Below, in pieces: positions 1 through 64,000 of a DNA stretch of 64,000 nucleotides (positions are counted from its first letter, which is position 1; each line of letters begins with the position of its first letter). The notes beneath the pieces were generated by a model. The model worked only from the letters and a program-made list of their open reading frames with translations. It ran no database searches and was not told the DNA's origin. A program made the position numbers and the translations under genes. The DNA is from Cellvibrio sp. PSBB006 (GTDB lineage Bacteria > Pseudomonadota > Gammaproteobacteria > Pseudomonadales > Cellvibrionaceae). The stretch covers positions 2,726,001-2,790,000 of the forward strand of contig NZ_CP021382.1 of the NCBI RefSeq assembly GCF_002162135.1, given 5' to 3'.

Positions 1-397
1 ACCAGCCTTCAAACATCAACATGCCCAGGCCGGCCACGCAGCCGAAGGCCAGGGGCATCCCCAGGGCCAACCCGGCGGTGATGCCGCTTTCGCGTTTATA
101 TTGCCAGGCCTTGCTCAGATCCAATTCAACACCAGCGATAAACACAAACAACATCACTGCCCACCAGGCAATACCGTTAAGCGCGGTGACCACCGAGGGG
201 TTAAAGACAAAGGCGTAGTAGTCAGGGAAGAAGGCACCGAGAATGCCCGGCCCCAGCAAAATGCCGGTGATAATCTGCACCACCACCAGCGGTGCCCAGT
301 AATCTGTTTTTCCAACGCGCCAGATGAAATAAGGCACGGTGAAGATAATCGTCATGGCAATCAGGAAGATTTCCGTGGTGTTCATGGCATGAGGCAT
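1..397 (-). CDS. Na+/H+ antiporter (CPA2-type), N-terminal part, cut by window edge
   Basis: The gene reads leftward off the window, so only about 132 N-terminal residues are present. I translated it by hand. It starts MPHAMNTTEIFLIAM at 397, with an in-frame TAG just upstream at 412-410; a second Met (385) is an equally plausible start because neither has a clear ribosome site. The peptide has four hydrophobic segments and the order typical of cation:proton antiporters of the CPA2/Kef type: a first helix, then VVVQIITGILLGPGILG, then WWAVMLFVFIAGVELDL, where an acidic residue follows GV. Such proteins exchange Na+ or K+ for H+ across the inner membrane. It is divergent from glnA with about 590 bases between them. 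Ion specificity cannot be judged from the fragment. Confidence 0.72.
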   Translation of the reverse strand, partial: MPHAMNTTEIFLIAMTIIFTVPYFIWRVGKTDYWAPLVVVQIITGILLGPGILGAFFPDYYAFVFNPSVVTALNGIAWWAVMLFVFIAGVELDLSKAWQYKRESGITAGLALGMPLAFGCVAGLGMLMFEGW

Positions 398-728
398 GGC
401 TAATCCAGGCTATTTTTTAGGGGAATAAAGTGACAGAACATCACAACCGATAAACCGTGCAGCGAATCTCCACCGTGCATGGCGCCGCCTTTCTACAAAG
501 CCGGGCGGGTGGCGGTCAATTGTTTAAAGCTATCCCCGCGATAGCCTGGACGTGCTCACAGACGCCGGAACGCAACCCCAAGTGCCCCCAAGTGCCAAAG
601 TAGGGATTTATTTGTGCTGGGAGCTTGACGATGAATCACCGGAAAGCCTACTGTTGGCGCGCTAAAAAGAAGTTGAGAGATTTTAAAGCAAGGGATGGTG
701 GATACCATCTACCCCGCCGCTCAATTTG
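398..728. other. intergenic region between antiporter and glnA control region
   Basis: No convincing gene is visible. There is a short direct repeat (CCCCAAGTGC twice, about 574-594) and a small inverted repeat around GATGGTGGATACCATC (about 694-709). The promoter of the antiporter gene should lie here, but I could not identify one. The glnA enhancer sites begin at 729. Confidence 0.5.
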
Positions 729-743
729 GCACCAAAAAAGTGC
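729..743 (+). promoter_or_regulatory. NtrC-binding site 1 for glnA
   Basis: GCACCAAAAAAGTGC has the GCAC-N7-GTGC architecture of NtrC (NRI) sites. Its centre (736) is 139 bases upstream of the start of transcription predicted from the sigma-54 promoter. In E. coli glnAp2 the distal site is centred near -140. Confidence 0.8.
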
Positions 744-758
744 AAAGCAAAAATCGTG

Positions 759-774
759 TGCAATATTTTGGTGC
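759..774 (+). promoter_or_regulatory. NtrC-binding site 2 for glnA
   Basis: TGCAATATTTTGGTGC matches the NtrC consensus TGCAC-N5-TGGTGCA with one weak position in the left arm (GCAA instead of GCAC). It is centred at 767, about -108, and 31 bases (three helical turns) from site 1, the E. coli spacing. Confidence 0.75.
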
Positions 775-848
775 TTTTGATAAAAAAGCTTGGGTCCCAA
801 TCTTCCGCAAAGCCTGATTTTTACAAGCCCGTTGCTATTTCTCCGAGA

Positions 849-863
849 TGGCATATATTTTGC
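849..863 (+). promoter_or_regulatory. sigma-54 promoter of glnA
   Basis: TGGCATATATTTTGC carries the invariant GG and GC ten bases apart (GG 850-851, GC 862-863). It predicts a transcription start near 875 and a 5' leader of about 113 bases. Together with the two NtrC sites it makes a complete nitrogen-regulated promoter. Confidence 0.82.
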
Positions 864-987
864 CCCTTTTCGGACACCCTGGTTCTCGCTCTGCTCGCTA
901 CCGGGGTGGCGAGGTGGAAAGAGCGCGGGATAAAAATGATTACTGACTTGTAGCTATGGTGGCTACTCATTTACTTGGAGGCATTCA

Positions 988-2388
988 ATGTCTAAGACTC
1001 TGGACTTGATCAAAGAACACGAAGCGCGCTGGATCGACCTGCGCTTTACCGATACCAAAGGTAAAGAGCAACACGTTACCTACCCCGCCAACGTCGTAAA
1101 CGACACCTTCTTTGAAGAAGGCAAAATGTTCGATGGTTCATCTATCGCCGGCTGGAAAGGCATCAACGAATCCGACATGATCCTGATGCCGGACGATTCT
1201 ACCGCTATGCTGGACCCTTTCTACGACGAAGCAACCATCATCGTGCGTTGCGACATCGTTGAACCTGCCACCATGCAAGGCTACGACCGCGACCCACGCT
1301 CTATCGGCCGTCGCGCTGAAGAGTACCTGAAGTCCACCGGCCTGGGCGACAAAGCCCTGTTTGGTCCGGAGCCTGAATTCTTCATCTTCGACAGCGTTCA
1401 CTACGCCAGCACCATGGGCGGCGCGTTCTACAAGATCAAATCTGAAGAAGCCGCCTGGGACTCAGGTGCTGACACCGAAGGTAAAACCGGCCACGCACCA
1501 CGCGTAAAAGGTGGTTACTTCCCGGTTGCGCCGATCGACTCTCTGCACGACATCCGTGCCGCCATGTGTAATGCCATGGAAGCTATGGGCCTGGAAATCG
1601 AAGTTCACCACCACGAAGTGGCTAACGCCGGTCAGTGTGAAATCGGTGTTGGCGCCAACACCCTGGTGAAAAAAGCGGACGAAGTACAGATCCTGAAGTA
1701 CTGCGTACACAACGTTGCTCACCAGTACGGTAAAACCGCTACTTTTATGCCGAAGCCGCTGATTGGCGACAACGGTTCAGGTATGCACGTTCACCAGTCT
1801 TTCTCTAAAGCTGGCGTTAACCAGTTTGCCGGTGATGCTTATGCTGGCCTGAGCGAAACTGCCCTGTACTACATCGGCGGTATCATCAAGCACGCTAAAT
1901 CACTGAATGCTTTCTGTAACGCGTCTACCAACTCCTACAAGCGTCTGGTTCCAGGCTTCGAAGCGCCGGTAATGCTGGCTTACTCTGCCCGTAACCGTTC
2001 TGCTTCTATCCGTGTTCCGTTCGTATCTGGCGCCAAAGCCAAGCGTATCGAAACCCGTTTCCCTGACCCGACAGCTAACCCATACCTGGCGTTCGCTGCT
2101 CTGTTGATGGCGGGTATCGACGGCGTTCAGAACAAGATTCACCCTGGCGACCCAGCGACTAAAGATTTGTACGACCTGGAGCCAGAAGAAGAAGCGGAAA
2201 TCCCGACCGTTTGTGCCAGCCTGGAAGAAGCACTGCTGTCTCTGGAAGCTGACCACGACTACCTGACTGCTGGCGGCGTGTTCACCAAAGACTTCATCGA
2301 TTCTTACATCGCGCTGAAGCGTGCCGACATTCAACGTGTTGACATGACTCCGCACCCGGTAGAATTCGAACTCTACTACAGCGTGTAA
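988..2388 (+). CDS. glnA: type I glutamine synthetase
   Basis: It forms glutamine from glutamate, ammonia and ATP as a cytosolic dodecamer and is the main entry of ammonium into metabolism. The 466-residue product is close to the 469 residues of E. coli GlnA. Visible landmarks are the N-terminal [10 protein letters not shown] segment, the metal and glutamate site motifs ([27 protein letters not shown]) and the adenylylation loop DLYDLEPEE, with the modified tyrosine at residue 395. The start is set by GGAG at 977-980, seven bases before the ATG. Transcription is expected from the NtrC/sigma-54 promoter upstream. Two hairpins follow, the second a normal terminator, so glnA is its own unit, separate from ntrBC. 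The loop suggests GlnE-type control of activity. Confidence 0.98.
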
Positions 2389-2396
2389 ACCTGCCG

Positions 2397-2422
2397 GCAT
2401 CACCTGCTCCGGCAGGTGATGC
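2397..2422 (+). terminator. hairpin just after glnA
   Basis: A perfect 11-bp inverted repeat (GCATCACCTGC / GCAGGTGATGC) with a 4-base loop begins 8 bases after the glnA stop. It lacks a T-run, so it may protect the mRNA 3' end rather than terminate; the true terminator follows 25 bases later. Confidence 0.55.
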
Positions 2423-2446
2423 AAGTTGGTTAATGGATTACGTAAG

Positions 2447-2480
2447 GCCCGTTCAGTCACCTGAACGGGCTTTTTCTTTT
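2447..2480 (+). terminator. Rho-independent terminator of glnA
   Basis: A 10-bp stem (GCCCGTTCAG / CTGAACGGGC) with loop TCAC is followed directly by TTTTTCTTTT. It separates glnA from the DUF4124 gene. Confidence 0.9.
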
Positions 2481-2525
2481 GCGGCGGCGGGAGTAATCTT
2501 GCTGAAATCGTTTGAGGAAGCACCT

Positions 2526-3092
2526 ATGCCCGTCCGTCCGTTCCTGTGTTTACTCCTTGCTCTTGCCCTGACCGCCAGCGCCAGCGCCAGTGCCAGTGCA
2601 CAAATCTATAAAACCGTCGACAAGGACGGCAAGGTCATCTACACCGATAAGCCCCGCGGCGATCAACCCGCAGAAGCGGTGGATCTCCCACCCATCAACA
2701 CCCTGCCACCCGAAAACGCCGACAATTTTCCAGAACCCCGGCAAGATAATCAGCAGGAAGCCATCAACTATCAGGTAAACATCATCAGCCCCCGCGAGAA
2801 TGTAACTATTCCGCCAGGGCAAAGGGATTTGGGGATCGCTATCACGCTCAACCCGCCCCTGGCCGGTGATCACTGGCTGCTTTACTTTATGAACGGTGAA
2901 TTGCTGGAAGAGACTCGCGATAGCAACATTGTGGTGCAGGATGTCTTTCGCGGTAGCCACACGCTGGAAGTCGAAGTTATCGATAGCAATGGCAACTCCC
3001 TGGGCAAGTCTGCCCCGGTCGTCGTCAATGTCATTCGCCCCACCGTTAAACAGCAAACTGCCCCTACGCCGAAACCCAAGCCCAAGACATAA
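2526..3092 (+). CDS. exported DUF4124 domain protein
   Basis: It encodes 188 residues with a cleavable signal peptide (hydrophobic FLCLLLALALTA, then an ASASASASAQ stretch ending at the likely cleavage site). The N-terminal DUF4124 motif IYKTVDKDGKVIYTDKPRGDQ follows, then a region with a beta-sandwich look (GDHWLLYFMNGELLEE ... HTLEVEVIDSNGNSLG) and a Pro/Lys tail. The family's role is unknown; its position beside glnA and ntrBC is shared with Pseudomonas. ATG 2526 is preferred because GAGGAAG sits five bases upstream; an in-frame start at 2433 would lie before the glnA terminator. The repeated GCCAGC/GCCAGT codons in the signal peptide are a small slippage-prone repeat. Confidence 0.88.
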   Translation: MPVRPFLCLLLALALTASASASASAQIYKTVDKDGKVIYTDKPRGDQPAEAVDLPPINTLPPENADNFPEPRQDNQQEAINYQVNIISPRENVTIPPGQRDLGIAITLNPPLAGDHWLLYFMNGELLEETRDSNIVVQDVFRGSHTLEVEVIDSNGNSLGKSAPVVVNVIRPTVKQQTAPTPKPKPKT

Positions 3093-3124
3093 TGCGCCAT
3101 ATGCCCAAGCCCTAAAAGCGGGCA

Positions 3125-3139
3125 GCACCAACTTGGTGC
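3125..3139 (+). promoter_or_regulatory. NtrC-binding site upstream of ntrBC
   Basis: GCACCAACTTGGTGC is a perfect 15-base palindrome with GCAC-N7-GTGC spacing. Its centre is at about -97 from the start predicted by the sigma-54 promoter at 3202-3218. It suggests autoregulation of ntrBC by NtrC. Confidence 0.8.
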
Positions 3140-3201
3140 AAAACCCGCTCACACCAACTAGACTCACCACTGAAAACGCCTAAAAACAAGCACTTCTTAA
3201 T

Positions 3202-3218
3202 TTGGTTTGCTTTTTGCA
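3202..3218 (+). promoter_or_regulatory. sigma-54 promoter of ntrBC
   Basis: TTGGTTTGCTTTTTGCA has GG at 3204-3205, exactly ten bases, then GC at 3216-3217. The -12 element TTGCA is optimal and the -24 element (TTGG) lacks the usual CA. The predicted start is near 3229, leaving about 64 bases to the preferred ntrB start. Confidence 0.65.
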
Positions 3219-3292
3219 TAGGTGATGCACACAGACCAAGCACACGAGCGGGCATGTGCCCAGTGCCAAGGCATTCAGGAGTTAATGAATCG

Positions 3293-4366
3293 GTGAGCCC
3301 TCGCGATCTTCACAAACCGCTGCTCGACAGCCTCAGTACAGCCATTATTCTGGTGGACGGCGATCTGCTCCTGCGCCATATGAATCCGGCTGCCGAAGCC
3401 TTACTGTCGATGAGCTGTGAACGCAATATCGGCGAGCCCATCACCTACTTCTTCCACGAATCCAACGAAACCGAAAAACAACTCAAACTCGCCGCCGTTC
3501 AGGCTAATCACTACACCAAGCGCCATGCTGAATGGCAGCTGCTCAGCGGTGGCCATATCACCGTGGATTACACGGTGACGCCCTTTGGCGACCACGAAGG
3601 CCTGATCATCGAAATCCTGCCAATTGACCGCCTGCTGCGTATCAGCCGCGAGGAGATGCTGGCCTCATCCCACGAGACCACGCGCAACCTGATTCGCGGC
3701 ATGGCCCATGAGATCAAGAATCCACTGGGCGGTATTCGCGGAGCCGCCCAATTGCTGGCGCGGGAACTGCCGGACAGCGGCTTGCAGGAGTACACCAATA
3801 TCATCATCGACGAGGCAGATCGCCTGCGTAACCTCGTTGATCGTATGCTCGGCCCCAACCAGCTGCCACAGCACAAGCAACTCAACATCCACGAAGCGCT
3901 GGAGCGAGTGGCAACCATCATCCACGCCGAAAGCAACGATGCGGTCAAGATCGTGCGCGATTACGACCCCAGTATTCCGGACATCATGGGCGACAAGGAG
4001 CTGCTGATTCAGGCGTTCCTGAACATCGTGCGCAACGCCATGCAGGCATTGCTTGAGGCGGGCATGATCGATGGGGTGATTCGCCTGCGTACCCGCATCC
4101 AACGGCAATTCACTATCGGGCGCCGCCATCATCCGCTGGTGTGCCGCGTCGACATCCTGGACAACGGCCCCGGTATTCCCCAGGACATGATCGAAAACAT
4201 TTTCTACCCCATGATCTCCGGGCGCGCTGAAGGCACCGGACTGGGCTTAACGATTTCGCAACACCTTATCCATCAACACCACGGCCTTATCGAGTGCCAG
4301 AGTGAGCCGGGCCAAACCCGTTTCACTCTCTACCTACCAATGGAAGTACAACATGCAGAAGTCTAA
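3293..4366 (+). CDS. ntrB: nitrogen regulation sensor kinase NtrB
   Basis: This cytosolic histidine kinase phosphorylates or dephosphorylates NtrC depending on PII signals. From the GTG at 3293 the product has 357 residues: a PAS domain (about 5-120), the phospho-acceptor helix RGMAHEIKNPLGG with His139 (the same number as in E. coli NtrB), an N box (NIVRNAMQAL), a DNGPGI G1 box and a GTGLGL G2 box. I prefer GTG 3293 to ATG 3254 because AGGAG lies at 3277-3281, the His numbering matches, and homologues start close to the LLDSLSTA segment; the spacing of 11 is somewhat long. A tiny ATG-AAT-CGG-TGA reading frame overlaps the GTG. It overlaps ntrC by 14 bases. Confidence 0.93.
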   Translation: MSPRDLHKPLLDSLSTAIILVDGDLLLRHMNPAAEALLSMSCERNIGEPITYFFHESNETEKQLKLAAVQANHYTKRHAEWQLLSGGHITVDYTVTPFGDHEGLIIEILPIDRLLRISREEMLASSHETTRNLIRGMAHEIKNPLGGIRGAAQLLARELPDSGLQEYTNIIIDEADRLRNLVDRMLGPNQLPQHKQLNIHEALERVATIIHAESNDAVKIVRDYDPSIPDIMGDKELLIQAFLNIVRNAMQALLEAGMIDGVIRLRTRIQRQFTIGRRHHPLVCRVDILDNGPGIPQDMIENIFYPMISGRAEGTGLGLTISQHLIHQHHGLIECQSEPGQTRFTLYLPMEVQHAEV

Positions 4367-5771
4367 TCGTGTCTGGATTATTGATGATGATCGCTCCATC
4401 CGCTGGGTGCTGGAAAAGGCCCTGCAACAAGCCAACATTGACACGCGGGTATTTGACTCGGGTGACAGTGCGCTGAGCCAACTGAACCGCGAAGTGCCCG
4501 ATGCCATTATCAGCGACATCCGCATGCCCGGGATGGATGGTCTGGCGCTGCTGACCAATCTGCACTCCAATCATCCGCAGGTGCCGATCATCATCATGAC
4601 GGCGCATTCGGATCTGGACAGTGCGGTAGCGGCTTATCAGGGTGGCGCTTTTGAGTATCTGCCCAAGCCCTTCGACGTGGATGACGCCGTAGCTGTGACC
4701 CAGCGCGCCCTGGCTCATGCCCAGGAACAGAAGAGCGAACACACCAGTGTGGCGAGCATCGATGCCAACACCGAGATCATCGGTGAAGCGCCGGCCATGC
4801 AGGAAGTTTTCCGTGCAATCGGTCGCTTGTCCCAATCCAACATCACCGTATTGATCAATGGCCAGTCCGGTACCGGTAAAGAGCTGGTGGCACGCGCTCT
4901 GCACCGCCACAGCCCGCGCCGCAACGGTCCGTTCATTGCGCTGAACATGGCCGCGATCCCTAAAGATCTGATGGAATCCGAGTTGTTTGGCCATGAGAAA
5001 GGCGCCTTTACCGGAGCTGCCTCGCAACGCCAGGGGCGGTTTGAGCAAGCTAACGGCGGCTCGCTGTTTCTCGACGAAATTGGCGATATGCCGGCGGAAA
5101 CCCAGACCCGTTTACTGCGCGTGCTGGCCGATGGCGAGTTCTACCGCGTTGGTGGTCATACGCCGATCAAGGTGGATGTGCGCATCATCGCCGCCACCCA
5201 CCAGAACCTCGAACATCTGGTGGCGGAGAACCGCTTCCGTGAAGACTTGTTCCATCGTCTGAACGTGATCCGGATTCATATCCCCAAGCTCGCCAATCGC
5301 CGCGAGGATATTCCCAAGCTGGCGCGCTTCTTCCTGCATAAAGCCGCTACCGAATTGAATGTGGACCCGAAAGTGTTGCTGCCGGAAACCGAAGAGTTTT
5401 TCTGTTCCCTGCAATGGCCAGGCAACGTGCGCCAATTGGAGAATACCTGCCGCTGGATTACCGTGATGGCATCCGGCCGGGAAGTGCATATTGAAGACTT
5501 ACCGCCGGAACTGCTGGACCATAAAGAAGGCAGCACACCGGCGGACGATTGGGAAAAAGCCTTACGCCACTGGGCCGATCAGGCTTTGGCACGCGGTCAC
5601 CACCAGTTGCTCAGCGAAGCGGTACCAACCTTTGAGCGCGCACTGATTGAAACCGCACTCAAATACACCGCCGGGCGCAAACGCGACGCTGCCAATCTGC
5701 TCGGCTGGGGCCGCAATACCCTGACCCGCAAACTGAAAGACCTGGGCATGTCCGGCGGTACCGAAGAATAA
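4353..5771 (+). CDS. ntrC: nitrogen response regulator NtrC
   Basis: It is an enhancer-binding protein that activates sigma-54 RNA polymerase at nitrogen-starvation promoters, here probably glnA and ntrBC themselves. The 472 residues comprise a receiver domain with phospho-acceptor Asp55 (ISDIRMPGMDG), an AAA+ domain with Walker A GQSGTGKE and the sigma-54 contact loop GAFTGA, and a C-terminal Fis-type helix-turn-helix (AANLLGWGRNTLTRKL). ATG 4353 has GGAAG six bases upstream; a longer frame from 4302 lies inside ntrB. Translation is probably coupled to ntrB. Confidence 0.97.
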   Translation: MQKSNRVWIIDDDRSIRWVLEKALQQANIDTRVFDSGDSALSQLNREVPDAIISDIRMPGMDGLALLTNLHSNHPQVPIIIMTAHSDLDSAVAAYQGGAFEYLPKPFDVDDAVAVTQRALAHAQEQKSEHTSVASIDANTEIIGEAPAMQEVFRAIGRLSQSNITVLINGQSGTGKELVARALHRHSPRRNGPFIALNMAAIPKDLMESELFGHEKGAFTGAASQRQGRFEQANGGSLFLDEIGDMPAETQTRLLRVLADGEFYRVGGHTPIKVDVRIIAATHQNLEHLVAENRFREDLFHRLNVIRIHIPKLANRREDIPKLARFFLHKAATELNVDPKVLLPETEEFFCSLQWPGNVRQLENTCRWITVMASGREVHIEDLPPELLDHKEGSTPADDWEKALRHWADQALARGHHQLLSEAVPTFERALIETALKYTAGRKRDAANLLGWGRNTLTRKLKDLGMSGGTEE

Positions 5772-5781
5772 CGTTTCCTCC

Positions 5782-5814
5782 GTAGGTCGGATTAGCCGCC
5801 AGGCGTAATCCGAC
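5782..5814 (+). repeat. REP-like palindromic repeat, copy A
   Basis: It starts GTAGGTCGGATTAGCC, ends GGCGTAATCCGAC, and can fold into a long imperfect hairpin. It lies 10 bases after the ntrC stop. The reverse complement of copy B (5859-5891) matches it at all but two of 33 positions, so A and B form an inverted pair. Copies C (13406) and D (47269) belong to the same family. Confidence 0.85.
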
Positions 5815-5858
5815 AGTTTCTCGCCGAAGTATCGTGCATCTCTTCGTAGGAATAACGC

Positions 5859-5891
5859 GTCGGATTAAGCCTTGCGGCTAATCCGACCTAC
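5859..5891 (-). repeat. REP-like palindromic repeat, copy B
   Basis: It reads GTCGGATTAAGCC ... GGCTAATCCGACCTAC, inverted relative to copy A and separated from it by 44 bases. The pair resembles the head-to-head REP doublets (BIMEs) of other gammaproteobacteria and could act as the 3' end of the ntrBC message. Confidence 0.85.
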
Positions 5892-5958
5892 GGGATTTGT
5901 CGCTGTTAACAACATTCCTCATCCTAAACTTTATCTTCCAAACACTTGGTTATAACCC

Positions 5959-5985
5959 TTAATGTTTTATTGACTATGCCGTTAA
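5959..5985 (+). promoter_or_regulatory. possible sigma-28 (FliA) promoter of the first chemoreceptor gene
   Basis: TTAA, 15 bases, then GCCGTTAA resembles the flagellar sigma factor consensus TAAA-N15-GCCGATAA: seven of eight bases match in the -10 element, but the -35 is weaker. It lies about 140 bases before the chemoreceptor start. Chemoreceptor genes are often FliA-dependent; the call rests on this weak match. Confidence 0.35.
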
Positions 5986-6134
5986 CCCAACTAGGCTAAT
6001 CAATAACGACAGTGGTTTTCGCGCACCCGGAAACATTCTTATAAACCACCGCACGGGATTGTTTTTGTCTGCCTTATCCCGGCCCGCCAGACCTCGGCGG
6101 ACACCTGAATAATAAAAAATCGGAGTATGAAAAG

Positions 6135-7625
6135 ATGGTTGAACGTTCTCTGCTCACCAAATTGATGGGCTGGCTGAGCGCCGCCATGGTTTTGATTGCC
6201 ATGATCGTGGCCTTTGCCAACTACCGCATTGCCGCCAACGAACTACAGGAAAAATTTACCCACGACAGCCAGACCATGATCGAGTTGACTAACTCCTCCT
6301 TACTGGAAGCCGTGTTCGCCTATGATTTCCAGCAGATTGAAGCCATTGCCAAATCCCTGGTCAATACCTCGCTCATCACTGGCATCAACATTGTGGATCA
6401 TCGTGGCAAAGCACTGGCCACAGCCCAGGATGCCCAGCTCGGCGACGGCCAGGTTCCCCACACCGCCATTCCGATTGTGTACAACGGCAGCAATATCGGC
6501 AGCTACGACATTACTTTCTCCACCCATGAAGTCGACCAGGTACTGAGCAGCCAGGTTAAGAACAATATTTTGGTCGTGGTTTTGCTGCTGTTGGCAAGTC
6601 TGGGGACAGTGTACGTGCTGACCCGCCGACTGGTGCTGGCACCGGTAGCCGAAGTGACCCAATCCCTCGCCTCCATCGCTGACGGCGGCGGCGATTTGAC
6701 CCGCCGTTTGTCCACCGCCCGACGCGATGAAATTGCCGCATTGGCCCACAACTTTAATCGCGTGATGGAACATATCGCCGACATCATCCGCAACGTGGTG
6801 CAGGTCAATGACAAAGTGCGCGACCACGTCCGCGATATGGCCGCTGCCACTGACAGCACCGTCACCTCCACCGGCCAACAGTTAAAAGAAATTGAATTGG
6901 TTGCCACCGCCGTGGAAGAACTGTCGGCCTCAGCCACCGAAATCGCCAAGCACGCCGGCGATACCGCTGAGCGAACCAACGCCACCAGCATCCTGGCCGA
7001 TGAAGGACACCAGGTAGTCAATCTGTCACTCAATAACGTCAACAGCCTCACCAACCAGATTGATGCAACAGCGAAGAAAATTCAGATATTGAAAGAAAAC
7101 AGTGTGAATATCGGCTCTGTGATGGAAGTGATTCGTACCATCGCCGAACAAACCAACCTGCTCGCTCTCAACGCCGCCATTGAAGCCGCGCGCGCCGGCG
7201 AACAAGGGCGCGGATTTGCGGTGGTCGCTGACGAAGTTCGCTCCCTCGCGCAAAAAACCCGCGACTCCACCGAAGAAATTGAATCGATCATTGTGCAATT
7301 GCAACGCGCGGCAGACGAAGCCCATCAATCCATGAACACCAGCACCGCCTCCGCACGCGAAACCATCGACACCGCCGCACGCGTCGGTGAAGCGCTCGAT
7401 AAAATTCGCGCGAATATCACCGTGATCAACGACATGAACCACCAGATTGCCACCGCCTCACATCAACAAAGTTCAGTCGCGGATGAGGTGAGCAAAAATA
7501 TTTCTGCGATCCACAACTTGTCCGGCAAAGTCTCGCAAAACGCCAATGTCGTCAGCGCCAGCGCCGGACACCTCACCCAGGAAAGCAGTGAGCTCAAAGA
7601 GCAGATAGACAACTTCAAGATTTAA
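6135..7625 (+). CDS. methyl-accepting chemotaxis protein
   Basis: This inner-membrane chemoreceptor would signal through CheW/CheA. The 496 residues comprise a first membrane helix (about 11-29), a periplasmic sensor region of about 110 residues containing the segment [20 protein letters not shown] typical of small receptor sensor domains, a second helix (144-163), a HAMP domain (about 164-216) and a long cytoplasmic coiled coil. The hairpin tip [20 protein letters not shown] starts near residue 338. The ligand is unknown. GGAG at 6122-6125 supports the ATG. A terminator follows, so it is monocistronic. It is not a PilJ-type receptor, since the tip has the normal [10 protein letters not shown]. 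Confidence 0.93.
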
Positions 7626-7647
7626 AACCAGCCAGAGCCTTGCTTGG

Positions 7648-7680
7648 GCGATATTGCGTTGCAATATCGCTTTTTTATAT
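7648..7680 (+). terminator. Rho-independent terminator after chemoreceptor gene
   Basis: A 10-bp perfect stem (GCGATATTGC / GCAATATCGC) with a GTT loop is followed by TTTTTT. Confidence 0.92.
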
Positions 7681-7895
7681 CTCCTTTTCTTCATTTAAAC
7701 TGTTTCCAAAGCAAATTCGTTTTAAGAAACTAAACTTTTCACAGAAAAAAATAAAAACCTATGCACATTATTTATAAAGACATATAAATATTGCTTTAAT
7801 TTTGCTCACCCCAAAAACATCAACTAAAGTTATCCATACCTGAACAGGATCTATCTTCACGGTACTCTCATCGTTAGTTAAACAGGACTTTAAGC

Positions 7896-9419
7896 ATGAC
7901 ATCGCTCACCACGCTCGATGGGCTACGCAAAAGCCGAGCTTTGCGCGCCGACAAGATGTTCCTCCTGACCATCATCCTGGAATTCACCTACGCCCTTGCA
8001 CTTGCCCCCTGGTTTGACACCTGGAAAGCGGCATTCATCGTCGGTATACCATTGGTAATTATTGCCGTGATGATTTACACCGTGCGACCTGCCACCCGAT
8101 TAAGCTCCGTCGTGTTGGCTAGCATTGCGATGCTATTCGTCACCCTGCACATTCATCAGGCACACGGCTTGATAGAAATGCATTTCGGGGTTTTTGTTGT
8201 GCTGGCATTTATCGCGGTATACCGCGACTGGTTACCACTGGTGATCACCGCTGCGTTAGTTGCGGTGCATCATCTGGTGTTCTGTTATCTGCAACATTCC
8301 GATATGGGTGTGTGGTTATTTCGCGATATGACTGATCATTGGTTGCGCGTCTTTATCCACGCCGGCTATGTGATTGCAGAGACAGCATTCCTGATTTTCT
8401 TTACGCGCAATGCCCGTCGCGAAGTTGAAGTCGGTGATGTGCTAATGGTCACCACACAAAAGATGATGCGCGACGAAGATACCATTGATTTTCGCATCCA
8501 GATCGAAAGCTCCTGCACCGAATTACAACAGTTTTCCCGCTTGCTTTGCTGCCTGAAAAAATTGCTGTTTCAGGTCAATAAAGTATCCGATGAATTGCAA
8601 TCCTCCGCGCAGGAATTGGATGTAAAACGCGAACAGTTACACCAGGACAGCGAAACCATTCAAATGGATATTCACAGCCTCGCCGAATCCGTCACCACCC
8701 TGTCGCGCGCCGTGCATGACATCGCCGACAACGCGGCTGCAGCGGCCAGCGCGGTGGAAGATGCCTATAAAGATGAACGTTCGTTACGCATGGTGGTGAA
8801 ATCCAGCCATGATATTAATGAGTACCTGACACTGGCGTCAGACAAGATGAGCAACCTGAATCAGGCTTGCCACACGATTGATAAAGTCGTTAGCGTGATT
8901 ACCGGTATTGCAGAACAAACCAATTTACTCGCGCTTAATGCTGCTATCGAAGCGGCCCGCGCTGGTGAAGATGGGCGTGGTTTTGCGGTGGTCGCCGAAG
9001 AAGTTCGCGCCTTGGCAGGTCGCACCCAACAATCCACCGGCGAGATTTTCGGCTTGGTGCAAACGCTGCAAAAAGGCTCGGAAGAAACACTGGACATCAT
9101 GAAAAATTGCCAACGCATCGCCCGGGAGACGGAAGCAAACAGCATAGACGTAGCGCAATCGCTGGATACGCTTAAGGCATCCTTGTTGTCGATCAATCAA
9201 CTCAACCAATCCATCGCCCAGGCAACACAAGAGCAGGATCAGGTGAGCCAGCAGATGAGTGCCAATGCCGCCACGGTAGAACAACGCAATTCGCAGATGC
9301 AAGCGCAGGTGTCAGCATTAAGCAATCTGTCTAATATTTTGATCCAGCATCAAGCGCTGCTAAACCAACAACTGCGCAATGTGGTGCTGGATTCGTCGGC
9401 GGAATTGGCGAAGAGTTAA
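7896..9419 (+). CDS. chemoreceptor with polytopic, histidine-rich membrane sensor
   Basis: The 507-residue protein lacks a large periplasmic domain. Instead its first 170 residues form about six membrane helices (near 21-38, 46-63, 70-86, 97-109, 112-130, 152-170). The third-fourth helix region contains [14 protein letters not shown] (His85, 87, 90, 96) followed by YRDW and a second pair His125-His126, which suggests a buried metal, haem or proton-sensing site; that is inference. There is no clear HAMP domain. The C-terminal half is a standard methyl-accepting signalling domain, with tip [20 protein letters not shown] from about residue 340. CAGGA lies upstream of the ATG. It is adjacent to, but separately terminated from, the previous chemoreceptor. 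Confidence 0.9.
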
Positions 9420-9432
9420 TGAATAAAAATTG

Positions 9433-9458
9433 GGAGCGCACCCTGGCGCTCCGGTTTT
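9433..9458 (+). terminator. terminator between chemoreceptor and pectinesterase genes
   Basis: GGAGCGC / GCGCTCC with a 6-base loop is followed by GGTTTT. It lies between two convergent genes; the T-run is short. Confidence 0.55.
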
Positions 9459-9462
9459 ACTG

Positions 9463-10563
9463 TTACGGCGTCTGCCAATCTCCCATTATATTTTCCCAGG
9501 TGTAGACTTTCACTTCTGTTGCGGTTAACTGGCGACGCTTGTCGTTTTTATGTGCGCCCGGTCCATCACTTTGATACTCGAAGAAACGCGCATCCTCCGG
9601 CATAAACGGTTCCTTGCCACCGTCGCGAGTCGTGCCACCCATCCAATACCAGCCATCGCGGGTAATGTGCGCATCCATTTTTGTATCGATAAACACGGCT
9701 TTTCCGATAGCTTTGGGGTCAGCATAGCGACCGTCAGGAAAATCTGTTGTGGGATGCCAGGGCCGCCCGAGTGGCGTAGAGTTATCCGGTACACCCGGCT
9801 CACGAGTCAATGTGCAGCGAATAAATGTTAACCCGAATTCATCCACAATCTGCGTTGACGGGGCCGTGACATAAGCGTGGGGAATACTGTCGCGCCCGCG
9901 GATTCGGGTGATGATCTCCGAGTCCGTGAACAACGCATTACCGGCGCCGAAGATAAAATCCACATTGCCGGCAATAATATTCTGATCAAACCAGGACCGC
10001 CCGGCATCGACGAACAAGGTATCCTGATAGCCGAGCAGTTTTACCTTGCGCACCAGCACACGATCACTACCTTTATCCAGATGTAATGCCACAGCCTGAC
10101 TGTGGCGAATTTTTTGTGGGTCGTCATTTTCCAATGCATCATTCGCGACGAAATCAAAGGTATTTTCGATCGTTAACTGGTGAAACTGCACATCCGTCGC
10201 ACGCACAATTATCGTACCTGAGCCGCGGGTTCCCCAGGTTTTTCCCGGCTCTGAAACCTGGCCGGAATAGGCATCAAAATATAAGCGGGTCTTATCCATA
10301 CCCGCACCAATCAGTTGGATATTGGGTTTGTTGATAACTATTTTCTCGTAATAATTGCCGGGCTGGATAAACACCTTATAAGGCAAGGTTGATTCCATGG
10401 GCGCAGCATCAAGCGCTGCCTGAACACTGGCAAAATGCTTCAGCTTGCCAGCCAATACTGCATCATGGGTGACCACAGCGTCGTAAGGTAAATCGGGATG
10501 GTGAGCACAAGCCAATAATTGCATCGCCAACAACAGCCACAGTAAATTTTTTATACTTTTCAT
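9463..10563 (-). CDS. pectinesterase (pectin methylesterase, CE8), lipoprotein
   Basis: It removes methyl esters from pectin homogalacturonan so that polygalacturonases and lyases can act. The 366 residues begin with a lipoprotein signal (LLWLLLAMQLLAC, Cys19), which suggests an outer-membrane-anchored enzyme. CE8 landmarks in order are the GNYYEKIVI segment, the QAVAL segment, GYQDTLFVDAGR and GNVDFIFGAG with the two catalytic aspartates, and LGRPW with the conserved arginine. ATG 10563 is preferred over a TTG 15 bases upstream because GGAG sits seven bases before it. It follows uxuB on the same strand, but a strong terminator-like hairpin ends about 20 bases before its start, so its expression needs readthrough or a separate promoter. 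Confidence 0.93.
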   Translation of the reverse strand: MKSIKNLLWLLLAMQLLACAHHPDLPYDAVVTHDAVLAGKLKHFASVQAALDAAPMESTLPYKVFIQPGNYYEKIVINKPNIQLIGAGMDKTRLYFDAYSGQVSEPGKTWGTRGSGTIIVRATDVQFHQLTIENTFDFVANDALENDDPQKIRHSQAVALHLDKGSDRVLVRKVKLLGYQDTLFVDAGRSWFDQNIIAGNVDFIFGAGNALFTDSEIITRIRGRDSIPHAYVTAPSTQIVDEFGLTFIRCTLTREPGVPDNSTPLGRPWHPTTDFPDGRYADPKAIGKAVFIDTKMDAHITRDGWYWMGGTTRDGGKEPFMPEDARFFEYQSDGPGAHKNDKRRQLTATEVKVYTWENIMGDWQTP

Positions 10564-10577
10564 TTGCTTTCTCCACA

Positions 10578-10613
10578 AATAAAAACGGCGACACCTGTAT
10601 AGGCGCCGCCGTT
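10578..10613 (-). terminator. intrinsic terminator between uxuB and pectinesterase gene
   Basis: Read on the minus strand, AACGGCG and CGCCGTT pair with further internal pairing (CGCCT / AGGTG) and are followed by TTTTTATTT. It lies about 30 bases after uxuB and directly before the pectinesterase ribosome site. Confidence 0.78.
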
Positions 10614-10642
10614 AAGATGTCGTTACATCAGTGATAACCCGC

Positions 10643-12118
10643 TCAAGCGAAGTAATGCTTGATCGTTGCCAACACACCTTTCTCATAAAAGCGCGTTAAC
10701 CAGAGTGCGGTTGTTTCGATAAAACGCGTATCCTTAGCCAGATCAGTACCGAACACTTGCGACAACGACGTAACCGCCTTAACCATGGCCAATGGATTAC
10801 CCGCATTGTCATCGCATAGCTGACGTAAGGTTTTCGCCAGGGGATCGGAGACTTCAATAGCATTGCCTTGTTCATCCACACCAGACACGTAACGAATCCA
10901 GGCCGCTACCGCCAGACAAATAATATCAATATGTCCATTACCGGCTAACTGTTCGCGCAGGGTTTCCAACAAGCGTTGGGGCAGTTTCTGCGAACCGTCC
11001 ATCGCGATTTGCCAGGTGCGATGCTTAAGTGCTTTATTGAAAAAACGATCGCGCAATTGCTGTTTGTAGAATTCAATATCAAAACCATCCGGTGCGGTGA
11101 CCGTCTCACCGGCCTCGCGCGCCATGTACAACTTGATCATGTTAACGAACGCCGGCTCACTCATAACTTCGCTGATATAGCTGAAACCGGACAAATAACC
11201 TGTGTAAGCCAGTGTGGAATGGGAACCATTAAGCAGGCGCAATTTTATTTTTTCAAAAACATGCACATCGTCAACCAACTGCACACCGACTTTTTCCCAT
11301 TGCGGGCGACCATCAGAAAACTTGTCCTCAACCACCCATTGGGTAAAGGGTTCTGCAACCACCATACCTTCATCACGCAAGCCCAGGCGCGCTTCAATTT
11401 CGTGACGATCATCATCCGTGGTTGCAGGCACAATTCTATCAATCATAGTGCAAGGGAAGGCGGTATTGGCTTTAATCCAGTCGGCCAATTCCGCTGAGAT
11501 CTGCGCAGCAAATTGCCAGACGACTTTCGCCAGAACCTCACCATTATTCGGCAGGTTGTCACAACTTAATGCCGTAAAACTTTTATGGCCTGCCTGAAAA
11601 CGTTGTTGCAAGGCCGCTACCAGATAACCAATCGCTGACACCGGACGATCCAGATTAGCGAGGTCGTGAATAACATCCGGGTGCGCCAGATTCAGGTCAC
11701 CGGTAGCCGGATCATGGCAGTAACCTTTTTCAGTAATGGTGAGCGATACGATGCGAATGGCTGGATCAGACATCAAGGCAACCAAAGCAGCGGGATCTTC
11801 CGGTCCAACCAGGGTTTTTAACACCGCGCCAATCAGTTGCAATTTTTCACCGTCACCCGAACGCTCTACCAGTGTGTAGAGATTATCCTGCGGCGCCAAT
11901 TGTTCACGCACATTTGCGGAGCGTAAGCTGCAACCGACAATTCCCCAGTCGCCACCCAATTGATTTAACACGGCCTCGGTGTAATAGGCTTGATGCGCAC
12001 GGTGAAACGCACCTATGCCGAGATGCACGATGCCTGGTTTAAGTGCCGCACGATCATAGCGGGGTAACTGTACATCGGAAGGTAATTGCCCGGTGTTGCC
12101 TGAATTCAGCCTGTTCAT
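10643..12118 (-). CDS. uxuB: fructuronate reductase (long-chain mannitol dehydrogenase family)
   Basis: It interconverts D-fructuronate and D-mannonate with NADH in the cytosol, a step of hexuronate breakdown. The product has 491 residues, close to E. coli UxuB (486). The family signatures KPGIVHLGIGAFHRAHQA (nucleotide-binding start), SLTITEKGYC, FPCTMIDRIVP, KLRLLNGSHS (catalytic region) and HRTWQIAMDGSQKLPQRLL are all present and very UxuB-like. ATG 12118 is chosen because AGGT lies at suitable distance and the homologous length fits; the open frame extends to 12265. It diverges from kdgK. Tagaturonate or other polyol specificity cannot be fully excluded; with UxaA nearby, action in the galacturonate branch is possible. 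Confidence 0.9.
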   Translation of the reverse strand: MNRLNSGNTGQLPSDVQLPRYDRAALKPGIVHLGIGAFHRAHQAYYTEAVLNQLGGDWGIVGCSLRSANVREQLAPQDNLYTLVERSGDGEKLQLIGAVLKTLVGPEDPAALVALMSDPAIRIVSLTITEKGYCHDPATGDLNLAHPDVIHDLANLDRPVSAIGYLVAALQQRFQAGHKSFTALSCDNLPNNGEVLAKVVWQFAAQISAELADWIKANTAFPCTMIDRIVPATTDDDRHEIEARLGLRDEGMVVAEPFTQWVVEDKFSDGRPQWEKVGVQLVDDVHVFEKIKLRLLNGSHSTLAYTGYLSGFSYISEVMSEPAFVNMIKLYMAREAGETVTAPDGFDIEFYKQQLRDRFFNKALKHRTWQIAMDGSQKLPQRLLETLREQLAGNGHIDIICLAVAAWIRYVSGVDEQGNAIEVSDPLAKTLRQLCDDNAGNPLAMVKAVTSLSQVFGTDLAKDTRFIETTALWLTRFYEKGVLATIKHYFA

Positions 12119-12447
12119 CTTAATACCTGCGTGGTTGATTTGTTTTTTTAACTGTAACGGTGCTGCTGCCGGCTCTCTCAAACCAACATTTTTTGCGTGT
12201 GTAACGCCGTTAATTATAGCGAATCCGGGCAAGCCTTCGATAGCGGGAAACTGGTAAATGTGCAACGGAGATGCTATATTTTCGCGGATTTTTTCCGGTT
12301 TTTTATACCCTTTAATAAATTAAAAATACCACCCGTTTTTAATAACCAAAAAGAAATTTCTACTTAGAATTTCTATTGTTCTATTGAGAGACACATCAAA
12401 AAATCAACCCGGAATGTGATCTTCACATACACCCGACTTACAGGCAC
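12119..12447. other. divergent uxuB-kdgK control region
   Basis: It holds the promoters of two divergent genes. The half near uxuB contains TAACGCCGTTA (about 12202-12212), a small inverted repeat. The half near kdgK is AT-rich and contains the palindrome ATGTGATCTTCACAT at 12414-12428. No gene is visible; an open extension of uxuB into this region lacks a plausible start. Confidence 0.55.
12414..12428 (+). promoter_or_regulatory. operator candidate upstream of kdgK
   Basis: ATGTGA-TCT-TCACAT is a perfect inverted repeat with a 3-base spacer, 19 bases before the kdgK ATG. The spacer is too short for a standard CRP site (N6), so a uronate-responsive repressor is more likely. The regulator is unknown. 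Confidence 0.4.
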
Positions 12448-13395
12448 ATGTCTATGGCACATATAGCAGCAATAGGTGAAGTGATGGTGGAATTATCCCC
12501 CTTCACAAATAACACAACTGACAAACGCGAAGTGATGGCCTTATCTTACGCAGGCGACACTTACAACACTTCGGTTTATATGGCCCGACTTGGCCTACAA
12601 ACCGATTATGTTACCTTGCTGGGTGACGACCCTTACAGCAAACAAATCCTGCAACGCATGAGCGACGAAAAAATCGGTACCGATATGATCAATCAGTTGC
12701 CGGGTCGCTCACCGGGCCTGTACATCATCCGCAACACACCGGATGGCGAACGCGAATTTTTTTACTGGCGTAAAGAGGCGCCAGCACGCGAGTTGTTTTC
12801 AACAGCCGAGCAAGCCGAACACCTGGTTGCACAATTGAAGTCCTGTGATTGTGTGTATCTCAGCGGCATTACGCTGGCCATTATCGGCGAAGCATCGCGC
12901 AAGATACTGCTCACGGCTTTACAACAATTGCGCACGGCGGGCGTCAAGATTGCATTCGACAGCAACTTTCGTCCACGCTTATGGCGCGATAAAAGTGAAG
13001 CCCAACAAGCCATGCTGGCTATTTTACAACTCACCGATATTGCCTTGCTGACACTTGACGATGAGTTGCTGTTGTGGGGTGACGACTCCGTTCAAGGCTG
13101 TGTGGATCGCTATAAAACAACGGCGGTTAACGAGTTGATTTTAAAACGTGGTGCCAGTGACACTATCATCATTCAGGATGGACAGGAAGTTCGTGTACCT
13201 GTTCCACTCGTGAAAGATATTATCGATACCACCGGCGCTGGCGATACTTTCAATGCCGGCTATCTGGCTGCCCGGTTAAACGGTGCTTCGGCAGCGGATG
13301 CAGCAAAACAAGGCACTCGCTGTGCGGGTATCATCATTCGTTATCGCGGCGGCGTTATTGATAAGGCTGTTTTTGAGCAGGAGCTGCGCGCTTAG
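12448..13395 (+). CDS. kdgK: 2-keto-3-deoxygluconate kinase
   Basis: It phosphorylates 2-keto-3-deoxygluconate (KDG) to KDPG, the common end step of the pectin, galacturonate and glucuronate routes in this window. The 315-residue PfkB-family protein starts with a substrate-binding segment (IGEVMVELSP ... YAGDTYNTSVYMARLG), has the FDSNFRPRLW segment of KDG kinases, and ends with the ATP/anion-hole motif DTTGAGDTFNAGY, catalytic base Asp266. A second in-frame ATG six bases downstream is equally possible. It diverges from uxuB and converges on the VOC/TRAP operon across a REP-like repeat. Confidence 0.95.
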   Translation: MSMAHIAAIGEVMVELSPFTNNTTDKREVMALSYAGDTYNTSVYMARLGLQTDYVTLLGDDPYSKQILQRMSDEKIGTDMINQLPGRSPGLYIIRNTPDGEREFFYWRKEAPARELFSTAEQAEHLVAQLKSCDCVYLSGITLAIIGEASRKILLTALQQLRTAGVKIAFDSNFRPRLWRDKSEAQQAMLAILQLTDIALLTLDDELLLWGDDSVQGCVDRYKTTAVNELILKRGASDTIIIQDGQEVRVPVPLVKDIIDTTGAGDTFNAGYLAARLNGASAADAAKQGTRCAGIIIRYRGGVIDKAVFEQELRA

Positions 13396-13405
13396 TTTTT
13401 TTGGT

Positions 13406-13437
13406 GTCGGATTACGCCTTTGGCTAATCCGACCTAC
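13406..13437 (-). repeat. REP-like palindromic repeat, copy C
   Basis: It reads GTCGGATTACGCC ... GGCTAATCCGACCTAC. It occupies most of the 63-base gap between convergent kdgK and the VOC gene, where its hairpin, flanked by TTTTTTT on the left, could end both transcripts. Confidence 0.85.
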
Positions 13438-13458
13438 TTTAACATCAGCCTTTCTACA

Positions 13459-13848
13459 TCACGCCTTTAACATCGACACGCCGCGTTTGCACAATTGAAT
13501 TGCCAGCCCCCAGGGGTCACGCATCATTACCAAATGCGAACCATCTTTGATGCGCACTTCTTCCGCAAAGGTCGCACCGACCTTTTCAAGCTCCGCACGT
13601 TTTTCTTCCGGGTTCTCACACACAAAAGCCAGATGGAGGATCAACGGATTCATGTTCGCATAATCCGGCACCTGATCAGGTGGATTGTTATAAATTTCAA
13701 TCATCACCTGACCACTGTTGTCGGCAAGAAAATGGGTGTTGGGACCACCGTCCATCTTGCGCGCAATGGTCATTCCCATGTGCGTTACGTACCACTCGGC
13801 GACAGCAATCGGGTCAGCTACATTAAACGCAAAATGTTCTATCTTCAT
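13459..13848 (-). CDS. VOC (glyoxalase/bleomycin-resistance fold) family protein
   Basis: This small 129-residue protein has the vicinal-oxygen-chelate fold. Visible features are the paired beta-alpha-beta modules, with MKIEHFAFNVADP at the start, HLAFVCENPE in the middle, and MRDPWGLAIQL at the end, where a metal ligand usually sits. The function is unknown; the location as last gene of the TRAP operon suggests a role with uronates, for example as an epimerase or lyase, but this is only context. ATG 13848 has GGTGGG seven bases upstream; a start at 13878 would almost touch the dctM stop but lacks a ribosome site. Confidence 0.85.
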   Translation of the reverse strand: MKIEHFAFNVADPIAVAEWYVTHMGMTIARKMDGGPNTHFLADNSGQVMIEIYNNPPDQVPDYANMNPLILHLAFVCENPEEKRAELEKVGATFAEEVRIKDGSHLVMMRDPWGLAIQLCKRGVSMLKA

Positions 13849-13881
13849 CGGTATACCCACCAGCTTCTCATCAATCATTCA

Positions 13882-15180
13882 TTAATATAAATCAAACGCG
13901 CGCGGCAACCATTCACTGATGGCGGGGACATAAGTTACCAGCAGCAACACGGCAAACATCGCCACGTACATGGGCAGCAACGGACGAACCATTTGCGCAA
14001 TGGTTGTTTTGGCGATACCGCAACCCACAAATAACACACTGCCCACCGGCGGCGTACACAAACCGATGCACAGGTTCAACACCATCATGATCCCGAAATG
14101 CAGCGGCGACATCCCCAGCTCCGTAACGACAGGCAGGAAAATCGGTGTAAAAATTAATACCGCCGGCGTCATGTCCATAAAAATGCCAACAATCAACAAA
14201 ATCACGTTGATGATCAACAGGATAATCACCGGGTTATCACTCAGCGCAATCAAACCGTCGCTGATACTTTGCGGGATATTTTCGTAAGACAGAATCCACG
14301 ACATGGCGGAAGAGGTACCGATCAACAACATCACGATAGCGGTAGTCTCTACCGATTTCACCAGAATCTCCGGCAATTCTTTAACACTGACTTCGCGATA
14401 AAAAACCACTGCCAGCAACAAAGAATAAAGCACCGCAATCACACTGGCCTCAGTCGCGGTGACATAACCGCCGATGATACCGCCAATCACAATCACGATA
14501 AGCAGCAGGCTGGGAATTGCATCAAGGGTTTTCTTGACCGCATCACGCAAACCAACACGCTCACCCACCGGATAACCTTTGGCTTTGGCATAAAAACCGC
14601 ACACTGCCATCAAGCCCAGCATCAACAAAATGCCCGGCAAGTAACCGGCAATAAACAAAGCCGCAATAGAAACACCGCCACTGGCCAACGAATAAACGAT
14701 AAGAATATTGCTCGGCGGAATCAACAAACCGGTGGTCGATGCGGTCACAGTCACAGCGCCACTGAAGGCACGGTCGTAACCTTCTTTCTCCATCACCGGC
14801 ACCATAAATCCACCGATAGCCGACGTCGCAGCCACAGCTGAACCGGAGATAGCGCCGAACAAGGTACAGCTGATGATATTCACGAAAGCCAAACCGCCGG
14901 GCAGCATGCCAAACATCACCTTGGCAAATTCAATCAGGCGATGCGCGATACCACCGCGCCCCATCAGGATGCCCGACAGAATAAAAAATGGAATAGCCAG
15001 CAGCGCAAAACTGTTGATACCACTCGCCATACGTTGCGCAATGGTGACAACAGCCGGCCCGGCATCAATGGTAAACAACATCGTCAGCAAGGTCGCAATA
15101 CCAATACTGATAGAAATGGGAACATTCATTGCCAATAAAATGGCAAAGCTGAGCAATAACACTAAAATTGAAATTTCCAT
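13882..15180 (-). CDS. dctM: TRAP transporter large permease (DctM)
   Basis: It is the 432-residue large membrane subunit of a Na+-driven tripartite (TRAP) transporter, with about 12 hydrophobic segments. Typical motifs are FALLAIPFFILSGILMGRGG, LIPPSNILIVY (a substrate/ion site motif) and CIGLCTPPVGSVLF near the C-terminus. It works with DctQ in the inner membrane and the DctP binding protein. The genetic context and the DctP sequence point to hexuronates as substrate. GAGG lies nine bases before the ATG; dctQ ends 29 bases upstream. Confidence 0.95.
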   Translation of the reverse strand: MEISILVLLLSFAILLAMNVPISISIGIATLLTMLFTIDAGPAVVTIAQRMASGINSFALLAIPFFILSGILMGRGGIAHRLIEFAKVMFGMLPGGLAFVNIISCTLFGAISGSAVAATSAIGGFMVPVMEKEGYDRAFSGAVTVTASTTGLLIPPSNILIVYSLASGGVSIAALFIAGYLPGILLMLGLMAVCGFYAKAKGYPVGERVGLRDAVKKTLDAIPSLLLIVIVIGGIIGGYVTATEASVIAVLYSLLLAVVFYREVSVKELPEILVKSVETTAIVMLLIGTSSAMSWILSYENIPQSISDGLIALSDNPVIILLIINVILLIVGIFMDMTPAVLIFTPIFLPVVTELGMSPLHFGIMMVLNLCIGLCTPPVGSVLFVGCGIAKTTIAQMVRPLLPMYVAMFAVLLLVTYVPAISEWLPRAFDLY

Positions 15181-15209
15181 GATCTCTCGCCTCGTTATTC
15201 TTCTGGTTA

Positions 15210-15719
15210 TTAATCAATGGGGTTTTGGCCGGCGTCGGCGCTGGCGCCTACACGGACCTTTGCGCTGAACATATTGTCGAGGGCATAAATACAAATCAGC
15301 ACACCGGCAATCGGAATCACGCTGTACACATAACCCATGTTGATCTCCAACGCCGCCGAGGTTTGGCCGAGATCAAATTGCAACTTCACCAGACTGATAC
15401 CGCCGTACACCATCACCCAGGCGGCAAAGATAAAACTCATGACTTGCGAGAAAATTTCCGCCGCGTGTCTGCGGGATGGCTCCATCTTTGCCGTAAATAA
15501 ATCCAGTCCCAAATGCGAGTGCATGCGAAAGGCATAAGCAGCACCCAGAAGCCCGATCCAGATCAACAGGAAGCGTGCAATTTCTTCGGTAACGGAGCTG
15601 GGATTGCCGACGATAAAACGCGAGAGCACCTGCCATGTCACATCAATAACAATGGTGGCCATCAGTATCATGAGGATAAAGGCCAACACGCTATCCAGTT
15701 TTTTTAATACGCTTTGCAT
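15210..15719 (-). CDS. dctQ: TRAP transporter small permease (DctQ)
   Basis: This 169-residue protein has four membrane helices, the usual layout of the DctQ small subunit, with the family motif WIGLLGAAYAFRMHSHLGLD in the middle (the RxxxH-GLD pattern is typical). It pairs with DctM to form the membrane part of the uronate TRAP transporter. GAGG lies eight bases before the ATG, 18 bases after the dctP stop, so the three genes form one operon. Confidence 0.93.
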   Translation of the reverse strand: MQSVLKKLDSVLAFILMILMATIVIDVTWQVLSRFIVGNPSSVTEEIARFLLIWIGLLGAAYAFRMHSHLGLDLFTAKMEPSRRHAAEIFSQVMSFIFAAWVMVYGGISLVKLQFDLGQTSAALEINMGYVYSVIPIAGVLICIYALDNMFSAKVRVGASADAGQNPID

Positions 15720-15737
15720 TGTGAGGTCCTCAATGTC

Positions 15738-16760
15738 TTACATGTCGTTGATGCGTTGCATCAAGTCATAGATAGGTTCGCCACGATAGGACTCGTGCAT
15801 GCTTTTAACCTGCTCCTGAAACAGGGTTTTATCCGGATAAACCACTTCGACACCGGCAGCTTGTACAGCGGCCAGAGCTTCCTGTGTATCCCGTGCCCAG
15901 AGTTCACGCTGAAAATCGACTGATTCATCCATCGCCTGCTGCAGCCAGATCTGTTGCTGTTCACTGAGGGTGCTCCAGACATAACTGCTGATCAACATCA
16001 CATCCGGCACAGAGGTGTGCTCATCAATCGTAAATAATTTGCATACTTCAAAGTGCTTGGAGAGATAAAAGCTTGGCGGGTTATTTTCGGCGGCATCCAC
16101 TACACCTTGTTGCAAGGCCGTATAAAGCTCACCCCAGGAAATAGGCGTTGCAGAGCCACCCAAGGCTTGAATCATACGCACGGAAGTCTGGCTTTCCTGT
16201 ACGCGAACTTTTAATCCGGAAAGATCTGACGGTGTGCGAATTGGTTTGCCGGTGCCACATTGACTGTAAAAACTGCGGCTACCGGCATCGTAATAGCCGA
16301 TGCCGCGCAAACGTTTGTCTTCCCCTTTGGCAAGCATGCCTTTACCAACATCGCTTTCCAGAAAACGCCACAGATGTTCTTCATTGCGAAACACGTAAGG
16401 AATACTGAAGATGCGCATCTCCGGCACAAAACCTTCCATCGGGCTGGCAGAGACTTTGGTCATGGCAAGGCTGCCCACTTGCAGCAGCTCAATTAATTCA
16501 CGCTCGGAACCTAACTGCCCACTGGGATATACATCGACACGCATGGTACCGCCAGACAATTCATGCAGGCGCTCACCCATAAATACCATGGCTTTATGAA
16601 CGGAGGTGGTTTGATCGAGGTTATGACCCAGCTTGAGAATTTTGACGTTATCTTTCACGCCGCAACTCATCAGTAAGCCGGTTAAACAAACAATACCCAG
16701 GGTGCGCAACAAACGTTTTTTTGGTTGATATCTTGGTTGATGTTGATACAAAGTTTCCAT
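15738..16760 (-). CDS. dctP: TRAP transporter substrate-binding protein (DctP), probable uronate-binding
   Basis: This 340-residue binding protein captures the substrate for DctQM. The N-terminus has a charged start, a hydrophobic helix and a lipobox-like LMSC (Cys33), so it may be lipid-anchored rather than freely periplasmic. The conserved arginine that grips the carboxylate lies in LKVRVQESQ, followed by the ALGGSATPISWGELYTALQQGVVDAAENNPPSFY segment, a pattern I associate with uronate-binding TRAP proteins. It leads the dctPQM-VOC operon. A palindrome at 16850-16864 lies 90 bases upstream. Substrate assignment is inference from these motifs and the pectin neighbours. Confidence 0.92.
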   Translation of the reverse strand: METLYQHQPRYQPKKRLLRTLGIVCLTGLLMSCGVKDNVKILKLGHNLDQTTSVHKAMVFMGERLHELSGGTMRVDVYPSGQLGSERELIELLQVGSLAMTKVSASPMEGFVPEMRIFSIPYVFRNEEHLWRFLESDVGKGMLAKGEDKRLRGIGYYDAGSRSFYSQCGTGKPIRTPSDLSGLKVRVQESQTSVRMIQALGGSATPISWGELYTALQQGVVDAAENNPPSFYLSKHFEVCKLFTIDEHTSVPDVMLISSYVWSTLSEQQQIWLQQAMDESVDFQRELWARDTQEALAAVQAAGVEVVYPDKTLFQEQVKSMHESYRGEPIYDLMQRINDM

Positions 16761-16849
16761 AATCGTTTTTCTCGTGTTGACTGCTTTTCTGGCTCATGGT
16801 GCGCAACGCACATGGCCGTCTTATAATATTTTTGTGTTGTTTTACCCGA

Positions 16850-16864
16850 GAGAATACGGTTCTC
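16850..16864 (-). promoter_or_regulatory. operator candidate upstream of dctP
   Basis: GAGAA-TACGG-TTCTC is an inverted repeat 90 bases before the dctP start. An AT-rich TATTATA stretch between it and dctP could be a -10 element. The regulator is unknown and the repeat is short. Confidence 0.3.
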
Positions 16865-16924
16865 ACAGCTGTTGTAGTTATGTATTGAGTTATGTTATGT
16901 CCTTGGGGATTTTCGCAGATAGCA

Positions 16925-16951
16925 AAAGTGCCTCGGGTGAGGAGGCACTTT
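16925..16951 (-). terminator. terminator of the pnt operon
   Basis: A 10-bp perfect stem (AAAGTGCCTC / GAGGCACTTT) with a 7-base loop, 18 bases after the pntB stop on the minus strand, is followed by TTTTGCTATC. The T-run is short. Confidence 0.65.
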
Positions 16952-16968
16952 GCAGGGAACAACAAAAA

Positions 16969-18375
16969 TCAATCCAGGTTTCTGACGATAGTCTCCACCA
17001 TTTTTTTCGCATCACCGAATAACATCATGGTGTTGTCCTTGTAGAACAACTCATTCTGCACACCGGCGTAACCCGATGCCATACTGCGTTTAACGAAGAG
17101 CACAGTGCGCGCTTTTTCCACATCGAGGATCGGCATACCGAAGATCGGACTGGCCGGATCACTCTTGGCAGCGGGGTTGGTCACATCGTTGGCACCAATC
17201 ACAAACGCCACATCGGCGGTCTGGAATTCATTGTTGATGTCTTCCAGCTCAAACACTTCATCGTAAGGCACGTTCGCTTCTGCCAATAACACGTTCATAT
17301 GGCCCGGCATACGGCCGGCAACCGGGTGAATCGCGTAACTGATTTTGACACCGGCTTTTTTCAGTTCATCACACATCTCACGCAACGCGTGTTGCGCCTG
17401 CGCTACTGCCATGCCATAACCGGGTACGATAATGACGGAACCGGCATTCTTCATAATGAACGCCGCATCTTCAGCGCTACCCTGTTTTACCGGGCGATCA
17501 TCGACACCACCGCTGGCACCGGCCGCCGCCGAATCGCCACCAAAGCCGCCGAGGATAACATTGAAGAAGGAACGATTCATACCCTTACACATGATGTAAG
17601 ACAGAATTGCGCCGGAAGAGCCGACTAGTGCACCAGTAACAATTAACGCATCATTATGCAAGGTAAAACCGATACCGGCCGCTGCCCAACCGGAGTAGGA
17701 GTTGAGCATGGAAACCACCACTGGCATGTCTGCGCCGCCGATCGGAATAATCAGCAACACACCAATCACAAAAGCCAATGCAGTCATACTCCAGAACACC
17801 CAGGGCGCCTGCTCAAAGCAGAAAAACACAATCAGTCCAATAATTACCAAACCGATTATCGCGTTCAGGATATGTTGTCCACTGAAAGAAACGGGTGCAC
17901 CGGAAACCAAACCTTGCAACTTGGTAAACGCGATAACGGAGCCCGAAAACGTGATCGCACCAATGACCACACCCAGGCCCATTTCGATACGGCTGGCAAT
18001 AAAGATTTCACCGGCAGAATCCAACAGCCCGAAGGCTGCCGGATTACTGAAGGCCGCGCCAGCTACCAGCACCGCCGCCATACCGACAAGACTGTGAAAG
18101 GCGGCGACCAATTGCGGCATCGCGGTCATGGCAATACGTCGTGCGGTAATCACACCGATCACCGCACCGATCGCCAGCGCAATAACAATCCAGCCGTATG
18201 AATCAACTTCGGGACTCAACACTGTTGTTACAACAGCAATGAACATCCCGATCATTCCGTAAAAATTTCCAGCGCGGGAAGACTCCGGTGAAGACAATCC
18301 GCGCAGCGCCATGATGAACAACACCGCCGCTACCAGATAGGCGAGCGAGGTAAGGTTTGCATGTAATTCTGTCAT
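16969..18375 (-). CDS. pntB: NAD(P) transhydrogenase beta subunit
   Basis: The 468-residue subunit carries the membrane domain II and the NADP(H)-binding domain III of the proton-translocating transhydrogenase, which makes NADPH from NADH at the expense of proton motive force. About eight or nine membrane helices occupy residues 1-270; domain III follows with the GYGMAVAQAQ nucleotide loop and the HPVAGRMPGHMNVLLAEANVPYD segment. ATG 18375 with GGGGA just upstream is preferred to a TTG 12 bases earlier. It is the last gene of the three-gene pnt operon, placed inside the pectin region. Confidence 0.96.
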   Translation of the reverse strand: MTELHANLTSLAYLVAAVLFIMALRGLSSPESSRAGNFYGMIGMFIAVVTTVLSPEVDSYGWIVIALAIGAVIGVITARRIAMTAMPQLVAAFHSLVGMAAVLVAGAAFSNPAAFGLLDSAGEIFIASRIEMGLGVVIGAITFSGSVIAFTKLQGLVSGAPVSFSGQHILNAIIGLVIIGLIVFFCFEQAPWVFWSMTALAFVIGVLLIIPIGGADMPVVVSMLNSYSGWAAAGIGFTLHNDALIVTGALVGSSGAILSYIMCKGMNRSFFNVILGGFGGDSAAAGASGGVDDRPVKQGSAEDAAFIMKNAGSVIIVPGYGMAVAQAQHALREMCDELKKAGVKISYAIHPVAGRMPGHMNVLLAEANVPYDEVFELEDINNEFQTADVAFVIGANDVTNPAAKSDPASPIFGMPILDVEKARTVLFVKRSMASGYAGVQNELFYKDNTMMLFGDAKKMVETIVRNLD

Positions 18376-18402
18376 GATGTTCCCCAATGATGATGTGCGG
18401 AT

Positions 18403-18687
18403 TTATTTTTTCTTTTTGTACATGGCAAGCATGCGATGCGTCACGGTAAAGCCGCCAAAAATATTAATTGCAGCTAACACCATTGCACCAAAGCCAAGGA
18501 CTTTGGACAGACTCATCTCTGCTGGCCCGACAGCAATCAAAGCTCCGACAATAATCACACTGGAGATCGCATTCGTTACCGCCATCAAGGGCGTATGCAG
18601 CGCCGGTGTCACACTCCACACCACGTAGTAACCGACAAATATTGCCAACACAAAGATCGATAATTGAGAAATGAAATTCGCTTCCAT
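18403..18687 (-). CDS. pntAB: NAD(P) transhydrogenase alpha subunit, membrane part (PntAB)
   Basis: This 94-residue membrane protein, with three helices, corresponds to the C-terminal membrane part of E. coli PntA (SVTPALHTPLMAVTNAISS is diagnostic). Here it is a separate gene, giving the three-subunit form of the transhydrogenase seen in many proteobacteria. AGGGGG lies right before the ATG. It sits nine bases after the pntAA stop and 28 bases before pntB. Confidence 0.94.
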   Translation of the reverse strand: MEANFISQLSIFVLAIFVGYYVVWSVTPALHTPLMAVTNAISSVIIVGALIAVGPAEMSLSKVLGFGAMVLAAINIFGGFTVTHRMLAMYKKKK

Positions 18688-18695
18688 AAATCCCC

Positions 18696-19853
18696 CTAGG
18701 CATTCGCCGGCTGAAAGTTGGGATGAACCACCTGACCGTCACGCGTCAAGGTCGCCGCTGCAACAATTTCATCTTGCCAATTGATGTTAAGCGCTTTCTC
18801 TTCAGCGTTCACCAGGGGCGTGAGGAAATTCAACAGGTTCTTGGCATAAAGCGCACTGGCATCGGCAGATAGACGGCTGGGAATATTGAACAAACCAATG
18901 ATGGTTACACCATTAATTTCAATAACTTCACCGGGTTTGGTCAGCGTGCAATTACCACCCTGCTCTGCCGCCAGATCCACAATCACCGATCCGGGGCGCA
19001 TGCTGTGCACCATTTCGTCGTTGATCAATGTAGGCGCTTTGCGGCCAGGAATCAGCGCTGTACAAATCGCGATGTCCTGTTTCTTCAGGGTTTCTGCCAC
19101 CAACTCGGCCTGGCGACGCTTGTAGTCGTCACTCATTTCTTTGGCGTAACCGCCGGCGGTTTCTGCATTGGCCACTTCTTCACTTTCCACCATGACGAAT
19201 TTGCCACCGAGACTTTCCACTTGCTCTTTCGATGCGGCACGCACATCGGTTGCACTGACAATCGCGCCGAGTCGTTTCGCCGTCGCGATAGCTTGCAACC
19301 CGGCAACGCCCGCACCCAATACCATCACGCGCGCCGGCGCAATCGTACCCGCCGCCGTCATCATCATCGGCATGGCGCGGTCATAAACATTCACCGCTTC
19401 CAACACGGCGCGATAGCCGGCCAGGTTACTTTGAGAACTGAGCACGTCCATACTTTGCGCGCGTGTAATACGCGGCACAAATTCCAATGCCATTGCCGTT
19501 ACACCGGCAGTGGCATATTGCTGAATAGCGTCGGGGTCAGCATAGGGAGATAAAATAGCGATGAGCAGTGCGCCGCGTTTCATCAGCGCCAACTCATTGG
19601 GACCATCCTCGCCCGCCAAAAGGGGACGCTGGACTTTCAGGACAACATCGGCATCCGCCAACAACTGCGCGAGATCACCAATTATTTTTGCACCGGCGGC
19701 TTCATAAGCCGCATCAGTAATCCGGCTTGCTTCACCGGCACCTGCTTCTACAGCTACATCAATACCTAAGGCAACAAATTTTTTCACCGTCTCTGGTGTT
19801 GCGGCCACACGACGCTCGTGGGCACGACGCTCCCTGGGTATGGAGATCTTCAT
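18696..19853 (-). CDS. pntAA: NAD(P) transhydrogenase alpha subunit, NAD-binding part (PntAA)
   Basis: The 385-residue cytosolic domain I binds NAD(H). It begins MKISIPRERRAHERRVAATPETV, as in alanine dehydrogenase/PNT proteins, and contains the nucleotide fold VMVLGAGVAGLQAIATAKRLG and the mobile loop region near SRLSADASALYAKN. It works with PntAB and PntB. ATG 19853 matches the conserved N-terminus; the open frame runs on to 20072, but that extension does not resemble the family. The pnt genes supply NADPH and have no direct pectin role; their location between the TRAP operon and uxaA is unusual. Confidence 0.95.
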   Translation of the reverse strand: MKISIPRERRAHERRVAATPETVKKFVALGIDVAVEAGAGEASRITDAAYEAAGAKIIGDLAQLLADADVVLKVQRPLLAGEDGPNELALMKRGALLIAILSPYADPDAIQQYATAGVTAMALEFVPRITRAQSMDVLSSQSNLAGYRAVLEAVNVYDRAMPMMMTAAGTIAPARVMVLGAGVAGLQAIATAKRLGAIVSATDVRAASKEQVESLGGKFVMVESEEVANAETAGGYAKEMSDDYKRRQAELVAETLKKQDIAICTALIPGRKAPTLINDEMVHSMRPGSVIVDLAAEQGGNCTLTKPGEVIEINGVTIIGLFNIPSRLSADASALYAKNLLNFLTPLVNAEEKALNINWQDEIVAAATLTRDGQVVHPNFQPANA

Positions 19854-20253
19854 AGGACACTTCCCTCTAAGTAGGTCTTTTGATTGCAAACAAATACCTC
19901 TCGCGACTGTTAAATCACAAGAAGTTTTCTGTAGCAAGCACGCCTTTATAATATGGCACTTAAATTGGGCCAGCTCAGAACAATTCACTATAAGCAGGAA
20001 TGGCTTGGCTGACTTCTCAATCTGTGCTTTTTCATGATGGTCAGACATCAAGGTCTGACTCTTCTCTCTCACCGTCAGTGCGGCGTTTAAATACGCTTTA
20101 GTGGATGCAAAACACTAAAACGCAATCTCCAGTTGCGTTGGTTGTATTTATGCACGATGCGAGCATCGCGCAGCAGCCGGAGACCTTTCTTCTAACCCTG
20201 CATGATGATTATCGCGACGCGGTTGAGACGCACAACTCACCTGCATAAGTTAC
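19854..20253. other. intergenic region between uxaA and the pnt operon
   Basis: It should contain the pnt promoter (minus strand). I see a hairpin that could end uxaA at 20119-20139 and a small inverted repeat GCGATGCTCGCATCG (about 20157-20170). Open frames reading through it (19840-20037 plus strand, and the upstream extension of pntAA) show no protein-like composition. Confidence 0.5.
20119..20139 (-). terminator. possible terminator of uxaA
   Basis: On the minus strand AACGCAA / TTGCGTT with a 7-base loop is followed by TTAGTGTTTT. It lies 115 bases after the uxaA stop. The T-run is interrupted, so confidence is low. Confidence 0.38.
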
Positions 20254-21774
20254 TTATACAACGGCACCAATTTTCCAGGGATTAAATTCGTTATCCCCGT
20301 AACCCAGCAATTCGCTTTTGGTGGATTCACCGGATGCAACGGCAAGCACGTCGGCAAAGATTTTTTCTCCACACTCCTGCAAGGTGTACTCACCATCCAG
20401 AATGCCACCGCAGTTGATATCCACATCTTCTTTCATTCGCTCAAATAATTGCGAATTGCTGGCCAACTTGATACTGGGAACCGGCTTGAAACCAAAAGCA
20501 GATCCGCGCCCGGTGGTAAAACACACCACGTTAGCACCGGAAGCCACCTGGCCAGTGACGGATACCGGATCGAAGCCAGGGCTATCCATAAACACCAGCC
20601 CTTTTTCTTTCACTTCTTCCGCGTACAAGTACACACCAGTCATCTGGGTCGAACCACTTTTGGCTTGAGCGCCGAGTGATTTTTCTAAAATCGTCGTCAA
20701 TCCACCGACCTTATTGCCAGGCGAAGGATTGTTATTCAATTCAAAACCGTTGCGCTCGGTGTAATCTTCCCACCAACGAATTCGCTCCAATAATTTTTCT
20801 GCCAATTCAGGGGTTGCTGCGCGCTGGGTCAGCAAATGCTCCGCACCGAAAATTTCCGGCGTTTCCGAATAAATAACGGTGCCGCCGTGACGCACAAGGA
20901 TATCGCCAGCAATACCCAATGCCGGGTTGGCGGTGATACCAGAGAAAGCATCCGAACCACCACATTGAACCGCCAAGGTTAGCTCGCTGGCAGGAACAGG
21001 TTCACGTCTGGCCTCGTTAACCAGCGGCAGCATCGCGCGCAGGGTTTCAATACCTTTCTCAATAGCGATGCGCGTACCGCCCACTTCCTGAATGGTGTAA
21101 GCAAAAAAAGTTTTGGTATCCGCCAGGCCGCTTTCTTCCATAACACGCTGAACCTGCATGGTTTCGCAGCCAAGCCCAACCATCATCACACCACCGAAAT
21201 TCGGATGACGCGCATAACCATCAAACGTGCGACGCAGGGTTTCATATCCCTCACCATCCGAGCGCATACCGCAGCCCGTTTCATGGGTAAACGCCACGAC
21301 ACCATCAATATTGGGAAATGATTTGAGTTCGCCCGAGAAAGTGAAATGTTGGGCGATGGCGCGGGCAACGGTCGCAGAGCAATTTACGGTGGTGAGAATA
21401 CCGATGTAATTGCGTGTTCCGACTTTGCCGTTAGCGCGACGGTAGCCTTTAAAGGTTGCACGCTGTTCTGGCGCCACAAATTCAGTGGGCACCGCATTGC
21501 GGCAAAAACCATAATCTTTTTCGAGGTCGCCCATCACACAATTATGGGTGTGGACATGGTCGCCGGCAGCAATGTCAGTGCTGGCAAAGCCAATCACCTG
21601 GCCATATTTCAGAATAGCTTCGCCCTTGGCAATTGGCATCAAAGCGACTTTGTGCATCGCCGGGATATCGGCACGCAAGGTGAGATTATTTTCGATCAGG
21701 GTAATTCCGGCAGGTAAAGCGGCTTTGCTGACACCGACATTATCCTGTTCGTGTAAATGAATAATACTGCTCAA
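20254..21774 (-). CDS. uxaA: altronate dehydratase
   Basis: It dehydrates D-altronate to 2-keto-3-deoxygluconate, the third step of the isomerase route for galacturonate. The 506-residue length fits the family. The N-terminal SAF-like domain (about 1-95) contains the HVHTHNC metal/substrate motif. The main UxaA domain has GYRRANGKVGTRNYI, THETGCGM, GLGCET and QCGGSDAFSGITANPALG, where conserved cysteines probably bind an iron centre. The start at 21774 gives the usual N-terminus. A terminator-like hairpin with a run of T lies about 90 bases upstream in its leader, and a TGACAGCGCTGTCA palindrome about 240 bases upstream. Confidence 0.94.
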   Translation of the reverse strand: MSSIIHLHEQDNVGVSKAALPAGITLIENNLTLRADIPAMHKVALMPIAKGEAILKYGQVIGFASTDIAAGDHVHTHNCVMGDLEKDYGFCRNAVPTEFVAPEQRATFKGYRRANGKVGTRNYIGILTTVNCSATVARAIAQHFTFSGELKSFPNIDGVVAFTHETGCGMRSDGEGYETLRRTFDGYARHPNFGGVMMVGLGCETMQVQRVMEESGLADTKTFFAYTIQEVGGTRIAIEKGIETLRAMLPLVNEARREPVPASELTLAVQCGGSDAFSGITANPALGIAGDILVRHGGTVIYSETPEIFGAEHLLTQRAATPELAEKLLERIRWWEDYTERNGFELNNNPSPGNKVGGLTTILEKSLGAQAKSGSTQMTGVYLYAEEVKEKGLVFMDSPGFDPVSVTGQVASGANVVCFTTGRGSAFGFKPVPSIKLASNSQLFERMKEDVDINCGGILDGEYTLQECGEKIFADVLAVASGESTKSELLGYGDNEFNPWKIGAVV

Positions 21775-21860
21775 GATTGCAACCTACGGTGAGTTTTCGG
21801 TCGATTGTACAAATTCGCCAGATGATTTTTGTTATAGGAGAAGTGTTACCGACTGTAGAG

Positions 21861-21886
21861 AAAAAAACAGGCGCCTTGCGGCGCCT
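21861..21886 (-). terminator. terminator-like hairpin in the uxaA leader
   Basis: Minus strand: AGGCGCC-GCAA-GGCGCCT, then GTTTTTTT. The hairpin is a strong 7-bp GC stem with a T7 run, yet it lies upstream of uxaA (start 21774), with no minus-strand gene behind it. It could therefore be a leader attenuator for uxaA or a stop for stray antisense transcription. Confidence 0.6.
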
Positions 21887-22011
21887 AAATATCGGCAATG
21901 GTATTCGGTCAATACCAATTTCAATCTATCACCGATGGGAATAGTCCCGCAATAACGAACGCCAGCGTTATCTCAACCCCTGATTTCCGGTTAAACAAAC
22001 TATGTCCAGCA

Positions 22012-22025
22012 TGACAGCGCTGTCA
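22012..22025. promoter_or_regulatory. LacI-type palindromic operator candidate
   Basis: TGACAGCGCTGTCA is a perfect 14-base palindrome centred on GC, the form used by several LacI-family sugar regulators of marine and plant-degrading gammaproteobacteria. It lies 238 bases from uxaA and 516 bases from the GH28 gene, so uxaA is the likelier target. The cognate regulator is not in the window. Confidence 0.55.
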
Positions 22026-22163
22026 ATCTCAAAATCATTCACTCTGGCGCAACCAGAGTCCGCGCTCGCCTCGCTTTATTAGGAGCAAATTATTTCGCTA
22101 AGTTTTGAAAAAAAATTCTCTTTTTTTGTAAAGAAAACGGTAAAACATTTTCTCGGCGCAATA

Positions 22164-22177
22164 TGTAACCGTTTACA
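22164..22177 (+). promoter_or_regulatory. LacI-type operator 1 upstream of GH28 gene
   Basis: TGTAACCGTTTACA is a CG-centred near-perfect palindrome (TGTAA ... TTACA). A second related site lies 32 bases downstream, three helical turns away, which favours cooperative or looped binding of one regulator. Confidence 0.55.
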
Positions 22178-22195
22178 AGAATAAAAATAATTACA

Positions 22196-22209
22196 TGAAA
22201 CCGATTACA
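22196..22209 (+). promoter_or_regulatory. LacI-type operator 2 upstream of GH28 gene
   Basis: TGAAACCGATTACA shares the CG centre and the TG-AA-CCG-TTACA pattern of operator 1. It is 333 bases before the GH28 start. Confidence 0.5.
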
Positions 22210-22541
22210 CCTTAAAATTAGTGACAGGGAAACTAATAAAAGGTGACAAAATAGAAATTTCACACTAAAAAGATATTGATTTTCCTGGCAGCGGAATACA
22301 CAATGAAAAAACGGCATCAATGAATACATCAACCGGATAGCCGCTTCTGCCAATAATCGATTTACGCACCAGGCTTACTAAAACAATTTAATTGACCCGC
22401 AGGGTGTTTTGGCAGAACGGAAATCAACCATAATTTTCTTCATTGATGCAGTGTTAGTTGTCTGTGCCTGAACACGATCATTACTGACTCGAAAGTTAGC
22501 GAACACGCAACGCTCAACGAATATATAAAAGAGAGAGACAG

Positions 22542-23999
22542 GTGAGAGAGCTTCGTCCCGCAAAGATCAGTCGTCGTACATTTTTGGTGGCTACCGCAGG
22601 TAGTGCTATTGGTTGCGCCGTTCTTGATCAGCAGTCCAGCGCCCCCCAAGTTTCTGGTGATGCCCAGCACCACCAGGCTTGGGAGATGGCGTCCACTATT
22701 CGTCAGCAAACCATTGTTCCAACATTTCCTGATCGCCAATTCAATGTTCGCGATTACGGCGCGATTGATGATGGCAAGACCAACAATAGCGTCGCCTTTG
22801 CGCAAGCCATTGCTGCATGTCACGAAGCCGGCGGTGGTCGCGTCGTCGTACCGGCAGGACGTTTCCTGACCGGCCCGATCCATTTGAAGTCCAATGTGAA
22901 TCTGCACCTTGAACCCGAGAGCAGAATTCTCTTCAGCACTGATCCAAAAGATTATCTCCCCGCCGTCTTTACCCGCTGGGAAGGTGTGGAACTGATGGGT
23001 TATTCCCCGCTGATCTACGCTTACGAACAAAAGAATATTGCTGTGACCGGCAGCGGCACACTGGATGGCCAAGCCAACCGTACTACCTGGTGGCCCTGGA
23101 AAGGCGGCGCCTGGGTCGGCGGCACCAACTGGGGGCTTCCCGGATATCCCACCCAAGATGAAGGGCGAACGAAATTATTTGCCGAAGCCGAACAAGGTGT
23201 ACCACCGGAGCAGCGTCTTTATGCCGACGGCGCTCACCTGCGCCCGCCTTTTTTCCAACCTTACCGTTGCGAAAATGTATTGATTGAAGGCGTCACCATT
23301 ACTGGTGCACCTTTCTGGCTGATCAACCCTGTGCTGTGTGAAAGCGTCACCGTCAAGGGTGTCACCTGCGCCAGCCTCGGACCTAACTCCGACGGCTGTG
23401 ATCCGGAATCCTGCAAAAACGTTGTGATTGAAGATTGTTATTTCGATACCGGCGATGATTGCATCGCCATCAAATCCGGTCGCAACAACGACGGTCGTCG
23501 TCTGAACACTCCTGCGGAAAATATTCTTATTACTGGCTGCAAGATGCGCAGCGGTCACGGTGGCGTTGTCATCGGCAGCGAAATTTCCGGTGGGGCGCGC
23601 AACATTTTCGTTGAAAACTGCCAGATGAGTAGCCCTGATCTTGAGCGCGGCATCCGCATCAAGACCAATTCCATGCGCGGCGGCATCATCGAAAACTTCT
23701 ATATTCGCAACATCGAAATCGGCGAAGTGAAAAATGCGTTGGTCATCGACTTTCATTATGAAGAAGGTGACGCTGGTGACTTCGATCCCACGGTACGCAA
23801 CATTGAAATTCGCAATCTCGTTTGCCAAAAGGCCGAGCGCGTATTCCAGGTACGCGGTTTTGAACGCGCGCCCATCCGCAACCTGCGCATGATTAACAAC
23901 ACGTTTGTTTCCGTCGATGAAATTGGTGATATCGAACACGTTGAAAATTTTGTCGCTCAAAACGTTACGATAGAAGGCAAAACTTTTAAAGTCGGCTAG
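22542..23999 (+). CDS. GH28 polygalacturonase, Tat-exported
   Basis: It hydrolyses the alpha-1,4 galacturonosyl links of pectic acid; the long loops before the catalytic core suggest exo-action or activity on oligomers, but this is unsure. The 485 residues begin with a twin-arginine signal (SRRTFLVATAGSAIGCA), so it is probably exported folded, and a Cys in the signal (GC) may allow lipidation. The right-handed beta-helix carries the GH28 catalytic set: NSDG with Asp284, DTGDDCIAIKSG with Asp305-Asp306, SGHGG with His339, and RIK with Arg372 and Lys374. The start codon is GTG at 22542, with an AG-rich stretch before it. Two LacI-type operators lie upstream. Confidence 0.93.
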   Translation: MRELRPAKISRRTFLVATAGSAIGCAVLDQQSSAPQVSGDAQHHQAWEMASTIRQQTIVPTFPDRQFNVRDYGAIDDGKTNNSVAFAQAIAACHEAGGGRVVVPAGRFLTGPIHLKSNVNLHLEPESRILFSTDPKDYLPAVFTRWEGVELMGYSPLIYAYEQKNIAVTGSGTLDGQANRTTWWPWKGGAWVGGTNWGLPGYPTQDEGRTKLFAEAEQGVPPEQRLYADGAHLRPPFFQPYRCENVLIEGVTITGAPFWLINPVLCESVTVKGVTCASLGPNSDGCDPESCKNVVIEDCYFDTGDDCIAIKSGRNNDGRRLNTPAENILITGCKMRSGHGGVVIGSEISGGARNIFVENCQMSSPDLERGIRIKTNSMRGGIIENFYIRNIEIGEVKNALVIDFHYEEGDAGDFDPTVRNIEIRNLVCQKAERVFQVRGFERAPIRNLRMINNTFVSVDEIGDIEHVENFVAQNVTIEGKTFKVG

Positions 24000-24260
24000 A
24001 GTGCAATAAAACTTTCTATTTATTCCATCGCTTTCAAAGCTAACTTTTCATTTTTTGTCGCAATTAATAACAAAAGACAAGGGACCTAAAACAAAACTGA
24101 AGTGGCATGACGAAGAAGTTTTTATAAATACGTCATCTGGCTTCTGTATAACAAGCCTTGTTCTCGAAGGAATTGTTAGGTGTTGAATTCATTCACCACC
24201 AAACATAAGGCATCACAACGCTCGATGTGATACATCAAAATAATATACAGGGGAAAAACA

Positions 24261-26966
24261 ATGAGACAGTTCAAGATCAATCCGCTGGTGTTAGCTATGG
24301 CAGTTGTACTGCCGGCAACCGTGCACGCACAAGATAATTCCAATGAAACTATTGAAGAAGTTGTGGTAACTGGCAGTTTCCGGGATAGTTTGGCTAATGC
24401 GTTAAACCTGAAAAGAAATTCTGCCGGTGCTGTCGATGCAATCGTTGCAGAAGACATTGCAGACTTTCCTGATTTAAACCTCGCTGAATCGTTACAGCGT
24501 ATTCCTGGTGTGGCTATTTCTCGTGTAGCGGGCGAAGGCCGACAAATCTCCGTCCGTGGTTTGGGTGGTGACTTTACCCGCACCAAGATCAATGGGATGG
24601 AAGCTATTGCTACGGGTGGTTCAACCGATGCTGCCGGTGGCGCGAACCGGAGCCGCAGCTTTGACTTCAATACATTCTCTGCAGATTTATTTAGCAATTT
24701 AACAGTGCGCAAAACAGCATCCGCTGACCAAGAAGAAGGTTCTCTGGGTGCCATTGTAGATATGCAGACCACCAAACCTTTCGATTTGGGAGAGTTTACT
24801 CTCACAGCTTCAGGTCAAGTTGGATACAACGACCTTTCAGAAGAAACTGATCCTAAAGCAGCGTTTTTAATCAGTAATACATTTGCCGACGACACCATAG
24901 GTGCTCTGCTTTCAGTATCTTATTCCGAACGCAACATTCAGGATGAAGGAGCAAGTACTGTCCGCTGGGATAATGTTAATGACTTCCCAACCTACCAAGG
25001 AAACGCTGATAATCCTGCAGTAGATGGTGAACCCATTGACCAGATCAATGAGGCATTCCGTCCACGCCTTCCCCGCTATGATTCATATATTCATGAAATG
25101 GAGCGTTTGGGCGTTAGTGGTTCTTTACAATTCCGTCCAACTGACGTTACCGAAATCAGTTTAGATGGTCTGTACGCGAAATATGATGCAACTCGAAATG
25201 AAGTTTTCATGCAAGGCATTCTAAATGGTAACAGCCAAACCGGTGCCATGAATGTCCTGTCTTATCAGATAGATGACACCAATACCTTAACCGCAGCCTC
25301 TTTCGAAAATGCCACTATTCGCTCTGAAAATCGATTTGATGAGCTCTCTACCGAATTCACTCAAATAACCTTGCATGCGAAGCATGAGTTTACTGACTCA
25401 TTTCGTATCGACGGGATGGTAGGTAATGTTACCTCTGAATTTGATAATCCAGTTCAGACAACTATTGTGGCTCAAAAAACCGGGATCGATTTTGCTTACG
25501 ACTACAGCGGTAGCAACCGTGAAGATCCCATCCTGGAATTCGGTAGTGAAGTATCTGAATTAGATGGCTGGAGTTCCAATAGCGTTCGTTTGCGTCCGTT
25601 AAGTGCCGAAAACACTTACGATGCAGCACAGGTAAATCTTGAATACGATATCAATGACAGCCTCACCATCAAAGGTGGCATTAACTATAAAAACTTTGAG
25701 TTTGAAACGACAGCGGCTCGTCGTGGCTCAGAAGATGGAGCAAGTCTCGATCTTGATGGTTACATGATGCCGTATAACTCCGGACTAGGTTCCAACAATC
25801 CGTGGGCCGTACCTAACCTGAATTTGATAGCAGCGGATTACAGCATTTACAGCAACAGCGGTGATTTTGAAGTCTTTTTGAGAGAAGTTGAGGACTACTC
25901 TATCGCCGAAGAAACGATTGGTGGCTACATCCAATTGAGCTTTGATTCTACAATTGGCGAAACGCCTGTAAGAGGTGATATTGGTATACGCCAAGTTGAG
26001 ACAGATGTTGAGTCTACCGCCTGGACATCCGACGACCAGCAAGTAACGGGAACTCACAACTACAGCGACACACTCCCTTCTGTGAATCTGGTGTTCGAAC
26101 CAATCGAAGATGTACTTATCCGTTTAGGTTACTCTGAAGTGCTAGCTCGGGCCGGATTAGGAAACCTACTGCCAAATACCAACATTAGTGTGTCCGGCGG
26201 CTCCAGAAGCGTAAGCTCTGGAAACCCCGCGCTAGAACCAACTCGCGCTGCAGCATATGACCTTGGGGTTGAGCTGTACATGTCCGAAGAGTCCGTCTTG
26301 GGACTGGCAGTCTTCTACAAAGATATTGAGACCTTTGTTCAAGGTGTAAGGGAAACTCGTCCGTTCACTACTACCGGTTTACCTGTACAGCTCGCAATCG
26401 ATGCATGTAATGCCGGCCCCGGTTATGGTCCAGACTGTAACGAAAATATTGAGTGGGATGTTAACTCACCAATCAATGCACCAGGCGGCGATCTGTATGG
26501 CTTTGAGTTGAGCTATCAAACCCCGTTCACCTTCCTGCCAGGGTTCTGGAGCAACTTCGGTTTCATCGGTAACTTTACTTATGTTGAAGCTGAGCAGAAC
26601 TTCCTTAACTCTGACGGTGAGGTTGTTGCAACACGCTCCTTGCTAGGCCTTTCGCAGGATACCACCAGCGGTACTTTATATTACGAGAACGACGCATTCA
26701 GTGCTCGTGTATCGGCGGTCCATCGTGCAGGCTATTTAACTAACGCCACCGGACGCAACAACAATGATCGCGAAGGTACCAATCCCACAACCAATATCGA
26801 CCTCAGCGCTTCATACCAGCTCAATGACAATCTCAAATTTACATTTGAGGCTCTGAATTTGACTGATGAAGCAGATGACCAATGGGTTGATTATTCCGGT
26901 AATCGTTTATCCTACTACCACACTACCGGAACTCAATATTATCTGGGCGTACAATACAAGTACTAA
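24261..26966 (+). CDS. TonB-dependent outer-membrane receptor, probable oligogalacturonide transporter
   Basis: This 901-residue receptor would bring pectin oligosaccharides across the outer membrane. It has a signal peptide (VLAMAVVLPATVHA), a TonB box (ETIEEVVVTGS, about 29-39), a plug domain with LQRIPGVAISRVAGEGRQISVRG and a beta-barrel ending in the aromatic LGVQYKY. The opening and the FSADLFSNLTVRKTASADQEEGSLGAIVDM segment are typical of the carbohydrate-type receptors of plant-polymer degraders, not of siderophore receptors. GGGG lies upstream of the ATG. A terminator follows at 26993. Substrate is inferred from the neighbours. Confidence 0.92.
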   Translation: MRQFKINPLVLAMAVVLPATVHAQDNSNETIEEVVVTGSFRDSLANALNLKRNSAGAVDAIVAEDIADFPDLNLAESLQRIPGVAISRVAGEGRQISVRGLGGDFTRTKINGMEAIATGGSTDAAGGANRSRSFDFNTFSADLFSNLTVRKTASADQEEGSLGAIVDMQTTKPFDLGEFTLTASGQVGYNDLSEETDPKAAFLISNTFADDTIGALLSVSYSERNIQDEGASTVRWDNVNDFPTYQGNADNPAVDGEPIDQINEAFRPRLPRYDSYIHEMERLGVSGSLQFRPTDVTEISLDGLYAKYDATRNEVFMQGILNGNSQTGAMNVLSYQIDDTNTLTAASFENATIRSENRFDELSTEFTQITLHAKHEFTDSFRIDGMVGNVTSEFDNPVQTTIVAQKTGIDFAYDYSGSNREDPILEFGSEVSELDGWSSNSVRLRPLSAENTYDAAQVNLEYDINDSLTIKGGINYKNFEFETTAARRGSEDGASLDLDGYMMPYNSGLGSNNPWAVPNLNLIAADYSIYSNSGDFEVFLREVEDYSIAEETIGGYIQLSFDSTIGETPVRGDIGIRQVETDVESTAWTSDDQQVTGTHNYSDTLPSVNLVFEPIEDVLIRLGYSEVLARAGLGNLLPNTNISVSGGSRSVSSGNPALEPTRAAAYDLGVELYMSEESVLGLAVFYKDIETFVQGVRETRPFTTTGLPVQLAIDACNAGPGYGPDCNENIEWDVNSPINAPGGDLYGFELSYQTPFTFLPGFWSNFGFIGNFTYVEAEQNFLNSDGEVVATRSLLGLSQDTTSGTLYYENDAFSARVSAVHRAGYLTNATGRNNNDREGTNPTTNIDLSASYQLNDNLKFTFEALNLTDEADDQWVDYSGNRLSYYHTTGTQYYLGVQYKY

Positions 26967-26992
26967 TTAAAAGTACTTTGTTAGACCGAAAA

Positions 26993-27028
26993 GGGATGCC
27001 GGTTTTCCGGCATCCCTGTTTGATTCTT
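26993..27028 (+). terminator. Rho-independent terminator after TonB-dependent receptor gene
   Basis: A perfect 10-bp stem (GGGATGCCGG / CCGGCATCCC) with a TTTT loop is followed by TGTTTGATTCTT. It separates the receptor from the GH105-kduI-kduD unit. Confidence 0.85.
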
Positions 27029-27158
27029 CGGGCCAGTTTTTTTGTAGCTCATGGCGGGGAAGTTCAATTCAAAACCTTGTCGAATTTTTTAGTCGTTAGC
27101 GCCACTCTTCTTAACGAAAGCGTTAGCCGACACTCTTGCACATGGCAGTATTTGCCGC

Positions 27159-27174
27159 CACTATCATGATGGTG
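27159..27174 (+). promoter_or_regulatory. operator candidate upstream of GH105-kduID operon
   Basis: CACTATCATGATGGTG is palindromic except at one pair (CAC-ATCATGAT-GTG). It lies 67 bases upstream of the start codon, a position suited to promoter control. The regulator is unknown. Confidence 0.35.
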
Positions 27175-27229
27175 AGATAAATTTAACCTTCATTTTCTAT
27201 TTCAAATTACATTATTGACCAGCCGAAAA

Positions 27230-27235
27230 AGGTGA
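27230..27235 (+). promoter_or_regulatory. ribosome-binding site deciding the GH105 start
   Basis: AGGTGA matches the 16S rRNA 3' end and is five bases before the TTG at 27241. A GTG start at 27232 lies inside this sequence and an ATG at 27256 lacks its own site, so TTG 27241 is preferred. Confidence 0.5.
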
Positions 27236-27240
27236 ATCCA

Positions 27241-29751
27241 TTGAAACGAAAAAAAATGGCAAACATTGGCGGATTAGTGTCCGGCAGCTTATTGCTGGCT
27301 TTGATCGCAGGTTGCGATTCGGGTAAACCGACGACGGAAACATCCGTCGCTACAGTATCCAGCAGCGCGGCCAGTGCAGCGGTTTTGGCGCAGGCAGAAA
27401 TTGCTAACTCAACAGATTTTGCTCGCCCCCGGGAGCCTGTTTACTTCAGTCTTTATGATCTCGGCCTGGAAGCACAGGACGCCCAGGTAGAACATCTTAT
27501 TGCCAAAGAAGGTGAGCAACGTCTGCCAACGCAGTTAGTTGATCGCGATGCAGATGGCACCCCGGATGATTTGCTGGTTACGCTGGATTTTTCACCGGCA
27601 CAAGAACGCAACATCACCATCCTTTCCGATACCGAAGCCGATGCGTTGGAAATTGCCAAGCAAACCCAGGCCGAAATTTCCCATAAAGTCGGTGGCGAGT
27701 GGCAGGACAAAAAATATATCGGCGGTACATTTCAAAATGTTAAAGAGTTGACCCCGCCACCGCAGTACACCGATCACTCTGAATATATTCGTTACGAAGG
27801 TCCGGGCATTGAATCCGATAAAGTAGGCTACCGGATTTATCTCGACTGGCGTAACGGCTTCGATATTTTTGGCAAGAAAACCAGCGATATGGTTTTGCAA
27901 AATGTCGGGCAAGATGGTTATCAGTCTTACCATGAGCCTGCCGACTGGGGCATGGATTTATTAAAAGTGGGTAAATCTCTGGGAGCCGGTGGCTACGGAT
28001 TCTGGAACGGCAAAGAAGTCGAACTGGTCTCCAAGGTTGACCAATGGACCGCTAAAGTGGTTGAAGACGGTCCGCTCTATTCCGCACTGAACCTGACCTA
28101 CAAAGGCTGGGAAATCAACAATCAGAAGCTGGATTTGGTCAGCAACCTTTCGATGACTGCTGGCAGCCGTTTGGTGCATACCCGTTTAAGTATGTCAGAA
28201 GAATTACCTAATCTTGCCATCGGCATGGTGAAACATCCCGGCACGAAATTGTTACAAGGCAGCCAGGAAGTCAGTGGTTACGCCTGGACTTATGTCGCTA
28301 GTTGGGGCAAACAAAGTTTAAGTGGTGAAGACGATTATCTGGGCATGGCTATTCTTTTCCATCGCCAGAGTCGCATAGAGCAAACGGAAGATGCCAACAG
28401 TTACGTCTCTGTTATGGAGCCTACCGATGGCGAGCTTGAGTACTACTTCCTTGCGGCATGGGATGGCGAAAAAGACGGGATTAAAACTGAAGAAGAATTT
28501 GTGGCGTATCTGGAACAGGAAGTGAAACGCCTGACCGTCACGCCGCGCGTTCGTTTTGAAAGCAAACTGAGCGAATCGGCAAAATCATTTCCCATCACTG
28601 CCGATGCGGCGTTGAATTGGAGCAAGCGTCTGGTGGATTCGGAACTGGAACGTAAAACCTTGAATTATCACTACAATGGCTGGGACGAAAATCGTCGTCG
28701 CAAGCCCAAATTTGAATATGATATTCACGGCTTGCAGATTCTGGCGCTGGAAGAATTGGCCAAGGTTTCACCTGATGCTCGTTATGATGATGTTGCTGAA
28801 AAAGTAACGGGAAGTTTTATTACGGATGAAGGTGACATCCGCGAATACGATATCAAAAATTACAACATCGACAGCGTTATGCCTGGCATGGTGGTGTTGA
28901 GTCTGTATGAAAAAACCAAAGATGAAAAATATCGCAAAGCCGCTGACCTGTTGCGTAAGCAGTTAAAGGAACATCCACGTACCAGCGAAGGTGCCTTTTG
29001 GCATAAACAGTCCTACCCTCATCAGGTTTGGCTGGACGGTGTCTACATGGGCATGCCATTCCTGGCACGTTACAGCGTGATGTTTGAAGATGGCGAAAGC
29101 CTGGAAGAAGTTGTCAAAGAGTTTAAACTGGTGCACGAAAAGCTGCGCAATCCGGAGTCCGGGCTTTATTACCATGCCTGGGACGAATCCAAACAAATGA
29201 ACTGGGCCAACAAAGAAACCGGTTTGTCCGAGTTTTATTGGGGCAGAGGTTTGGGCTGGTTAACCATGGCCTTGGTTGATGTGCTGGATTATATTCCGGA
29301 AAACAATACCGAGCTGCGCAAGCCCTTATTGGATATGGTGACTGAACTGGCAGCGGATTTACGTCGCTATCAGGACCCGGCCACCGGCACCTGGTTTCAG
29401 ATTCTGGATCAACCGGAACGCGTCGGAAATTATCGCGAGTCCTCAGCCAGCGCCATGTTCACCTATTTCTATGCCAAGGCAATTAATGAGGGCTATATTC
29501 CGGATTCATATCGTGCCACCGCGCAACAGGCTTATGACGGTTTGATCAAGGAATTTGTTACCGTGCACCCGGATGGCTTGATCAGCATGACCAACCAATG
29601 TCTGGTTGCCGGCCTGGGCTTTGGTCGCGATGGTAGCTACGATTACTATATGAGTGAGCGTATCTACGAGAATGATCCGAAAGGTAACGGGCCATTCATA
29701 CTCGCGGGCATAGAAATGTACAAGCTGCTTGGCGATAACGCATCACAATAA
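27241..29751 (+). CDS. DUF4861-GH105 fusion lipoprotein, unsaturated galacturonyl/rhamnogalacturonyl hydrolase
   Basis: The C-terminal half (about 445-830) is a GH105 (YteR/YesR-like) alpha/alpha-barrel that removes the 4,5-unsaturated uronate from oligomers made by pectate lyases. Its WLDGVYMGMPFLARY motif contains the likely catalytic Asp599, and GRGLGWLTMAL and NYRESSASAMF are also family-like. The N-terminal half (about 50-430) looks like DUF4861 (YRIYLDWRNGFDIFGKK, LLKVGKSLGAGG), a beta-rich domain of unknown function that often accompanies such enzymes. A lipoprotein signal ends at Cys25 (LIAGC), so the 836-residue protein is probably membrane-anchored in the periplasm. It is 65 bases upstream of kduI, which would take the released sugar. 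Confidence 0.88.
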   Translation: MKRKKMANIGGLVSGSLLLALIAGCDSGKPTTETSVATVSSSAASAAVLAQAEIANSTDFARPREPVYFSLYDLGLEAQDAQVEHLIAKEGEQRLPTQLVDRDADGTPDDLLVTLDFSPAQERNITILSDTEADALEIAKQTQAEISHKVGGEWQDKKYIGGTFQNVKELTPPPQYTDHSEYIRYEGPGIESDKVGYRIYLDWRNGFDIFGKKTSDMVLQNVGQDGYQSYHEPADWGMDLLKVGKSLGAGGYGFWNGKEVELVSKVDQWTAKVVEDGPLYSALNLTYKGWEINNQKLDLVSNLSMTAGSRLVHTRLSMSEELPNLAIGMVKHPGTKLLQGSQEVSGYAWTYVASWGKQSLSGEDDYLGMAILFHRQSRIEQTEDANSYVSVMEPTDGELEYYFLAAWDGEKDGIKTEEEFVAYLEQEVKRLTVTPRVRFESKLSESAKSFPITADAALNWSKRLVDSELERKTLNYHYNGWDENRRRKPKFEYDIHGLQILALEELAKVSPDARYDDVAEKVTGSFITDEGDIREYDIKNYNIDSVMPGMVVLSLYEKTKDEKYRKAADLLRKQLKEHPRTSEGAFWHKQSYPHQVWLDGVYMGMPFLARYSVMFEDGESLEEVVKEFKLVHEKLRNPESGLYYHAWDESKQMNWANKETGLSEFYWGRGLGWLTMALVDVLDYIPENNTELRKPLLDMVTELAADLRRYQDPATGTWFQILDQPERVGNYRESSASAMFTYFYAKAINEGYIPDSYRATAQQAYDGLIKEFVTVHPDGLISMTNQCLVAGLGFGRDGSYDYYMSERIYENDPKGNGPFILAGIEMYKLLGDNASQ

Positions 29752-29816
29752 ATAATAAGCCATACCTGTAAACCGTATTATTGAACAATCAACCTGGTAA
29801 CGCTGAAGGTTTTATT

Positions 29817-30656
29817 ATGAAAATTGTGGAAGAACGCTTTGCCGTTCATATGGACGATTTCAAACATTACGACACTGAAAAATTGCGCAAGCATTTTTTG
29901 GTCGAGAAAATTTTTGAAACCGATGAAGTACTCTTTACTTATACACACTATGAGCGACTGATGGTCGGCGGTGCTATGCCGGTGAACAAGGTCATCAAAC
30001 TGGACCCGGTGTATCAGCAAAAAGCCGACTTCTTTTTACAACGTCGAGAGTTGGGTGCTATCAATATCGGTGGTAGCGGCAAGATTACTGTCGACGGCAC
30101 TGAGTATAAGATTAACACCAAAGAAGCCTTGTACATTGGTCGCGGCGCCCAGGATGTCAGCTTCAGTAGCGACGACGCCAGCAACCCGGCAAAATTTTAT
30201 TTGAATTCAACGCCGGCACATCACGCTTACCCGACCAAAAAAGTCGGCAAGGAAGACGCCAAGGTGTTGAATATGGGCTCGTCCGAAACCTGTAATGAAC
30301 GCAATATTTATCAGCTGATGATTGCCGGCGTGGTGGACACCTGCCAATTGCAGATGGGCATGACCGAACTGAAAAGTGGCAGTATCTGGAACACCATGCC
30401 GGTGCATACCCACAGTCGTCGGATGGAAGCGTATTTTTATTTCCAGATTCCGCAAGACCAAGCCGTTTGTCATTTTATGGGCCCAGCCCATGAGACCCGG
30501 CATATCTGGGTGGGCAACGAACAAGCGGTGGTTTCACCGCCCTGGTCCATGCACTCCGGCGCAGGCACAGCCAATTACACATTCATTTGGGGTATGGCCG
30601 GCGAGAACCTGGATTACACCGATATGGATTTCCATAAGCCCAGCGACTTGAAATAA
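29817..30656 (+). CDS. kduI: 5-keto-4-deoxyuronate isomerase
   Basis: It isomerises 5-keto-4-deoxyuronate (DKI) to 2,5-diketo-3-deoxygluconate (DKII) in the cytosol. The 279 residues match E. coli KduI (278). The zinc site is intact: His197 and His199 in PVHTHSRRMEAYF, Glu204, and His246 in PPWSMHSG. The start at 29817 fits the family; a frame from 29781 is 12 residues longer and less likely. It is followed by kduD after ten bases. Confidence 0.96.
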   Translation: MKIVEERFAVHMDDFKHYDTEKLRKHFLVEKIFETDEVLFTYTHYERLMVGGAMPVNKVIKLDPVYQQKADFFLQRRELGAINIGGSGKITVDGTEYKINTKEALYIGRGAQDVSFSSDDASNPAKFYLNSTPAHHAYPTKKVGKEDAKVLNMGSSETCNERNIYQLMIAGVVDTCQLQMGMTELKSGSIWNTMPVHTHSRRMEAYFYFQIPQDQAVCHFMGPAHETRHIWVGNEQAVVSPPWSMHSGAGTANYTFIWGMAGENLDYTDMDFHKPSDLK

Positions 30657-30666
30657 GGATCGACTC

Positions 30667-31461
30667 ATGACACATCCTCTGTTTGATTTAACCGGCAAGA
30701 TTGCGGTGGTCACCGGCGCTACTCACGGCTTGGGCATGTCCATGGCCTGTGGGCTTGCCAGCGCCGGTGCGACATTAATTATCAATGGCAATTCGTCACA
30801 GGAAAAAATCGACAACGCGGTGGCGGCTTATCGCGAGAAAGGTTTTAAGGCTTTCGGTTATAAATTTAATGTAACTGATGAAGCGCAAGTGATAGCAGCT
30901 GTTGATCAGATTGAAAAAGATCACGGCCCGATCGATATTCTGGTTAATAACGCCGGCATCATTAAACGCATTCCATTACTCGATATGCCGCTGGAAGAAT
31001 TTGAAGAAGTCATCAAGACTGATCTCACCGGTGTATTCACCATGACGCGCCCGGTGGCTCGCAAGATGGTGGAACGTCGCTCCGGCAAGATCATCAACAT
31101 CTGCTCCATGATGAGCGAACTCGGCCGCAATTCCGTCGGCGCCTACGCTGCCGCCAAAGGTGGCTTGAAGATGTTGACGCGCAATATGGCGACCGAATGG
31201 GCCAAATATAACGTGCAGGTGAATGGTATTGGTCCAGGATATTTTGCGACCAGCCAAACCGCGCCGATTCGTGTGGATGGCCATCCGTTTAATGATTTCA
31301 TCATCAATCGCACACCGGCCGGTAAATGGGGTGATCCGGATGACCTGCAAGGTGCCACCATCTTCCTGGCGTCGAAAGCAAGTGACTTTGTGACCGGGCA
31401 AATCGTCTATGTTGATGGTGGCATTCTCGCCACCATTGGCAAGCCTTCCAACGAAGCCTGA
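30667..31461 (+). CDS. kduD: 2-deoxy-D-gluconate 3-dehydrogenase / DKII reductase
   Basis: It reduces 2,5-diketo-3-deoxygluconate to 2-keto-3-deoxygluconate, the substrate of KdgK (12448). The 264-residue short-chain dehydrogenase has the nucleotide motif TGATHGLGMS, NNAGI, and catalytic Tyr160 and Lys164 in GAYAAAKGG; the C-terminal GQIVYVDGG is also typical. It is the last gene of the GH105-kduI-kduD operon, with AAGGA upstream of its ATG and a strong terminator after it. Confidence 0.96.
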   Translation: MTHPLFDLTGKIAVVTGATHGLGMSMACGLASAGATLIINGNSSQEKIDNAVAAYREKGFKAFGYKFNVTDEAQVIAAVDQIEKDHGPIDILVNNAGIIKRIPLLDMPLEEFEEVIKTDLTGVFTMTRPVARKMVERRSGKIINICSMMSELGRNSVGAYAAAKGGLKMLTRNMATEWAKYNVQVNGIGPGYFATSQTAPIRVDGHPFNDFIINRTPAGKWGDPDDLQGATIFLASKASDFVTGQIVYVDGGILATIGKPSNEA

Positions 31462-31497
31462 CAACTTTTTCTCCTCTGTTTTTTTGTTCATCTTGAT

Positions 31498-31524
31498 AAC
31501 CGCTGCTTCGGCAGCGGTTTTTTT
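31498..31524 (+). terminator. Rho-independent terminator after kduD
   Basis: The stem AACCGCTGC / GCAGCGGTT with a stable TTCG tetraloop is followed by TTTTTTT. It closes the GH105-kduI-kduD operon. Confidence 0.95.
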
Positions 31525-31657
31525 ATGTGTGGCACACAACAAGGCGGTGTCTGTCAGCCGAACCGGCTCTATTTTGCTTTGTCTAGAATTCCAGACATAA
31601 AACTGCCTGCCAACAAACACGCCGCCGTTCCGGGTAATACAAAGCGTGGGAGGGAGA

Positions 31658-32236
31658 ATGGAGAAAGAAATGAATCTGACCGCAGTCCTGGATGAAATCG
31701 AAGAAAATATTGACGGTGATAAAATCACATTCGGCAAGATCGTCGATGAATTTGAAGACCGGGGTTATGGCCCTCTGTTATTAATTGCCGCACTGTTCAT
31801 CATGTTGCCTACCGGTGGAATCCCGGGTATTCCTACCTTGCTCGCTGTAATTATTATTTTTATTGCCGCACAACTCACGTGGGGTCGTTCCACACCCTGG
31901 CTGCCAAACAAGCTGCGCAGCATCAGTTTTGATAAAGCGAAATTCAGTAGCGCGGCCAATAAACTCAAACCGGTCACGCGCAAAATCGATTATGTGCTTC
32001 GGCCGCGACTTAAACGCTTCGCAAAAAAGCCGATGACTCGCATTATCGGTGCCGTCATTATTGTACTGTGTTTGTTTATGCCGTTTCTGGAGATCATCCC
32101 TTTTGCCGATGTCATCCCTTCATCGTCCATTGTTATTATCAGTCTTGGCCTGACGGCGCGCGATGGTGTCTTTACCCTCGTTGGACTTAGTGCCGCGTTT
32201 ATTATGCTTGGCGGCGCAGCGATCTGGTTGCTGTAA
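31658..32236 (+). CDS. ExoD family inner-membrane protein
   Basis: This 192-residue protein has a cytosolic N-terminus with the KITFGKIVDEFEDRGYGPLLLI motif of the ExoD family, followed by four or five hydrophobic segments (LPTGGIPGIPTLLAVIIIF is diagnostic). ExoD proteins were named for an exopolysaccharide phenotype in rhizobia; the biochemical role is unknown. GGAGGG lies just before ATG 31658; starts at 31646 (GTG) or 31670 (ATG, with GGAG) are also possible. It converges on hemW with seven bases between stops. Confidence 0.85.
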   Translation: MEKEMNLTAVLDEIEENIDGDKITFGKIVDEFEDRGYGPLLLIAALFIMLPTGGIPGIPTLLAVIIIFIAAQLTWGRSTPWLPNKLRSISFDKAKFSSAANKLKPVTRKIDYVLRPRLKRFAKKPMTRIIGAVIIVLCLFMPFLEIIPFADVIPSSSIVIISLGLTARDGVFTLVGLSAAFIMLGGAAIWLL

Positions 32237-32243
32237 TTAACAT

Positions 32244-33422
32244 TTAATTTTCAGTGTAGGCTTCAAGTACATTGTTGAGAAAGCGCTGCCCAAGTGCTGT
32301 GGTTTTTATTACACCTTGATCCAGCTGCACCAAACCCTTTTGCATCAACTCAGACCACTGCGGCTCCAGCGCATTAAGCGGCAGGCCCGTCCGCTGATGA
32401 AAATAATCTACCGGTACGCCATCCACCAGGCGCAGTCCATTCAACAAAAATTCCAGCGGCAATGACGTCTGTTGCAGAATTTCTCCACCGCCAGCATAAG
32501 CGTTGCTATGCCCATAGATACTCTGGGTAATTCTGTCGCGGCTTTGCAGGTAATGCTTGGGCAAACGCGTTTTCCACAATCGCATAATATGCGCTTGTAT
32601 CGGCAAGGTGATCTTGCCGTGGGCGCCGGCACCGATGCCAAGATAGTCGCCGAATTGCCAATAATTAATATTGTGTCGCGCTTGCCTGCCCGGTTGTGCA
32701 TAGGCGGAAACTTCATACTGTCGATACCCGGCTTGCGCCAATAGCGCAATACCTTCATCCTGAATATCCGCCAGAATTTCTTCATCCGGTAAACGTGGCG
32801 GCGACGAATAAAAAACGGTGTTTTGCTCGATGGTCAGCTGGTACCAGGACACATGTTCCGGCGCTAACAGAATTGCTTGTTGCAAATCAGCCTGTGCATC
32901 AGCCACGGATTGTTGGGGTAAACCGTGCATTAAATCGAGGTTGATATTATCGAAGCCGGCGGCGCGCGCCATCTCCACTGCACGCAAAGCTTCGTTGCGC
33001 CCGTGCACACGCCCAAGTAACGTCAGTTGTGTGTCATTAAAACTTTGGATACCGATCGACAAGCGATTCACACCGGCCTGGCGAAAACCGCAAAAGCGTT
33101 CCTGCTCAAAGGTACCGGGATTTGCTTCCAGGGTAATTTCTATATCGTCATCAAACCCGACCAACTGCTCGGCGTCCTGCAAGATTTGTTCGATGGCTTT
33201 GGCGGAAAAAATACTCGGCGTGCCTCCACCAAAAAAAATACTGGTTAATTTGCGGCCCTGCACTAAAGGCAAATCCTGTTCCAGATCAGCGCGCAACGCT
33301 GCGACATAATCTGCTTCCGGCGCCTCGTCATTGGCTTGATGCGAATTAAAATCGCAATAGGGACATTTGCGAATGCACCAGGGAATATGAACGTAAAGAG
33401 CCAAGGGAGGAAGTTGCAGCAT
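32244..33422 (-). CDS. hemW: radical SAM haem chaperone HemW
   Basis: The 392-residue protein belongs to the HemN-like group now called HemW, which inserts haem into respiratory proteins. The 4Fe-4S/SAM motif CIRKCPYC uses Cys16, Cys20 and Cys23; the fourth cysteine (position after the motif) of true coproporphyrinogen oxidases is missing, as in HemW. GGGTPS and the C-terminal HemN domain are present. AGGA lies six bases before the ATG. It follows rdgB at 81 bases in the conserved DUF4426-rdgB-hemW order. Confidence 0.95.
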   Translation of the reverse strand: MLQLPPLALYVHIPWCIRKCPYCDFNSHQANDEAPEADYVAALRADLEQDLPLVQGRKLTSIFFGGGTPSIFSAKAIEQILQDAEQLVGFDDDIEITLEANPGTFEQERFCGFRQAGVNRLSIGIQSFNDTQLTLLGRVHGRNEALRAVEMARAAGFDNINLDLMHGLPQQSVADAQADLQQAILLAPEHVSWYQLTIEQNTVFYSSPPRLPDEEILADIQDEGIALLAQAGYRQYEVSAYAQPGRQARHNINYWQFGDYLGIGAGAHGKITLPIQAHIMRLWKTRLPKHYLQSRDRITQSIYGHSNAYAGGGEILQQTSLPLEFLLNGLRLVDGVPVDYFHQRTGLPLNALEPQWSELMQKGLVQLDQGVIKTTALGQRFLNNVLEAYTEN

Positions 33423-33503
33423 GGCGAGTCCTGCTGGTGATACAGCAATAAAAATGTAAAAAAATGCCGTTAAACAACGGCTGAAAAATCTTTCGTCGCG
33501 GTT

Positions 33504-34100
33504 CTAACGAGCTTTCAATGTGGCCAGCAATTGTGCCATGGCAATGCCGCGATGACTGATGCGATTTTTTTCAGCTTTATCCAACTCAGCCGCAGCGCAA
33601 TTGTGGGTCGGGACAAAGAACAAGGGATCATAACCAAAACCACCCTCCCCGCGCGGCGTACTGAGGATGCGCCCTTCCCAAACACCATGGCAAAGAATCG
33701 GCGTGGGGTCTTCCGCATGCCACATAAATGCCAGCACGCAGTGGTAACGCGCGGTGCGCTGGTCTTCCATTACATCATTCAATTCCTGAAGGAGTTTAGT
33801 GTTATTGGCTGAGTCCGATGCCTGAGTGCCGGCGTAGCGCGCCGAATAAATTCCCGGTCGACCATTCAACGCGTCCACCTCCAGGCCTGAGTCATCAGCA
33901 ATCGCTGGCAAGCCGGTGTGTTGGCACGCATGGCGCGCTTTAATAATGGCGTTTTCAACGAAGGTCAATCCGGTTTCGTCTGCGTTATCAATCTGGTAAG
34001 CCGATTGCGGTATTACATCGAACCCACAGTCAGCCAGTAATTGTTGGAACTCACGCAACTTGCCGGCATTACCGCTGGCGAGAATAATTTTTTGGCTCAT
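33504..34100 (-). CDS. rdgB: XTP/dITP (non-canonical purine NTP) pyrophosphatase
   Basis: It clears dITP, XTP and similar bases from the nucleotide pool. The 198 residues match E. coli RdgB (197). Signatures are [13 protein letters not shown] at the start, [24 protein letters not shown] with the catalytic aspartates, [12 protein letters not shown] and KNRISHRG at the end. The ATG at 34100 matches the family; an upstream GTG (34115) overlaps the DUF4426 stop. The start lies 12 bases inside the neighbour's stop region, so translation may be coupled. Confidence 0.96.
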
Positions 34101-34111
34101 AGAAAACACAA

Positions 34112-34618
34112 TCACTCTTCAGTGTGCAGGTTACGGGTAAAACGCACGGTAAACGGCGCAGACTCGGTTTCAGCCTGCACTTGCACGGCAAAATTAATCA
34201 CTTCTTCGTTGGTGTGACGCAGCGGCGCAAGGTAATAAGTCGCATCACCTTCAGCAATGGTTTTGAATTCCAGCGTGCGTTGTTGTTGGATTAGATTGGT
34301 CGCCGTACCGCTCACCCTGGCGGGCAAACCCAAGGTGGTTTTTCCGTCGACAGTTTGGGTGAGGCTAATGTTAATCAACGTTTGATTGCTCGCGCGTGTC
34401 AGCCCGTAAATCTGCGCAATCTCGGGGCTGATAAACGTGCTGTTAAACGTGCTGAAATGGACCGTGTAATTGCCAAATTTTTGTGAGGTTTCCACGGGTT
34501 TCAGTTGGTCGGTTTGAGCCTGGCTTGCCAGAGCGGGTAGCAACAGCATGAAAACCCACAGATGGAGGCGAAAAGAAAGGGCACGAAAAAGAAGAGCGCG
34601 AAGATGTGACATTGCCAT
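34112..34618 (-). CDS. exported DUF4426 protein
   Basis: This 168-residue protein has a signal peptide ([18 protein letters not shown]) and one DUF4426 domain ([39 protein letters not shown]). It should be periplasmic. The family's role is unknown, but its place beside rdgB and hemW is conserved in Pseudomonas. ATG 34618 has GGGAG five bases upstream; longer in-frame starts up to 34648 lack one. Confidence 0.9.
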
Positions 34619-34689
34619 GAATCTCCCAACGGACAAAAGTGCCCGCATTTTACAGGATTACACGGCAAATAAATGGTGAAAGTGGGGAT

Positions 34690-34721
34690 AGAACGAAACA
34701 CCGGAGCCTTAGGCTCCAGTG
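34690..34721 (-). terminator. terminator of the DUF4168 gene
   Basis: Minus strand: CACTGGAGCC / GGCTCCGGTG with loop TAA (one G-U pair), followed by TTTCGTTCT, 19 bases after the stop. Confidence 0.7.
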
Positions 34722-34739
34722 TGATGAGAACAGCTGAAA

Positions 34740-35129
34740 TTAATTAGCCATTTTTTCCTGGATGCGAGAGCGCAGGTTTTGGTCTTGGCCCGCACGGCTG
34801 GCGATCTGCTGATATTCAGGGATAGTCAACCCAGTATCAGTCACCGCTTCCTGCATCTTGGTTTGAGCCTCTTGCTGCAGCTCGGTAGCCTTTTCAGGCA
34901 CTTCAGTAGATTGCAACTGCTCGCTGTATTCCTGGTTGATCTTCTGCACTTCCACGTAGGCCGTCACGAACTTATCCACTTTCTCTTCACTGAGCTGCGG
35001 TTGCGCCTGGGTCGCTGGCGCAGTGGGCGTGGTAGTTTGCGGAGCGGTTTCAGCCAAGGCTACAGGTGCTACGCACAAACCGGCCGTCACGGAAAGAATT
35101 GCCAGTGGTTGCTTGATCATCTTGAACAT
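34740..35129 (-). CDS. secreted DUF4168 protein, probable sigma-54-dependent target
   Basis: The 129-residue protein has a signal peptide (AILSVTAGLCVAPVALA), a Thr/Pro/Gln-rich linker and one helical DUF4168 domain (SEEKVDKFVTAYVEVQKINQEYSEQL ... EYQQIASRAGQDQNLRSRIQ). Its function is unknown; the size, export and helical Gln/Glu-rich make-up recall small periplasmic stress chaperones such as ZraP, but I see no sequence similarity to them. GAGGAGA lies upstream of the ATG. A strong sigma-54 promoter (35179-35195) and an upstream palindrome (35287-35298) precede it, next to a sigma-54 response regulator gene. Confidence 0.85.
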   Translation of the reverse strand: MFKMIKQPLAILSVTAGLCVAPVALAETAPQTTTPTAPATQAQPQLSEEKVDKFVTAYVEVQKINQEYSEQLQSTEVPEKATELQQEAQTKMQEAVTDTGLTIPEYQQIASRAGQDQNLRSRIQEKMAN

Positions 35130-35178
35130 AATTTTCTCCTCATTAACTCAACAGAAAAGTGTGAATACACAAGGAGTT

Positions 35179-35195
35179 TTGCAATCGCTATGCCA
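35179..35195 (-). promoter_or_regulatory. sigma-54 promoter of the DUF4168 gene
   Basis: Minus strand TGGCATAGCGATTGCAA: GG at 35194-35193, ten bases, GC at 35182-35181. Both TGGCA and TTGCA are near optimal. The predicted start is near 35169, giving a 40-base leader. Confidence 0.8.
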
Positions 35196-35286
35196 GCCAA
35201 CAAAAAACGTTAACGCATTGATTTATAAATCTTTTTTAATCTATATGTAAAAAACTTACTGTGCCCAAGCGCTCATGCGCCAGATT

Positions 35287-35298
35287 GACACATGTGTC
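35287..35298. promoter_or_regulatory. enhancer (UAS) candidate for the adjacent sigma-54 regulator
   Basis: GACACATGTGTC is a perfect 12-base palindrome centred about 124 bases upstream of the predicted DUF4168 start, a normal distance for a sigma-54 activator site. It is 7 bases from the stop codon of the response regulator gene. Confidence 0.5.
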
Positions 35299-35305
35299 TG
35301 ACGGT

Positions 35306-36688
35306 TTATTCGTCATCGCTATCCAACCAACGGTACAAGGTGCGGCGCCCGATGCCGAGAATTTCAGCGGCGCGCCGTTTATTGCCATCGACCTGCTGCA
35401 GCACATAGCGAATGTAGTCCTGCTCTATTGTTTCCAGCGGCACTAACTGGCCCTCTGCCATCGGCGGTTGCCAGCGGCTTTCAAAGGTATCCAGCGGCGT
35501 GATAGCGATGGACTGCACGCGTTCAGGCAAGTGTTCCACCTCGATTTGCTGGCCAGCACAAAAGGTGACCGCCCGCTCGATCATATTGGCCAGCTCACGC
35601 ACATTGCCGGGGAAGGGATAGGCTTTCAAACGCAGCAGCGCCTCGGCGGAGATACCTTCTACTGGCTGCTCGCGGCGCAGGTTTAGTTGCTTGAGGTGAT
35701 GGCTGATCAAGCGCTCCAGATCCCCGGCCCTGTGTCGCAAAGGCGGCACCTCCACGGAAAAGGTTTCGAGTCGATAGTACAAGTCTTCCCGAAAACGGCC
35801 AGCGCTGACTTCCTCCGTCAGTTGGCGGTTGGTGGCGGCGATAATCCGCACATCCAGCTCCTGCTCCCGGTTGCTGCCCACCGGACGCACGCGGCCATCC
35901 TGCAAGGTACGCAACAGACTCGACTGCATCTCCAGCGGCATCTCGCCGATCTCGTCCAGTAACACCGTGCCGCCGTTTGCGGCGGCGAATAATCCTTGCC
36001 GCGCTTTATCGGCGCCGGTAAAGGCACCCGCAGCATGGCCGAACAGTTCGCTCTCCAGCAGGCTGGCGGGAATGCCGCCGCAATTGATGGCGACAAAAGG
36101 CTTGTCGCGGCGGGGACTTTCATTGTGGAGGGCGCGCGCAACCAACTCTTTGCCCACGCCGCTCTCCCCCGTGATCAACACCGGCCCTTCGGCTTGGGCA
36201 ATCTGACGCAAGAGGGCAAATAACTGACGCATAGCACTGCTGCCGCCAATCATGCCGTGGAATTCGCCTTCATCCAGCAGCCGGCGATAGTAGGCCACCT
36301 CTTCCTGCAACCGCTGGCGTTGCAGAGTCCGCTCGACGCACAGGCGCAGATGATCAAGATCCAGGGGTTTGGTAAGGAAATCATCGGCGCCGCGTTTGAG
36401 CGCATCGACTGCCTGATCAATGGTGCCGAAGGCAGTAATGGCGATAAATCCCGGTTTGAGCGGCAGCTGTTTTACGTTTTCCAGCAGCGTCAGACCGTTG
36501 CCATCGGGCAGACGCAGATCGCTGACAATCAATTGGGGGAGTTGCGCCTGTAAAAATGCCCGCGCGTCCTGAATACCGCTGCAGGCGGTGCAACGGTGGC
36601 CTGCGTCCTCCAGCTCTTCCAACAGGAGCTGACGCAAGTCGGGATCATCCTCGACTAACAACACATCAACCGGCGGCGACTTCGTCAT
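35306..36688 (-). CDS. sigma-54-dependent response regulator
   Basis: This 460-residue NtrC-family activator has a receiver domain with Asp57 (IVSDLRLPDG), an AAA+ domain (about 140-365; Walker A GESGVGKE, contact loop GAFTGA intact) and a Fis-type helix-turn-helix (AAEILGIGRRTLYRWL). It should activate sigma-54 promoters after phosphorylation by the kinase encoded just upstream (14 bases apart). The nearest such promoter is that of DUF4168. CAGGAG lies before the ATG. The signal and other targets are unknown. It is distinct from NtrC, which is at 4353. Confidence 0.93.
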   Translation of the reverse strand: MTKSPPVDVLLVEDDPDLRQLLLEELEDAGHRCTACSGIQDARAFLQAQLPQLIVSDLRLPDGNGLTLLENVKQLPLKPGFIAITAFGTIDQAVDALKRGADDFLTKPLDLDHLRLCVERTLQRQRLQEEVAYYRRLLDEGEFHGMIGGSSAMRQLFALLRQIAQAEGPVLITGESGVGKELVARALHNESPRRDKPFVAINCGGIPASLLESELFGHAAGAFTGADKARQGLFAAANGGTVLLDEIGEMPLEMQSSLLRTLQDGRVRPVGSNREQELDVRIIAATNRQLTEEVSAGRFREDLYYRLETFSVEVPPLRHRAGDLERLISHHLKQLNLRREQPVEGISAEALLRLKAYPFPGNVRELANMIERAVTFCAGQQIEVEHLPERVQSIAITPLDTFESRWQPPMAEGQLVPLETIEQDYIRYVLQQVDGNKRRAAEILGIGRRTLYRWLDSDDE

Positions 36689-36702
36689 GTTCAGCTCCTG
36701 GT

Positions 36703-38169
36703 TCAGGCAGATTGGTCAGGTGGATTAATCGGCAAGTGCAGACTGAATTTGGCACCACCCCACTCACTATCACCGACGTCGATTCGACCGCCGTGTTCAC
36801 TGACCACCGCATCGACCACCGCCAATCCCAAACCGGTGCCGCTGCTTTTGGTCGTAAAGAAGGGTTCCAGTAATCGGCGCTGATCCACTTCATCAATGCC
36901 GGGGCCGTCATCTTCCACAGTGAATACCAGCCAACCCGGTTCGGTCGTGTACCAATCCAGCCGGACACGCCCGCCCGGCGCTGCCTGAATGGCATTGCGC
37001 AGCAGGTTGATCAACGCCTGCTCCAGACGCAAACGATCGCCGTGAAGAATGAGCGGCGTATCCTGGCCCGCCAGTACCATCTGCACTTGCTGTTGCTGCC
37101 GCTCCATATCCACCTGGGCCAGCGTGGAATGCAGCAGGTCGGCCACCCGGACCTCGCTGGCCACCGGTTTAACCGGGCGGGCGAAATCCATCAGTTGGCG
37201 AATGATGCGTTCCATACGTTGCAACTGTTGGCGAATCTGATGCAGCACACCGGCGCTCTGTTCGTCCGCCCGGCGCAACTCGCGCTGAGCTTTGCCGTCC
37301 GCCACGCTGAGCGGCGTGCCTAATTCGTGGGCCACACCCGCCGCAAAGCGACCGATGGCGGCCAATTTTTCCGTTTGCTGTAACCGGCTTTGTAGTTCGT
37401 ATTCCCGTTCGCGCCGCTCGCGTAATTCCTGTTCGGAGGCCACGATACTGTCGAGCATTTGATTAAAGCCCTGCGCCAGAAAACGAATTTCAGACGGGCC
37501 GTCCACCGCCACCCGGTGTTGTAGTTCACCCGCTGCGATCATCTCCATATCTTCGCGCATTCGATGAATATGGCGCCCCACCGCTCGCTGGTAACCAACC
37601 CAGATAAGCCCCGTAACCAGTAAGGTAGATAACACGAGCATAGCGATGGCATTCGCGCGAAATTCATCAACACGGCGAGAAAAATCACTGCCGCGACGGG
37701 TGACCTGCAAAAGCCCGATACTGTTTTCACCACTGTCCGTCAGCGGCAAAAAATAAGAAAACACTTCTTCGCCACCCACTTTGTCAAACTCACCTTGCTC
37801 GTCACCCTTGTTCGCCAGATCTACCGCTTCGCGATCCTGCACCCGCGCCTTGGATGAACCACTGGTGGAAATACGCCGGCCGTCTTTGTCATACACATAC
37901 ACGGCGTAAACTTTGTCGATATCGAAGATGGAGGTCACGCTACGCTGTAAGGTGCCGGAGTGACCATGTTGCAGCGCATGACTCAGCGGAAGACGAATAG
38001 CGCGCGCCAACAATTCAATTTCTTCTTCCATTGCCGCCTTGGCGCTGGCTTCCAGACGGTATAAACCGTACCAACCCGTCGCGACAATGGTGATCAGGAA
38101 AGGCAATAAGACAAACACCAGCAAGGCGGCGCGTATGTTGTAAAACGCGATTCGGTTAAATAAAAACAT
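36703..38169 (-). CDS. sensor histidine kinase with periplasmic sensor domain
   Basis: The 488-residue membrane kinase has a first helix (14-36), a periplasmic domain of about 135 residues with a PAS-like look (VYAVYVYDKDGRRISTSG ... VFSYFLPLTDSGENSIGLLQV), a second helix (173-194), a HAMP domain (about 195-245), the phospho-acceptor His281 (GVAHELGTPL), N box NLLRNAIQAAP, and ATP boxes DDGPGID and GTGLGLAVV. The HELGTPL motif and general layout are like ZraS/HydH-type kinases paired with sigma-54 regulators. It is the partner of the regulator downstream. The stimulus is unknown. Confidence 0.92.
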   Translation of the reverse strand: MFLFNRIAFYNIRAALLVFVLLPFLITIVATGWYGLYRLEASAKAAMEEEIELLARAIRLPLSHALQHGHSGTLQRSVTSIFDIDKVYAVYVYDKDGRRISTSGSSKARVQDREAVDLANKGDEQGEFDKVGGEEVFSYFLPLTDSGENSIGLLQVTRRGSDFSRRVDEFRANAIAMLVLSTLLVTGLIWVGYQRAVGRHIHRMREDMEMIAAGELQHRVAVDGPSEIRFLAQGFNQMLDSIVASEQELRERREREYELQSRLQQTEKLAAIGRFAAGVAHELGTPLSVADGKAQRELRRADEQSAGVLHQIRQQLQRMERIIRQLMDFARPVKPVASEVRVADLLHSTLAQVDMERQQQQVQMVLAGQDTPLILHGDRLRLEQALINLLRNAIQAAPGGRVRLDWYTTEPGWLVFTVEDDGPGIDEVDQRRLLEPFFTTKSSGTGLGLAVVDAVVSEHGGRIDVGDSEWGGAKFSLHLPINPPDQSA

Positions 38170-38213
38170 AGGCAGGCATGTGTTTGTGAATGATGCTTCA
38201 TCCTAACACACAC

Positions 38214-38246
38214 AAAAAAAGCGCTGCTCCACGAATGGAGAGCGCT
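38214..38246 (-). terminator. Rho-independent terminator of metXW
   Basis: Minus strand: AGCGCT-CTCCA / TGGAG-C-AGCGCT with a TTCG loop, followed by TTTTTTT, 19 bases after metW. Confidence 0.9.
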
Positions 38247-38264
38247 GTGCAAGCGAAGTGAAAA

Positions 38265-38858
38265 TCAGGCGGATTTGCGCAGGTGATAAATGGCGGTTTC
38301 ACCAAACAGGTTAGGCGCAATATCTTTCAGAGTTTGCAGGGATTTTTCGTTAACAACCTGGCGATTGATCACCTGAATATTTTTTTCGCGACACAACACC
38401 TCGAAATCCTTAAAGGTACAAAAATGGATGTTGGGTGTGTCGTACCACTCATAAGGCAAGAGGTCGGAAACCGGCATACGTCCGCGCGTAGCGAGGTAAA
38501 AACGCGCCTTCCAATGACCGAAGTTCGGGAAGGTCACGATACATTCCTTGCCGACCCGCAACATTTCATCCAGCACCAGGTGGGGAAAATGCAGGGTTTG
38601 CAACGCCTGGGTCATCAGTACCGTATCAAAACTTTTATCGGAAAAATTGCCCAATCCGCGATCCAGGTTTTGTTCGACAACATTTAACCCTTTATCGATA
38701 CACAAATTAATTTGTTCCGGGTCTATCTCTAATCCGTAGCCTTCCACTTGTTTGTTGTCGATCAAAAATTTCAGCAGCGTGCCGTCGCCGCAACCCAGAT
38801 CGAGAATCCGGCTGCCCTGCGTGATCCAGTGTTGAATTTCATTAAGATCTATACGCAT
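38265..38858 (-). CDS. metW: methionine biosynthesis protein MetW
   Basis: The 197-residue class I methyltransferase-like protein has the SAM motif SRILDLGCGDGTLL and the conserved VTFPNFGHWKARFYL and PYEWYDTPNIHFCT segments of MetW. It acts with MetX in methionine synthesis in many proteobacteria, probably modulating its activity. It starts three bases after the metX stop, so the two form one translational unit, ended by the terminator at 38214. Confidence 0.95.
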   Translation of the reverse strand: MRIDLNEIQHWITQGSRILDLGCGDGTLLKFLIDNKQVEGYGLEIDPEQINLCIDKGLNVVEQNLDRGLGNFSDKSFDTVLMTQALQTLHFPHLVLDEMLRVGKECIVTFPNFGHWKARFYLATRGRMPVSDLLPYEWYDTPNIHFCTFKDFEVLCREKNIQVINRQVVNEKSLQTLKDIAPNLFGETAIYHLRKSA

Positions 38859-38861
38859 AAC

Positions 38862-40007
38862 TTACTCCGTGGCAATCCCGGCGAGGTAACGGGCGAACAC
38901 TTGCTGATAACGCGGGTTGGGTAACAGGAACGCATCGTGACCGAAGTTGGATTCAATGTCGGCATAGGTCACTGCTTTGCGTGCGCCCATCAGTGCGTTC
39001 ACAATTTCGCGCGAACGCTCCGGCGCAAAACGCCAGTCGGTACTGAAGGACACCACCAGAAATTTTGCGCGCGCGTGACTGAAGGCAGCAACCGGATCAT
39101 CGTCGTACTCGCGCGCGAGGTCAAAATAATCCAGCGCCTTGGTAATCAGCAAATAACTGTTCGCATCAAAATTATTCGCAAACGTGTCGCCCTGATAACG
39201 CAGGTAACTTTCAATCTGGAACTCCACCGGCTCATCAGTGCCGCGCTCAAAACTGCCTTTGCGTAGATCGCGGCCGAATTTCTCACCCATGGCGTAATCC
39301 GACAAATAAGTAATGTGACCGATCATCCGCGCGACCGCCAATCCGTTGCGCGGCAAAGTATTCTCTTCGAGGTAGCGACCTTCACAAAAATTCGGGTCGC
39401 TCATGATCGCCTGGCGCGCGGTTTCATTGAACGCAATGTTCTGGGCCGTGAGTTTCATCGCGGACGCAATTACCACGCAATGACGCACCCGCTCCGGATA
39501 CTCCAGAGCCCAACGCATAACCTGCATTCCACCCAGACTGCCACCGATGATGGCCGCCCAGGTATCAATACCCAATTTGTCGGCCAGACACGCCTGGCTC
39601 GCCACCCAATCGCGCACGCGCAATTTGGGAAAATCCGGCCCCCAGGGTTTATTGGTTGCCGGGTTGATACTGGTGGGGCCGGTCGAGCCGTGACAGCCAC
39701 CAATGTTATTCAGTGCAACCACAAAAAATTTATTGGTATCAATAGGTTTGCCGGGGCCGATGTAAGCATCCCACCAGCCAGGTTTGCGATCTTCCGCCGT
39801 GTGATAACCCGCTGCATGATGATGGCCGGACAACGCGTGACAAATCAGCACCGCATTGGATTTGCTGGCGTTGAGCTGGCCGTAGGTTTCATAGATGAGT
39901 TGATAATTGTCCAGCGTCTTGCCACAGGCCAGCAGCAAGGGTTCATTGAAATGAATGGTCTGAGGCGTAACCAGACCCACTGAATCAGCGGGTAGCGTTA
40001 TTGGCAT
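38862..40007 (-). CDS. metX: homoserine O-acyltransferase
   Basis: It activates homoserine with acetyl- or succinyl-CoA for methionine synthesis. The 381-residue alpha/beta-hydrolase has the nucleophile elbow GGSLGGMQ (Ser157), the oxyanion region [12 protein letters not shown], and the C-terminal catalytic Asp and His (SNFGHDAFL). Acyl donor preference cannot be decided from sequence alone. ATG 40007 begins [11 protein letters not shown]; the frame extends eight codons further. It leads the metXW unit. Confidence 0.95.
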
Positions 40008-40123
40008 GATGATCTCGTATCTCGGCAGCACACAATGAACATCGCCGTGTGGCGAAGGCCGCTCAGGCGCGGCGACAAAGGCGCAAGTCTACGGTCGCCA
40101 CTCGGTGGCTGCAAGGGAGTTGT

Positions 40124-40144
40124 GCACCCTGCTCATCAGGGTGC
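40124..40144. terminator. hairpin after the dynamin-like gene
   Basis: GCACCCTG / CAGGGTGC with a 5-base loop lies 8 bases after the stop of the dynamin-like gene (minus strand). There is no T-run, so termination is uncertain. Confidence 0.35.
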
Positions 40145-40151
40145 GGATGGA

Positions 40152-42167
40152 TCAGGAAGAGCGCGAAGCCTGCCGCGCTTCACTGAGAGAGACAATGGTC
40201 GCACCGGCATCCGCCGCGGGTTTCGCCTCCAGGGCATCATCCAGTGGCGACTTCATGACTTCACGATAAAGCGGCTCCAACTGGGTCAGCGCCGCCTGCA
40301 TTTGGTAAATATTGGTTTGCAGACTTTCCACTTTTTCCGCGTGAGTGTTGCGCTGGTTCTGCATTTGCGTGAGGCGCAGCATGTGCTGTTCAACCAGTTG
40401 TTTCTGGTATTCGTTGTTGTGGAAGAGCGGTGACAGCGCCTCCTGTAACCAGTGCTCGATCGCACGATTGATATCTTTGAAGGTATTGCGCACTTCCTGC
40501 ACCAGCGTGTTGATAAAGCGGCTGATAAGGGTGCTTTTGCTGGTCAGTAAGCTGTTCAGCGAGAGCCGGAAATCGTCCGCACGGGTGTGCAGCTGGCGTA
40601 GTTGACGGCGCTCTTTGTGCATGCGGAACAGATGGCGGTTAAGCAACTCACCGTTGGTCTGATTATGCTCCGGACGCTCATAAATCGAGGTCAGTACTTT
40701 GTTGGCCCGCTCAATCTCGCGTTCCAGATGGCGGATATTGCTGTCCACCGCATCAAAAAATTCACCGATGGCGCGGGACAAGCCGAGCGTGGTCCAACTC
40801 TGGGCCAGCTTGTGATGCGCCTCCTGCACCTGCTTCTCCAACTGGCTCGCACTGACCGGGCTTAACAGCGCCGCGCGCTGATTTTCCAGCAGGCGCTGGC
40901 TGGTGCGTAGCGAGAGCGCTTGTTTGTGGTATTGGTGATGGGTCTGGCGGATGGTGTCGCGCAGTTGTTGCAATGTATCGATGGCATCCGGATTCGCCGC
41001 AGAACGCAGCACGCCCACTTCCACCTCGCATTCCTTCAAGCGCCGGGCCAGGCTGTTGCGCGTGTTGATGATCATGCTGTAGCTGTCACCGATAAGCCTA
41101 TGTCCCACAATTTGCTGCTGGCTGCGTATCACGCATTCAGCCAGCATCCGCTCCAGCACCGGGAAATTACTGCGCTGCAATTGCGCCGCATTGCGTCCAA
41201 CCTTGGCCAATAAACCGTGCTTGGCAGACAAGGTCAGCACATGTTCCGGCGACAACTCCAGTTGGCGCGCCGTCAGCTGGCGCAATTGTTCAACCTGGCT
41301 GTCCACTTCCTGGGTGCCGGACAGGTCATCCCACAAGCTGTCGATCTTGTTGAGCAACGCCAGCACTGCGGTGCAATGGTCGTCGCGCAGGATCTGGATA
41401 TGCTCGCGCCAGATCGTCATATCACTGGCTGTCACACCCGCATCAGCGGCCAGCAGGAACAGAATCGCCTGCGCCTCCGGCAGGGTTCTGAGCGTCAATT
41501 CAGGCTCATTTCCCAGCGCGTTCAGGCCCGGGGTATCGACGATCCGCAGCCCTTGGCGCAGCAGTGGATGATCAAGGTTGATCAGCGCATGGCGCCAGCA
41601 AGGCACGGCCACCATCCCATTTGCGTCGCGCTCACCCAATTCATCCGTAGAGAAGCCGAGCCGGGCGGCTTCAGCCGGCGTCACCAGCTTGTTGGCAGAC
41701 ACCTGGTTGATGGCGGTGCGCGTCTGCACCGGGTCCTGCGGGTCAAAATGAATCGCCACCCAGTTTTGGGGAATGCGTTTAAAACTTTGCAGGCTGGTGT
41801 TGGTACGGCGGGTTTCTATCGGCAGCAAGCGCACGCAATTGCGATGTTTCTGGTTGGGCTCCCAGTAAATCTCGGTGGGGCACATGGTCGTGCGGCCCGG
41901 CTGGGATGGCAGTAAACGGCGACCACCTTCGGTGTATAGCAGAGCATTGATCAATTCGGTCTTGCCGCGGGAGAACTCACCGACACAGGCAATGGTAAAG
42001 GAGTCGCCACGCAGCAACTCGCGCGCGCGTTTGAGGGTCTTGTGCACCTCGGCACTGACCATGTTGTGGCTCTGGCCCCACTTTTCAAAGCGTTGCAGGC
42101 GATCATCCAACTGGTGCTTCCAGCGGTTGTAGTTGGTCATTTGACGGTGAAGCGCTTTAACATCCAT
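40152..42167 (-). CDS. dynamin-like GTPase
   Basis: The 671-residue protein has a GTPase domain near the N-terminus: P-loop GEFSRGKT (63-70), DTPGLN (211-216) and NKID (273-276), followed by long helical regions, as in bacterial dynamin-like proteins that bind or remodel membranes. No clear membrane paddle could be picked out by eye. It sits between metX and yggU and is absent from that position in the Pseudomonas gene order as I recall it. The start ATG at 42167 has AGGT ten bases upstream. The role is unknown; membrane maintenance, cell division or phage defence have been proposed for relatives. Confidence 0.88.
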   Translation of the reverse strand: MDVKALHRQMTNYNRWKHQLDDRLQRFEKWGQSHNMVSAEVHKTLKRARELLRGDSFTIACVGEFSRGKTELINALLYTEGGRRLLPSQPGRTTMCPTEIYWEPNQKHRNCVRLLPIETRRTNTSLQSFKRIPQNWVAIHFDPQDPVQTRTAINQVSANKLVTPAEAARLGFSTDELGERDANGMVAVPCWRHALINLDHPLLRQGLRIVDTPGLNALGNEPELTLRTLPEAQAILFLLAADAGVTASDMTIWREHIQILRDDHCTAVLALLNKIDSLWDDLSGTQEVDSQVEQLRQLTARQLELSPEHVLTLSAKHGLLAKVGRNAAQLQRSNFPVLERMLAECVIRSQQQIVGHRLIGDSYSMIINTRNSLARRLKECEVEVGVLRSAANPDAIDTLQQLRDTIRQTHHQYHKQALSLRTSQRLLENQRAALLSPVSASQLEKQVQEAHHKLAQSWTTLGLSRAIGEFFDAVDSNIRHLEREIERANKVLTSIYERPEHNQTNGELLNRHLFRMHKERRQLRQLHTRADDFRLSLNSLLTSKSTLISRFINTLVQEVRNTFKDINRAIEHWLQEALSPLFHNNEYQKQLVEQHMLRLTQMQNQRNTHAEKVESLQTNIYQMQAALTQLEPLYREVMKSPLDDALEAKPAADAGATIVSLSEARQASRSS

Positions 42168-42372
42168 GGGAGCCGACCTTTATTTTTTGTCTATCTTGCT
42201 TGTTGATAATGCTGATCCAGGGGCTTAGCCGACACCGCTTTCGTCTATTACCACACTGATCATTTTTTGACACTAGATTAAAGCCGAAAAGCTGACACCT
42301 GAATAGTCCCACCCTGACCCAGTGGTCAAACCAACGGGATCAAAGGCGCGCGAATTAAGGATAAAGGCCGCA

Positions 42373-42675
42373 TCAGAGAATAAGCATCTCCGGCGGTAGC
42401 TGGCGGGGAGCGCGAATCAACAGGGTTTTCTGACGGCCCAGCTCACCCTGCACAAGGGTGATATCCGAGCGCGGGACATTGAACAATTTACTCAACCACT
42501 TCATCAGGTGCTCGTTGGCTTTACCATCTACTGGCGGCGCCGTGATGCGTAATTTAAGGCGGTCGCCATGCAAGCCGGCAATTTCATCGCGGGCGGCCCG
42601 GGGTTGCAGCTGGCAATGAAGAACCAGGTCCTCCCCTTGCCAGCGATAGTGGTTTGCCGTCCCGGTCACCGGCAT
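42373..42675 (-). CDS. yggU: DUF167 family protein YggU
   Basis: This small 100-residue protein carries the DUF167 signature (LKLRITAPPVDGKANEHLMKWLSKLF). The family's function is unknown. It shares one base with the yggT stop (TAATG), which shows translational coupling, and continues the yggS-proC-yggT-yggU operon. Confidence 0.92.
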   Translation of the reverse strand: MPVTGTANHYRWQGEDLVLHCQLQPRAARDEIAGLHGDRLKLRITAPPVDGKANEHLMKWLSKLFNVPRSDITLVQGELGRQKTLLIRAPRQLPPEMLIL

Positions 42676-43265
42676 TAAAGCCCAAGCACCAGGCCCGACG
42701 GCATATTCACTGAACCGGCGATGGCAGCGATCAGATAACGGTTGATCACATGCAGGATCATGAAGGCCACGATAGGTGACAGGTCAATCACCCCCAGCGG
42801 CGGGATAATCTTGCGCAGCGGCGCCATCGCCGGCTCGATAATCTGACGCACCAGCACCAACGCCGGATTCTGGCTAAAGGGCGCAATCCAGCTGGCAATG
42901 ATCACAATGATCAGACCCCAGAAGTAAATACTGGCGAAGGTAGCCAGGACACCGACAAACGACCAGGCAATCAGGTTAAGCACGCCGATAAAGCCATAGC
43001 CGGCGACAAAAAAGATGATCTGGATCACCAGCGCCTGTACCAGCAGGCCCAATATCAGCGAGGCGAAATCAATCCCGTAGAAGCCGGGGATCACCTTGCG
43101 CATGGGCAACAATAACGGATTGGTGGCTTTGGCGATGGTTTGGGAGATAGGGTTATAGAAATCAGCGCGAACCAGCTGAAACAGAAAACGCAACAACACC
43201 AACAACAGATACAGCGATCCAATGGTGCGGATCACATAAATGGCAATCTCAGCCAGGACGGACAT
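42675..43265 (-). CDS. yggT: YggT family membrane protein
   Basis: The 196-residue protein has two copies of the YggT domain, each with hydrophobic helices (IYVIRTIGSLYLLLVLLRFLFQL ... NPLLLPMRKVIPG; IEPAMAPLRKIIPPLGVIDLSPIVAF). The family is linked to membrane and division processes but is poorly defined. ATG 43265 has GAGGAG upstream; a longer frame to 43349 overlaps proC. Confidence 0.93.
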   Translation of the reverse strand: MSVLAEIAIYVIRTIGSLYLLLVLLRFLFQLVRADFYNPISQTIAKATNPLLLPMRKVIPGFYGIDFASLILGLLVQALVIQIIFFVAGYGFIGVLNLIAWSFVGVLATFASIYFWGLIIVIIASWIAPFSQNPALVLVRQIIEPAMAPLRKIIPPLGVIDLSPIVAFMILHVINRYLIAAIAGSVNMPSGLVLGL

Positions 43266-43305
43266 AGCGACTCCTCGTTGATCAATAAACAGGTAAATAC
43301 GGGAA

Positions 43306-44127
43306 TTATCGCCCGAGTTGTTCAGACAGCTCCAGCGAACGATCAGCACAAGCCTTCATCGCCCGGCTGACCATCGTGCGGATACCATCCGCTTCAAACG
43401 ACTTGATCGCCTGTTCCGTGGTGCCTTTCGGGGACGTAACCCGGCGGCGCAACTCGGCAACATCGACATCGCTGTTTTTGGCCAACATGGCAGCACCCAA
43501 AGCGGTTTGCAGAGTCAGGTCAGTCGCGCAGTCGCGCGACAAACCCAGATCAACCGCCGCATCAATCATCGCTTCCATCATCAGAAAGAAATAGGCCGGG
43601 CCGGAACCCGAGACGGCAGTCACCGCATTGAGCAAAGGCTCATCATCCAACCATTGCACCACCCCCACAGCGCCCAGAATTTGACTGGCGGTTTGGCGTT
43701 GCTCAGTAGAGGTATTGGCGTTGGCGAAAAGACCGGCCGCACCGGTTTGCACCTGCGACGGAGTATTGGGCATGGAGCGCACGATGGCCTGATCCACACC
43801 CAGCCATTCGCCCATGCTCTGGGTGGTGATACCGGCCGCCACCGAAATAATCAGCGGCTTGTGGCCAAGAGCCGGCTGCAAATCCAGCGCGACGGTTTTA
43901 AGCATCTGCGGTTTGACTGCCAGCACCACGACATCAGCCGCCTGGGCCAGAGCGCGGTTGTCAGTGCTCGTGGCAATACCGAATTGGTTGCTGACAGTAT
44001 CCAGTGTTTCCTGGCGAGTGGCGCTGGCGCTGATGAGATCAGCGGGATAACCCTTCGCCAACAGCCCACCGATGATGGCACGCGCCATGTTGCCCGCGCC
44101 GATAAATGTAAGTCTGGTGTTATTCAC
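43306..44127 (-). CDS. proC: pyrroline-5-carboxylate reductase
   Basis: It catalyses the last step of proline synthesis, reduction of pyrroline-5-carboxylate with NAD(P)H. The 273 residues show FIGAGNMARAIIGGL (nucleotide fold), the SMPNTPSQVQTG segment, and the C-terminal VTAVSGSGPAYFF ... VTSPKGTTEQAI motif. The start is GTG, with AGGA about eight bases before it. It lies 27 bases after yggS and 40 bases before yggT in one operon. Confidence 0.96.
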   Translation of the reverse strand: MNNTRLTFIGAGNMARAIIGGLLAKGYPADLISASATRQETLDTVSNQFGIATSTDNRALAQAADVVVLAVKPQMLKTVALDLQPALGHKPLIISVAAGITTQSMGEWLGVDQAIVRSMPNTPSQVQTGAAGLFANANTSTEQRQTASQILGAVGVVQWLDDEPLLNAVTAVSGSGPAYFFLMMEAMIDAAVDLGLSRDCATDLTLQTALGAAMLAKNSDVDVAELRRRVTSPKGTTEQAIKSFEADGIRTMVSRAMKACADRSLELSEQLGR

Positions 44128-44154
44128 AACGTCATCCTGTGCAATAAAAAATGG

Positions 44155-44850
44155 TTAATCCCTGGGAGCACGCGCGCCGAAGATATCCGTGCCGACGCGC
44201 ACAAGCGTTGAGCCACTGGCGATGGCGGCTTCCAGATCACCGGACATCCCCATGGACAGGGTATCCAGCGGCACGCCGGCCTGCTGCAGGGACTCCATGG
44301 CATCGCGTAAGCGAGAGAATGTCGCGCGCAGGCGGCGGGGATCATCGCAGGGCGCCGGTATGCTCATCAAGCCGCGCAGGTGCAGATTGGGCAACTCAGC
44401 GACCTGTTGGGCCAGTACCGGCAGCTCCGCAAGGCTCACACCGGCCTTGGTTTCTTCATCATCAATATTCACTTGCACACAGACCTGCAGTGCTGGCAGT
44501 GTAGAGGGCCGTTGCGCGCTCAGACGCTGCGCGGTCTTGAGCCGGTCTATACTGTGAACCCAGTCAAAATTTTCAGCGATGGCGCGGGTTTTGTTGGACT
44601 GAATGGGGCCGATAAAATGCCATTCAATGTCTGGCAGGTGTGCGAGAGCCTGTTTTTTTTCCAGCGCTTCTTGCACATAGTTTTCACCAAACCGGCGCTG
44701 CCCCCATTGCCAGGCGCGTTCAACAGCCGTTGCCGGTTGGGTTTTACTAACGGCGAGCAGGTGAATATCAGCGGCAGCGCGGCCGGATTCCTGCGCAGCT
44801 CGTTGAATGCGCGCCATGACTTTGGCGAGATTGTCGTCTATCTTGTGCAT
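44155..44850 (-). CDS. yggS: PLP homeostasis protein (PLPBP, YggS family)
   Basis: The 231-residue TIM-barrel protein binds pyridoxal phosphate through Lys36 (LLAVSKTQP) and buffers free PLP rather than acting as an enzyme. FGENYVQEALEK, WHFIGPIQSNK and SMGMSGDLEAAI are the family signatures. It is first in the yggS-proC-yggT-yggU operon and diverges from pilT with about 100 bases between them. Confidence 0.95.
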   Translation of the reverse strand: MHKIDDNLAKVMARIQRAAQESGRAAADIHLLAVSKTQPATAVERAWQWGQRRFGENYVQEALEKKQALAHLPDIEWHFIGPIQSNKTRAIAENFDWVHSIDRLKTAQRLSAQRPSTLPALQVCVQVNIDDEETKAGVSLAELPVLAQQVAELPNLHLRGLMSIPAPCDDPRRLRATFSRLRDAMESLQQAGVPLDTLSMGMSGDLEAAIASGSTLVRVGTDIFGARAPRD

Positions 44851-44952
44851 ATCCAGTATGAGAGTGTGCCGCCTGTTGATCGACCACCGGAGCCTGTGCT
44901 CCCTGTGCGGCTGAGATAAAAAATAATTGATTGAAATAAGGTAGCAAGCAGT

Positions 44953-45987
44953 ATGGATATTACCGAACTCCTCGCCTTCAGCGCCAAACAGGGCGCGTCC
45001 GACTTACACCTTTCCGCTGGCCTGCCGCCGATGATTCGCGTCGATGGCGACGTGCGGCGTATTAACCTGCCGCCCATGGAGCACAAGCAGGTGCACAGTT
45101 TGATCTACGAGATCATGAATGACAAGCAACGTAAGGACTTCGAAGAATTCCTCGAAACCGACTTCTCTTTTGAGGTGCCGGGCGTCGCCCGCTTCCGGGT
45201 TAATGCCTTTAATCAGAACCGCGGCGCCGGCGCCGTATTCCGGACGATTCCTTCCAAGGTACTCACCATGGAAGAGCTGGGCATGGGCAATGTGTTTCGC
45301 GATATCTGCGCCGTACCGCGCGGGTTGGTATTGGTAACCGGCCCAACCGGTTCCGGTAAATCCACCACCCTCGCCGCTATGATTGACTACATCAACGATA
45401 ACAAATACGAACACGTCCTGACGATTGAAGACCCGATCGAATTTGTGCATGAAAGTAAGAAGTGCCTCGTCAACCAACGGGAAGTGCACCGCGACACCCA
45501 CGGCTTCGCCGAAGCACTGCGCTCAGCATTGCGGGAAGACCCGGACATTATCCTGGTGGGTGAGATGCGTGACCTGGAAACCATTCGCCTCGCCTTGACC
45601 GCCGCCGAAACCGGCCACCTGGTGTTCGGTACCCTGCACACCACTTCCGCCGCAAAAACCATTGACCGTATCGTGGATGTATTTCCGGCCAACGAAAAAT
45701 CCATGGTGCGTTCAATGCTCTCGGAGTCATTGCAAGCGGTTATTTCGCAAACACTGATGAAGAAAAACGGCGGCGGCCGGGTAGCAGCTCACGAAATTAT
45801 GCGCGGCACCCCGGCAATTCGTAACCTGATTCGCGAAGATAAGGTGGCCCAAATGTATTCCGCCATTCAAACCGGCGCATCGCTGGGCATGCAGACTATG
45901 GACCAATGCCTGGCGGACCTGGTGGCGCGACGTGTCATCAGCCGTGAAGCGGCCAAGAGCAAGGCGAAGATGCCGGAGAATTTTTAA
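44953..45987 (+). CDS. pilT: type IV pilus retraction ATPase PilT
   Basis: This hexameric cytosolic motor depolymerises type IV pili and powers twitching motility. The 344 residues match the family (345 in P. aeruginosa). Walker A GPTGSGKST starts at residue 130; the Asp box (DPIEFVH), Walker B (ILVGEMRD), the His box (HLVFGTLHT) and the C-terminal AIRNLIREDK retraction motif are all present. It diverges from yggS and is followed by pilU. Confidence 0.98.
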   Translation: MDITELLAFSAKQGASDLHLSAGLPPMIRVDGDVRRINLPPMEHKQVHSLIYEIMNDKQRKDFEEFLETDFSFEVPGVARFRVNAFNQNRGAGAVFRTIPSKVLTMEELGMGNVFRDICAVPRGLVLVTGPTGSGKSTTLAAMIDYINDNKYEHVLTIEDPIEFVHESKKCLVNQREVHRDTHGFAEALRSALREDPDIILVGEMRDLETIRLALTAAETGHLVFGTLHTTSAAKTIDRIVDVFPANEKSMVRSMLSESLQAVISQTLMKKNGGGRVAAHEIMRGTPAIRNLIREDKVAQMYSAIQTGASLGMQTMDQCLADLVARRVISREAAKSKAKMPENF

Positions 45988-46101
45988 TTCATTTGTCTGC
46001 GTCATCCAGAGAAAACAGTGGACAATTTTTTGCTTTTAAAAACGTTCAGACGCAATAATTTTCACTAGCGCTCTGGAGCGCAACTCAGAAGGTAAGCCGT
46101 T

Positions 46102-47247
46102 ATGGATTTTGATCGTTTGTTAGCGTTGATGGTGGAAAAAGGCGCGTCGGATTTATTCGTCACCGCCGGTGTGCCGCCGTCCATCAAGTTGCACGGCAAG
46201 ATCGTTCCCGTTACCGCCACGCCACTCGCCCCCGAAAAGGTCCGCGAATTGGTGCTGAGCGTTATGAATGAAAAACAACGTGTGGAATTCCTTGAAAATA
46301 AGGAACTGAACTTCGCCGTCAGCGCGCGCGGTATCGGCCGGTTTCGTGCCAGCGCGTTTTACCAACGCAACCTGGCGGGCATGGTGCTGCGTCGGATTGA
46401 AACCAACATTCCGCGCATAGACGATCTCGGCCTGCCAGAAATTATTAAAGAACTGGCGATGACCAAGCGCGGTTTGATTATCTTTGTAGGCGCCACGGGT
46501 ACCGGTAAATCAACATCGCTGGCATCGATGATCGGCCACCGCAACCGCAACAGTAAAGGTCACATTATTTCGATTGAAGACCCGATCGAATTTATTCACC
46601 AACATGAAGGCTGCATCATCACCCAACGCGAAGTGGGCATCGATACTGAATCCTTTGAAATTGCCCTGAAAAATACTCTGCGCCAGGCGCCGGATGTGAT
46701 CCTGATTGGTGAGGTGCGGTCACGGGAAACCATGGACCACGCCATCGCGTTTGCGGAAACCGGTCACCTGTGTTTGTGTACGCTGCACGCCAACAACGCT
46801 AACCAGGCGCTGGACCGTATCATTCACTTCTTCCCCGCTGACCGCCATCGCCAGTTGTGGATGGACTTGTCGCTCAACCTGAAAGCGATTGTTGCACAGC
46901 AATTGATCCCGACACCGGATGGACAAGGGCGACGCGCCTGTCTTGAGGTGCTGATCAATACACCGCTCGCCCAGGATCTGATTCGCAAAGGCGAAGTCTC
47001 GGACTTGAAAGAGCTGATGAAAAAATCTACCGAACTGGGCATGCAGACTTTCGACCAGGCACTCTATGAACTGTATGACAATGGTGAAATTACTTACGAG
47101 GACGCGCTGCTTCACGCTGACTCGCCCAACGACCTGCGCTTGATGATCAAACTGGGCTCAGAAACCGATGCGACCTATTTGTCTCATGCGGCAGATGGTT
47201 TATCTATTCAGGACGATGATAAGAATGATCGCGGGCGGATGTTTTAA
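46102..47247 (+). CDS. pilU: PilT-dependent retraction ATPase PilU
   Basis: It assists PilT in pulling pili against load. The 381 residues contain Walker A GATGTGKST (from residue 130), DPIEFIHQHEGC, Walker B (ILIGEVRS) and a C-terminal extension past the PilT length that ends in SLIQDD-like acidic residues, typical of PilU (about 380 residues). AGAAGG lies upstream of the ATG. It converges on ruvX across a REP-like repeat. Confidence 0.97.
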   Translation: MDFDRLLALMVEKGASDLFVTAGVPPSIKLHGKIVPVTATPLAPEKVRELVLSVMNEKQRVEFLENKELNFAVSARGIGRFRASAFYQRNLAGMVLRRIETNIPRIDDLGLPEIIKELAMTKRGLIIFVGATGTGKSTSLASMIGHRNRNSKGHIISIEDPIEFIHQHEGCIITQREVGIDTESFEIALKNTLRQAPDVILIGEVRSRETMDHAIAFAETGHLCLCTLHANNANQALDRIIHFFPADRHRQLWMDLSLNLKAIVAQQLIPTPDGQGRRACLEVLINTPLAQDLIRKGEVSDLKELMKKSTELGMQTFDQALYELYDNGEITYEDALLHADSPNDLRLMIKLGSETDATYLSHAADGLSIQDDDKNDRGRMF

Positions 47248-47268
47248 TTTTTAAACTGTTGGATCTTG

Positions 47269-47300
47269 GTGGCGGATTACGCTGTGCTAATCCGACCCAC
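47269..47300 (-). repeat. REP-like palindromic repeat, copy D
   Basis: It reads GTGGCGGATTACGC ... GCTAATCCGACCCAC, a more diverged copy of the family at 5782, 5859 and 13406. It lies between convergent pilU and ruvX and supplies the ruvX stop codon (CTA at 47287-47289) and its last residues. Confidence 0.75.
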
Positions 47301-47721
47301 CTGGTATGACTTGATTTTGTAGCCAGGTTTCGAGAATCAGGCGTGCGGCAATAGAATCAACGGGATTATTTTTGTAGTCACGGGAGCCACCGCGTTCCAT
47401 CACTTCACCTTTAGCAGCAAAACTGCTGAGACGTTCATCAACCAGCTCCACCTTCACACCAAAACGCCCGTGCAGACGATTGGCAAATTTACGTGCGCGG
47501 GCGCTGAGTTCACTTTCGCTGCCATCCATATTTAATGGCAAACCAACCAATACCAGATCCGGTTCCCACTCCTGCAATAGCCTCTCTACCTGCACCCAGT
47601 CGGGCACACCGTCATTTGCCTTTAGTGGGGACTGTTCAGTAGCGGAACGAGTGAGTGTTTGGCCAGAGGCGACGCCGATATTGCGTGTACCGTAATCAAA
47701 GGCCAGAAGCGTTTTTATCAT
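47287..47721 (-). CDS. ruvX: putative pre-16S rRNA nuclease RuvX (YqgF)
   Basis: This 144-residue RNase-H-like protein takes part in 16S rRNA 5'-end maturation. Signatures are LAFDYGTRNIGVA, LVLVGLPLNMDGSE, VDERLSS and DSIAARLILETWL. ATG 47721 fits the family (E. coli 138 residues) although no clear ribosome site is seen; the frame extends to 47790 inside yqgE. Its last few codons lie within the REP-like repeat copy D, so the C-terminus differs from that of relatives. Confidence 0.94.
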   Translation of the reverse strand: MIKTLLAFDYGTRNIGVASGQTLTRSATEQSPLKANDGVPDWVQVERLLQEWEPDLVLVGLPLNMDGSESELSARARKFANRLHGRFGVKVELVDERLSSFAAKGEVMERGGSRDYKNNPVDSIAARLILETWLQNQVIPGGSD

Positions 47722-47770
47722 GGAAAGAATTTTTGAAACGAATGAATGACGAGAAGAATATTGATCCGAC

Positions 47771-48361
47771 TTACGCGTGCCCTGCGACACTGGAGATCAA
47801 ATTCAAATCAATACCTAAAGGTTGCGCCGCTGCCGCCCAACGTTGTTCATGCGGAGTGTGGAAGATGATATTGCCGTCGGATGGCACAGTAAGCCAGGAA
47901 TTGGCGGCGACCTCGGCTTCCAATTGCCCTTCGCCCCAACCGGCATAACCCAAGGCAATTAAATACTCTTCTGGCCCACGCCCATCGGCCAGAGCTTCGA
48001 TGATATCGCGTGATGCTGTCAGGCTAATTCGCGGAGAAATCTTGAGTGTGGATTGCCATTCTTTTTCGCTGGAATGCAAGACAAACCCGCGCTCAATCTG
48101 TACCGGCCCACCGGCAAATACCGCCCGACTGCCGATGCCCGCCGCGTCAGCCAATTCCATCTGCACAAAAATATCGCGAATAAACAACGGCATCGCATTG
48201 TTAATCACAATACCCATGGCACCTTTATCTGTATGTTCACAAATGTAAGTAACCGAATGCGCGAAGGCGGAATCCCGCATACCTGGCATAGCAATCAGGA
48301 AATGATCGCGGAGGCTGCCAGCCGTGAGTTCAGAAGTGGTGAGATCGTCGTGTGTTGTCAT
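47771..48361 (-). CDS. yqgE: UPF0301/AlgH family protein YqgE
   Basis: The 196-residue protein has the AlgH/YqgE signature FLIAMPGMRDSAFAHSVTYICEH, GIVINNAMP, FAGGPVQIERGFVLH and GYAGWGEGQLEAE. AlgH was named from alginate regulation in Pseudomonas, but its action is unknown. It is encoded just before ruvX, as in many gammaproteobacteria. Confidence 0.95.
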   Translation of the reverse strand: MTTHDDLTTSELTAGSLRDHFLIAMPGMRDSAFAHSVTYICEHTDKGAMGIVINNAMPLFIRDIFVQMELADAAGIGSRAVFAGGPVQIERGFVLHSSEKEWQSTLKISPRISLTASRDIIEALADGRGPEEYLIALGYAGWGEGQLEAEVAANSWLTVPSDGNIIFHTPHEQRWAAAAQPLGIDLNLISSVAGHA

Positions 48362-48424
48362 GGTTTCAGTATTGGGGGCTTCGTGGACTAATACAAGCTG
48401 ATCGCAAAAATTTATCCCGCGCGC

Positions 48425-49324
48425 TTACTCTGCTGAGGTAGACAGACCGGTAATCTCAAAATTCCAGGTGCGGATGATTTGCAAGCGATCAGCTTGTTGA
48501 CGAATCTCCGGTGGGAAGACTGCAAAGGGCGCCGCCAAACGCACAATCTGACGCGCCGCTTCATCAAAGATACGCTGCCCGGAGGACTGCAACATGTCGA
48601 TTTCGTGGATGGTGCCATCGGGGTTAATGACCACGGAGAGGCGCAGCTGGCCGGTAATGCGTTGGCTTAGCGCTTCCTGCGGATAGTTTTCGTTGCCTAC
48701 CTGCTCGATCTTTGTACTCCATTCATGCAGATATTTGGCGTCGAAGGATTCTTTCGTAGATACCGATGTGAGGGTGCGAATGCGCGGGCGCTTGGCATAT
48801 TCCTGACGCTGGCGATCCAACTTGGCCTGCAAGCTGGCAATCTCCGTAGTAAATGTTTGCTCCTGCAAAAGGCCGTCGCGCTGCTGTTGCTCATCCAAGG
48901 GCTCCGGATCTGTCTGAACCTGCACTTGCCGCTGGTTATCGGCAACCGTACTGATCAACTGGTCATCTTTACGCTCATTGGGTGAAGCGGCCTGGGTTTG
49001 CGGCATAGGATTGACGTCACGCACCTCTGAGTCGGCAAACTCAGCCTGACGCTCAGTGGTCAACTGCCTGGCTTCGTCTTCTGTGCCGCTGGCCTCCTGG
49101 CTATGCTGCGCGATGAAGTCGGCCTGTTCCGGCGTTTTGGCCGACTTGTGGGTAGCGAGGGTAATCTCCAGTGTCTGAGACTGGTTGGGTTGCTGCAGGT
49201 TAAAACCCACCCCCAAAATGATCAGGGCATGGACGACCAAGGCAAGAAAAAACGTAAAACTCAAACGATCGCCGGTATCGACTCGCGCCTCATCCAGTGC
49301 TGGTGACATAGCAACAGAATTCAT
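48425..49324 (-). CDS. TonB family energy transducer (TonB3-type, twitching-associated)
   Basis: The 299-residue protein has a short cytosolic start, one membrane helix (about 22-42), a periplasmic Gln/Glu-rich linker with predicted coiled coil (TEIASLQAKLDRQRQEYAK), and a C-terminal TonB-like domain (NYPQEALSQRITGQLRLSVVINPDGTIHEIDMLQSSG). The linker lacks the usual Pro-Glu/Pro-Lys repeats of TonB1. Its place between gshB and yqgE, next to the pil-chp cluster, matches P. aeruginosa tonB3, which is needed for twitching motility. It overlaps the gshB stop by four bases, so both are in one transcript. Confidence 0.88.
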   Translation of the reverse strand: MNSVAMSPALDEARVDTGDRLSFTFFLALVVHALIILGVGFNLQQPNQSQTLEITLATHKSAKTPEQADFIAQHSQEASGTEDEARQLTTERQAEFADSEVRDVNPMPQTQAASPNERKDDQLISTVADNQRQVQVQTDPEPLDEQQQRDGLLQEQTFTTEIASLQAKLDRQRQEYAKRPRIRTLTSVSTKESFDAKYLHEWSTKIEQVGNENYPQEALSQRITGQLRLSVVINPDGTIHEIDMLQSSGQRIFDEAARQIVRLAAPFAVFPPEIRQQADRLQIIRTWNFEITGLSTSAE

Positions 49325-50307
49325 CGTTCCTGAATACCCTTGGCCGCCAGGTAGCCGGCAATAGCATCCATGAACCGTGCACCAATACGCGTGTTGTAGG
49401 CTTTATCGATCTCCCTGGCACAGGTCGGACTGGTCACATTGATTTCCGTCAGGTAATCCCCGATCACATCCAGTCCTACAAAAAGTAACCCTTTTGCTTT
49501 CAAGGTTGGCGCAACCTGCGCCACAATCCAGCGGTCCCGTTCACTCAGAGGCTGAGCCACACCGGTACCACCTGCCGCCAGGTTGCCCCGGGTTTCACCC
49601 TGAGCCGGAATGCGCGCGAGACAATAGGGAATAGGCTCGCCATCGACAACCAGAATGCGCTTATCGCCAGCGCTGATCTCTGGAATATAACGCTGGGCCA
49701 TAGTCAATTGGGTTCCATGTTGCGTCAGTGTTTCCAGAATAACGCCTACATTGGGATCATCTTCCCTACAACGGAAGATACTACTGCCTCCCATTCCATC
49801 CAGGGGCTTGAAGATCACATCCTGATGTTGCCGATGAAAATCACGCAGTTGTCTGGCGTTACGGCTGACCAAAACCGGCGGGCAACACTGGGGAAACTGG
49901 GTGGCGAATACCTTTTCATTACAATCGCGCAGGCTTTGTGGCTTATTCAGCACCAAAGTACCCTGTTTTTCAGCTGCTTCCAGAATATAAGTGCTATATA
50001 TATATTCATTATCGAAAGGTGGATCCTTGCGCATCAGAACAACGTTGATCTCTGCCAGCGACTTATCCTCTCGGGGACCCAGCTCATACCAGGTATCGGC
50101 ATTGTCCGCGACGAACAATGCCCGCACACTGGCACGGGCTTCGCCCTGTAATAAATAAAGATCACTTTGCTCCATATAATAAAGATCCCATCCCCGTTCC
50201 TGGGCAGCCAACAGCAATGCGAGGGTGGTATCTTTGTAATATTTGATGCTTGCGATGGGGTCCATCACAACGCCGAGGGAGATGGTCATAAAATCTTTTG
50301 CACTCAT
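49321..50307 (-). CDS. gshB: glutathione synthetase
   Basis: It joins gamma-glutamylcysteine and glycine with ATP. The 328-residue ATP-grasp enzyme shows GVVMDPIASIKYYKDTT, MRKDPPFDNEYIYSTYILE, KPLDGMGGSSIFR (glycine-rich loop) and LDVIGDYLTEINVTSPT at the C-terminus. A start at 50289 (MTISLGV) matches homologues as well as the longer form from 50307; neither has a clear ribosome site. It diverges from pilG. Confidence 0.95.
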   Translation of the reverse strand: MSAKDFMTISLGVVMDPIASIKYYKDTTLALLLAAQERGWDLYYMEQSDLYLLQGEARASVRALFVADNADTWYELGPREDKSLAEINVVLMRKDPPFDNEYIYSTYILEAAEKQGTLVLNKPQSLRDCNEKVFATQFPQCCPPVLVSRNARQLRDFHRQHQDVIFKPLDGMGGSSIFRCREDDPNVGVILETLTQHGTQLTMAQRYIPEISAGDKRILVVDGEPIPYCLARIPAQGETRGNLAAGGTGVAQPLSERDRWIVAQVAPTLKAKGLLFVGLDVIGDYLTEINVTSPTCAREIDKAYNTRIGARFMDAIAGYLAAKGIQER

Positions 50308-50607
50308 GGTGGCATTGGATTTGCCGGGAGTCGTTATGCGGACTAAAGTTAAGTCCTCGGGGCTATTAAAGCAAGAGGCTTAAGTACATCCCATAATGTT
50401 AAGCTCTAAAGAATTGCGAAAACGAATAGATTCTTTATATATTCAAGTAGTTATAGATAAACCTTAAAAACTATGTTAAAAGTTTGCATGGCGCTTGTTA
50501 CGACGGCTTTCGAGGCCGTTTTCCGTGTTTGAGAGACATAAAGTGTGACACGGATCGCAAGGTCTGGCAGTGTCATGACAACGAGATAAAAGGCAAAGGT
50601 CAGAGTT
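50308..50607. other. divergent gshB-pilG control region
   Basis: The region must contain the promoters of gshB (minus) and of the pil-chp operon (plus). It has an AT-rich stretch (about 50420-50475) and a weak hairpin ACGGC/GCCGT followed by TTTT at 50503-50523. No gene or clear sigma-54 site was found. Confidence 0.5.
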
Positions 50608-51003
50608 ATGGACGTAAGTTTGGAAAGCCTGAAGGTGATGGTAATCGACGATAGTAAAACCATTCGCCGCACAGCAGAAACCTTGCTTAAAAAAGCAGGT
50701 TGCACGGTAGTAACAGCCACCGACGGCTTTGATGCCCTGGCGAAAATAGCTGATACCCGCCCCGACATTATCTTTGTCGATATTATGATGCCCCGCCTTG
50801 ATGGCTATCAAACCTGTGCCCTGATCAAGAATAACAGCGAATTCAAGACCACACCGGTCATCATGTTATCCAGCAAAGACGGATTGTTCGACAAAGCCAA
50901 AGGACGGATTGTCGGTTCCGACCAATATCTCACCAAACCCTTCAGCAAAAGCGAATTGCTCGATGCCATTCAGGCACACGTCAAGCATGCCAAAGCCTCG
51001 TGA
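50608..51003 (+). CDS. pilG: twitching motility response regulator PilG
   Basis: This 131-residue CheY-like single receiver, with phospho-acceptor Asp58 (IIFVDIMMPRLDG), promotes pilus extension and is the main output of ChpA. A short extension (MDVSLESL) precedes the receiver, as in P. aeruginosa PilG. AAAGG lies upstream of the ATG. It leads the pilGHIJK-chpABC operon. Confidence 0.96.
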   Translation: MDVSLESLKVMVIDDSKTIRRTAETLLKKAGCTVVTATDGFDALAKIADTRPDIIFVDIMMPRLDGYQTCALIKNNSEFKTTPVIMLSSKDGLFDKAKGRIVGSDQYLTKPFSKSELLDAIQAHVKHAKAS

Positions 51004-51069
51004 AGGGCGGGCGGATACGTTTAAACCAATGGATTGCTCAACTAGAAGTTCTATTATTTTGGGGTAGCT

Positions 51070-51432
51070 ATGGCCAGAGTATTAATCATCGACGACTCAC
51101 CGACTGAGACGTATAAATTGACCAGCATGCTTGAAAAGCATGGACATGCAGTATTGACTGCAGAGAATGGCGAAGACGGTATCGCCTTGGCTCAGAAAGA
51201 ACAGCCAGACGTTATTCTGATGGACATCGTGATGCCGGGCCTCAATGGGTTCCAGGCAACCCGCCAACTGTCAAAACTCCCGGAAACCTCGCACATCCCG
51301 GTCATTATTGTGACCACCAAAGATCAACAAACTGATCGTGTGTGGGGCATGCGTCAGGGTGCGAAGGATTACCTGGCGAAACCTATTGAAGCAGATGTAT
51401 TGATGGCAGCAATCGCTCAGGTCATGCGCTGA
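51070..51432 (+). CDS. pilH: twitching motility response regulator PilH
   Basis: This 120-residue CheY-like receiver, with Asp52 (ILMDIVMPGLNG), acts as a phosphate sink or counter-regulator to PilG. GGGG before the ATG supports the start. It lies 66 bases after pilG. Confidence 0.96.
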   Translation: MARVLIIDDSPTETYKLTSMLEKHGHAVLTAENGEDGIALAQKEQPDVILMDIVMPGLNGFQATRQLSKLPETSHIPVIIVTTKDQQTDRVWGMRQGAKDYLAKPIEADVLMAAIAQVMR

Positions 51433-51559
51433 TAAGGGCGTGACCAAGACGCCATGGCAGACCAGCGCCATCAAAACTCAATAACAAATGCACCCAACAG
51501 CCGCACTATTCGTTACACAACTCTGTTGGTCGCTTGGTGAGAATGGAATAAATCGGTCT

Positions 51560-52102
51560 ATGTCAGAACCACAGGTAGCCTTTCAGGCGCTCCTCGATCT
51601 CGCACAACGCAGTCGCGCAGCAGCACGCGGTCTGCCGGCACAAACCGACATCCGCCCACAGTGGAGCGGCATCGGCTTTTCGCTCATGGGCAGCAACTTT
51701 GTAGCCCCTATGGGTGAGGTTTCCGAGATGTTGGAAGTGCCCAGCTTTACTCACTTGCCCGGCGTTCAACCCTGGGTAAAAGGCGTGGCCAATGTGCGGG
51801 GGCGACTGCTTCCCATCTTTGACATGGCAACCTTCTTTGGCGACAGACTGATCAGCGGCCGCAAACAACGCCGGGTGCTGGTCCTGGAAACCGAAAACCT
51901 GTACAGCGGTTTGATGGTAGACCAGGTCTTTGGTATGCAGCATTTTCCCATGGATGAATACAGTGAACAGGCTGGTGCTATCGCCAGCAATATTTTGCCA
52001 TTTGTAACCGGAAGCTACTCACTCGGTGGCCAACAATGGTCGCTATTTCGACCGGGGCTGCTGGCAGAAGATCCGCGTTTCATCAACGCGGCCAAAGGTT
52101 AG
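51560..52102 (+). CDS. pilI: CheW-like adaptor PilI
   Basis: This 180-residue CheW-fold adaptor links the chemoreceptor PilJ to the kinase ChpA. FVAPMGEVSEMLEVP and VKGVANVRGRLLPIFDM are typical CheW segments. ATG 51560 is chosen by match to PilI length (178 in P. aeruginosa); the frame extends to 51488 without a ribosome site. Confidence 0.94.
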   Translation: MSEPQVAFQALLDLAQRSRAAARGLPAQTDIRPQWSGIGFSLMGSNFVAPMGEVSEMLEVPSFTHLPGVQPWVKGVANVRGRLLPIFDMATFFGDRLISGRKQRRVLVLETENLYSGLMVDQVFGMQHFPMDEYSEQAGAIASNILPFVTGSYSLGGQQWSLFRPGLLAEDPRFINAAKG

Positions 52103-52218
52103 TAACTAGCTGGTAGTAAGAGTATCCACACCAAGCTGGAGACGGAATCAATGGTATCGGGGATGTTCTCCGCTACCGGGGATAAAAAATAAGACGCAGA
52201 GTCGGTAGGAGTACGTAG

Positions 52219-54378
52219 ATGAAAACTGAATCCAGAAGCCCTTTTGCGGCAGTCAAGGCGAGTCCGGGAATTTCGATTGCCGTGCTATTGCTGATTGCCT
52301 GCTTCGCGGCAATTGCAGTGAGTTACTTCATTGTGCAGAAAGACGCAGATAACGATCAGCGCTATCTGCAACAAGTGGCGGATCTCCGTGCGGAAGCCTA
52401 TCGACTTACGGCATTGTCCCGTGATGCGACCTCCGGTGACGAGGAGGCATTCACTGAATTAACCGGCGTATTAAGTAGTATGTCCAGCACCTGGGAATCC
52501 CTGCGTGCCAGCGATGAACGAACCCGCCGCGAATTGAACAATGAGTTTGCAGCTTTTAATGGCATCTGGGGAAGTGTCCGCGACAATGCCCAGACCATTG
52601 TGACCAACCGTGAACTAATCGTTAGCCTCAACAATGTTGGTAACAACCTGAATGACAACCTGCCCAACCTGCAGGCCCAGCACAACAACATCGTGGAAAT
52701 CCTGCTGGAAAACAATGCACCGGCGGATCAGGTCTCACAGGCGCAAATGCAATCCTGGCGGGCGGAGCGTATCGGTCGGAACGTGGACAAGATGCTGCGT
52801 GGTGACACTGACGCAAGCAGCGCTGCTGACCAATTCAACCTCGACGCCAACATCTACGGTCGTGTACTAACGGCAATGCAACAGGGCGACCCAACCATGC
52901 GGATTTCTCGCGTGTCTGATGCCAATGCGCGTGCCAGCCTTGAACAAATTTCTGAAATGTTTGCTGCGGTAAATCAATCCATCCAGGAGATGGTTGAAGG
53001 TTCCACTACCCTGTTCCGCGCACGTCAGGCCAGTGACGCGCTGCTCGAAGACAGCCCACAGTTATTGCAAGCATTGGCGGCTATCGCCGATAAAATCTCA
53101 ATCCAGGCCAGTGCACGTCCGATCAACAACCAACTGATTCTGATCCTCGCCGCTATCGCGGTACTTTGCGCTGCCTTTATCGGTATCAGCCTGTTCCGTA
53201 ACACTCGCCGCCGTCTGGTTCACACTGCGGAAACGAATGAACGTAACCAGACTGCGATTTTGCGTCTGCTCGACGAACTGGCCGACCTCGCGGACGGTGA
53301 CCTGACAACGACAGCAACGGTAACCGAGGACTTCACCGGTGCGATTGCGGACTCCATCAACTTCACTATCGACCAGCTGCGTATCCTGGTAGCGCGAATC
53401 AACGAAACTGCGGTAAACGTATCGGCGGCTGCACAGGAAACCCAGCAAACTGCATTGCACCTCGCTGAAGCATCTGAACACCAGGCGCAAGAAATCGCCG
53501 GTGCATCTGCCGCGGTAAACGAAATGGCGGTCACCATTGACCAGGTATCGGCAAACGCCGCTGAATCAGCAGCGGTAGCGGAGCGCGCGGTATCGATCGC
53601 GGGCAACGGCGCTAAAGTGGTACAGAACACTATTCACGGGATGGATACCATCCGCGAACAGATTCAGGACACATCCAAACGTATTAAACGTCTCGGTGAA
53701 TCGTCACAAGAGATTGGTGATATCGTAAGTTTGATTAACGACATTGCTGACCAAACGAACATCCTCGCACTTAACGCGGCAATTCAGGCATCTATGGCCG
53801 GTGACGCGGGCCGCGGCTTCGCGGTGGTAGCGGACGAAGTTCAACGCCTTGCGGAACGTTCCGCAGCAGCAACCAAGCAGATCGAAGCGCTGGTAAAAAC
53901 CATTCAGAACGATACCAACGAAGCCGTAATTTCGATGGAACAAACCACCTCTGAAGTAGTGCGCGGTGCGCGCCTCGCGCAGGACGCGGGTGTGGCACTG
54001 GAAGAGATTGAAAACGTATCCGGCAACCTTGCGGAATTGATTCAAAACATTTCTAACGCAGCTCGCCAACAAGCGTCATCCGCAGGTCATATCTCCAACA
54101 CGATGAATGTTATCCAGGAGATTACGACCCAAACATCCGCCGGTACTTCTGCTACCGCACAATCGATTGGTAACCTCGCCGAAATGGCACTCGATCTGCG
54201 TGAGTCCGTTGCCGGCTTCAAACTGCCGGAAGAGGACGTCATTATCGATGCACGTCACGCCCACAAACCGGCACCAGCGGCGGCTGCGGTTGACTACGAT
54301 ACCGAAATCATTGATCTGGATGACGAAGTTCTGCCCGGTGATGAAGATGATTACTCTCACGTAGCGGCGAAGGCATGA
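52219..54378 (+). CDS. pilJ: twitching chemoreceptor PilJ
   Basis: The 719-residue chemoreceptor senses pilus contact or retraction through its periplasmic domain and signals to ChpA. The first helix is at about 18-39 and the second at 306-326. A HAMP region follows, then the methyl-accepting domain, with the PilJ-type tip [21 protein letters not shown] from residue 511; the [12 protein letters not shown] sequence distinguishes it from the flagellar receptors at 6135 and 7896. The C-terminus is acidic ([14 protein letters not shown]). AGGAG lies before the ATG. It is about 40 residues longer than P. aeruginosa PilJ. Confidence 0.96.
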
Positions 54379-54421
54379 GTTCATCAATTGCCCTCTCGGT
54401 AATTGATTTGCGGGTGTAGAT

Positions 54422-55285
54422 ATGGCGTGGTCACTGAGAAAATTACCGACGCTCTCCGACAGGCAGTTTGCTCAGTGGAGTACGCTGCTGGAAGAGCGCA
54501 CCGGCATTCATCTGGTGCGCCAACAGCGGACGTTGTTGGAGTCACAAGTATCCATTCGTATGCGCGAATTGGGTCTCGACGACTATGATCGGTATTACGT
54601 CGAGGTCACTCACGGCGTGTCCGGCATGATGGAATGGTCTACGCTGGTCGATCGCATCGCGGTGAAGGAAACCAGTTTTTTCCGTCACCGTCCGTCATTG
54701 GAATATGTCCGTCGTTATCTGCAAAACAAGATCAACAACCAGCAATTGCCGGGCAGTTTCGATGTGTGGAGCATCGGCTGTGCTACCGGTGAAGAAGCTT
54801 ATTCGCTGGCGATGGTGATCAACGATTGCTTCGAGCTCGCGGCGCTGAATCCTTATTACGGTATAACCGCCGTGGACATCAGCACCACCGCCTTGACCAA
54901 AGCCCGGGAAGCGCATTATTCCGCGCGCAAACTCGAAGAAGTCAAACCCGAAGAAATCAAACGTTACTTGCAACACTGCGATGACGGCAGCTATGAAGTC
55001 GTCAGCAAACTGCGGGAGCGTGTGTGTTTCACCCAAGGCAATATCATTCGCCCCGACTGCATGCCGCACGTCAAGGTGGATGTCATCTTTTGTCAAAATT
55101 TACTGGTTTATTTTCGCCGCTGGTTACGGCGGGATATCCTGAATGCTTTAGTTGATCGGCTGAAACCCGGTGGTTTGTTAATTATCGGGTTAGGCGAAGC
55201 GGTTGACTGGGAGCATCCCAAAATGCACCGCGTTTCTGTAGACGACGTGCAAGCATATCTACGCGATGAGCGAGAAGAACAATGA
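54422..55285 (+). CDS. pilK: chemoreceptor methyltransferase PilK (CheR family)
   Basis: The 287-residue CheR-like enzyme adds methyl groups to PilJ glutamates using SAM. It has the N-terminal CheR helical domain, then the SAM fold (FDVWSIGCATGEEAYSLAMV, ITAVDISTTAL) and the VDVIFCQNLLVYF motif where CheR usually has CRNV. It ends 12 bases before chpA. Confidence 0.94.
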   Translation: MAWSLRKLPTLSDRQFAQWSTLLEERTGIHLVRQQRTLLESQVSIRMRELGLDDYDRYYVEVTHGVSGMMEWSTLVDRIAVKETSFFRHRPSLEYVRRYLQNKINNQQLPGSFDVWSIGCATGEEAYSLAMVINDCFELAALNPYYGITAVDISTTALTKAREAHYSARKLEEVKPEEIKRYLQHCDDGSYEVVSKLRERVCFTQGNIIRPDCMPHVKVDVIFCQNLLVYFRRWLRRDILNALVDRLKPGGLLIIGLGEAVDWEHPKMHRVSVDDVQAYLRDEREEQ

Positions 55286-55297
55286 GGAATGCTCCAC

Positions 55298-58200
55298 ATG
55301 GCAGATAATCGAAATTTTGCCGCGTTGGATTGGCTTATCCACGAAATTGGCGAGACACTGAAAGAAGCTCGTCAATCGCTCGAAGCCTTTGTTGAAAATC
55401 CGAAAGATACGGCGCGCATCCGTTTCTGCCTGACGCACATTCATCAGGTACATGGCAGCTTACAAATGGTGGAGTTTTACGGGGCCGCCATGCTCGCCGA
55501 GGAAATGGAAAAGCTGACCCAGGCCATGATCAACAATACCGTGGCCAATCCTGCCGAAGCGCAGGAAGTATTGATGCGCGCTATCCTGCAATTCCCGGTT
55601 TATCTCGACCAGGTAAAAGCAACCCGCCGCGATAATCCGCTGGTGGTCTTGCCGCTGCTCAACGACTTGCGCGCAGTACGCGGCGAAAGTCTGCTGACCG
55701 ATACCAAATTATTTGTTCCGAATCTTGCTCCGGCCAAACGCATCAGTGGTACGCGTTTGCCCGTGACGCAAGACAACCAACAATTCCAGGAAATGGTGAA
55801 GAAACTGCGGCAGATGTATCAATACGCTGCTGCCGGTTTTATTCGTGGCGTTAATCCGGATGAGAATCTGGGTTACCTGCAAAAAGTATTCAGTCGATTG
55901 CATAAACTGACACAAGGCACGGCGCGGGCGCCATTGTGGGACATCTGCCTCGCCCTGGCTGAAGCATTGCAAATCGATGCTATAGAGATCAGCGTTTCCA
56001 TCAAAAACTTGCTGCGCCAACTCGACAAGGAAATCAAAGTACTTGCGGTGCATGGCGTTAAAGCCCTGGATGCATTTACCCAGGACGAGCTAATTAAAAA
56101 CCTGCTCTATTACGTTGCCCGTTCCGGCAAACATGCGCCGGGTTTCCCACCTAATTCACATCTCCAACGCATCTATCAGGGCTACCAATTGGAAGCGGCA
56201 CTGGTGGAAGGTAAGGAAGTGGGTGATGACGCGCAGAATATGCTCTCGGCACCCGACCCTGAAGCCATGCGTTCTGTTGTCGAGGCGCTGAAAGGTGAAC
56301 TGGATGTTATCAAACATGCATTGGATATTTGCCTCTCCGGTGGCGATACCCGCAGCGCATTAAGTGATGCATTGCCCGTGGTCAAGCGCGTGGCAGATAC
56401 CATGGCGGTTCTCGGTATTGGTGAGTTGCGCAAGCAAGTGTTGGAGCAGGGCGCCGTGCTGGAGATGGTGGTTGACGCCAACAGCCAATTATCCAACGAT
56501 CAGTTGATGTCTGTGGCGGGCAAGGTTATCGAGATTGAAGATGCACTGGACCACCTTGCTTCACAGTCCAGCCAAGCCAACCGTTCGGGTGAAGAAGCCG
56601 ATATTACCCTCAATCGCGCCAAAGAATCGGTGCTAAGGGAATCACGCAACGGCCTGGAGCATGCCAAAGACGCCATCATCGAATACATTGCCTCGCAATG
56701 GGATCGTGCGCACCTGCAAGCCGTACCTGAAACCTTGCGTGAAATTCGCGGCGGCCTCGAAATTATGCCGCTGCCCCGCCCGGCCCGAATTCTCGGTGCC
56801 TGTGCGCGTTACATTGAAGAACAACTGCTGCAACAGGACGAGGTTCCCCAATGGAACAACCTCGACACCCTCGCTGATGCCATCACCAGTGTTGAATATT
56901 ATCTGGAGCGTTTGAGCAGCGGCGCGCGCAAAGAAGAAAATGATTTATTGCTAAGCGTTGCTGAAGAGAGCGTGGCATCGCTGGGGTATGCCGTGGCCAA
57001 GATGCCGCGCCCCGAACCCAAGCCTTTCGATGCGGAAGATGATCACATATCTGTTATCGACACGGGTGAAATACCGTTAGCGTTAGCGGATGCGGCTCCA
57101 GATGCAAGCTCACCAGATATAACCCAGGAGAGCGACGAAGATACCGCAGCCCTACTTGCTGCTTATCAAGCTGCCCTTGAGCCAGATGCCGACACGCATT
57201 CCACTTCCGTCATGACAGAAGAACCGGCAGCTGAACTTGAGCCGGAAGACATTACCGCAAACGAATGGGCCCTACCCAAAGAAGATCAGGCCGAGTCAGC
57301 GCCAATTCCAGAAACGGTTGCCGAACAAGAGCCCGCCGCTGAAGAGTTTATCAACTACTCATCCACCGCCGAAAACATTGCCGATGATGAGGATGACGAT
57401 CTTGATGATGAAATCATCGATATCTTTGTTGAAGAAGCCGGTGAAGTTACTCAAACCATTGGTGAATATTTCCCGCAGTGGGCGCAAAATTTTGACGATG
57501 CCGAATCACTGACTGAATTCCGTCGTGCGTTTCACACACTGAAAGGCAGCGGTCGAATGGTTGGCGCAAACGACATAGGCGAGCTCGCCTGGTCCATCGA
57601 AAACATGCTGAATCGCATCATCGATGGCACGGTCACGCCGTCCCAGCCGCACATAGCTATTATTGAAAAAGTGCGTCTGTTATTGCCCGGCATGATCAAC
57701 GCGTTCAGCTTGCACCAACCCAACCCGGAACCAGAGCTAACCGCTGCTTATCGCGCACAGGCTGAAGCGTTGGCCAAAGGCATTGTGCCACCGGAATTAA
57801 GCGATGCACCCGCCGCTGCGGAGACTGGTCACGATGCTGACATGTCTGAAGCAATGGATGGCGAGAGCGACGATGCCGAGATTACGCTGGAGACTATTGC
57901 CGCAGAACTGGAGCCGGAAAACGGGGAACTGCCGCAAGCTGAAGAAATTACCTATGCGAGTTTCATCGATGCAACAACCGATGAAGACAACGCCGAGCAT
58001 CACATGGACGATGAGGAAGTCATTGATTATGACTCGCTGTCATCGCCCGGCACTAACGCGCTGGATGGTTACTTAATCGAGGAAGACAGCAGCGAAGTGG
58101 ACGATCCTCTGTGGGACATCTTCGGTGCGGAGGCCTTGAGTCATCTGGAAGTCGTGCAGAATTATATTCAACGCATGGAAGAACAAGCGCCCTTCTATGA

Positions 58201-61200
58201 CCCACCCAGCGAACACATGCAACGCGCCCTGCACACCCTCAAGGGCAGCGCGCATATGGCAGAGATCACTCCCGTTGCCGAGTTGGCAACGCCGCTGGAA
58301 AAATTTGTTAAGGAATTGCGCAGCTATCAGGTCAATATCAATGATGACATCCTGCAACTGTTGCGCGATGCCGTCAGTTACACCCACATTGCGCTGGACA
58401 ATATTCATCACAACGAACCGATAGAAATTCCGCGCCTGCAGCAATTCCTTGCTCGCGTACACGAATTGCGTGAAATCCATGTTGCGCCGCTGGCACGCCA
58501 ACAGGAAGCCGATGCCAATGGGAAGCGTCCGATTGATCCGGAACTGCTGTCCATCTTTATGGCAGAAGAGATGAATCTGTTGCTCAATGCTGATCAAATC
58601 ATTGAGCGGTGGCGAGAAGCACCTAAAGACTTGCAACAACTCAATCCACTGATCAATGAGTTACGCAATCTGACTCACGGTGCGGCGCACGCTTATCTGC
58701 CACCAATGGCTACCCTCGGCGAGAAATTGCAGGCGGTGTATCAACGCATTACCAGCGGCCAGTTGAACTGTAGCGATGACGTGTGCGCAACACTCAATGC
58801 CGCACACCTGTCGCTACTCGACATGGTTGATGCCGTAGCCGCAGGTCAGAATCTCGGTGAGATTCCACCGCATATCAATGAATCGCTCGACAACCTGATC
58901 AACCCCGCGCCTTCGCCGCTTCTTTTCGACCCGACTGAGTCGGACGTAGAAGCAGAAGCAGAAGCAGAAGCAGAAGCAGAAGCAGAAGCAGAAGCAGAAG
59001 CAGAAGCAGAAGCAGAAGAGGATGTTGTCTTCTCGTTTGATGTGCAAGAAGAATCCGCACAAGATGAAGATTTTGATCCTGAAATCGTCGAAATTTTTAT
59101 CGAAGAAGCCAGCGAGTTGCTGGAGGATATCGAGCGCGCCCTGCACGAGTGGCAGGAAGATTGGAACAACACCGAGCCGGTCGAGGATCTGAAGCGTAGC
59201 CTGCACACCTTTAAAGGCGGTGCGCGGCTGGCAGGTATGATGGATATCGGCGATCTGTCACACGAATTTGAAAGCGTATTAATCGAGATGGGTGCCGATG
59301 CCCAGATCGATCAGAGCTTCTTCAAGAAACTCAATAATTACCAGGACCGCCTGCATTTATTGGTTGATCGCGCGCGCGCCAAGCTGGCAGGCGAAGCCCT
59401 GCCGCCACTGGAAGAAGGCGTACTGGCTGCGCCCGAATCCCATGTTGTGGACAAGCTTGCACCGATGCAGCCCATGCATTCAAACGAAACTGACGATGAT
59501 CTGTCTACAAAACCGACTTTCCCGAGCGAAAGCCATGAATTTGTCGATACATCAAAAGTCATTCCGTTCACACCCAAACCCAAACAGGTACCAAGTGCAC
59601 CCTCGGTCCCGTCTGTGGACATGCCCGGTATGCGCCCCGGCCCCAGTGGTGGTGCAGCGCCAGCGCCCATTCAGCACCTTGCAACCCGTCGCAGCGGGCC
59701 GCAGGAAGTTGTAAAAGTTTCCGCAGAATTACTCGAAGAACTGGTTAACCTCGCGGGTGAAACCTCCATCAGCCGCGGCCGAATGGAGCAGCAGGTTAGC
59801 GACCTGAGTACAGCAATTGACGAGATGGACTCCACGATCCAGCGCTTGCAGGAACAGTTACGCCGCCTCGATATTGAAACCGAGGCCCAGGTGTTATTCC
59901 GGCAGGAACAGATGTCTGCTCACGAGGAGTTCGACCCGCTGGAGATGGACCGCTACTCCCAACTGCAACAGTTATCGCGCTCGCTGATCGAATCCGCATC
60001 GGACTTGATGGACTTGAAGTTCACCCTGGCTGATAAAACGCGCGATACAGAAACCCTGTTGCTGCAACAGTCGCGCATTAATACCGATTTGCAAGAAGGT
60101 CTGATGCGCTCGCGCATGGTGCCCTTCTCACGGCTGGTTCCGCGTCTGCGCCGTATCGTGCGGCAAGCTGCCACCGAGCTCGGCAAAGAAGTTGAATTTG
60201 AACTGGATAACGTCGAAGGCGAATTGGACCGGACGGTATTGGAGCGCATGGTGGCGCCGCTGGAACACATGCTGCGTAACGCCGTAGACCATGGTATTGA
60301 ATCAACCGAAGACCGTATTAACGCTGGCAAACCAGCCGCCGGACGGATCGTCTTGAGCCTCGGCCGCGAAGGCGGTGACGTCATGCTTCGCCTGGCGGAT
60401 GACGGGCGCGGAATCAACCTGAAGCGCGTGCGGGAAAAAGCCATTGAACGTGGCTTGATGGCCGAAGGCGCCCAGTTAAGTGACCAGGACATCATCCAGT
60501 TTATTCTGCACGCCGGTTTTAGTACCGCTGACAAAGTTACCCAGATTTCCGGACGCGGCGTGGGTATGGACGTGGTGCACTCCGAGATCAAACAACTGGG
60601 TGGCGCCATGTTTATCGACTCCACCTGGGGTCAAGGCACCGAGTTTATTGTGCGTTTGCCGTTCACCGTATCGGTCAACCGCGCCCTGATGGTCCAGATT
60701 GGTGATGACCTCTACGCCATTCCGCTCAATACCATCGAAGGTATCGTGCGTGTCAGCCCGTTTGAACTGGAGCACTATTACCAGGACGAACAAGCGCGTT
60801 TTGAATATGCCGGTGAAAATTATCTGGTGCGTTACCTGGGTACGATGCTTGACAGTATGGCTCAGCCCAAACTGGACGGCCAATCACTACCCCTGCCCGT
60901 TGTCCTGGTGCGCAGTGCCGAAAATACCGTGGCGTTACAGGTGGATCGCCTCTTGGGCAGCCGCGAAATCGTGGTAAAAACGCTCGGTGTGCAGTTCAGT
61001 ACTGTGCGCGGCGTATCCGGCGCCACCGTAATGGGTGACGGTAGCGTGGTGGTCATTCTCGACCTGCATGCGTTGATCCGCGAGCAACTGGCCCTTGGCT
61101 TGGGCAAATCCCTGCTGCTCGAACCGCTCAGCGCGGCACCAGCGAAGAAAGAAGATCAAGCCGAACAAACCGTCATGGTCGTAGACGACTCAGTAACGGT

Positions 61201-61537
61201 GCGTAAGGTAACCAGCCGCTTCCTTGAGCGCGAAGGCTTCATTGTCATTACCGCTAAAGACGGCGCCGAAGCACTGTTGTTGTTGCAGGACCACATCCCC
61301 GATGTGATGCTGCTCGACATCGAGATGCCGCGCATGGACGGCTTCGAAGTCGCCAAAAATATTCGTACCAGTTCGCGCCTGAAAGATATCCCGATCATCA
61401 TGATCACCTCGCGCACCGGCGATAAACACCGCGAGCGCGCGTTCAGCCTGGGCGTGAATAAGTACATGGGCAAACCTTATCAGGAGGATTTGCTGTTGAA
61501 TAACATCAACGAACTTTTGGGCAAACCGGCGAGATAA
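55298..61537 (+). CDS. chpA: ChpA, hybrid chemotaxis-type histidine kinase of the Pil-Chp system
   Basis: The 2079-residue kinase is the hub of twitching control. In order: an N-terminal Hpt-like region with a degenerate site (IHQVHGSLQM), acidic linkers, and canonical phosphotransfer sites His746 (AFHTLKGSGRM), His979 (ALHTLKGSAHM) and His1303 (SLHTFKGGARL), plus degenerate ones (for example NLTHGAAHAYL). These are followed by a CheA core (dimerisation, N box HMLRNAVDHGIES, ADDGRGI, GRGVGMDVV), a CheW domain, and a C-terminal receiver with Asp2007 (LLDIEMPRMDG). ATG 55298 has GAGGA nine bases upstream, better than ATG 55289. P. aeruginosa ChpA is about 2470 residues, so this form is shorter. 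An 11-copy Glu-Ala repeat lies at residues 1218-1239. Confidence 0.97.
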   Translation: MADNRNFAALDWLIHEIGETLKEARQSLEAFVENPKDTARIRFCLTHIHQVHGSLQMVEFYGAAMLAEEMEKLTQAMINNTVANPAEAQEVLMRAILQFPVYLDQVKATRRDNPLVVLPLLNDLRAVRGESLLTDTKLFVPNLAPAKRISGTRLPVTQDNQQFQEMVKKLRQMYQYAAAGFIRGVNPDENLGYLQKVFSRLHKLTQGTARAPLWDICLALAEALQIDAIEISVSIKNLLRQLDKEIKVLAVHGVKALDAFTQDELIKNLLYYVARSGKHAPGFPPNSHLQRIYQGYQLEAALVEGKEVGDDAQNMLSAPDPEAMRSVVEALKGELDVIKHALDICLSGGDTRSALSDALPVVKRVADTMAVLGIGELRKQVLEQGAVLEMVVDANSQLSNDQLMSVAGKVIEIEDALDHLASQSSQANRSGEEADITLNRAKESVLRESRNGLEHAKDAIIEYIASQWDRAHLQAVPETLREIRGGLEIMPLPRPARILGACARYIEEQLLQQDEVPQWNNLDTLADAITSVEYYLERLSSGARKEENDLLLSVAEESVASLGYAVAKMPRPEPKPFDAEDDHISVIDTGEIPLALADAAPDASSPDITQESDEDTAALLAAYQAALEPDADTHSTSVMTEEPAAELEPEDITANEWALPKEDQAESAPIPETVAEQEPAAEEFINYSSTAENIADDEDDDLDDEIIDIFVEEAGEVTQTIGEYFPQWAQNFDDAESLTEFRRAFHTLKGSGRMVGANDIGELAWSIENMLNRIIDGTVTPSQPHIAIIEKVRLLLPGMINAFSLHQPNPEPELTAAYRAQAEALAKGIVPPELSDAPAAAETGHDADMSEAMDGESDDAEITLETIAAELEPENGELPQAEEITYASFIDATTDEDNAEHHMDDEEVIDYDSLSSPGTNALDGYLIEEDSSEVDDPLWDIFGAEALSHLEVVQNYIQRMEEQAPFYDPPSEHMQRALHTLKGSAHMAEITPVAELATPLEKFVKELRSYQVNINDDILQLLRDAVSYTHIALDNIHHNEPIEIPRLQQFLARVHELREIHVAPLARQQEADANGKRPIDPELLSIFMAEEMNLLLNADQIIERWREAPKDLQQLNPLINELRNLTHGAAHAYLPPMATLGEKLQAVYQRITSGQLNCSDDVCATLNAAHLSLLDMVDAVAAGQNLGEIPPHINESLDNLINPAPSPLLFDPTESDVEAEAEAEAEAEAEAEAEAEAEAEEDVVFSFDVQEESAQDEDFDPEIVEIFIEEASELLEDIERALHEWQEDWNNTEPVEDLKRSLHTFKGGARLAGMMDIGDLSHEFESVLIEMGADAQIDQSFFKKLNNYQDRLHLLVDRARAKLAGEALPPLEEGVLAAPESHVVDKLAPMQPMHSNETDDDLSTKPTFPSESHEFVDTSKVIPFTPKPKQVPSAPSVPSVDMPGMRPGPSGGAAPAPIQHLATRRSGPQEVVKVSAELLEELVNLAGETSISRGRMEQQVSDLSTAIDEMDSTIQRLQEQLRRLDIETEAQVLFRQEQMSAHEEFDPLEMDRYSQLQQLSRSLIESASDLMDLKFTLADKTRDTETLLLQQSRINTDLQEGLMRSRMVPFSRLVPRLRRIVRQAATELGKEVEFELDNVEGELDRTVLERMVAPLEHMLRNAVDHGIESTEDRINAGKPAAGRIVLSLGREGGDVMLRLADDGRGINLKRVREKAIERGLMAEGAQLSDQDIIQFILHAGFSTADKVTQISGRGVGMDVVHSEIKQLGGAMFIDSTWGQGTEFIVRLPFTVSVNRALMVQIGDDLYAIPLNTIEGIVRVSPFELEHYYQDEQARFEYAGENYLVRYLGTMLDSMAQPKLDGQSLPLPVVLVRSAENTVALQVDRLLGSREIVVKTLGVQFSTVRGVSGATVMGDGSVVVILDLHALIREQLALGLGKSLLLEPLSAAPAKKEDQAEQTVMVVDDSVTVRKVTSRFLEREGFIVITAKDGAEALLLLQDHIPDVMLLDIEMPRMDGFEVAKNIRTSSRLKDIPIIMITSRTGDKHRERAFSLGVNKYMGKPYQEDLLLNNINELLGKPAR
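58949..59014 (+). repeat. GAAGCA hexanucleotide tandem repeat, 11 copies, inside chpA
   Basis: Eleven uninterrupted copies of GAAGCA encode (Glu-Ala)11, followed by GAAGAG. The identical codons show recent expansion by slippage. Any change in copy number keeps the frame, so it only alters the length of the acidic helical linker between the second and third canonical phosphotransfer domains. Confidence 0.97.
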
Positions 61538-61539
61538 TC

Positions 61540-62520
61540 GTGTGTGCACTGCGTGTCGGCATCCTGGTGGATTCTGCGGTCAAACAACACTATCTCACCG
61601 GTCTGGTAACACAGGCGGGACATCAGGTTGCTTGCATCACTATCTTATTGAATGCAGCCCCCGCTACACCGGACACGCCCGTGGATGCCTGGATTGTCGA
61701 TGTGACGGCGGATCATTCCGCCAACACTGAACAAAATGAAACCCACTTGGCACATGATCAGTTTGTCGAGCACTTGTTAGAAAACGCTACTGTTCCGGTT
61801 ATCCTCAGCGACAGCAGCGAGTACAGTGAAGGCAGTGACGAACATAAGGCCTGGCTGCGCCGGACGACCGAAAGGCTTCAACGCCTGAGCGGGGATATCA
61901 ACCTGCAACAGACCGAGCGCGCACCACGCCTCTGGGTTTTGGCGGCGTCCACCGGCGGTCCGGCGGCGGTTAAGGAATTTATCAGCCACTTGCCAGCGGA
62001 GCTGGGTATCGCTTTTGTTTATGTGCAACATATTGATGCCCATTACTCGACCACCCTGATACGCATGATGAGCGGGGCCGGGCATTACCCCGCCGCGCTG
62101 GCTTGCCAGGGCGCCGTGCTACAGCCCGATGGAATTACCCTGATCAGTGCCGAACGACGCGTGGATATTCTGGAAAACGGCACCTTGTTGGTGAGCGAAA
62201 AACCCTGGGGGGGATGTTATGCGCCTTCCATTGATCAAGTGGTTGCCAACGTGGCCAGAATCTATCGGGAACGCAGTGGCTTGATCGTATTTACCGGCAT
62301 GGGCGATGACGGCGCGGCCAGCGCCCGGCTAATCAAGCAACAGGGTGGCCAGGTGTGGGTTCAAACACCGGCGAGCTGTACCAGCTCCTCCATGCCCGAG
62401 GCAGCCCTGGCAACGAACTGCGTCGGTTTCAGCGGAACGCCACAGGAATTAGCGCAGCAATTAGCCAGGTTCAGTCGGCAATATCGCCGTTATCAACCGA
62501 CTACATTATCAAGTTTTTAA
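61540..62520 (+). CDS. chpB: ChpB, CheB-type methylesterase
   Basis: The 326-residue enzyme demethylates PilJ. The N-terminal part resembles a receiver without a clear phospho-acceptor Asp. The C-terminal esterase has the catalytic triad: Ser in LAASTGGP, His in VQHID, Asp in TGMGDDGA. The GTG start is two bases after the chpA stop, so translation is coupled. Confidence 0.94.
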   Translation: MCALRVGILVDSAVKQHYLTGLVTQAGHQVACITILLNAAPATPDTPVDAWIVDVTADHSANTEQNETHLAHDQFVEHLLENATVPVILSDSSEYSEGSDEHKAWLRRTTERLQRLSGDINLQQTERAPRLWVLAASTGGPAAVKEFISHLPAELGIAFVYVQHIDAHYSTTLIRMMSGAGHYPAALACQGAVLQPDGITLISAERRVDILENGTLLVSEKPWGGCYAPSIDQVVANVARIYRERSGLIVFTGMGDDGAASARLIKQQGGQVWVQTPASCTSSSMPEAALATNCVGFSGTPQELAQQLARFSRQYRRYQPTTLSSF

Positions 62521-62548
62521 TCTTAACCCTTTGAAGGAAAGCGCTCCC

Positions 62549-63037
62549 ATGAGAGCCCCACAACGCCTAGAAAAGAAAATTCAGGAAGTCGCCAGTCTGC
62601 TGGTACCCCTGAACGACTGTCTGTTATTGCTTCCCAACGTTTCGGTTGCGGAAATCGTTCCTATCACGCAGGTTTTGCCGGTCAGCGATGCACCCAACTG
62701 GTATCTGGGCGACTGCATATGGCGCGAGCAGAAAGTGCCTGTGCTTTCATTTGAAACCCTCAACGGTGACCCCAAAGGCGGCACCAGCAGTCGCGCGCGT
62801 TTTGCGGTACTTAACAGTACCGGCATCAGCGATGATTTACCCTTCATTGCCATCGTCACCCAAGGCCTGCCCCGTCTGGCGCGGGTGAATGAAGAAGAGA
62901 TTCGCGAGCGCGAAGGCGATAAGAAACCTTTCGAATTGATGTATGTCTCATGGGCCGGAGAGGATGCTGTTATCCCCGACGTCAGCCGGATGGAACAAGC
63001 ATTGCTTGATTACCGCGCGGGCGCGGTTTCTTATTGA
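62549..63037 (+). CDS. chpC: ChpC, CheW-like protein
   Basis: The 162-residue CheW-fold protein is the second adaptor of the system (CHLLLPNVSVAEIVPI-like start; WYLGDCIWREQKVPVLSFE in the middle). ATG 62549 has AAGGAAAG seven to eight bases upstream; a TTG at 62531 lies inside that site. It closes the conserved pil-chp series; chpD and chpE are not present. Confidence 0.9.
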   Translation: MRAPQRLEKKIQEVASLLVPLNDCLLLLPNVSVAEIVPITQVLPVSDAPNWYLGDCIWREQKVPVLSFETLNGDPKGGTSSRARFAVLNSTGISDDLPFIAIVTQGLPRLARVNEEEIREREGDKKPFELMYVSWAGEDAVIPDVSRMEQALLDYRAGAVSY

Positions 63038-63086
63038 TGCCTGCCAGACGCACTCATACCTCATAACACACGGATTACGCTTACCC

Positions 63087-63698
63087 ATGTCGACATTCAG
63101 GTTTTCAGGAAAAAAACTGTCCTTCGCAACACTTTTGCTCGCTGGCTTGATCAGCCTTCAAGGCTGTGGCGGTTCTCGTGATGAGCCGTTTGATCCGGGC
63201 GATGGCGATGATGAGGATGATGTGGATGTTGTAGCGGTTGATATCGATTCATTGGTGATGGGTAATGACCCGATTCTGCCAGAAGACAGCACCAGGCGCC
63301 TGCAAGTCATGCGCGATGAGACCGAGTACTACGAGGTATACGACAAATACACCAATGAAGTTATCGATGAACCGGACTTTGAGCGCGGCCAGGTTATCTT
63401 ATATGACGCGGGCTCGCGCGATCTCAATCCGTGCACCGATAGGTTAGTGTTTCGCCGAGCCACTGCACAGGAAGAAAACGATGCGGTGGTTAGAGTTACC
63501 CTGGAGTTCGAAAATCGTGAAGACGACACTGCGAATAGTTGCGATGAGAGGCCCTTTCGTTTCTTTTTTGTCGAGAGCCGCGAGAAGCTGATCTTCTCTG
63601 AAGAGATTCAGTGGCCGTCATCATCCAGCTCAAGCTCTTCTTCATCGTCCTCTTCGTCATCATCTTCGTCGGCGTCATCCTCTCCACCGACGGCTTGA
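63087..63698 (+). CDS. lipoprotein with C-terminal polyserine run
   Basis: I do not recognise the family. The 203-residue product has a lipoprotein signal ending at Cys27 (LISLQGCGG), an acidic stretch (DPGDGDDEDDVDVV), a middle domain of about 120 residues with two Cys (NPCTDR, NSCDER) that may form a disulfide, and a tail of 18 Ser, one Ala, three Ser and PPTA. The serine codons are mixed (TCA, TCC, AGC, TCT, TCG), so the run is not a simple DNA slippage repeat. Polyserine linkers are common in Cellvibrio-type secreted proteins, but here nothing follows the run. The stop is directly next to the rsmE stop on the other strand. A frame from 62943 overlaps chpC and is not used. Confidence 0.75.
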   Translation: MSTFRFSGKKLSFATLLLAGLISLQGCGGSRDEPFDPGDGDDEDDVDVVAVDIDSLVMGNDPILPEDSTRRLQVMRDETEYYEVYDKYTNEVIDEPDFERGQVILYDAGSRDLNPCTDRLVFRRATAQEENDAVVRVTLEFENREDDTANSCDERPFRFFFVESREKLIFSEEIQWPSSSSSSSSSSSSSSSSSSASSSPPTA

Positions 63699-64000
63699 TC
63701 AGAGATCACCCCATCGATATTGCACCAGACTGATCGCCGCTATCGGCGCAGTCTCGGTGCGCAACACGCGCGGTCCCAGCGTGAGTGGCGCAAACTCTTT
63801 TGCCCGCGCCTGCTCAATCTCCTGATCGGATAAACCACCCTCCGGGCCGATCAACAGGGCGACACTGGATACGTCCTCATCGTCGGATAAGCCGCGACTA
63901 TCGCGATGATGCAAGACAAATTTGTGCTGGGCACTCACGCTCGCCAACCAATCATTCAGGCTGAGGGGTTCACTGAGTAACGGCAGGATATTACGCTGGC
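63699..64000 (-). CDS. rsmE: 16S rRNA m3U1498 methyltransferase RsmE, C-terminal part, cut by window edge
   Basis: About 100 C-terminal residues are visible, starting at the window edge (QRNILPLLSEPLSLNDWLASV) and ending in the SPOUT-knot motifs LLIGPEGGLSDQEIEQA and LGPRVLRTETAPIAAI. RsmE methylates U1498 of 16S rRNA. Its stop abuts the stop of the polyserine lipoprotein gene with no base between. The start and N-terminal domain lie beyond 64000. Confidence 0.93.
   Translation of the reverse strand, partial: QRNILPLLSEPLSLNDWLASVSAQHKFVLHHRDSRGLSDDEDVSSVALLIGPEGGLSDQEIEQARAKEFAPLTLGPRVLRTETAPIAAISLVQYRWGDL

Follow-up and report, generated by a model that had tools for sequence, protein, structure and literature searches.

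The window, a 64,000-nucleotide stretch of the Cellvibrio sp. PSBB006 genome, very probably encodes a dedicated three-part envelope circuit, in which a sensor histidine kinase and a response regulator would serve one sigma-54 promoter, that of an adjoining gene for a small DUF4168 protein. The linkage of these genes, the enhancer and promoter patterns, their phased spacing, the near-unique enhancer site and the sigma-54 gene are all present in the genome sequences. From these features we infer that the regulator acts on DUF4168, and we hold the regulatory part of the circuit with great confidence.

A kinase, a regulator and a DUF4168 protein are encoded together

The kinase gene (36703-38169, minus strand) codes for a predicted PDC/sCache-like periplasmic sensor followed by HAMP, HisKA and HATPase_c domains. 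The product of the regulator gene (35306-36688, minus strand) is of the NtrC type, with a receiver, a Sigma54_activat AAA+ domain and a Fis-type HTH, and it retains the GAFTGA motif that the original prediction had reported. The predicted target (34740-35129, minus strand) is a helical protein of 129 aa that matches PF13767 with an E-value of 2.8e-17 (63.9 bits against a curated cut-off of 25.8). It is predicted to be secreted, its signal peptide having been read by eye from the sequence rather than called by a signal-peptide program. These domain matches at 34740-38169 bear out the proposed grouping of a kinase, a sigma-54 regulator and a small DUF4168 protein whose export is predicted. At E<=1 the secreted protein matched DUF4168 and FHIPEP, the latter below its cut-off, and no other family; it is of a different family from ZraP, as had been suggested. 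Its AF2 model (pLDDT 82) has four helices, beginning at residue 48. In a full-text search of an open-access collection of papers, we found none on DUF4168.

DUF4168 was present in 49 of the 293 genomes of the order, and we fetched 53 neighbourhoods covering 54 DUF4168 matches. A window-like kinase-regulator pair adjoined DUF4168 in 20 of the 53 (the linked loci; 33 were unlinked), the regulators at the 19 other linked loci being 50-71% identical to that of the window. Two gene orders occurred: DUF4168 lay downstream of the regulator in 6 linked loci and was divergent from the kinase in 14. In a tree of 45 regulators, the 21 co-directional loci all fell on one side of a single branch (95/93). 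Thus, gene order has changed at least once while linkage was retained.

The kinase sensor (alignment A2, E<=1e-15) was found in 30 of the 293 genomes, and DUF4168 was also present in 30/30. Strong matches (E 4.8e-83 or better) came as 21 copies in 20 genomes; 20 of these copies adjoin DUF4168, the sole one away from it being G184:C19. In ten genomes of one family (f36, which we take to be perhaps Halomonadaceae), the kinase is diverged (E 2e-51 to 1e-61) and does not adjoin DUF4168, its surroundings having been read in nine of the ten, and the DUF4168 loci of these genomes are without the promoter and enhancer sites described below. In a sample of the class, the kinase occurred in 13 of 369 genomes, DUF4168 being present in all 13, and the two were adjacent in each of the 10 genomes previously unseen. 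At most eight kinase candidates per genome were scored in the order and at most seven in the class, so that presences are surer than absences. Among named genomes, 16 of 17 loci had the kinase next to DUF4168, and the 17th ends at a contig edge; the named genera are Marinimicrobium, Thiohalomonas, Porticoccus, Marinobacterium, Thioalkalivibrio, Pseudohongiella, Halothiobacillus, Wenzhouxiangella and Methylohalomonas, beside unclassified bins.

A sigma-54 promoter and a 24-bp enhancer precede linked DUF4168 genes

The predicted sigma-54 promoter TGGCATAGCGATTGCA (GG-N10-GC; 35180-35195, minus strand) is the sole match to its pattern in the window. Shuffled windows would hold 0.31 matches to TGGCAY-N5-TTGCW on average, and the window match alone is not significant; the significance of the promoter comes from conservation among relatives. 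The 300 bp before each DUF4168 gene were scored with the sigma-54 consensus against dinucleotide shuffles. In all 20 linked loci, which form the discovery set, the best site begins TGGCAY and lies 38-106 nt before the DUF4168 start, with a shuffle p of <=0.03 in 16 loci and <=0.13 in all 20. The original prediction of a sigma-54 promoter before DUF4168 is upheld by this 20/20 conservation. The -12 GC is kept in 12 of the 20 promoters; its C is altered in 8, including that of the closest relative, L034. Three of the 33 unlinked loci (L033, L040 and L074) had a sigma-54-like site at p<0.02, of which that of L033 alone is close to the gene; L033 keeps this site in a genome where a kinase of this type was not found. 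At L079, which has a tandem pair of DUF4168 genes, the gene farther from the kinase was counted; the nearer gene, too, is preceded by a sigma-54-like site and by no enhancer. The sigma-54 gene was present in 33/33 genomes, including the window's own.

Upstream of the promoter lies a predicted 24-bp enhancer, AGACACATGTGTCAATCTGGCGCA (35276-35299, minus strand; 28.8 bits), made of a dyad and a third, promoter-proximal half-site. Its dyad is the perfect palindrome GACACATGTGTC (35287-35298), found in 0 of 100 shuffles, with 91 bases between it and the promoter. This 12-base palindrome had been proposed as the site. It is present and conserved, but the site extends to 24 bp by the third half-site, and 157 bases, not about 124, separate the palindrome from the A of the DUF4168 start codon. 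The enhancer was first spotted by reading linked upstream regions, from which the seed of its matrix (TGRCACATGNGNCA-N3-TGRCACA, 24 bp, with the palindrome as core) was also chosen by eye. Scores were 24.7-34.1 bits in 17 of the 20 linked loci and at most 10.7 in 33/33 unlinked loci; single-base shuffles had a 99% point of 9.8 and a maximum of 16.7. Because the seed was picked by eye from those loci, we made a leave-one-out run, in which all 17 carriers (17.7-33.3) outscored the 100 shuffles made of each; at L080 the run placed the site in an alternative, overlapping alignment. The window enhancer, the top-scoring site of the window, scored 24.9 in this run against a shuffle maximum of 10.0.

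A further set comprised 20 loci outside matrix building (12 from named genomes, 8 from the class sample) with 22 DUF4168 genes. Some are from other orders, six duplicates of other loci were left out, and three of the loci (L163, L164 and L171) are closely related to members of the discovery set. The regions scanned at L219 and L220 were shifted upstream by hand, for a long leader and for a first gene in front, respectively. The enhancer scored above 100/100 shuffles in 19 of the 22 promoters, the misses being L214 (25/100 shuffles reach its score) and the two genes of L221, where the enhancer is weak (1/100 each). A sigma-54 site whose score was reached by at most 5/100 shuffles was present before 21 of the 22 genes, L171 alone falling short (15/100); at L220 the shifted region gave a site of 13.5, weaker than the TGGCATGCCCGTTGCT (15.2) seen otherwise, which makes this entry unreliable. 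Promoter and palindrome are conserved in relatives in both the discovery set and the further set, although related loci in these counts are not independent of one another.

Three linked loci (L045, L064 and L079) are without the enhancer. In the recognition helix (LGVTR) their regulators have Thr at a position that is Gly or Asn in the regulators of the 17 carriers. L172 and L220 of the further set carry the enhancer with Ser, and L214 is without it despite the usual Gly; consequently, we take this residue as a lead and not as a rule.

Enhancer and promoter spacings fall into helical classes

In the window, the distance from the enhancer dyad to the promoter's TGG is 97 bp. Dyad-to-TGG distances at 15 discovery loci (L052 and L075 omitted as near-copies) fall into classes near 82, 93, 105, 115 and 126 bp, with a best period of 11.05 (R 0.78). 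The Monte Carlo p, corrected for the period scan, was 0.0002 for the 15 loci and 0.009 for 11 thinned values. Tested against this preset phase, distances in the further set gave p 0.0004 (15 values) and 0.0013 (12 thinned), and at a period of 10.5 p was 0.005-0.008; the L219 distance was taken by hand, and L163, L164, L171, L214, L220 and L221 were left out. For lac loops in vivo, two fits put the helical turn at 11.60 and 11.08 bp (PMC1762422), and sigma-54 enhancers are described as tolerating full-turn indels (PMC4740811). The likeness is to the Vibrio qrr enhancers, where indels of one helical repeat are tolerated (PMC4740811); these belong to another regulon, and here the dyad-promoter distance itself falls into classes. 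Enhancer-to-start-codon distances in the discovery set showed no phasing (R <=0.32).

The best IHF matches between enhancer and promoter summed to 121 over the 15 discovery loci, against a shuffle mean of 105, and 0 of 300 shuffles reached this sum. In the window, the IHF-like site AATCAATGCGTTA (35211-35223, minus strand) lies 28 bp before the TGG and agrees with the consensus, WATCAANNNNTTR, at 9/9 positions. Such 9/9 matches occur in five discovery loci, including the window, and a match 28-31 bp before the TGG in 9/15; in three loci the match is at chance level (p 0.67-0.85). We regard IHF-like sites in the putative enhancer-promoter loop as suggestive only.

The enhancer is nearly unique to the DUF4168 promoter

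We searched 23 genomes with the enhancer model, scoring in each genome 150 candidates out of the roughly 700-1300 that a first look returned. The DUF4168 promoter was the best genome-wide match in 17 of the 23. Three of the other six were without a match, the match in G184 was at a second kinase-regulator pair, and those in G040 and G183 were weak and elsewhere. In the window's own genome, the DUF4168 enhancer was the one site at E<=1 among scored candidates; with up to three mismatches, it was found on both strands along with two others (12.3 and 13.7 bits versus 28.8). Few second matches in other genomes reached E<=1 among scored candidates, the best unrelated one, in G060, having 18.2 bits against 21.6; weaker targets could escape because 150 candidates per genome were scored.

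Five of the 14 co-directional named loci have a second enhancer ahead of the kinase gene; the window lacks such a second enhancer. In nine divergent enhancer-bearing loci the enhancer begins <=107 bp from the predicted kinase start. Of the 14 divergent discovery loci, 12 were examined, and in none of these was a kinase-facing sigma-54 site better than shuffles found (p 0.19-0.81), and on the kinase side of the window the best sigma-54 score was 10.9 of 15.6. An enhancer so near the kinase start, with no sigma-54 site facing the kinase, suggests that the regulator may dampen its own operon in divergent loci.

The system resembles ZraPSR without belonging to it

The original prediction had called the locus ZraPSR-like. 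As in ZraP-ZraSR, an NtrC-type regulator and a kinase are encoded beside a small, here predicted, periplasmic protein under a sigma-54 promoter, an arrangement present by sequence in 20/20 linked loci, and targets appear to be very few; those given for E. coli ZraR are zraP, zraSR and mgtA (PMC7657598, PMC4987338). The regulator, the kinase and the secreted protein are nevertheless of other families. In Salmonella, ZraR is described as driving zraSR and zraP from sigma-54 promoters that point away from each other (PMC4987338); here, unlike in that pair, a sigma-54 promoter was seen on the DUF4168 side only, among the loci examined. Also unlike ZraP, linked DUF4168 proteins are nearly free of Cys and His. 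The ZraP (metal-resistance) family was absent among the 25 matches listed of 77 for 36 DUF4168 members.

That the locus is a true ZraPSR homologue, zinc-responsive and with a metal-binding chaperone as its secreted protein, is very unlikely. The shared layout would fit, as would the solved structure closest to the catalytic half of the kinase, which is that of ZraS (9jfj). Yet the regulator reaches 357.7 bits against a ZraR equivalog cut-off of 760, and the kinase 155.9 against 479 for ZraS, over residues 250-482 only; DUF4168 is the sole above-cut-off match of the window's secreted protein; and a zinc role is disfavoured by the lack of Cys after residue 22 in 20/20 linked DUF4168 proteins and of His in 18 of them, and a kinase-facing sigma-54 site is missing from the 12 divergent loci examined. 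Because the equivalog cut-offs, the secreted-protein family and the kinase-side promoter all go against it, we do not place the system in ZraPSR. The likeness holds for layout and logic and fails for membership: our best reading is that the system would work like ZraP-ZraSR without being a member.

A broader regulator with DUF4168 as one target among many would suit the NtrC-type architecture and the second enhancers of the five co-directional loci, but the scarcity and weakness of other sites, in the window's own genome (12.3 and 13.7 bits) and elsewhere (at best 18.2 against 21.6 for an unrelated site, among 150 candidates per genome), make it unlikely. We consider it extremely improbable that DUF4168 is a passive neighbour, its sigma-54-like sites being due to chance or to another activator. 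A pattern expected 0.31 times per window could arise by chance at a single locus; sites in 20/20 linked against 3/33 unlinked loci, linkage retained across two gene orders and enhancer-promoter phasing that recurs in a second set argue otherwise.

A proposed envelope circuit

In the dedicated circuit that we favour, the kinase would take up a periplasmic signal through its PDC-type domain and phosphorylate the regulator, which is predicted to bind the 24-bp enhancer. The enhancer DNA would loop to the promoter, probably with the help of IHF, for sigma-54 polymerase to transcribe DUF4168, and the protein would be exported and act in the periplasm. There it may in turn influence the activity of the kinase, in the way that ZraP influences ZraS, or QseG QseE. 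We propose this feedback tentatively, as a step that falls somewhat short of an even chance, by analogy: repression of ZraSR by ZraP is named in the title of a work cited in PMC4987338, and QseG is stated to activate QseE (PMC6075780). QseE-QseG-QseF is likewise a sigma-54 two-component system in which an envelope protein, as third component, acts on the kinase (PMC6075780). QseG differs in being a lipoprotein of the same operon and not a sigma-54 target, the QseEGF targets given there being glmY and rpoE (PMC6075780). It is a nearly balanced question, leaning slightly to the negative, whether the locus represents an undescribed Gammaproteobacterial envelope-sensing system with one pair and one promoter, in which DUF4168 would be both the output and a ligand-like third component that sets kinase activity.

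DUF4168, a domain of unknown function, gains a candidate regulator, promoter and compartment, and its role becomes approachable through the inducer. Beside ZraPSR and QseEGF, the arrangement would be another way in which a sigma-54 system and an envelope protein are combined, and it occurs in Cellvibrionaceae, Porticoccaceae and Wenzhouxiangellaceae, among other groups. Its natural spacing series, in steps of whole helical turns, offers a ready test set for enhancer looping. The PDC-type fold predicted for the kinase sensor is also that of the extracytoplasmic domains of WalK, CitA and DcuS. To our knowledge, none of those systems uses sigma-54 activators, and the kinase sensor is about 12-16% identical to their domains over the aligned part.

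Promoter and regulator variants

The C of the -12 element is changed in 8 of the 20 linked discovery promoters (L034, L042, L047, L052, L054, L068, L071 and L072); all eight retain the -24 element and the spacing. The GAFTGA motif of the NtrC-type regulator is altered in some loci. L045 carries GAFTDA in its place, and the regulators of L054, L068 and L071 carry Ser, Thr or Asn-AFTGA; sigma-54-like promoters adjoin all four of these variant regulators.

Distribution of the enhancer and of DUF4168 genes

In co-directional loci L161, L165, L166, L169 and L176, where DUF4168 lies downstream of the regulator, a second copy of the predicted enhancer is found 49-98 bp ahead of the kinase match. This copy may be a remnant from the divergent arrangement, in which DUF4168 and the kinase gene point away from each other, or it may serve as an autoregulatory site. 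In genome G184, the enhancer is absent at the kinase-regulator pair that adjoins DUF4168, and is present at a second such pair with no DUF4168 adjoining (L114, G184:C19, 4001-4025).

A DUF4168 gene in genome G057 (L033) is 48% identical to that of the window and retains a sigma-54-like site; a search of the G057 genome found neither such a kinase nor the enhancer. This may be a relic.

Tandem DUF4168 genes are present in L168 (7174-7527 and 7756-8229), each with an enhancer and a sigma-54 site of its own. Tandem pairs also occur in L221 and L079, with a sigma-54-like site at each gene. In L220, the enhancer and promoter are followed first by a gene for another small protein, Gly/Gln-rich and secreted-looking, and only then by DUF4168.

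Flanking genes

At 33504-40031 of the window, the unit is flanked by DUF4426-RdgB-type genes on one side and MetW on the other. The DUF4426-RdgB flank is retained in Marinimicrobium (L034, the closest relative locus).
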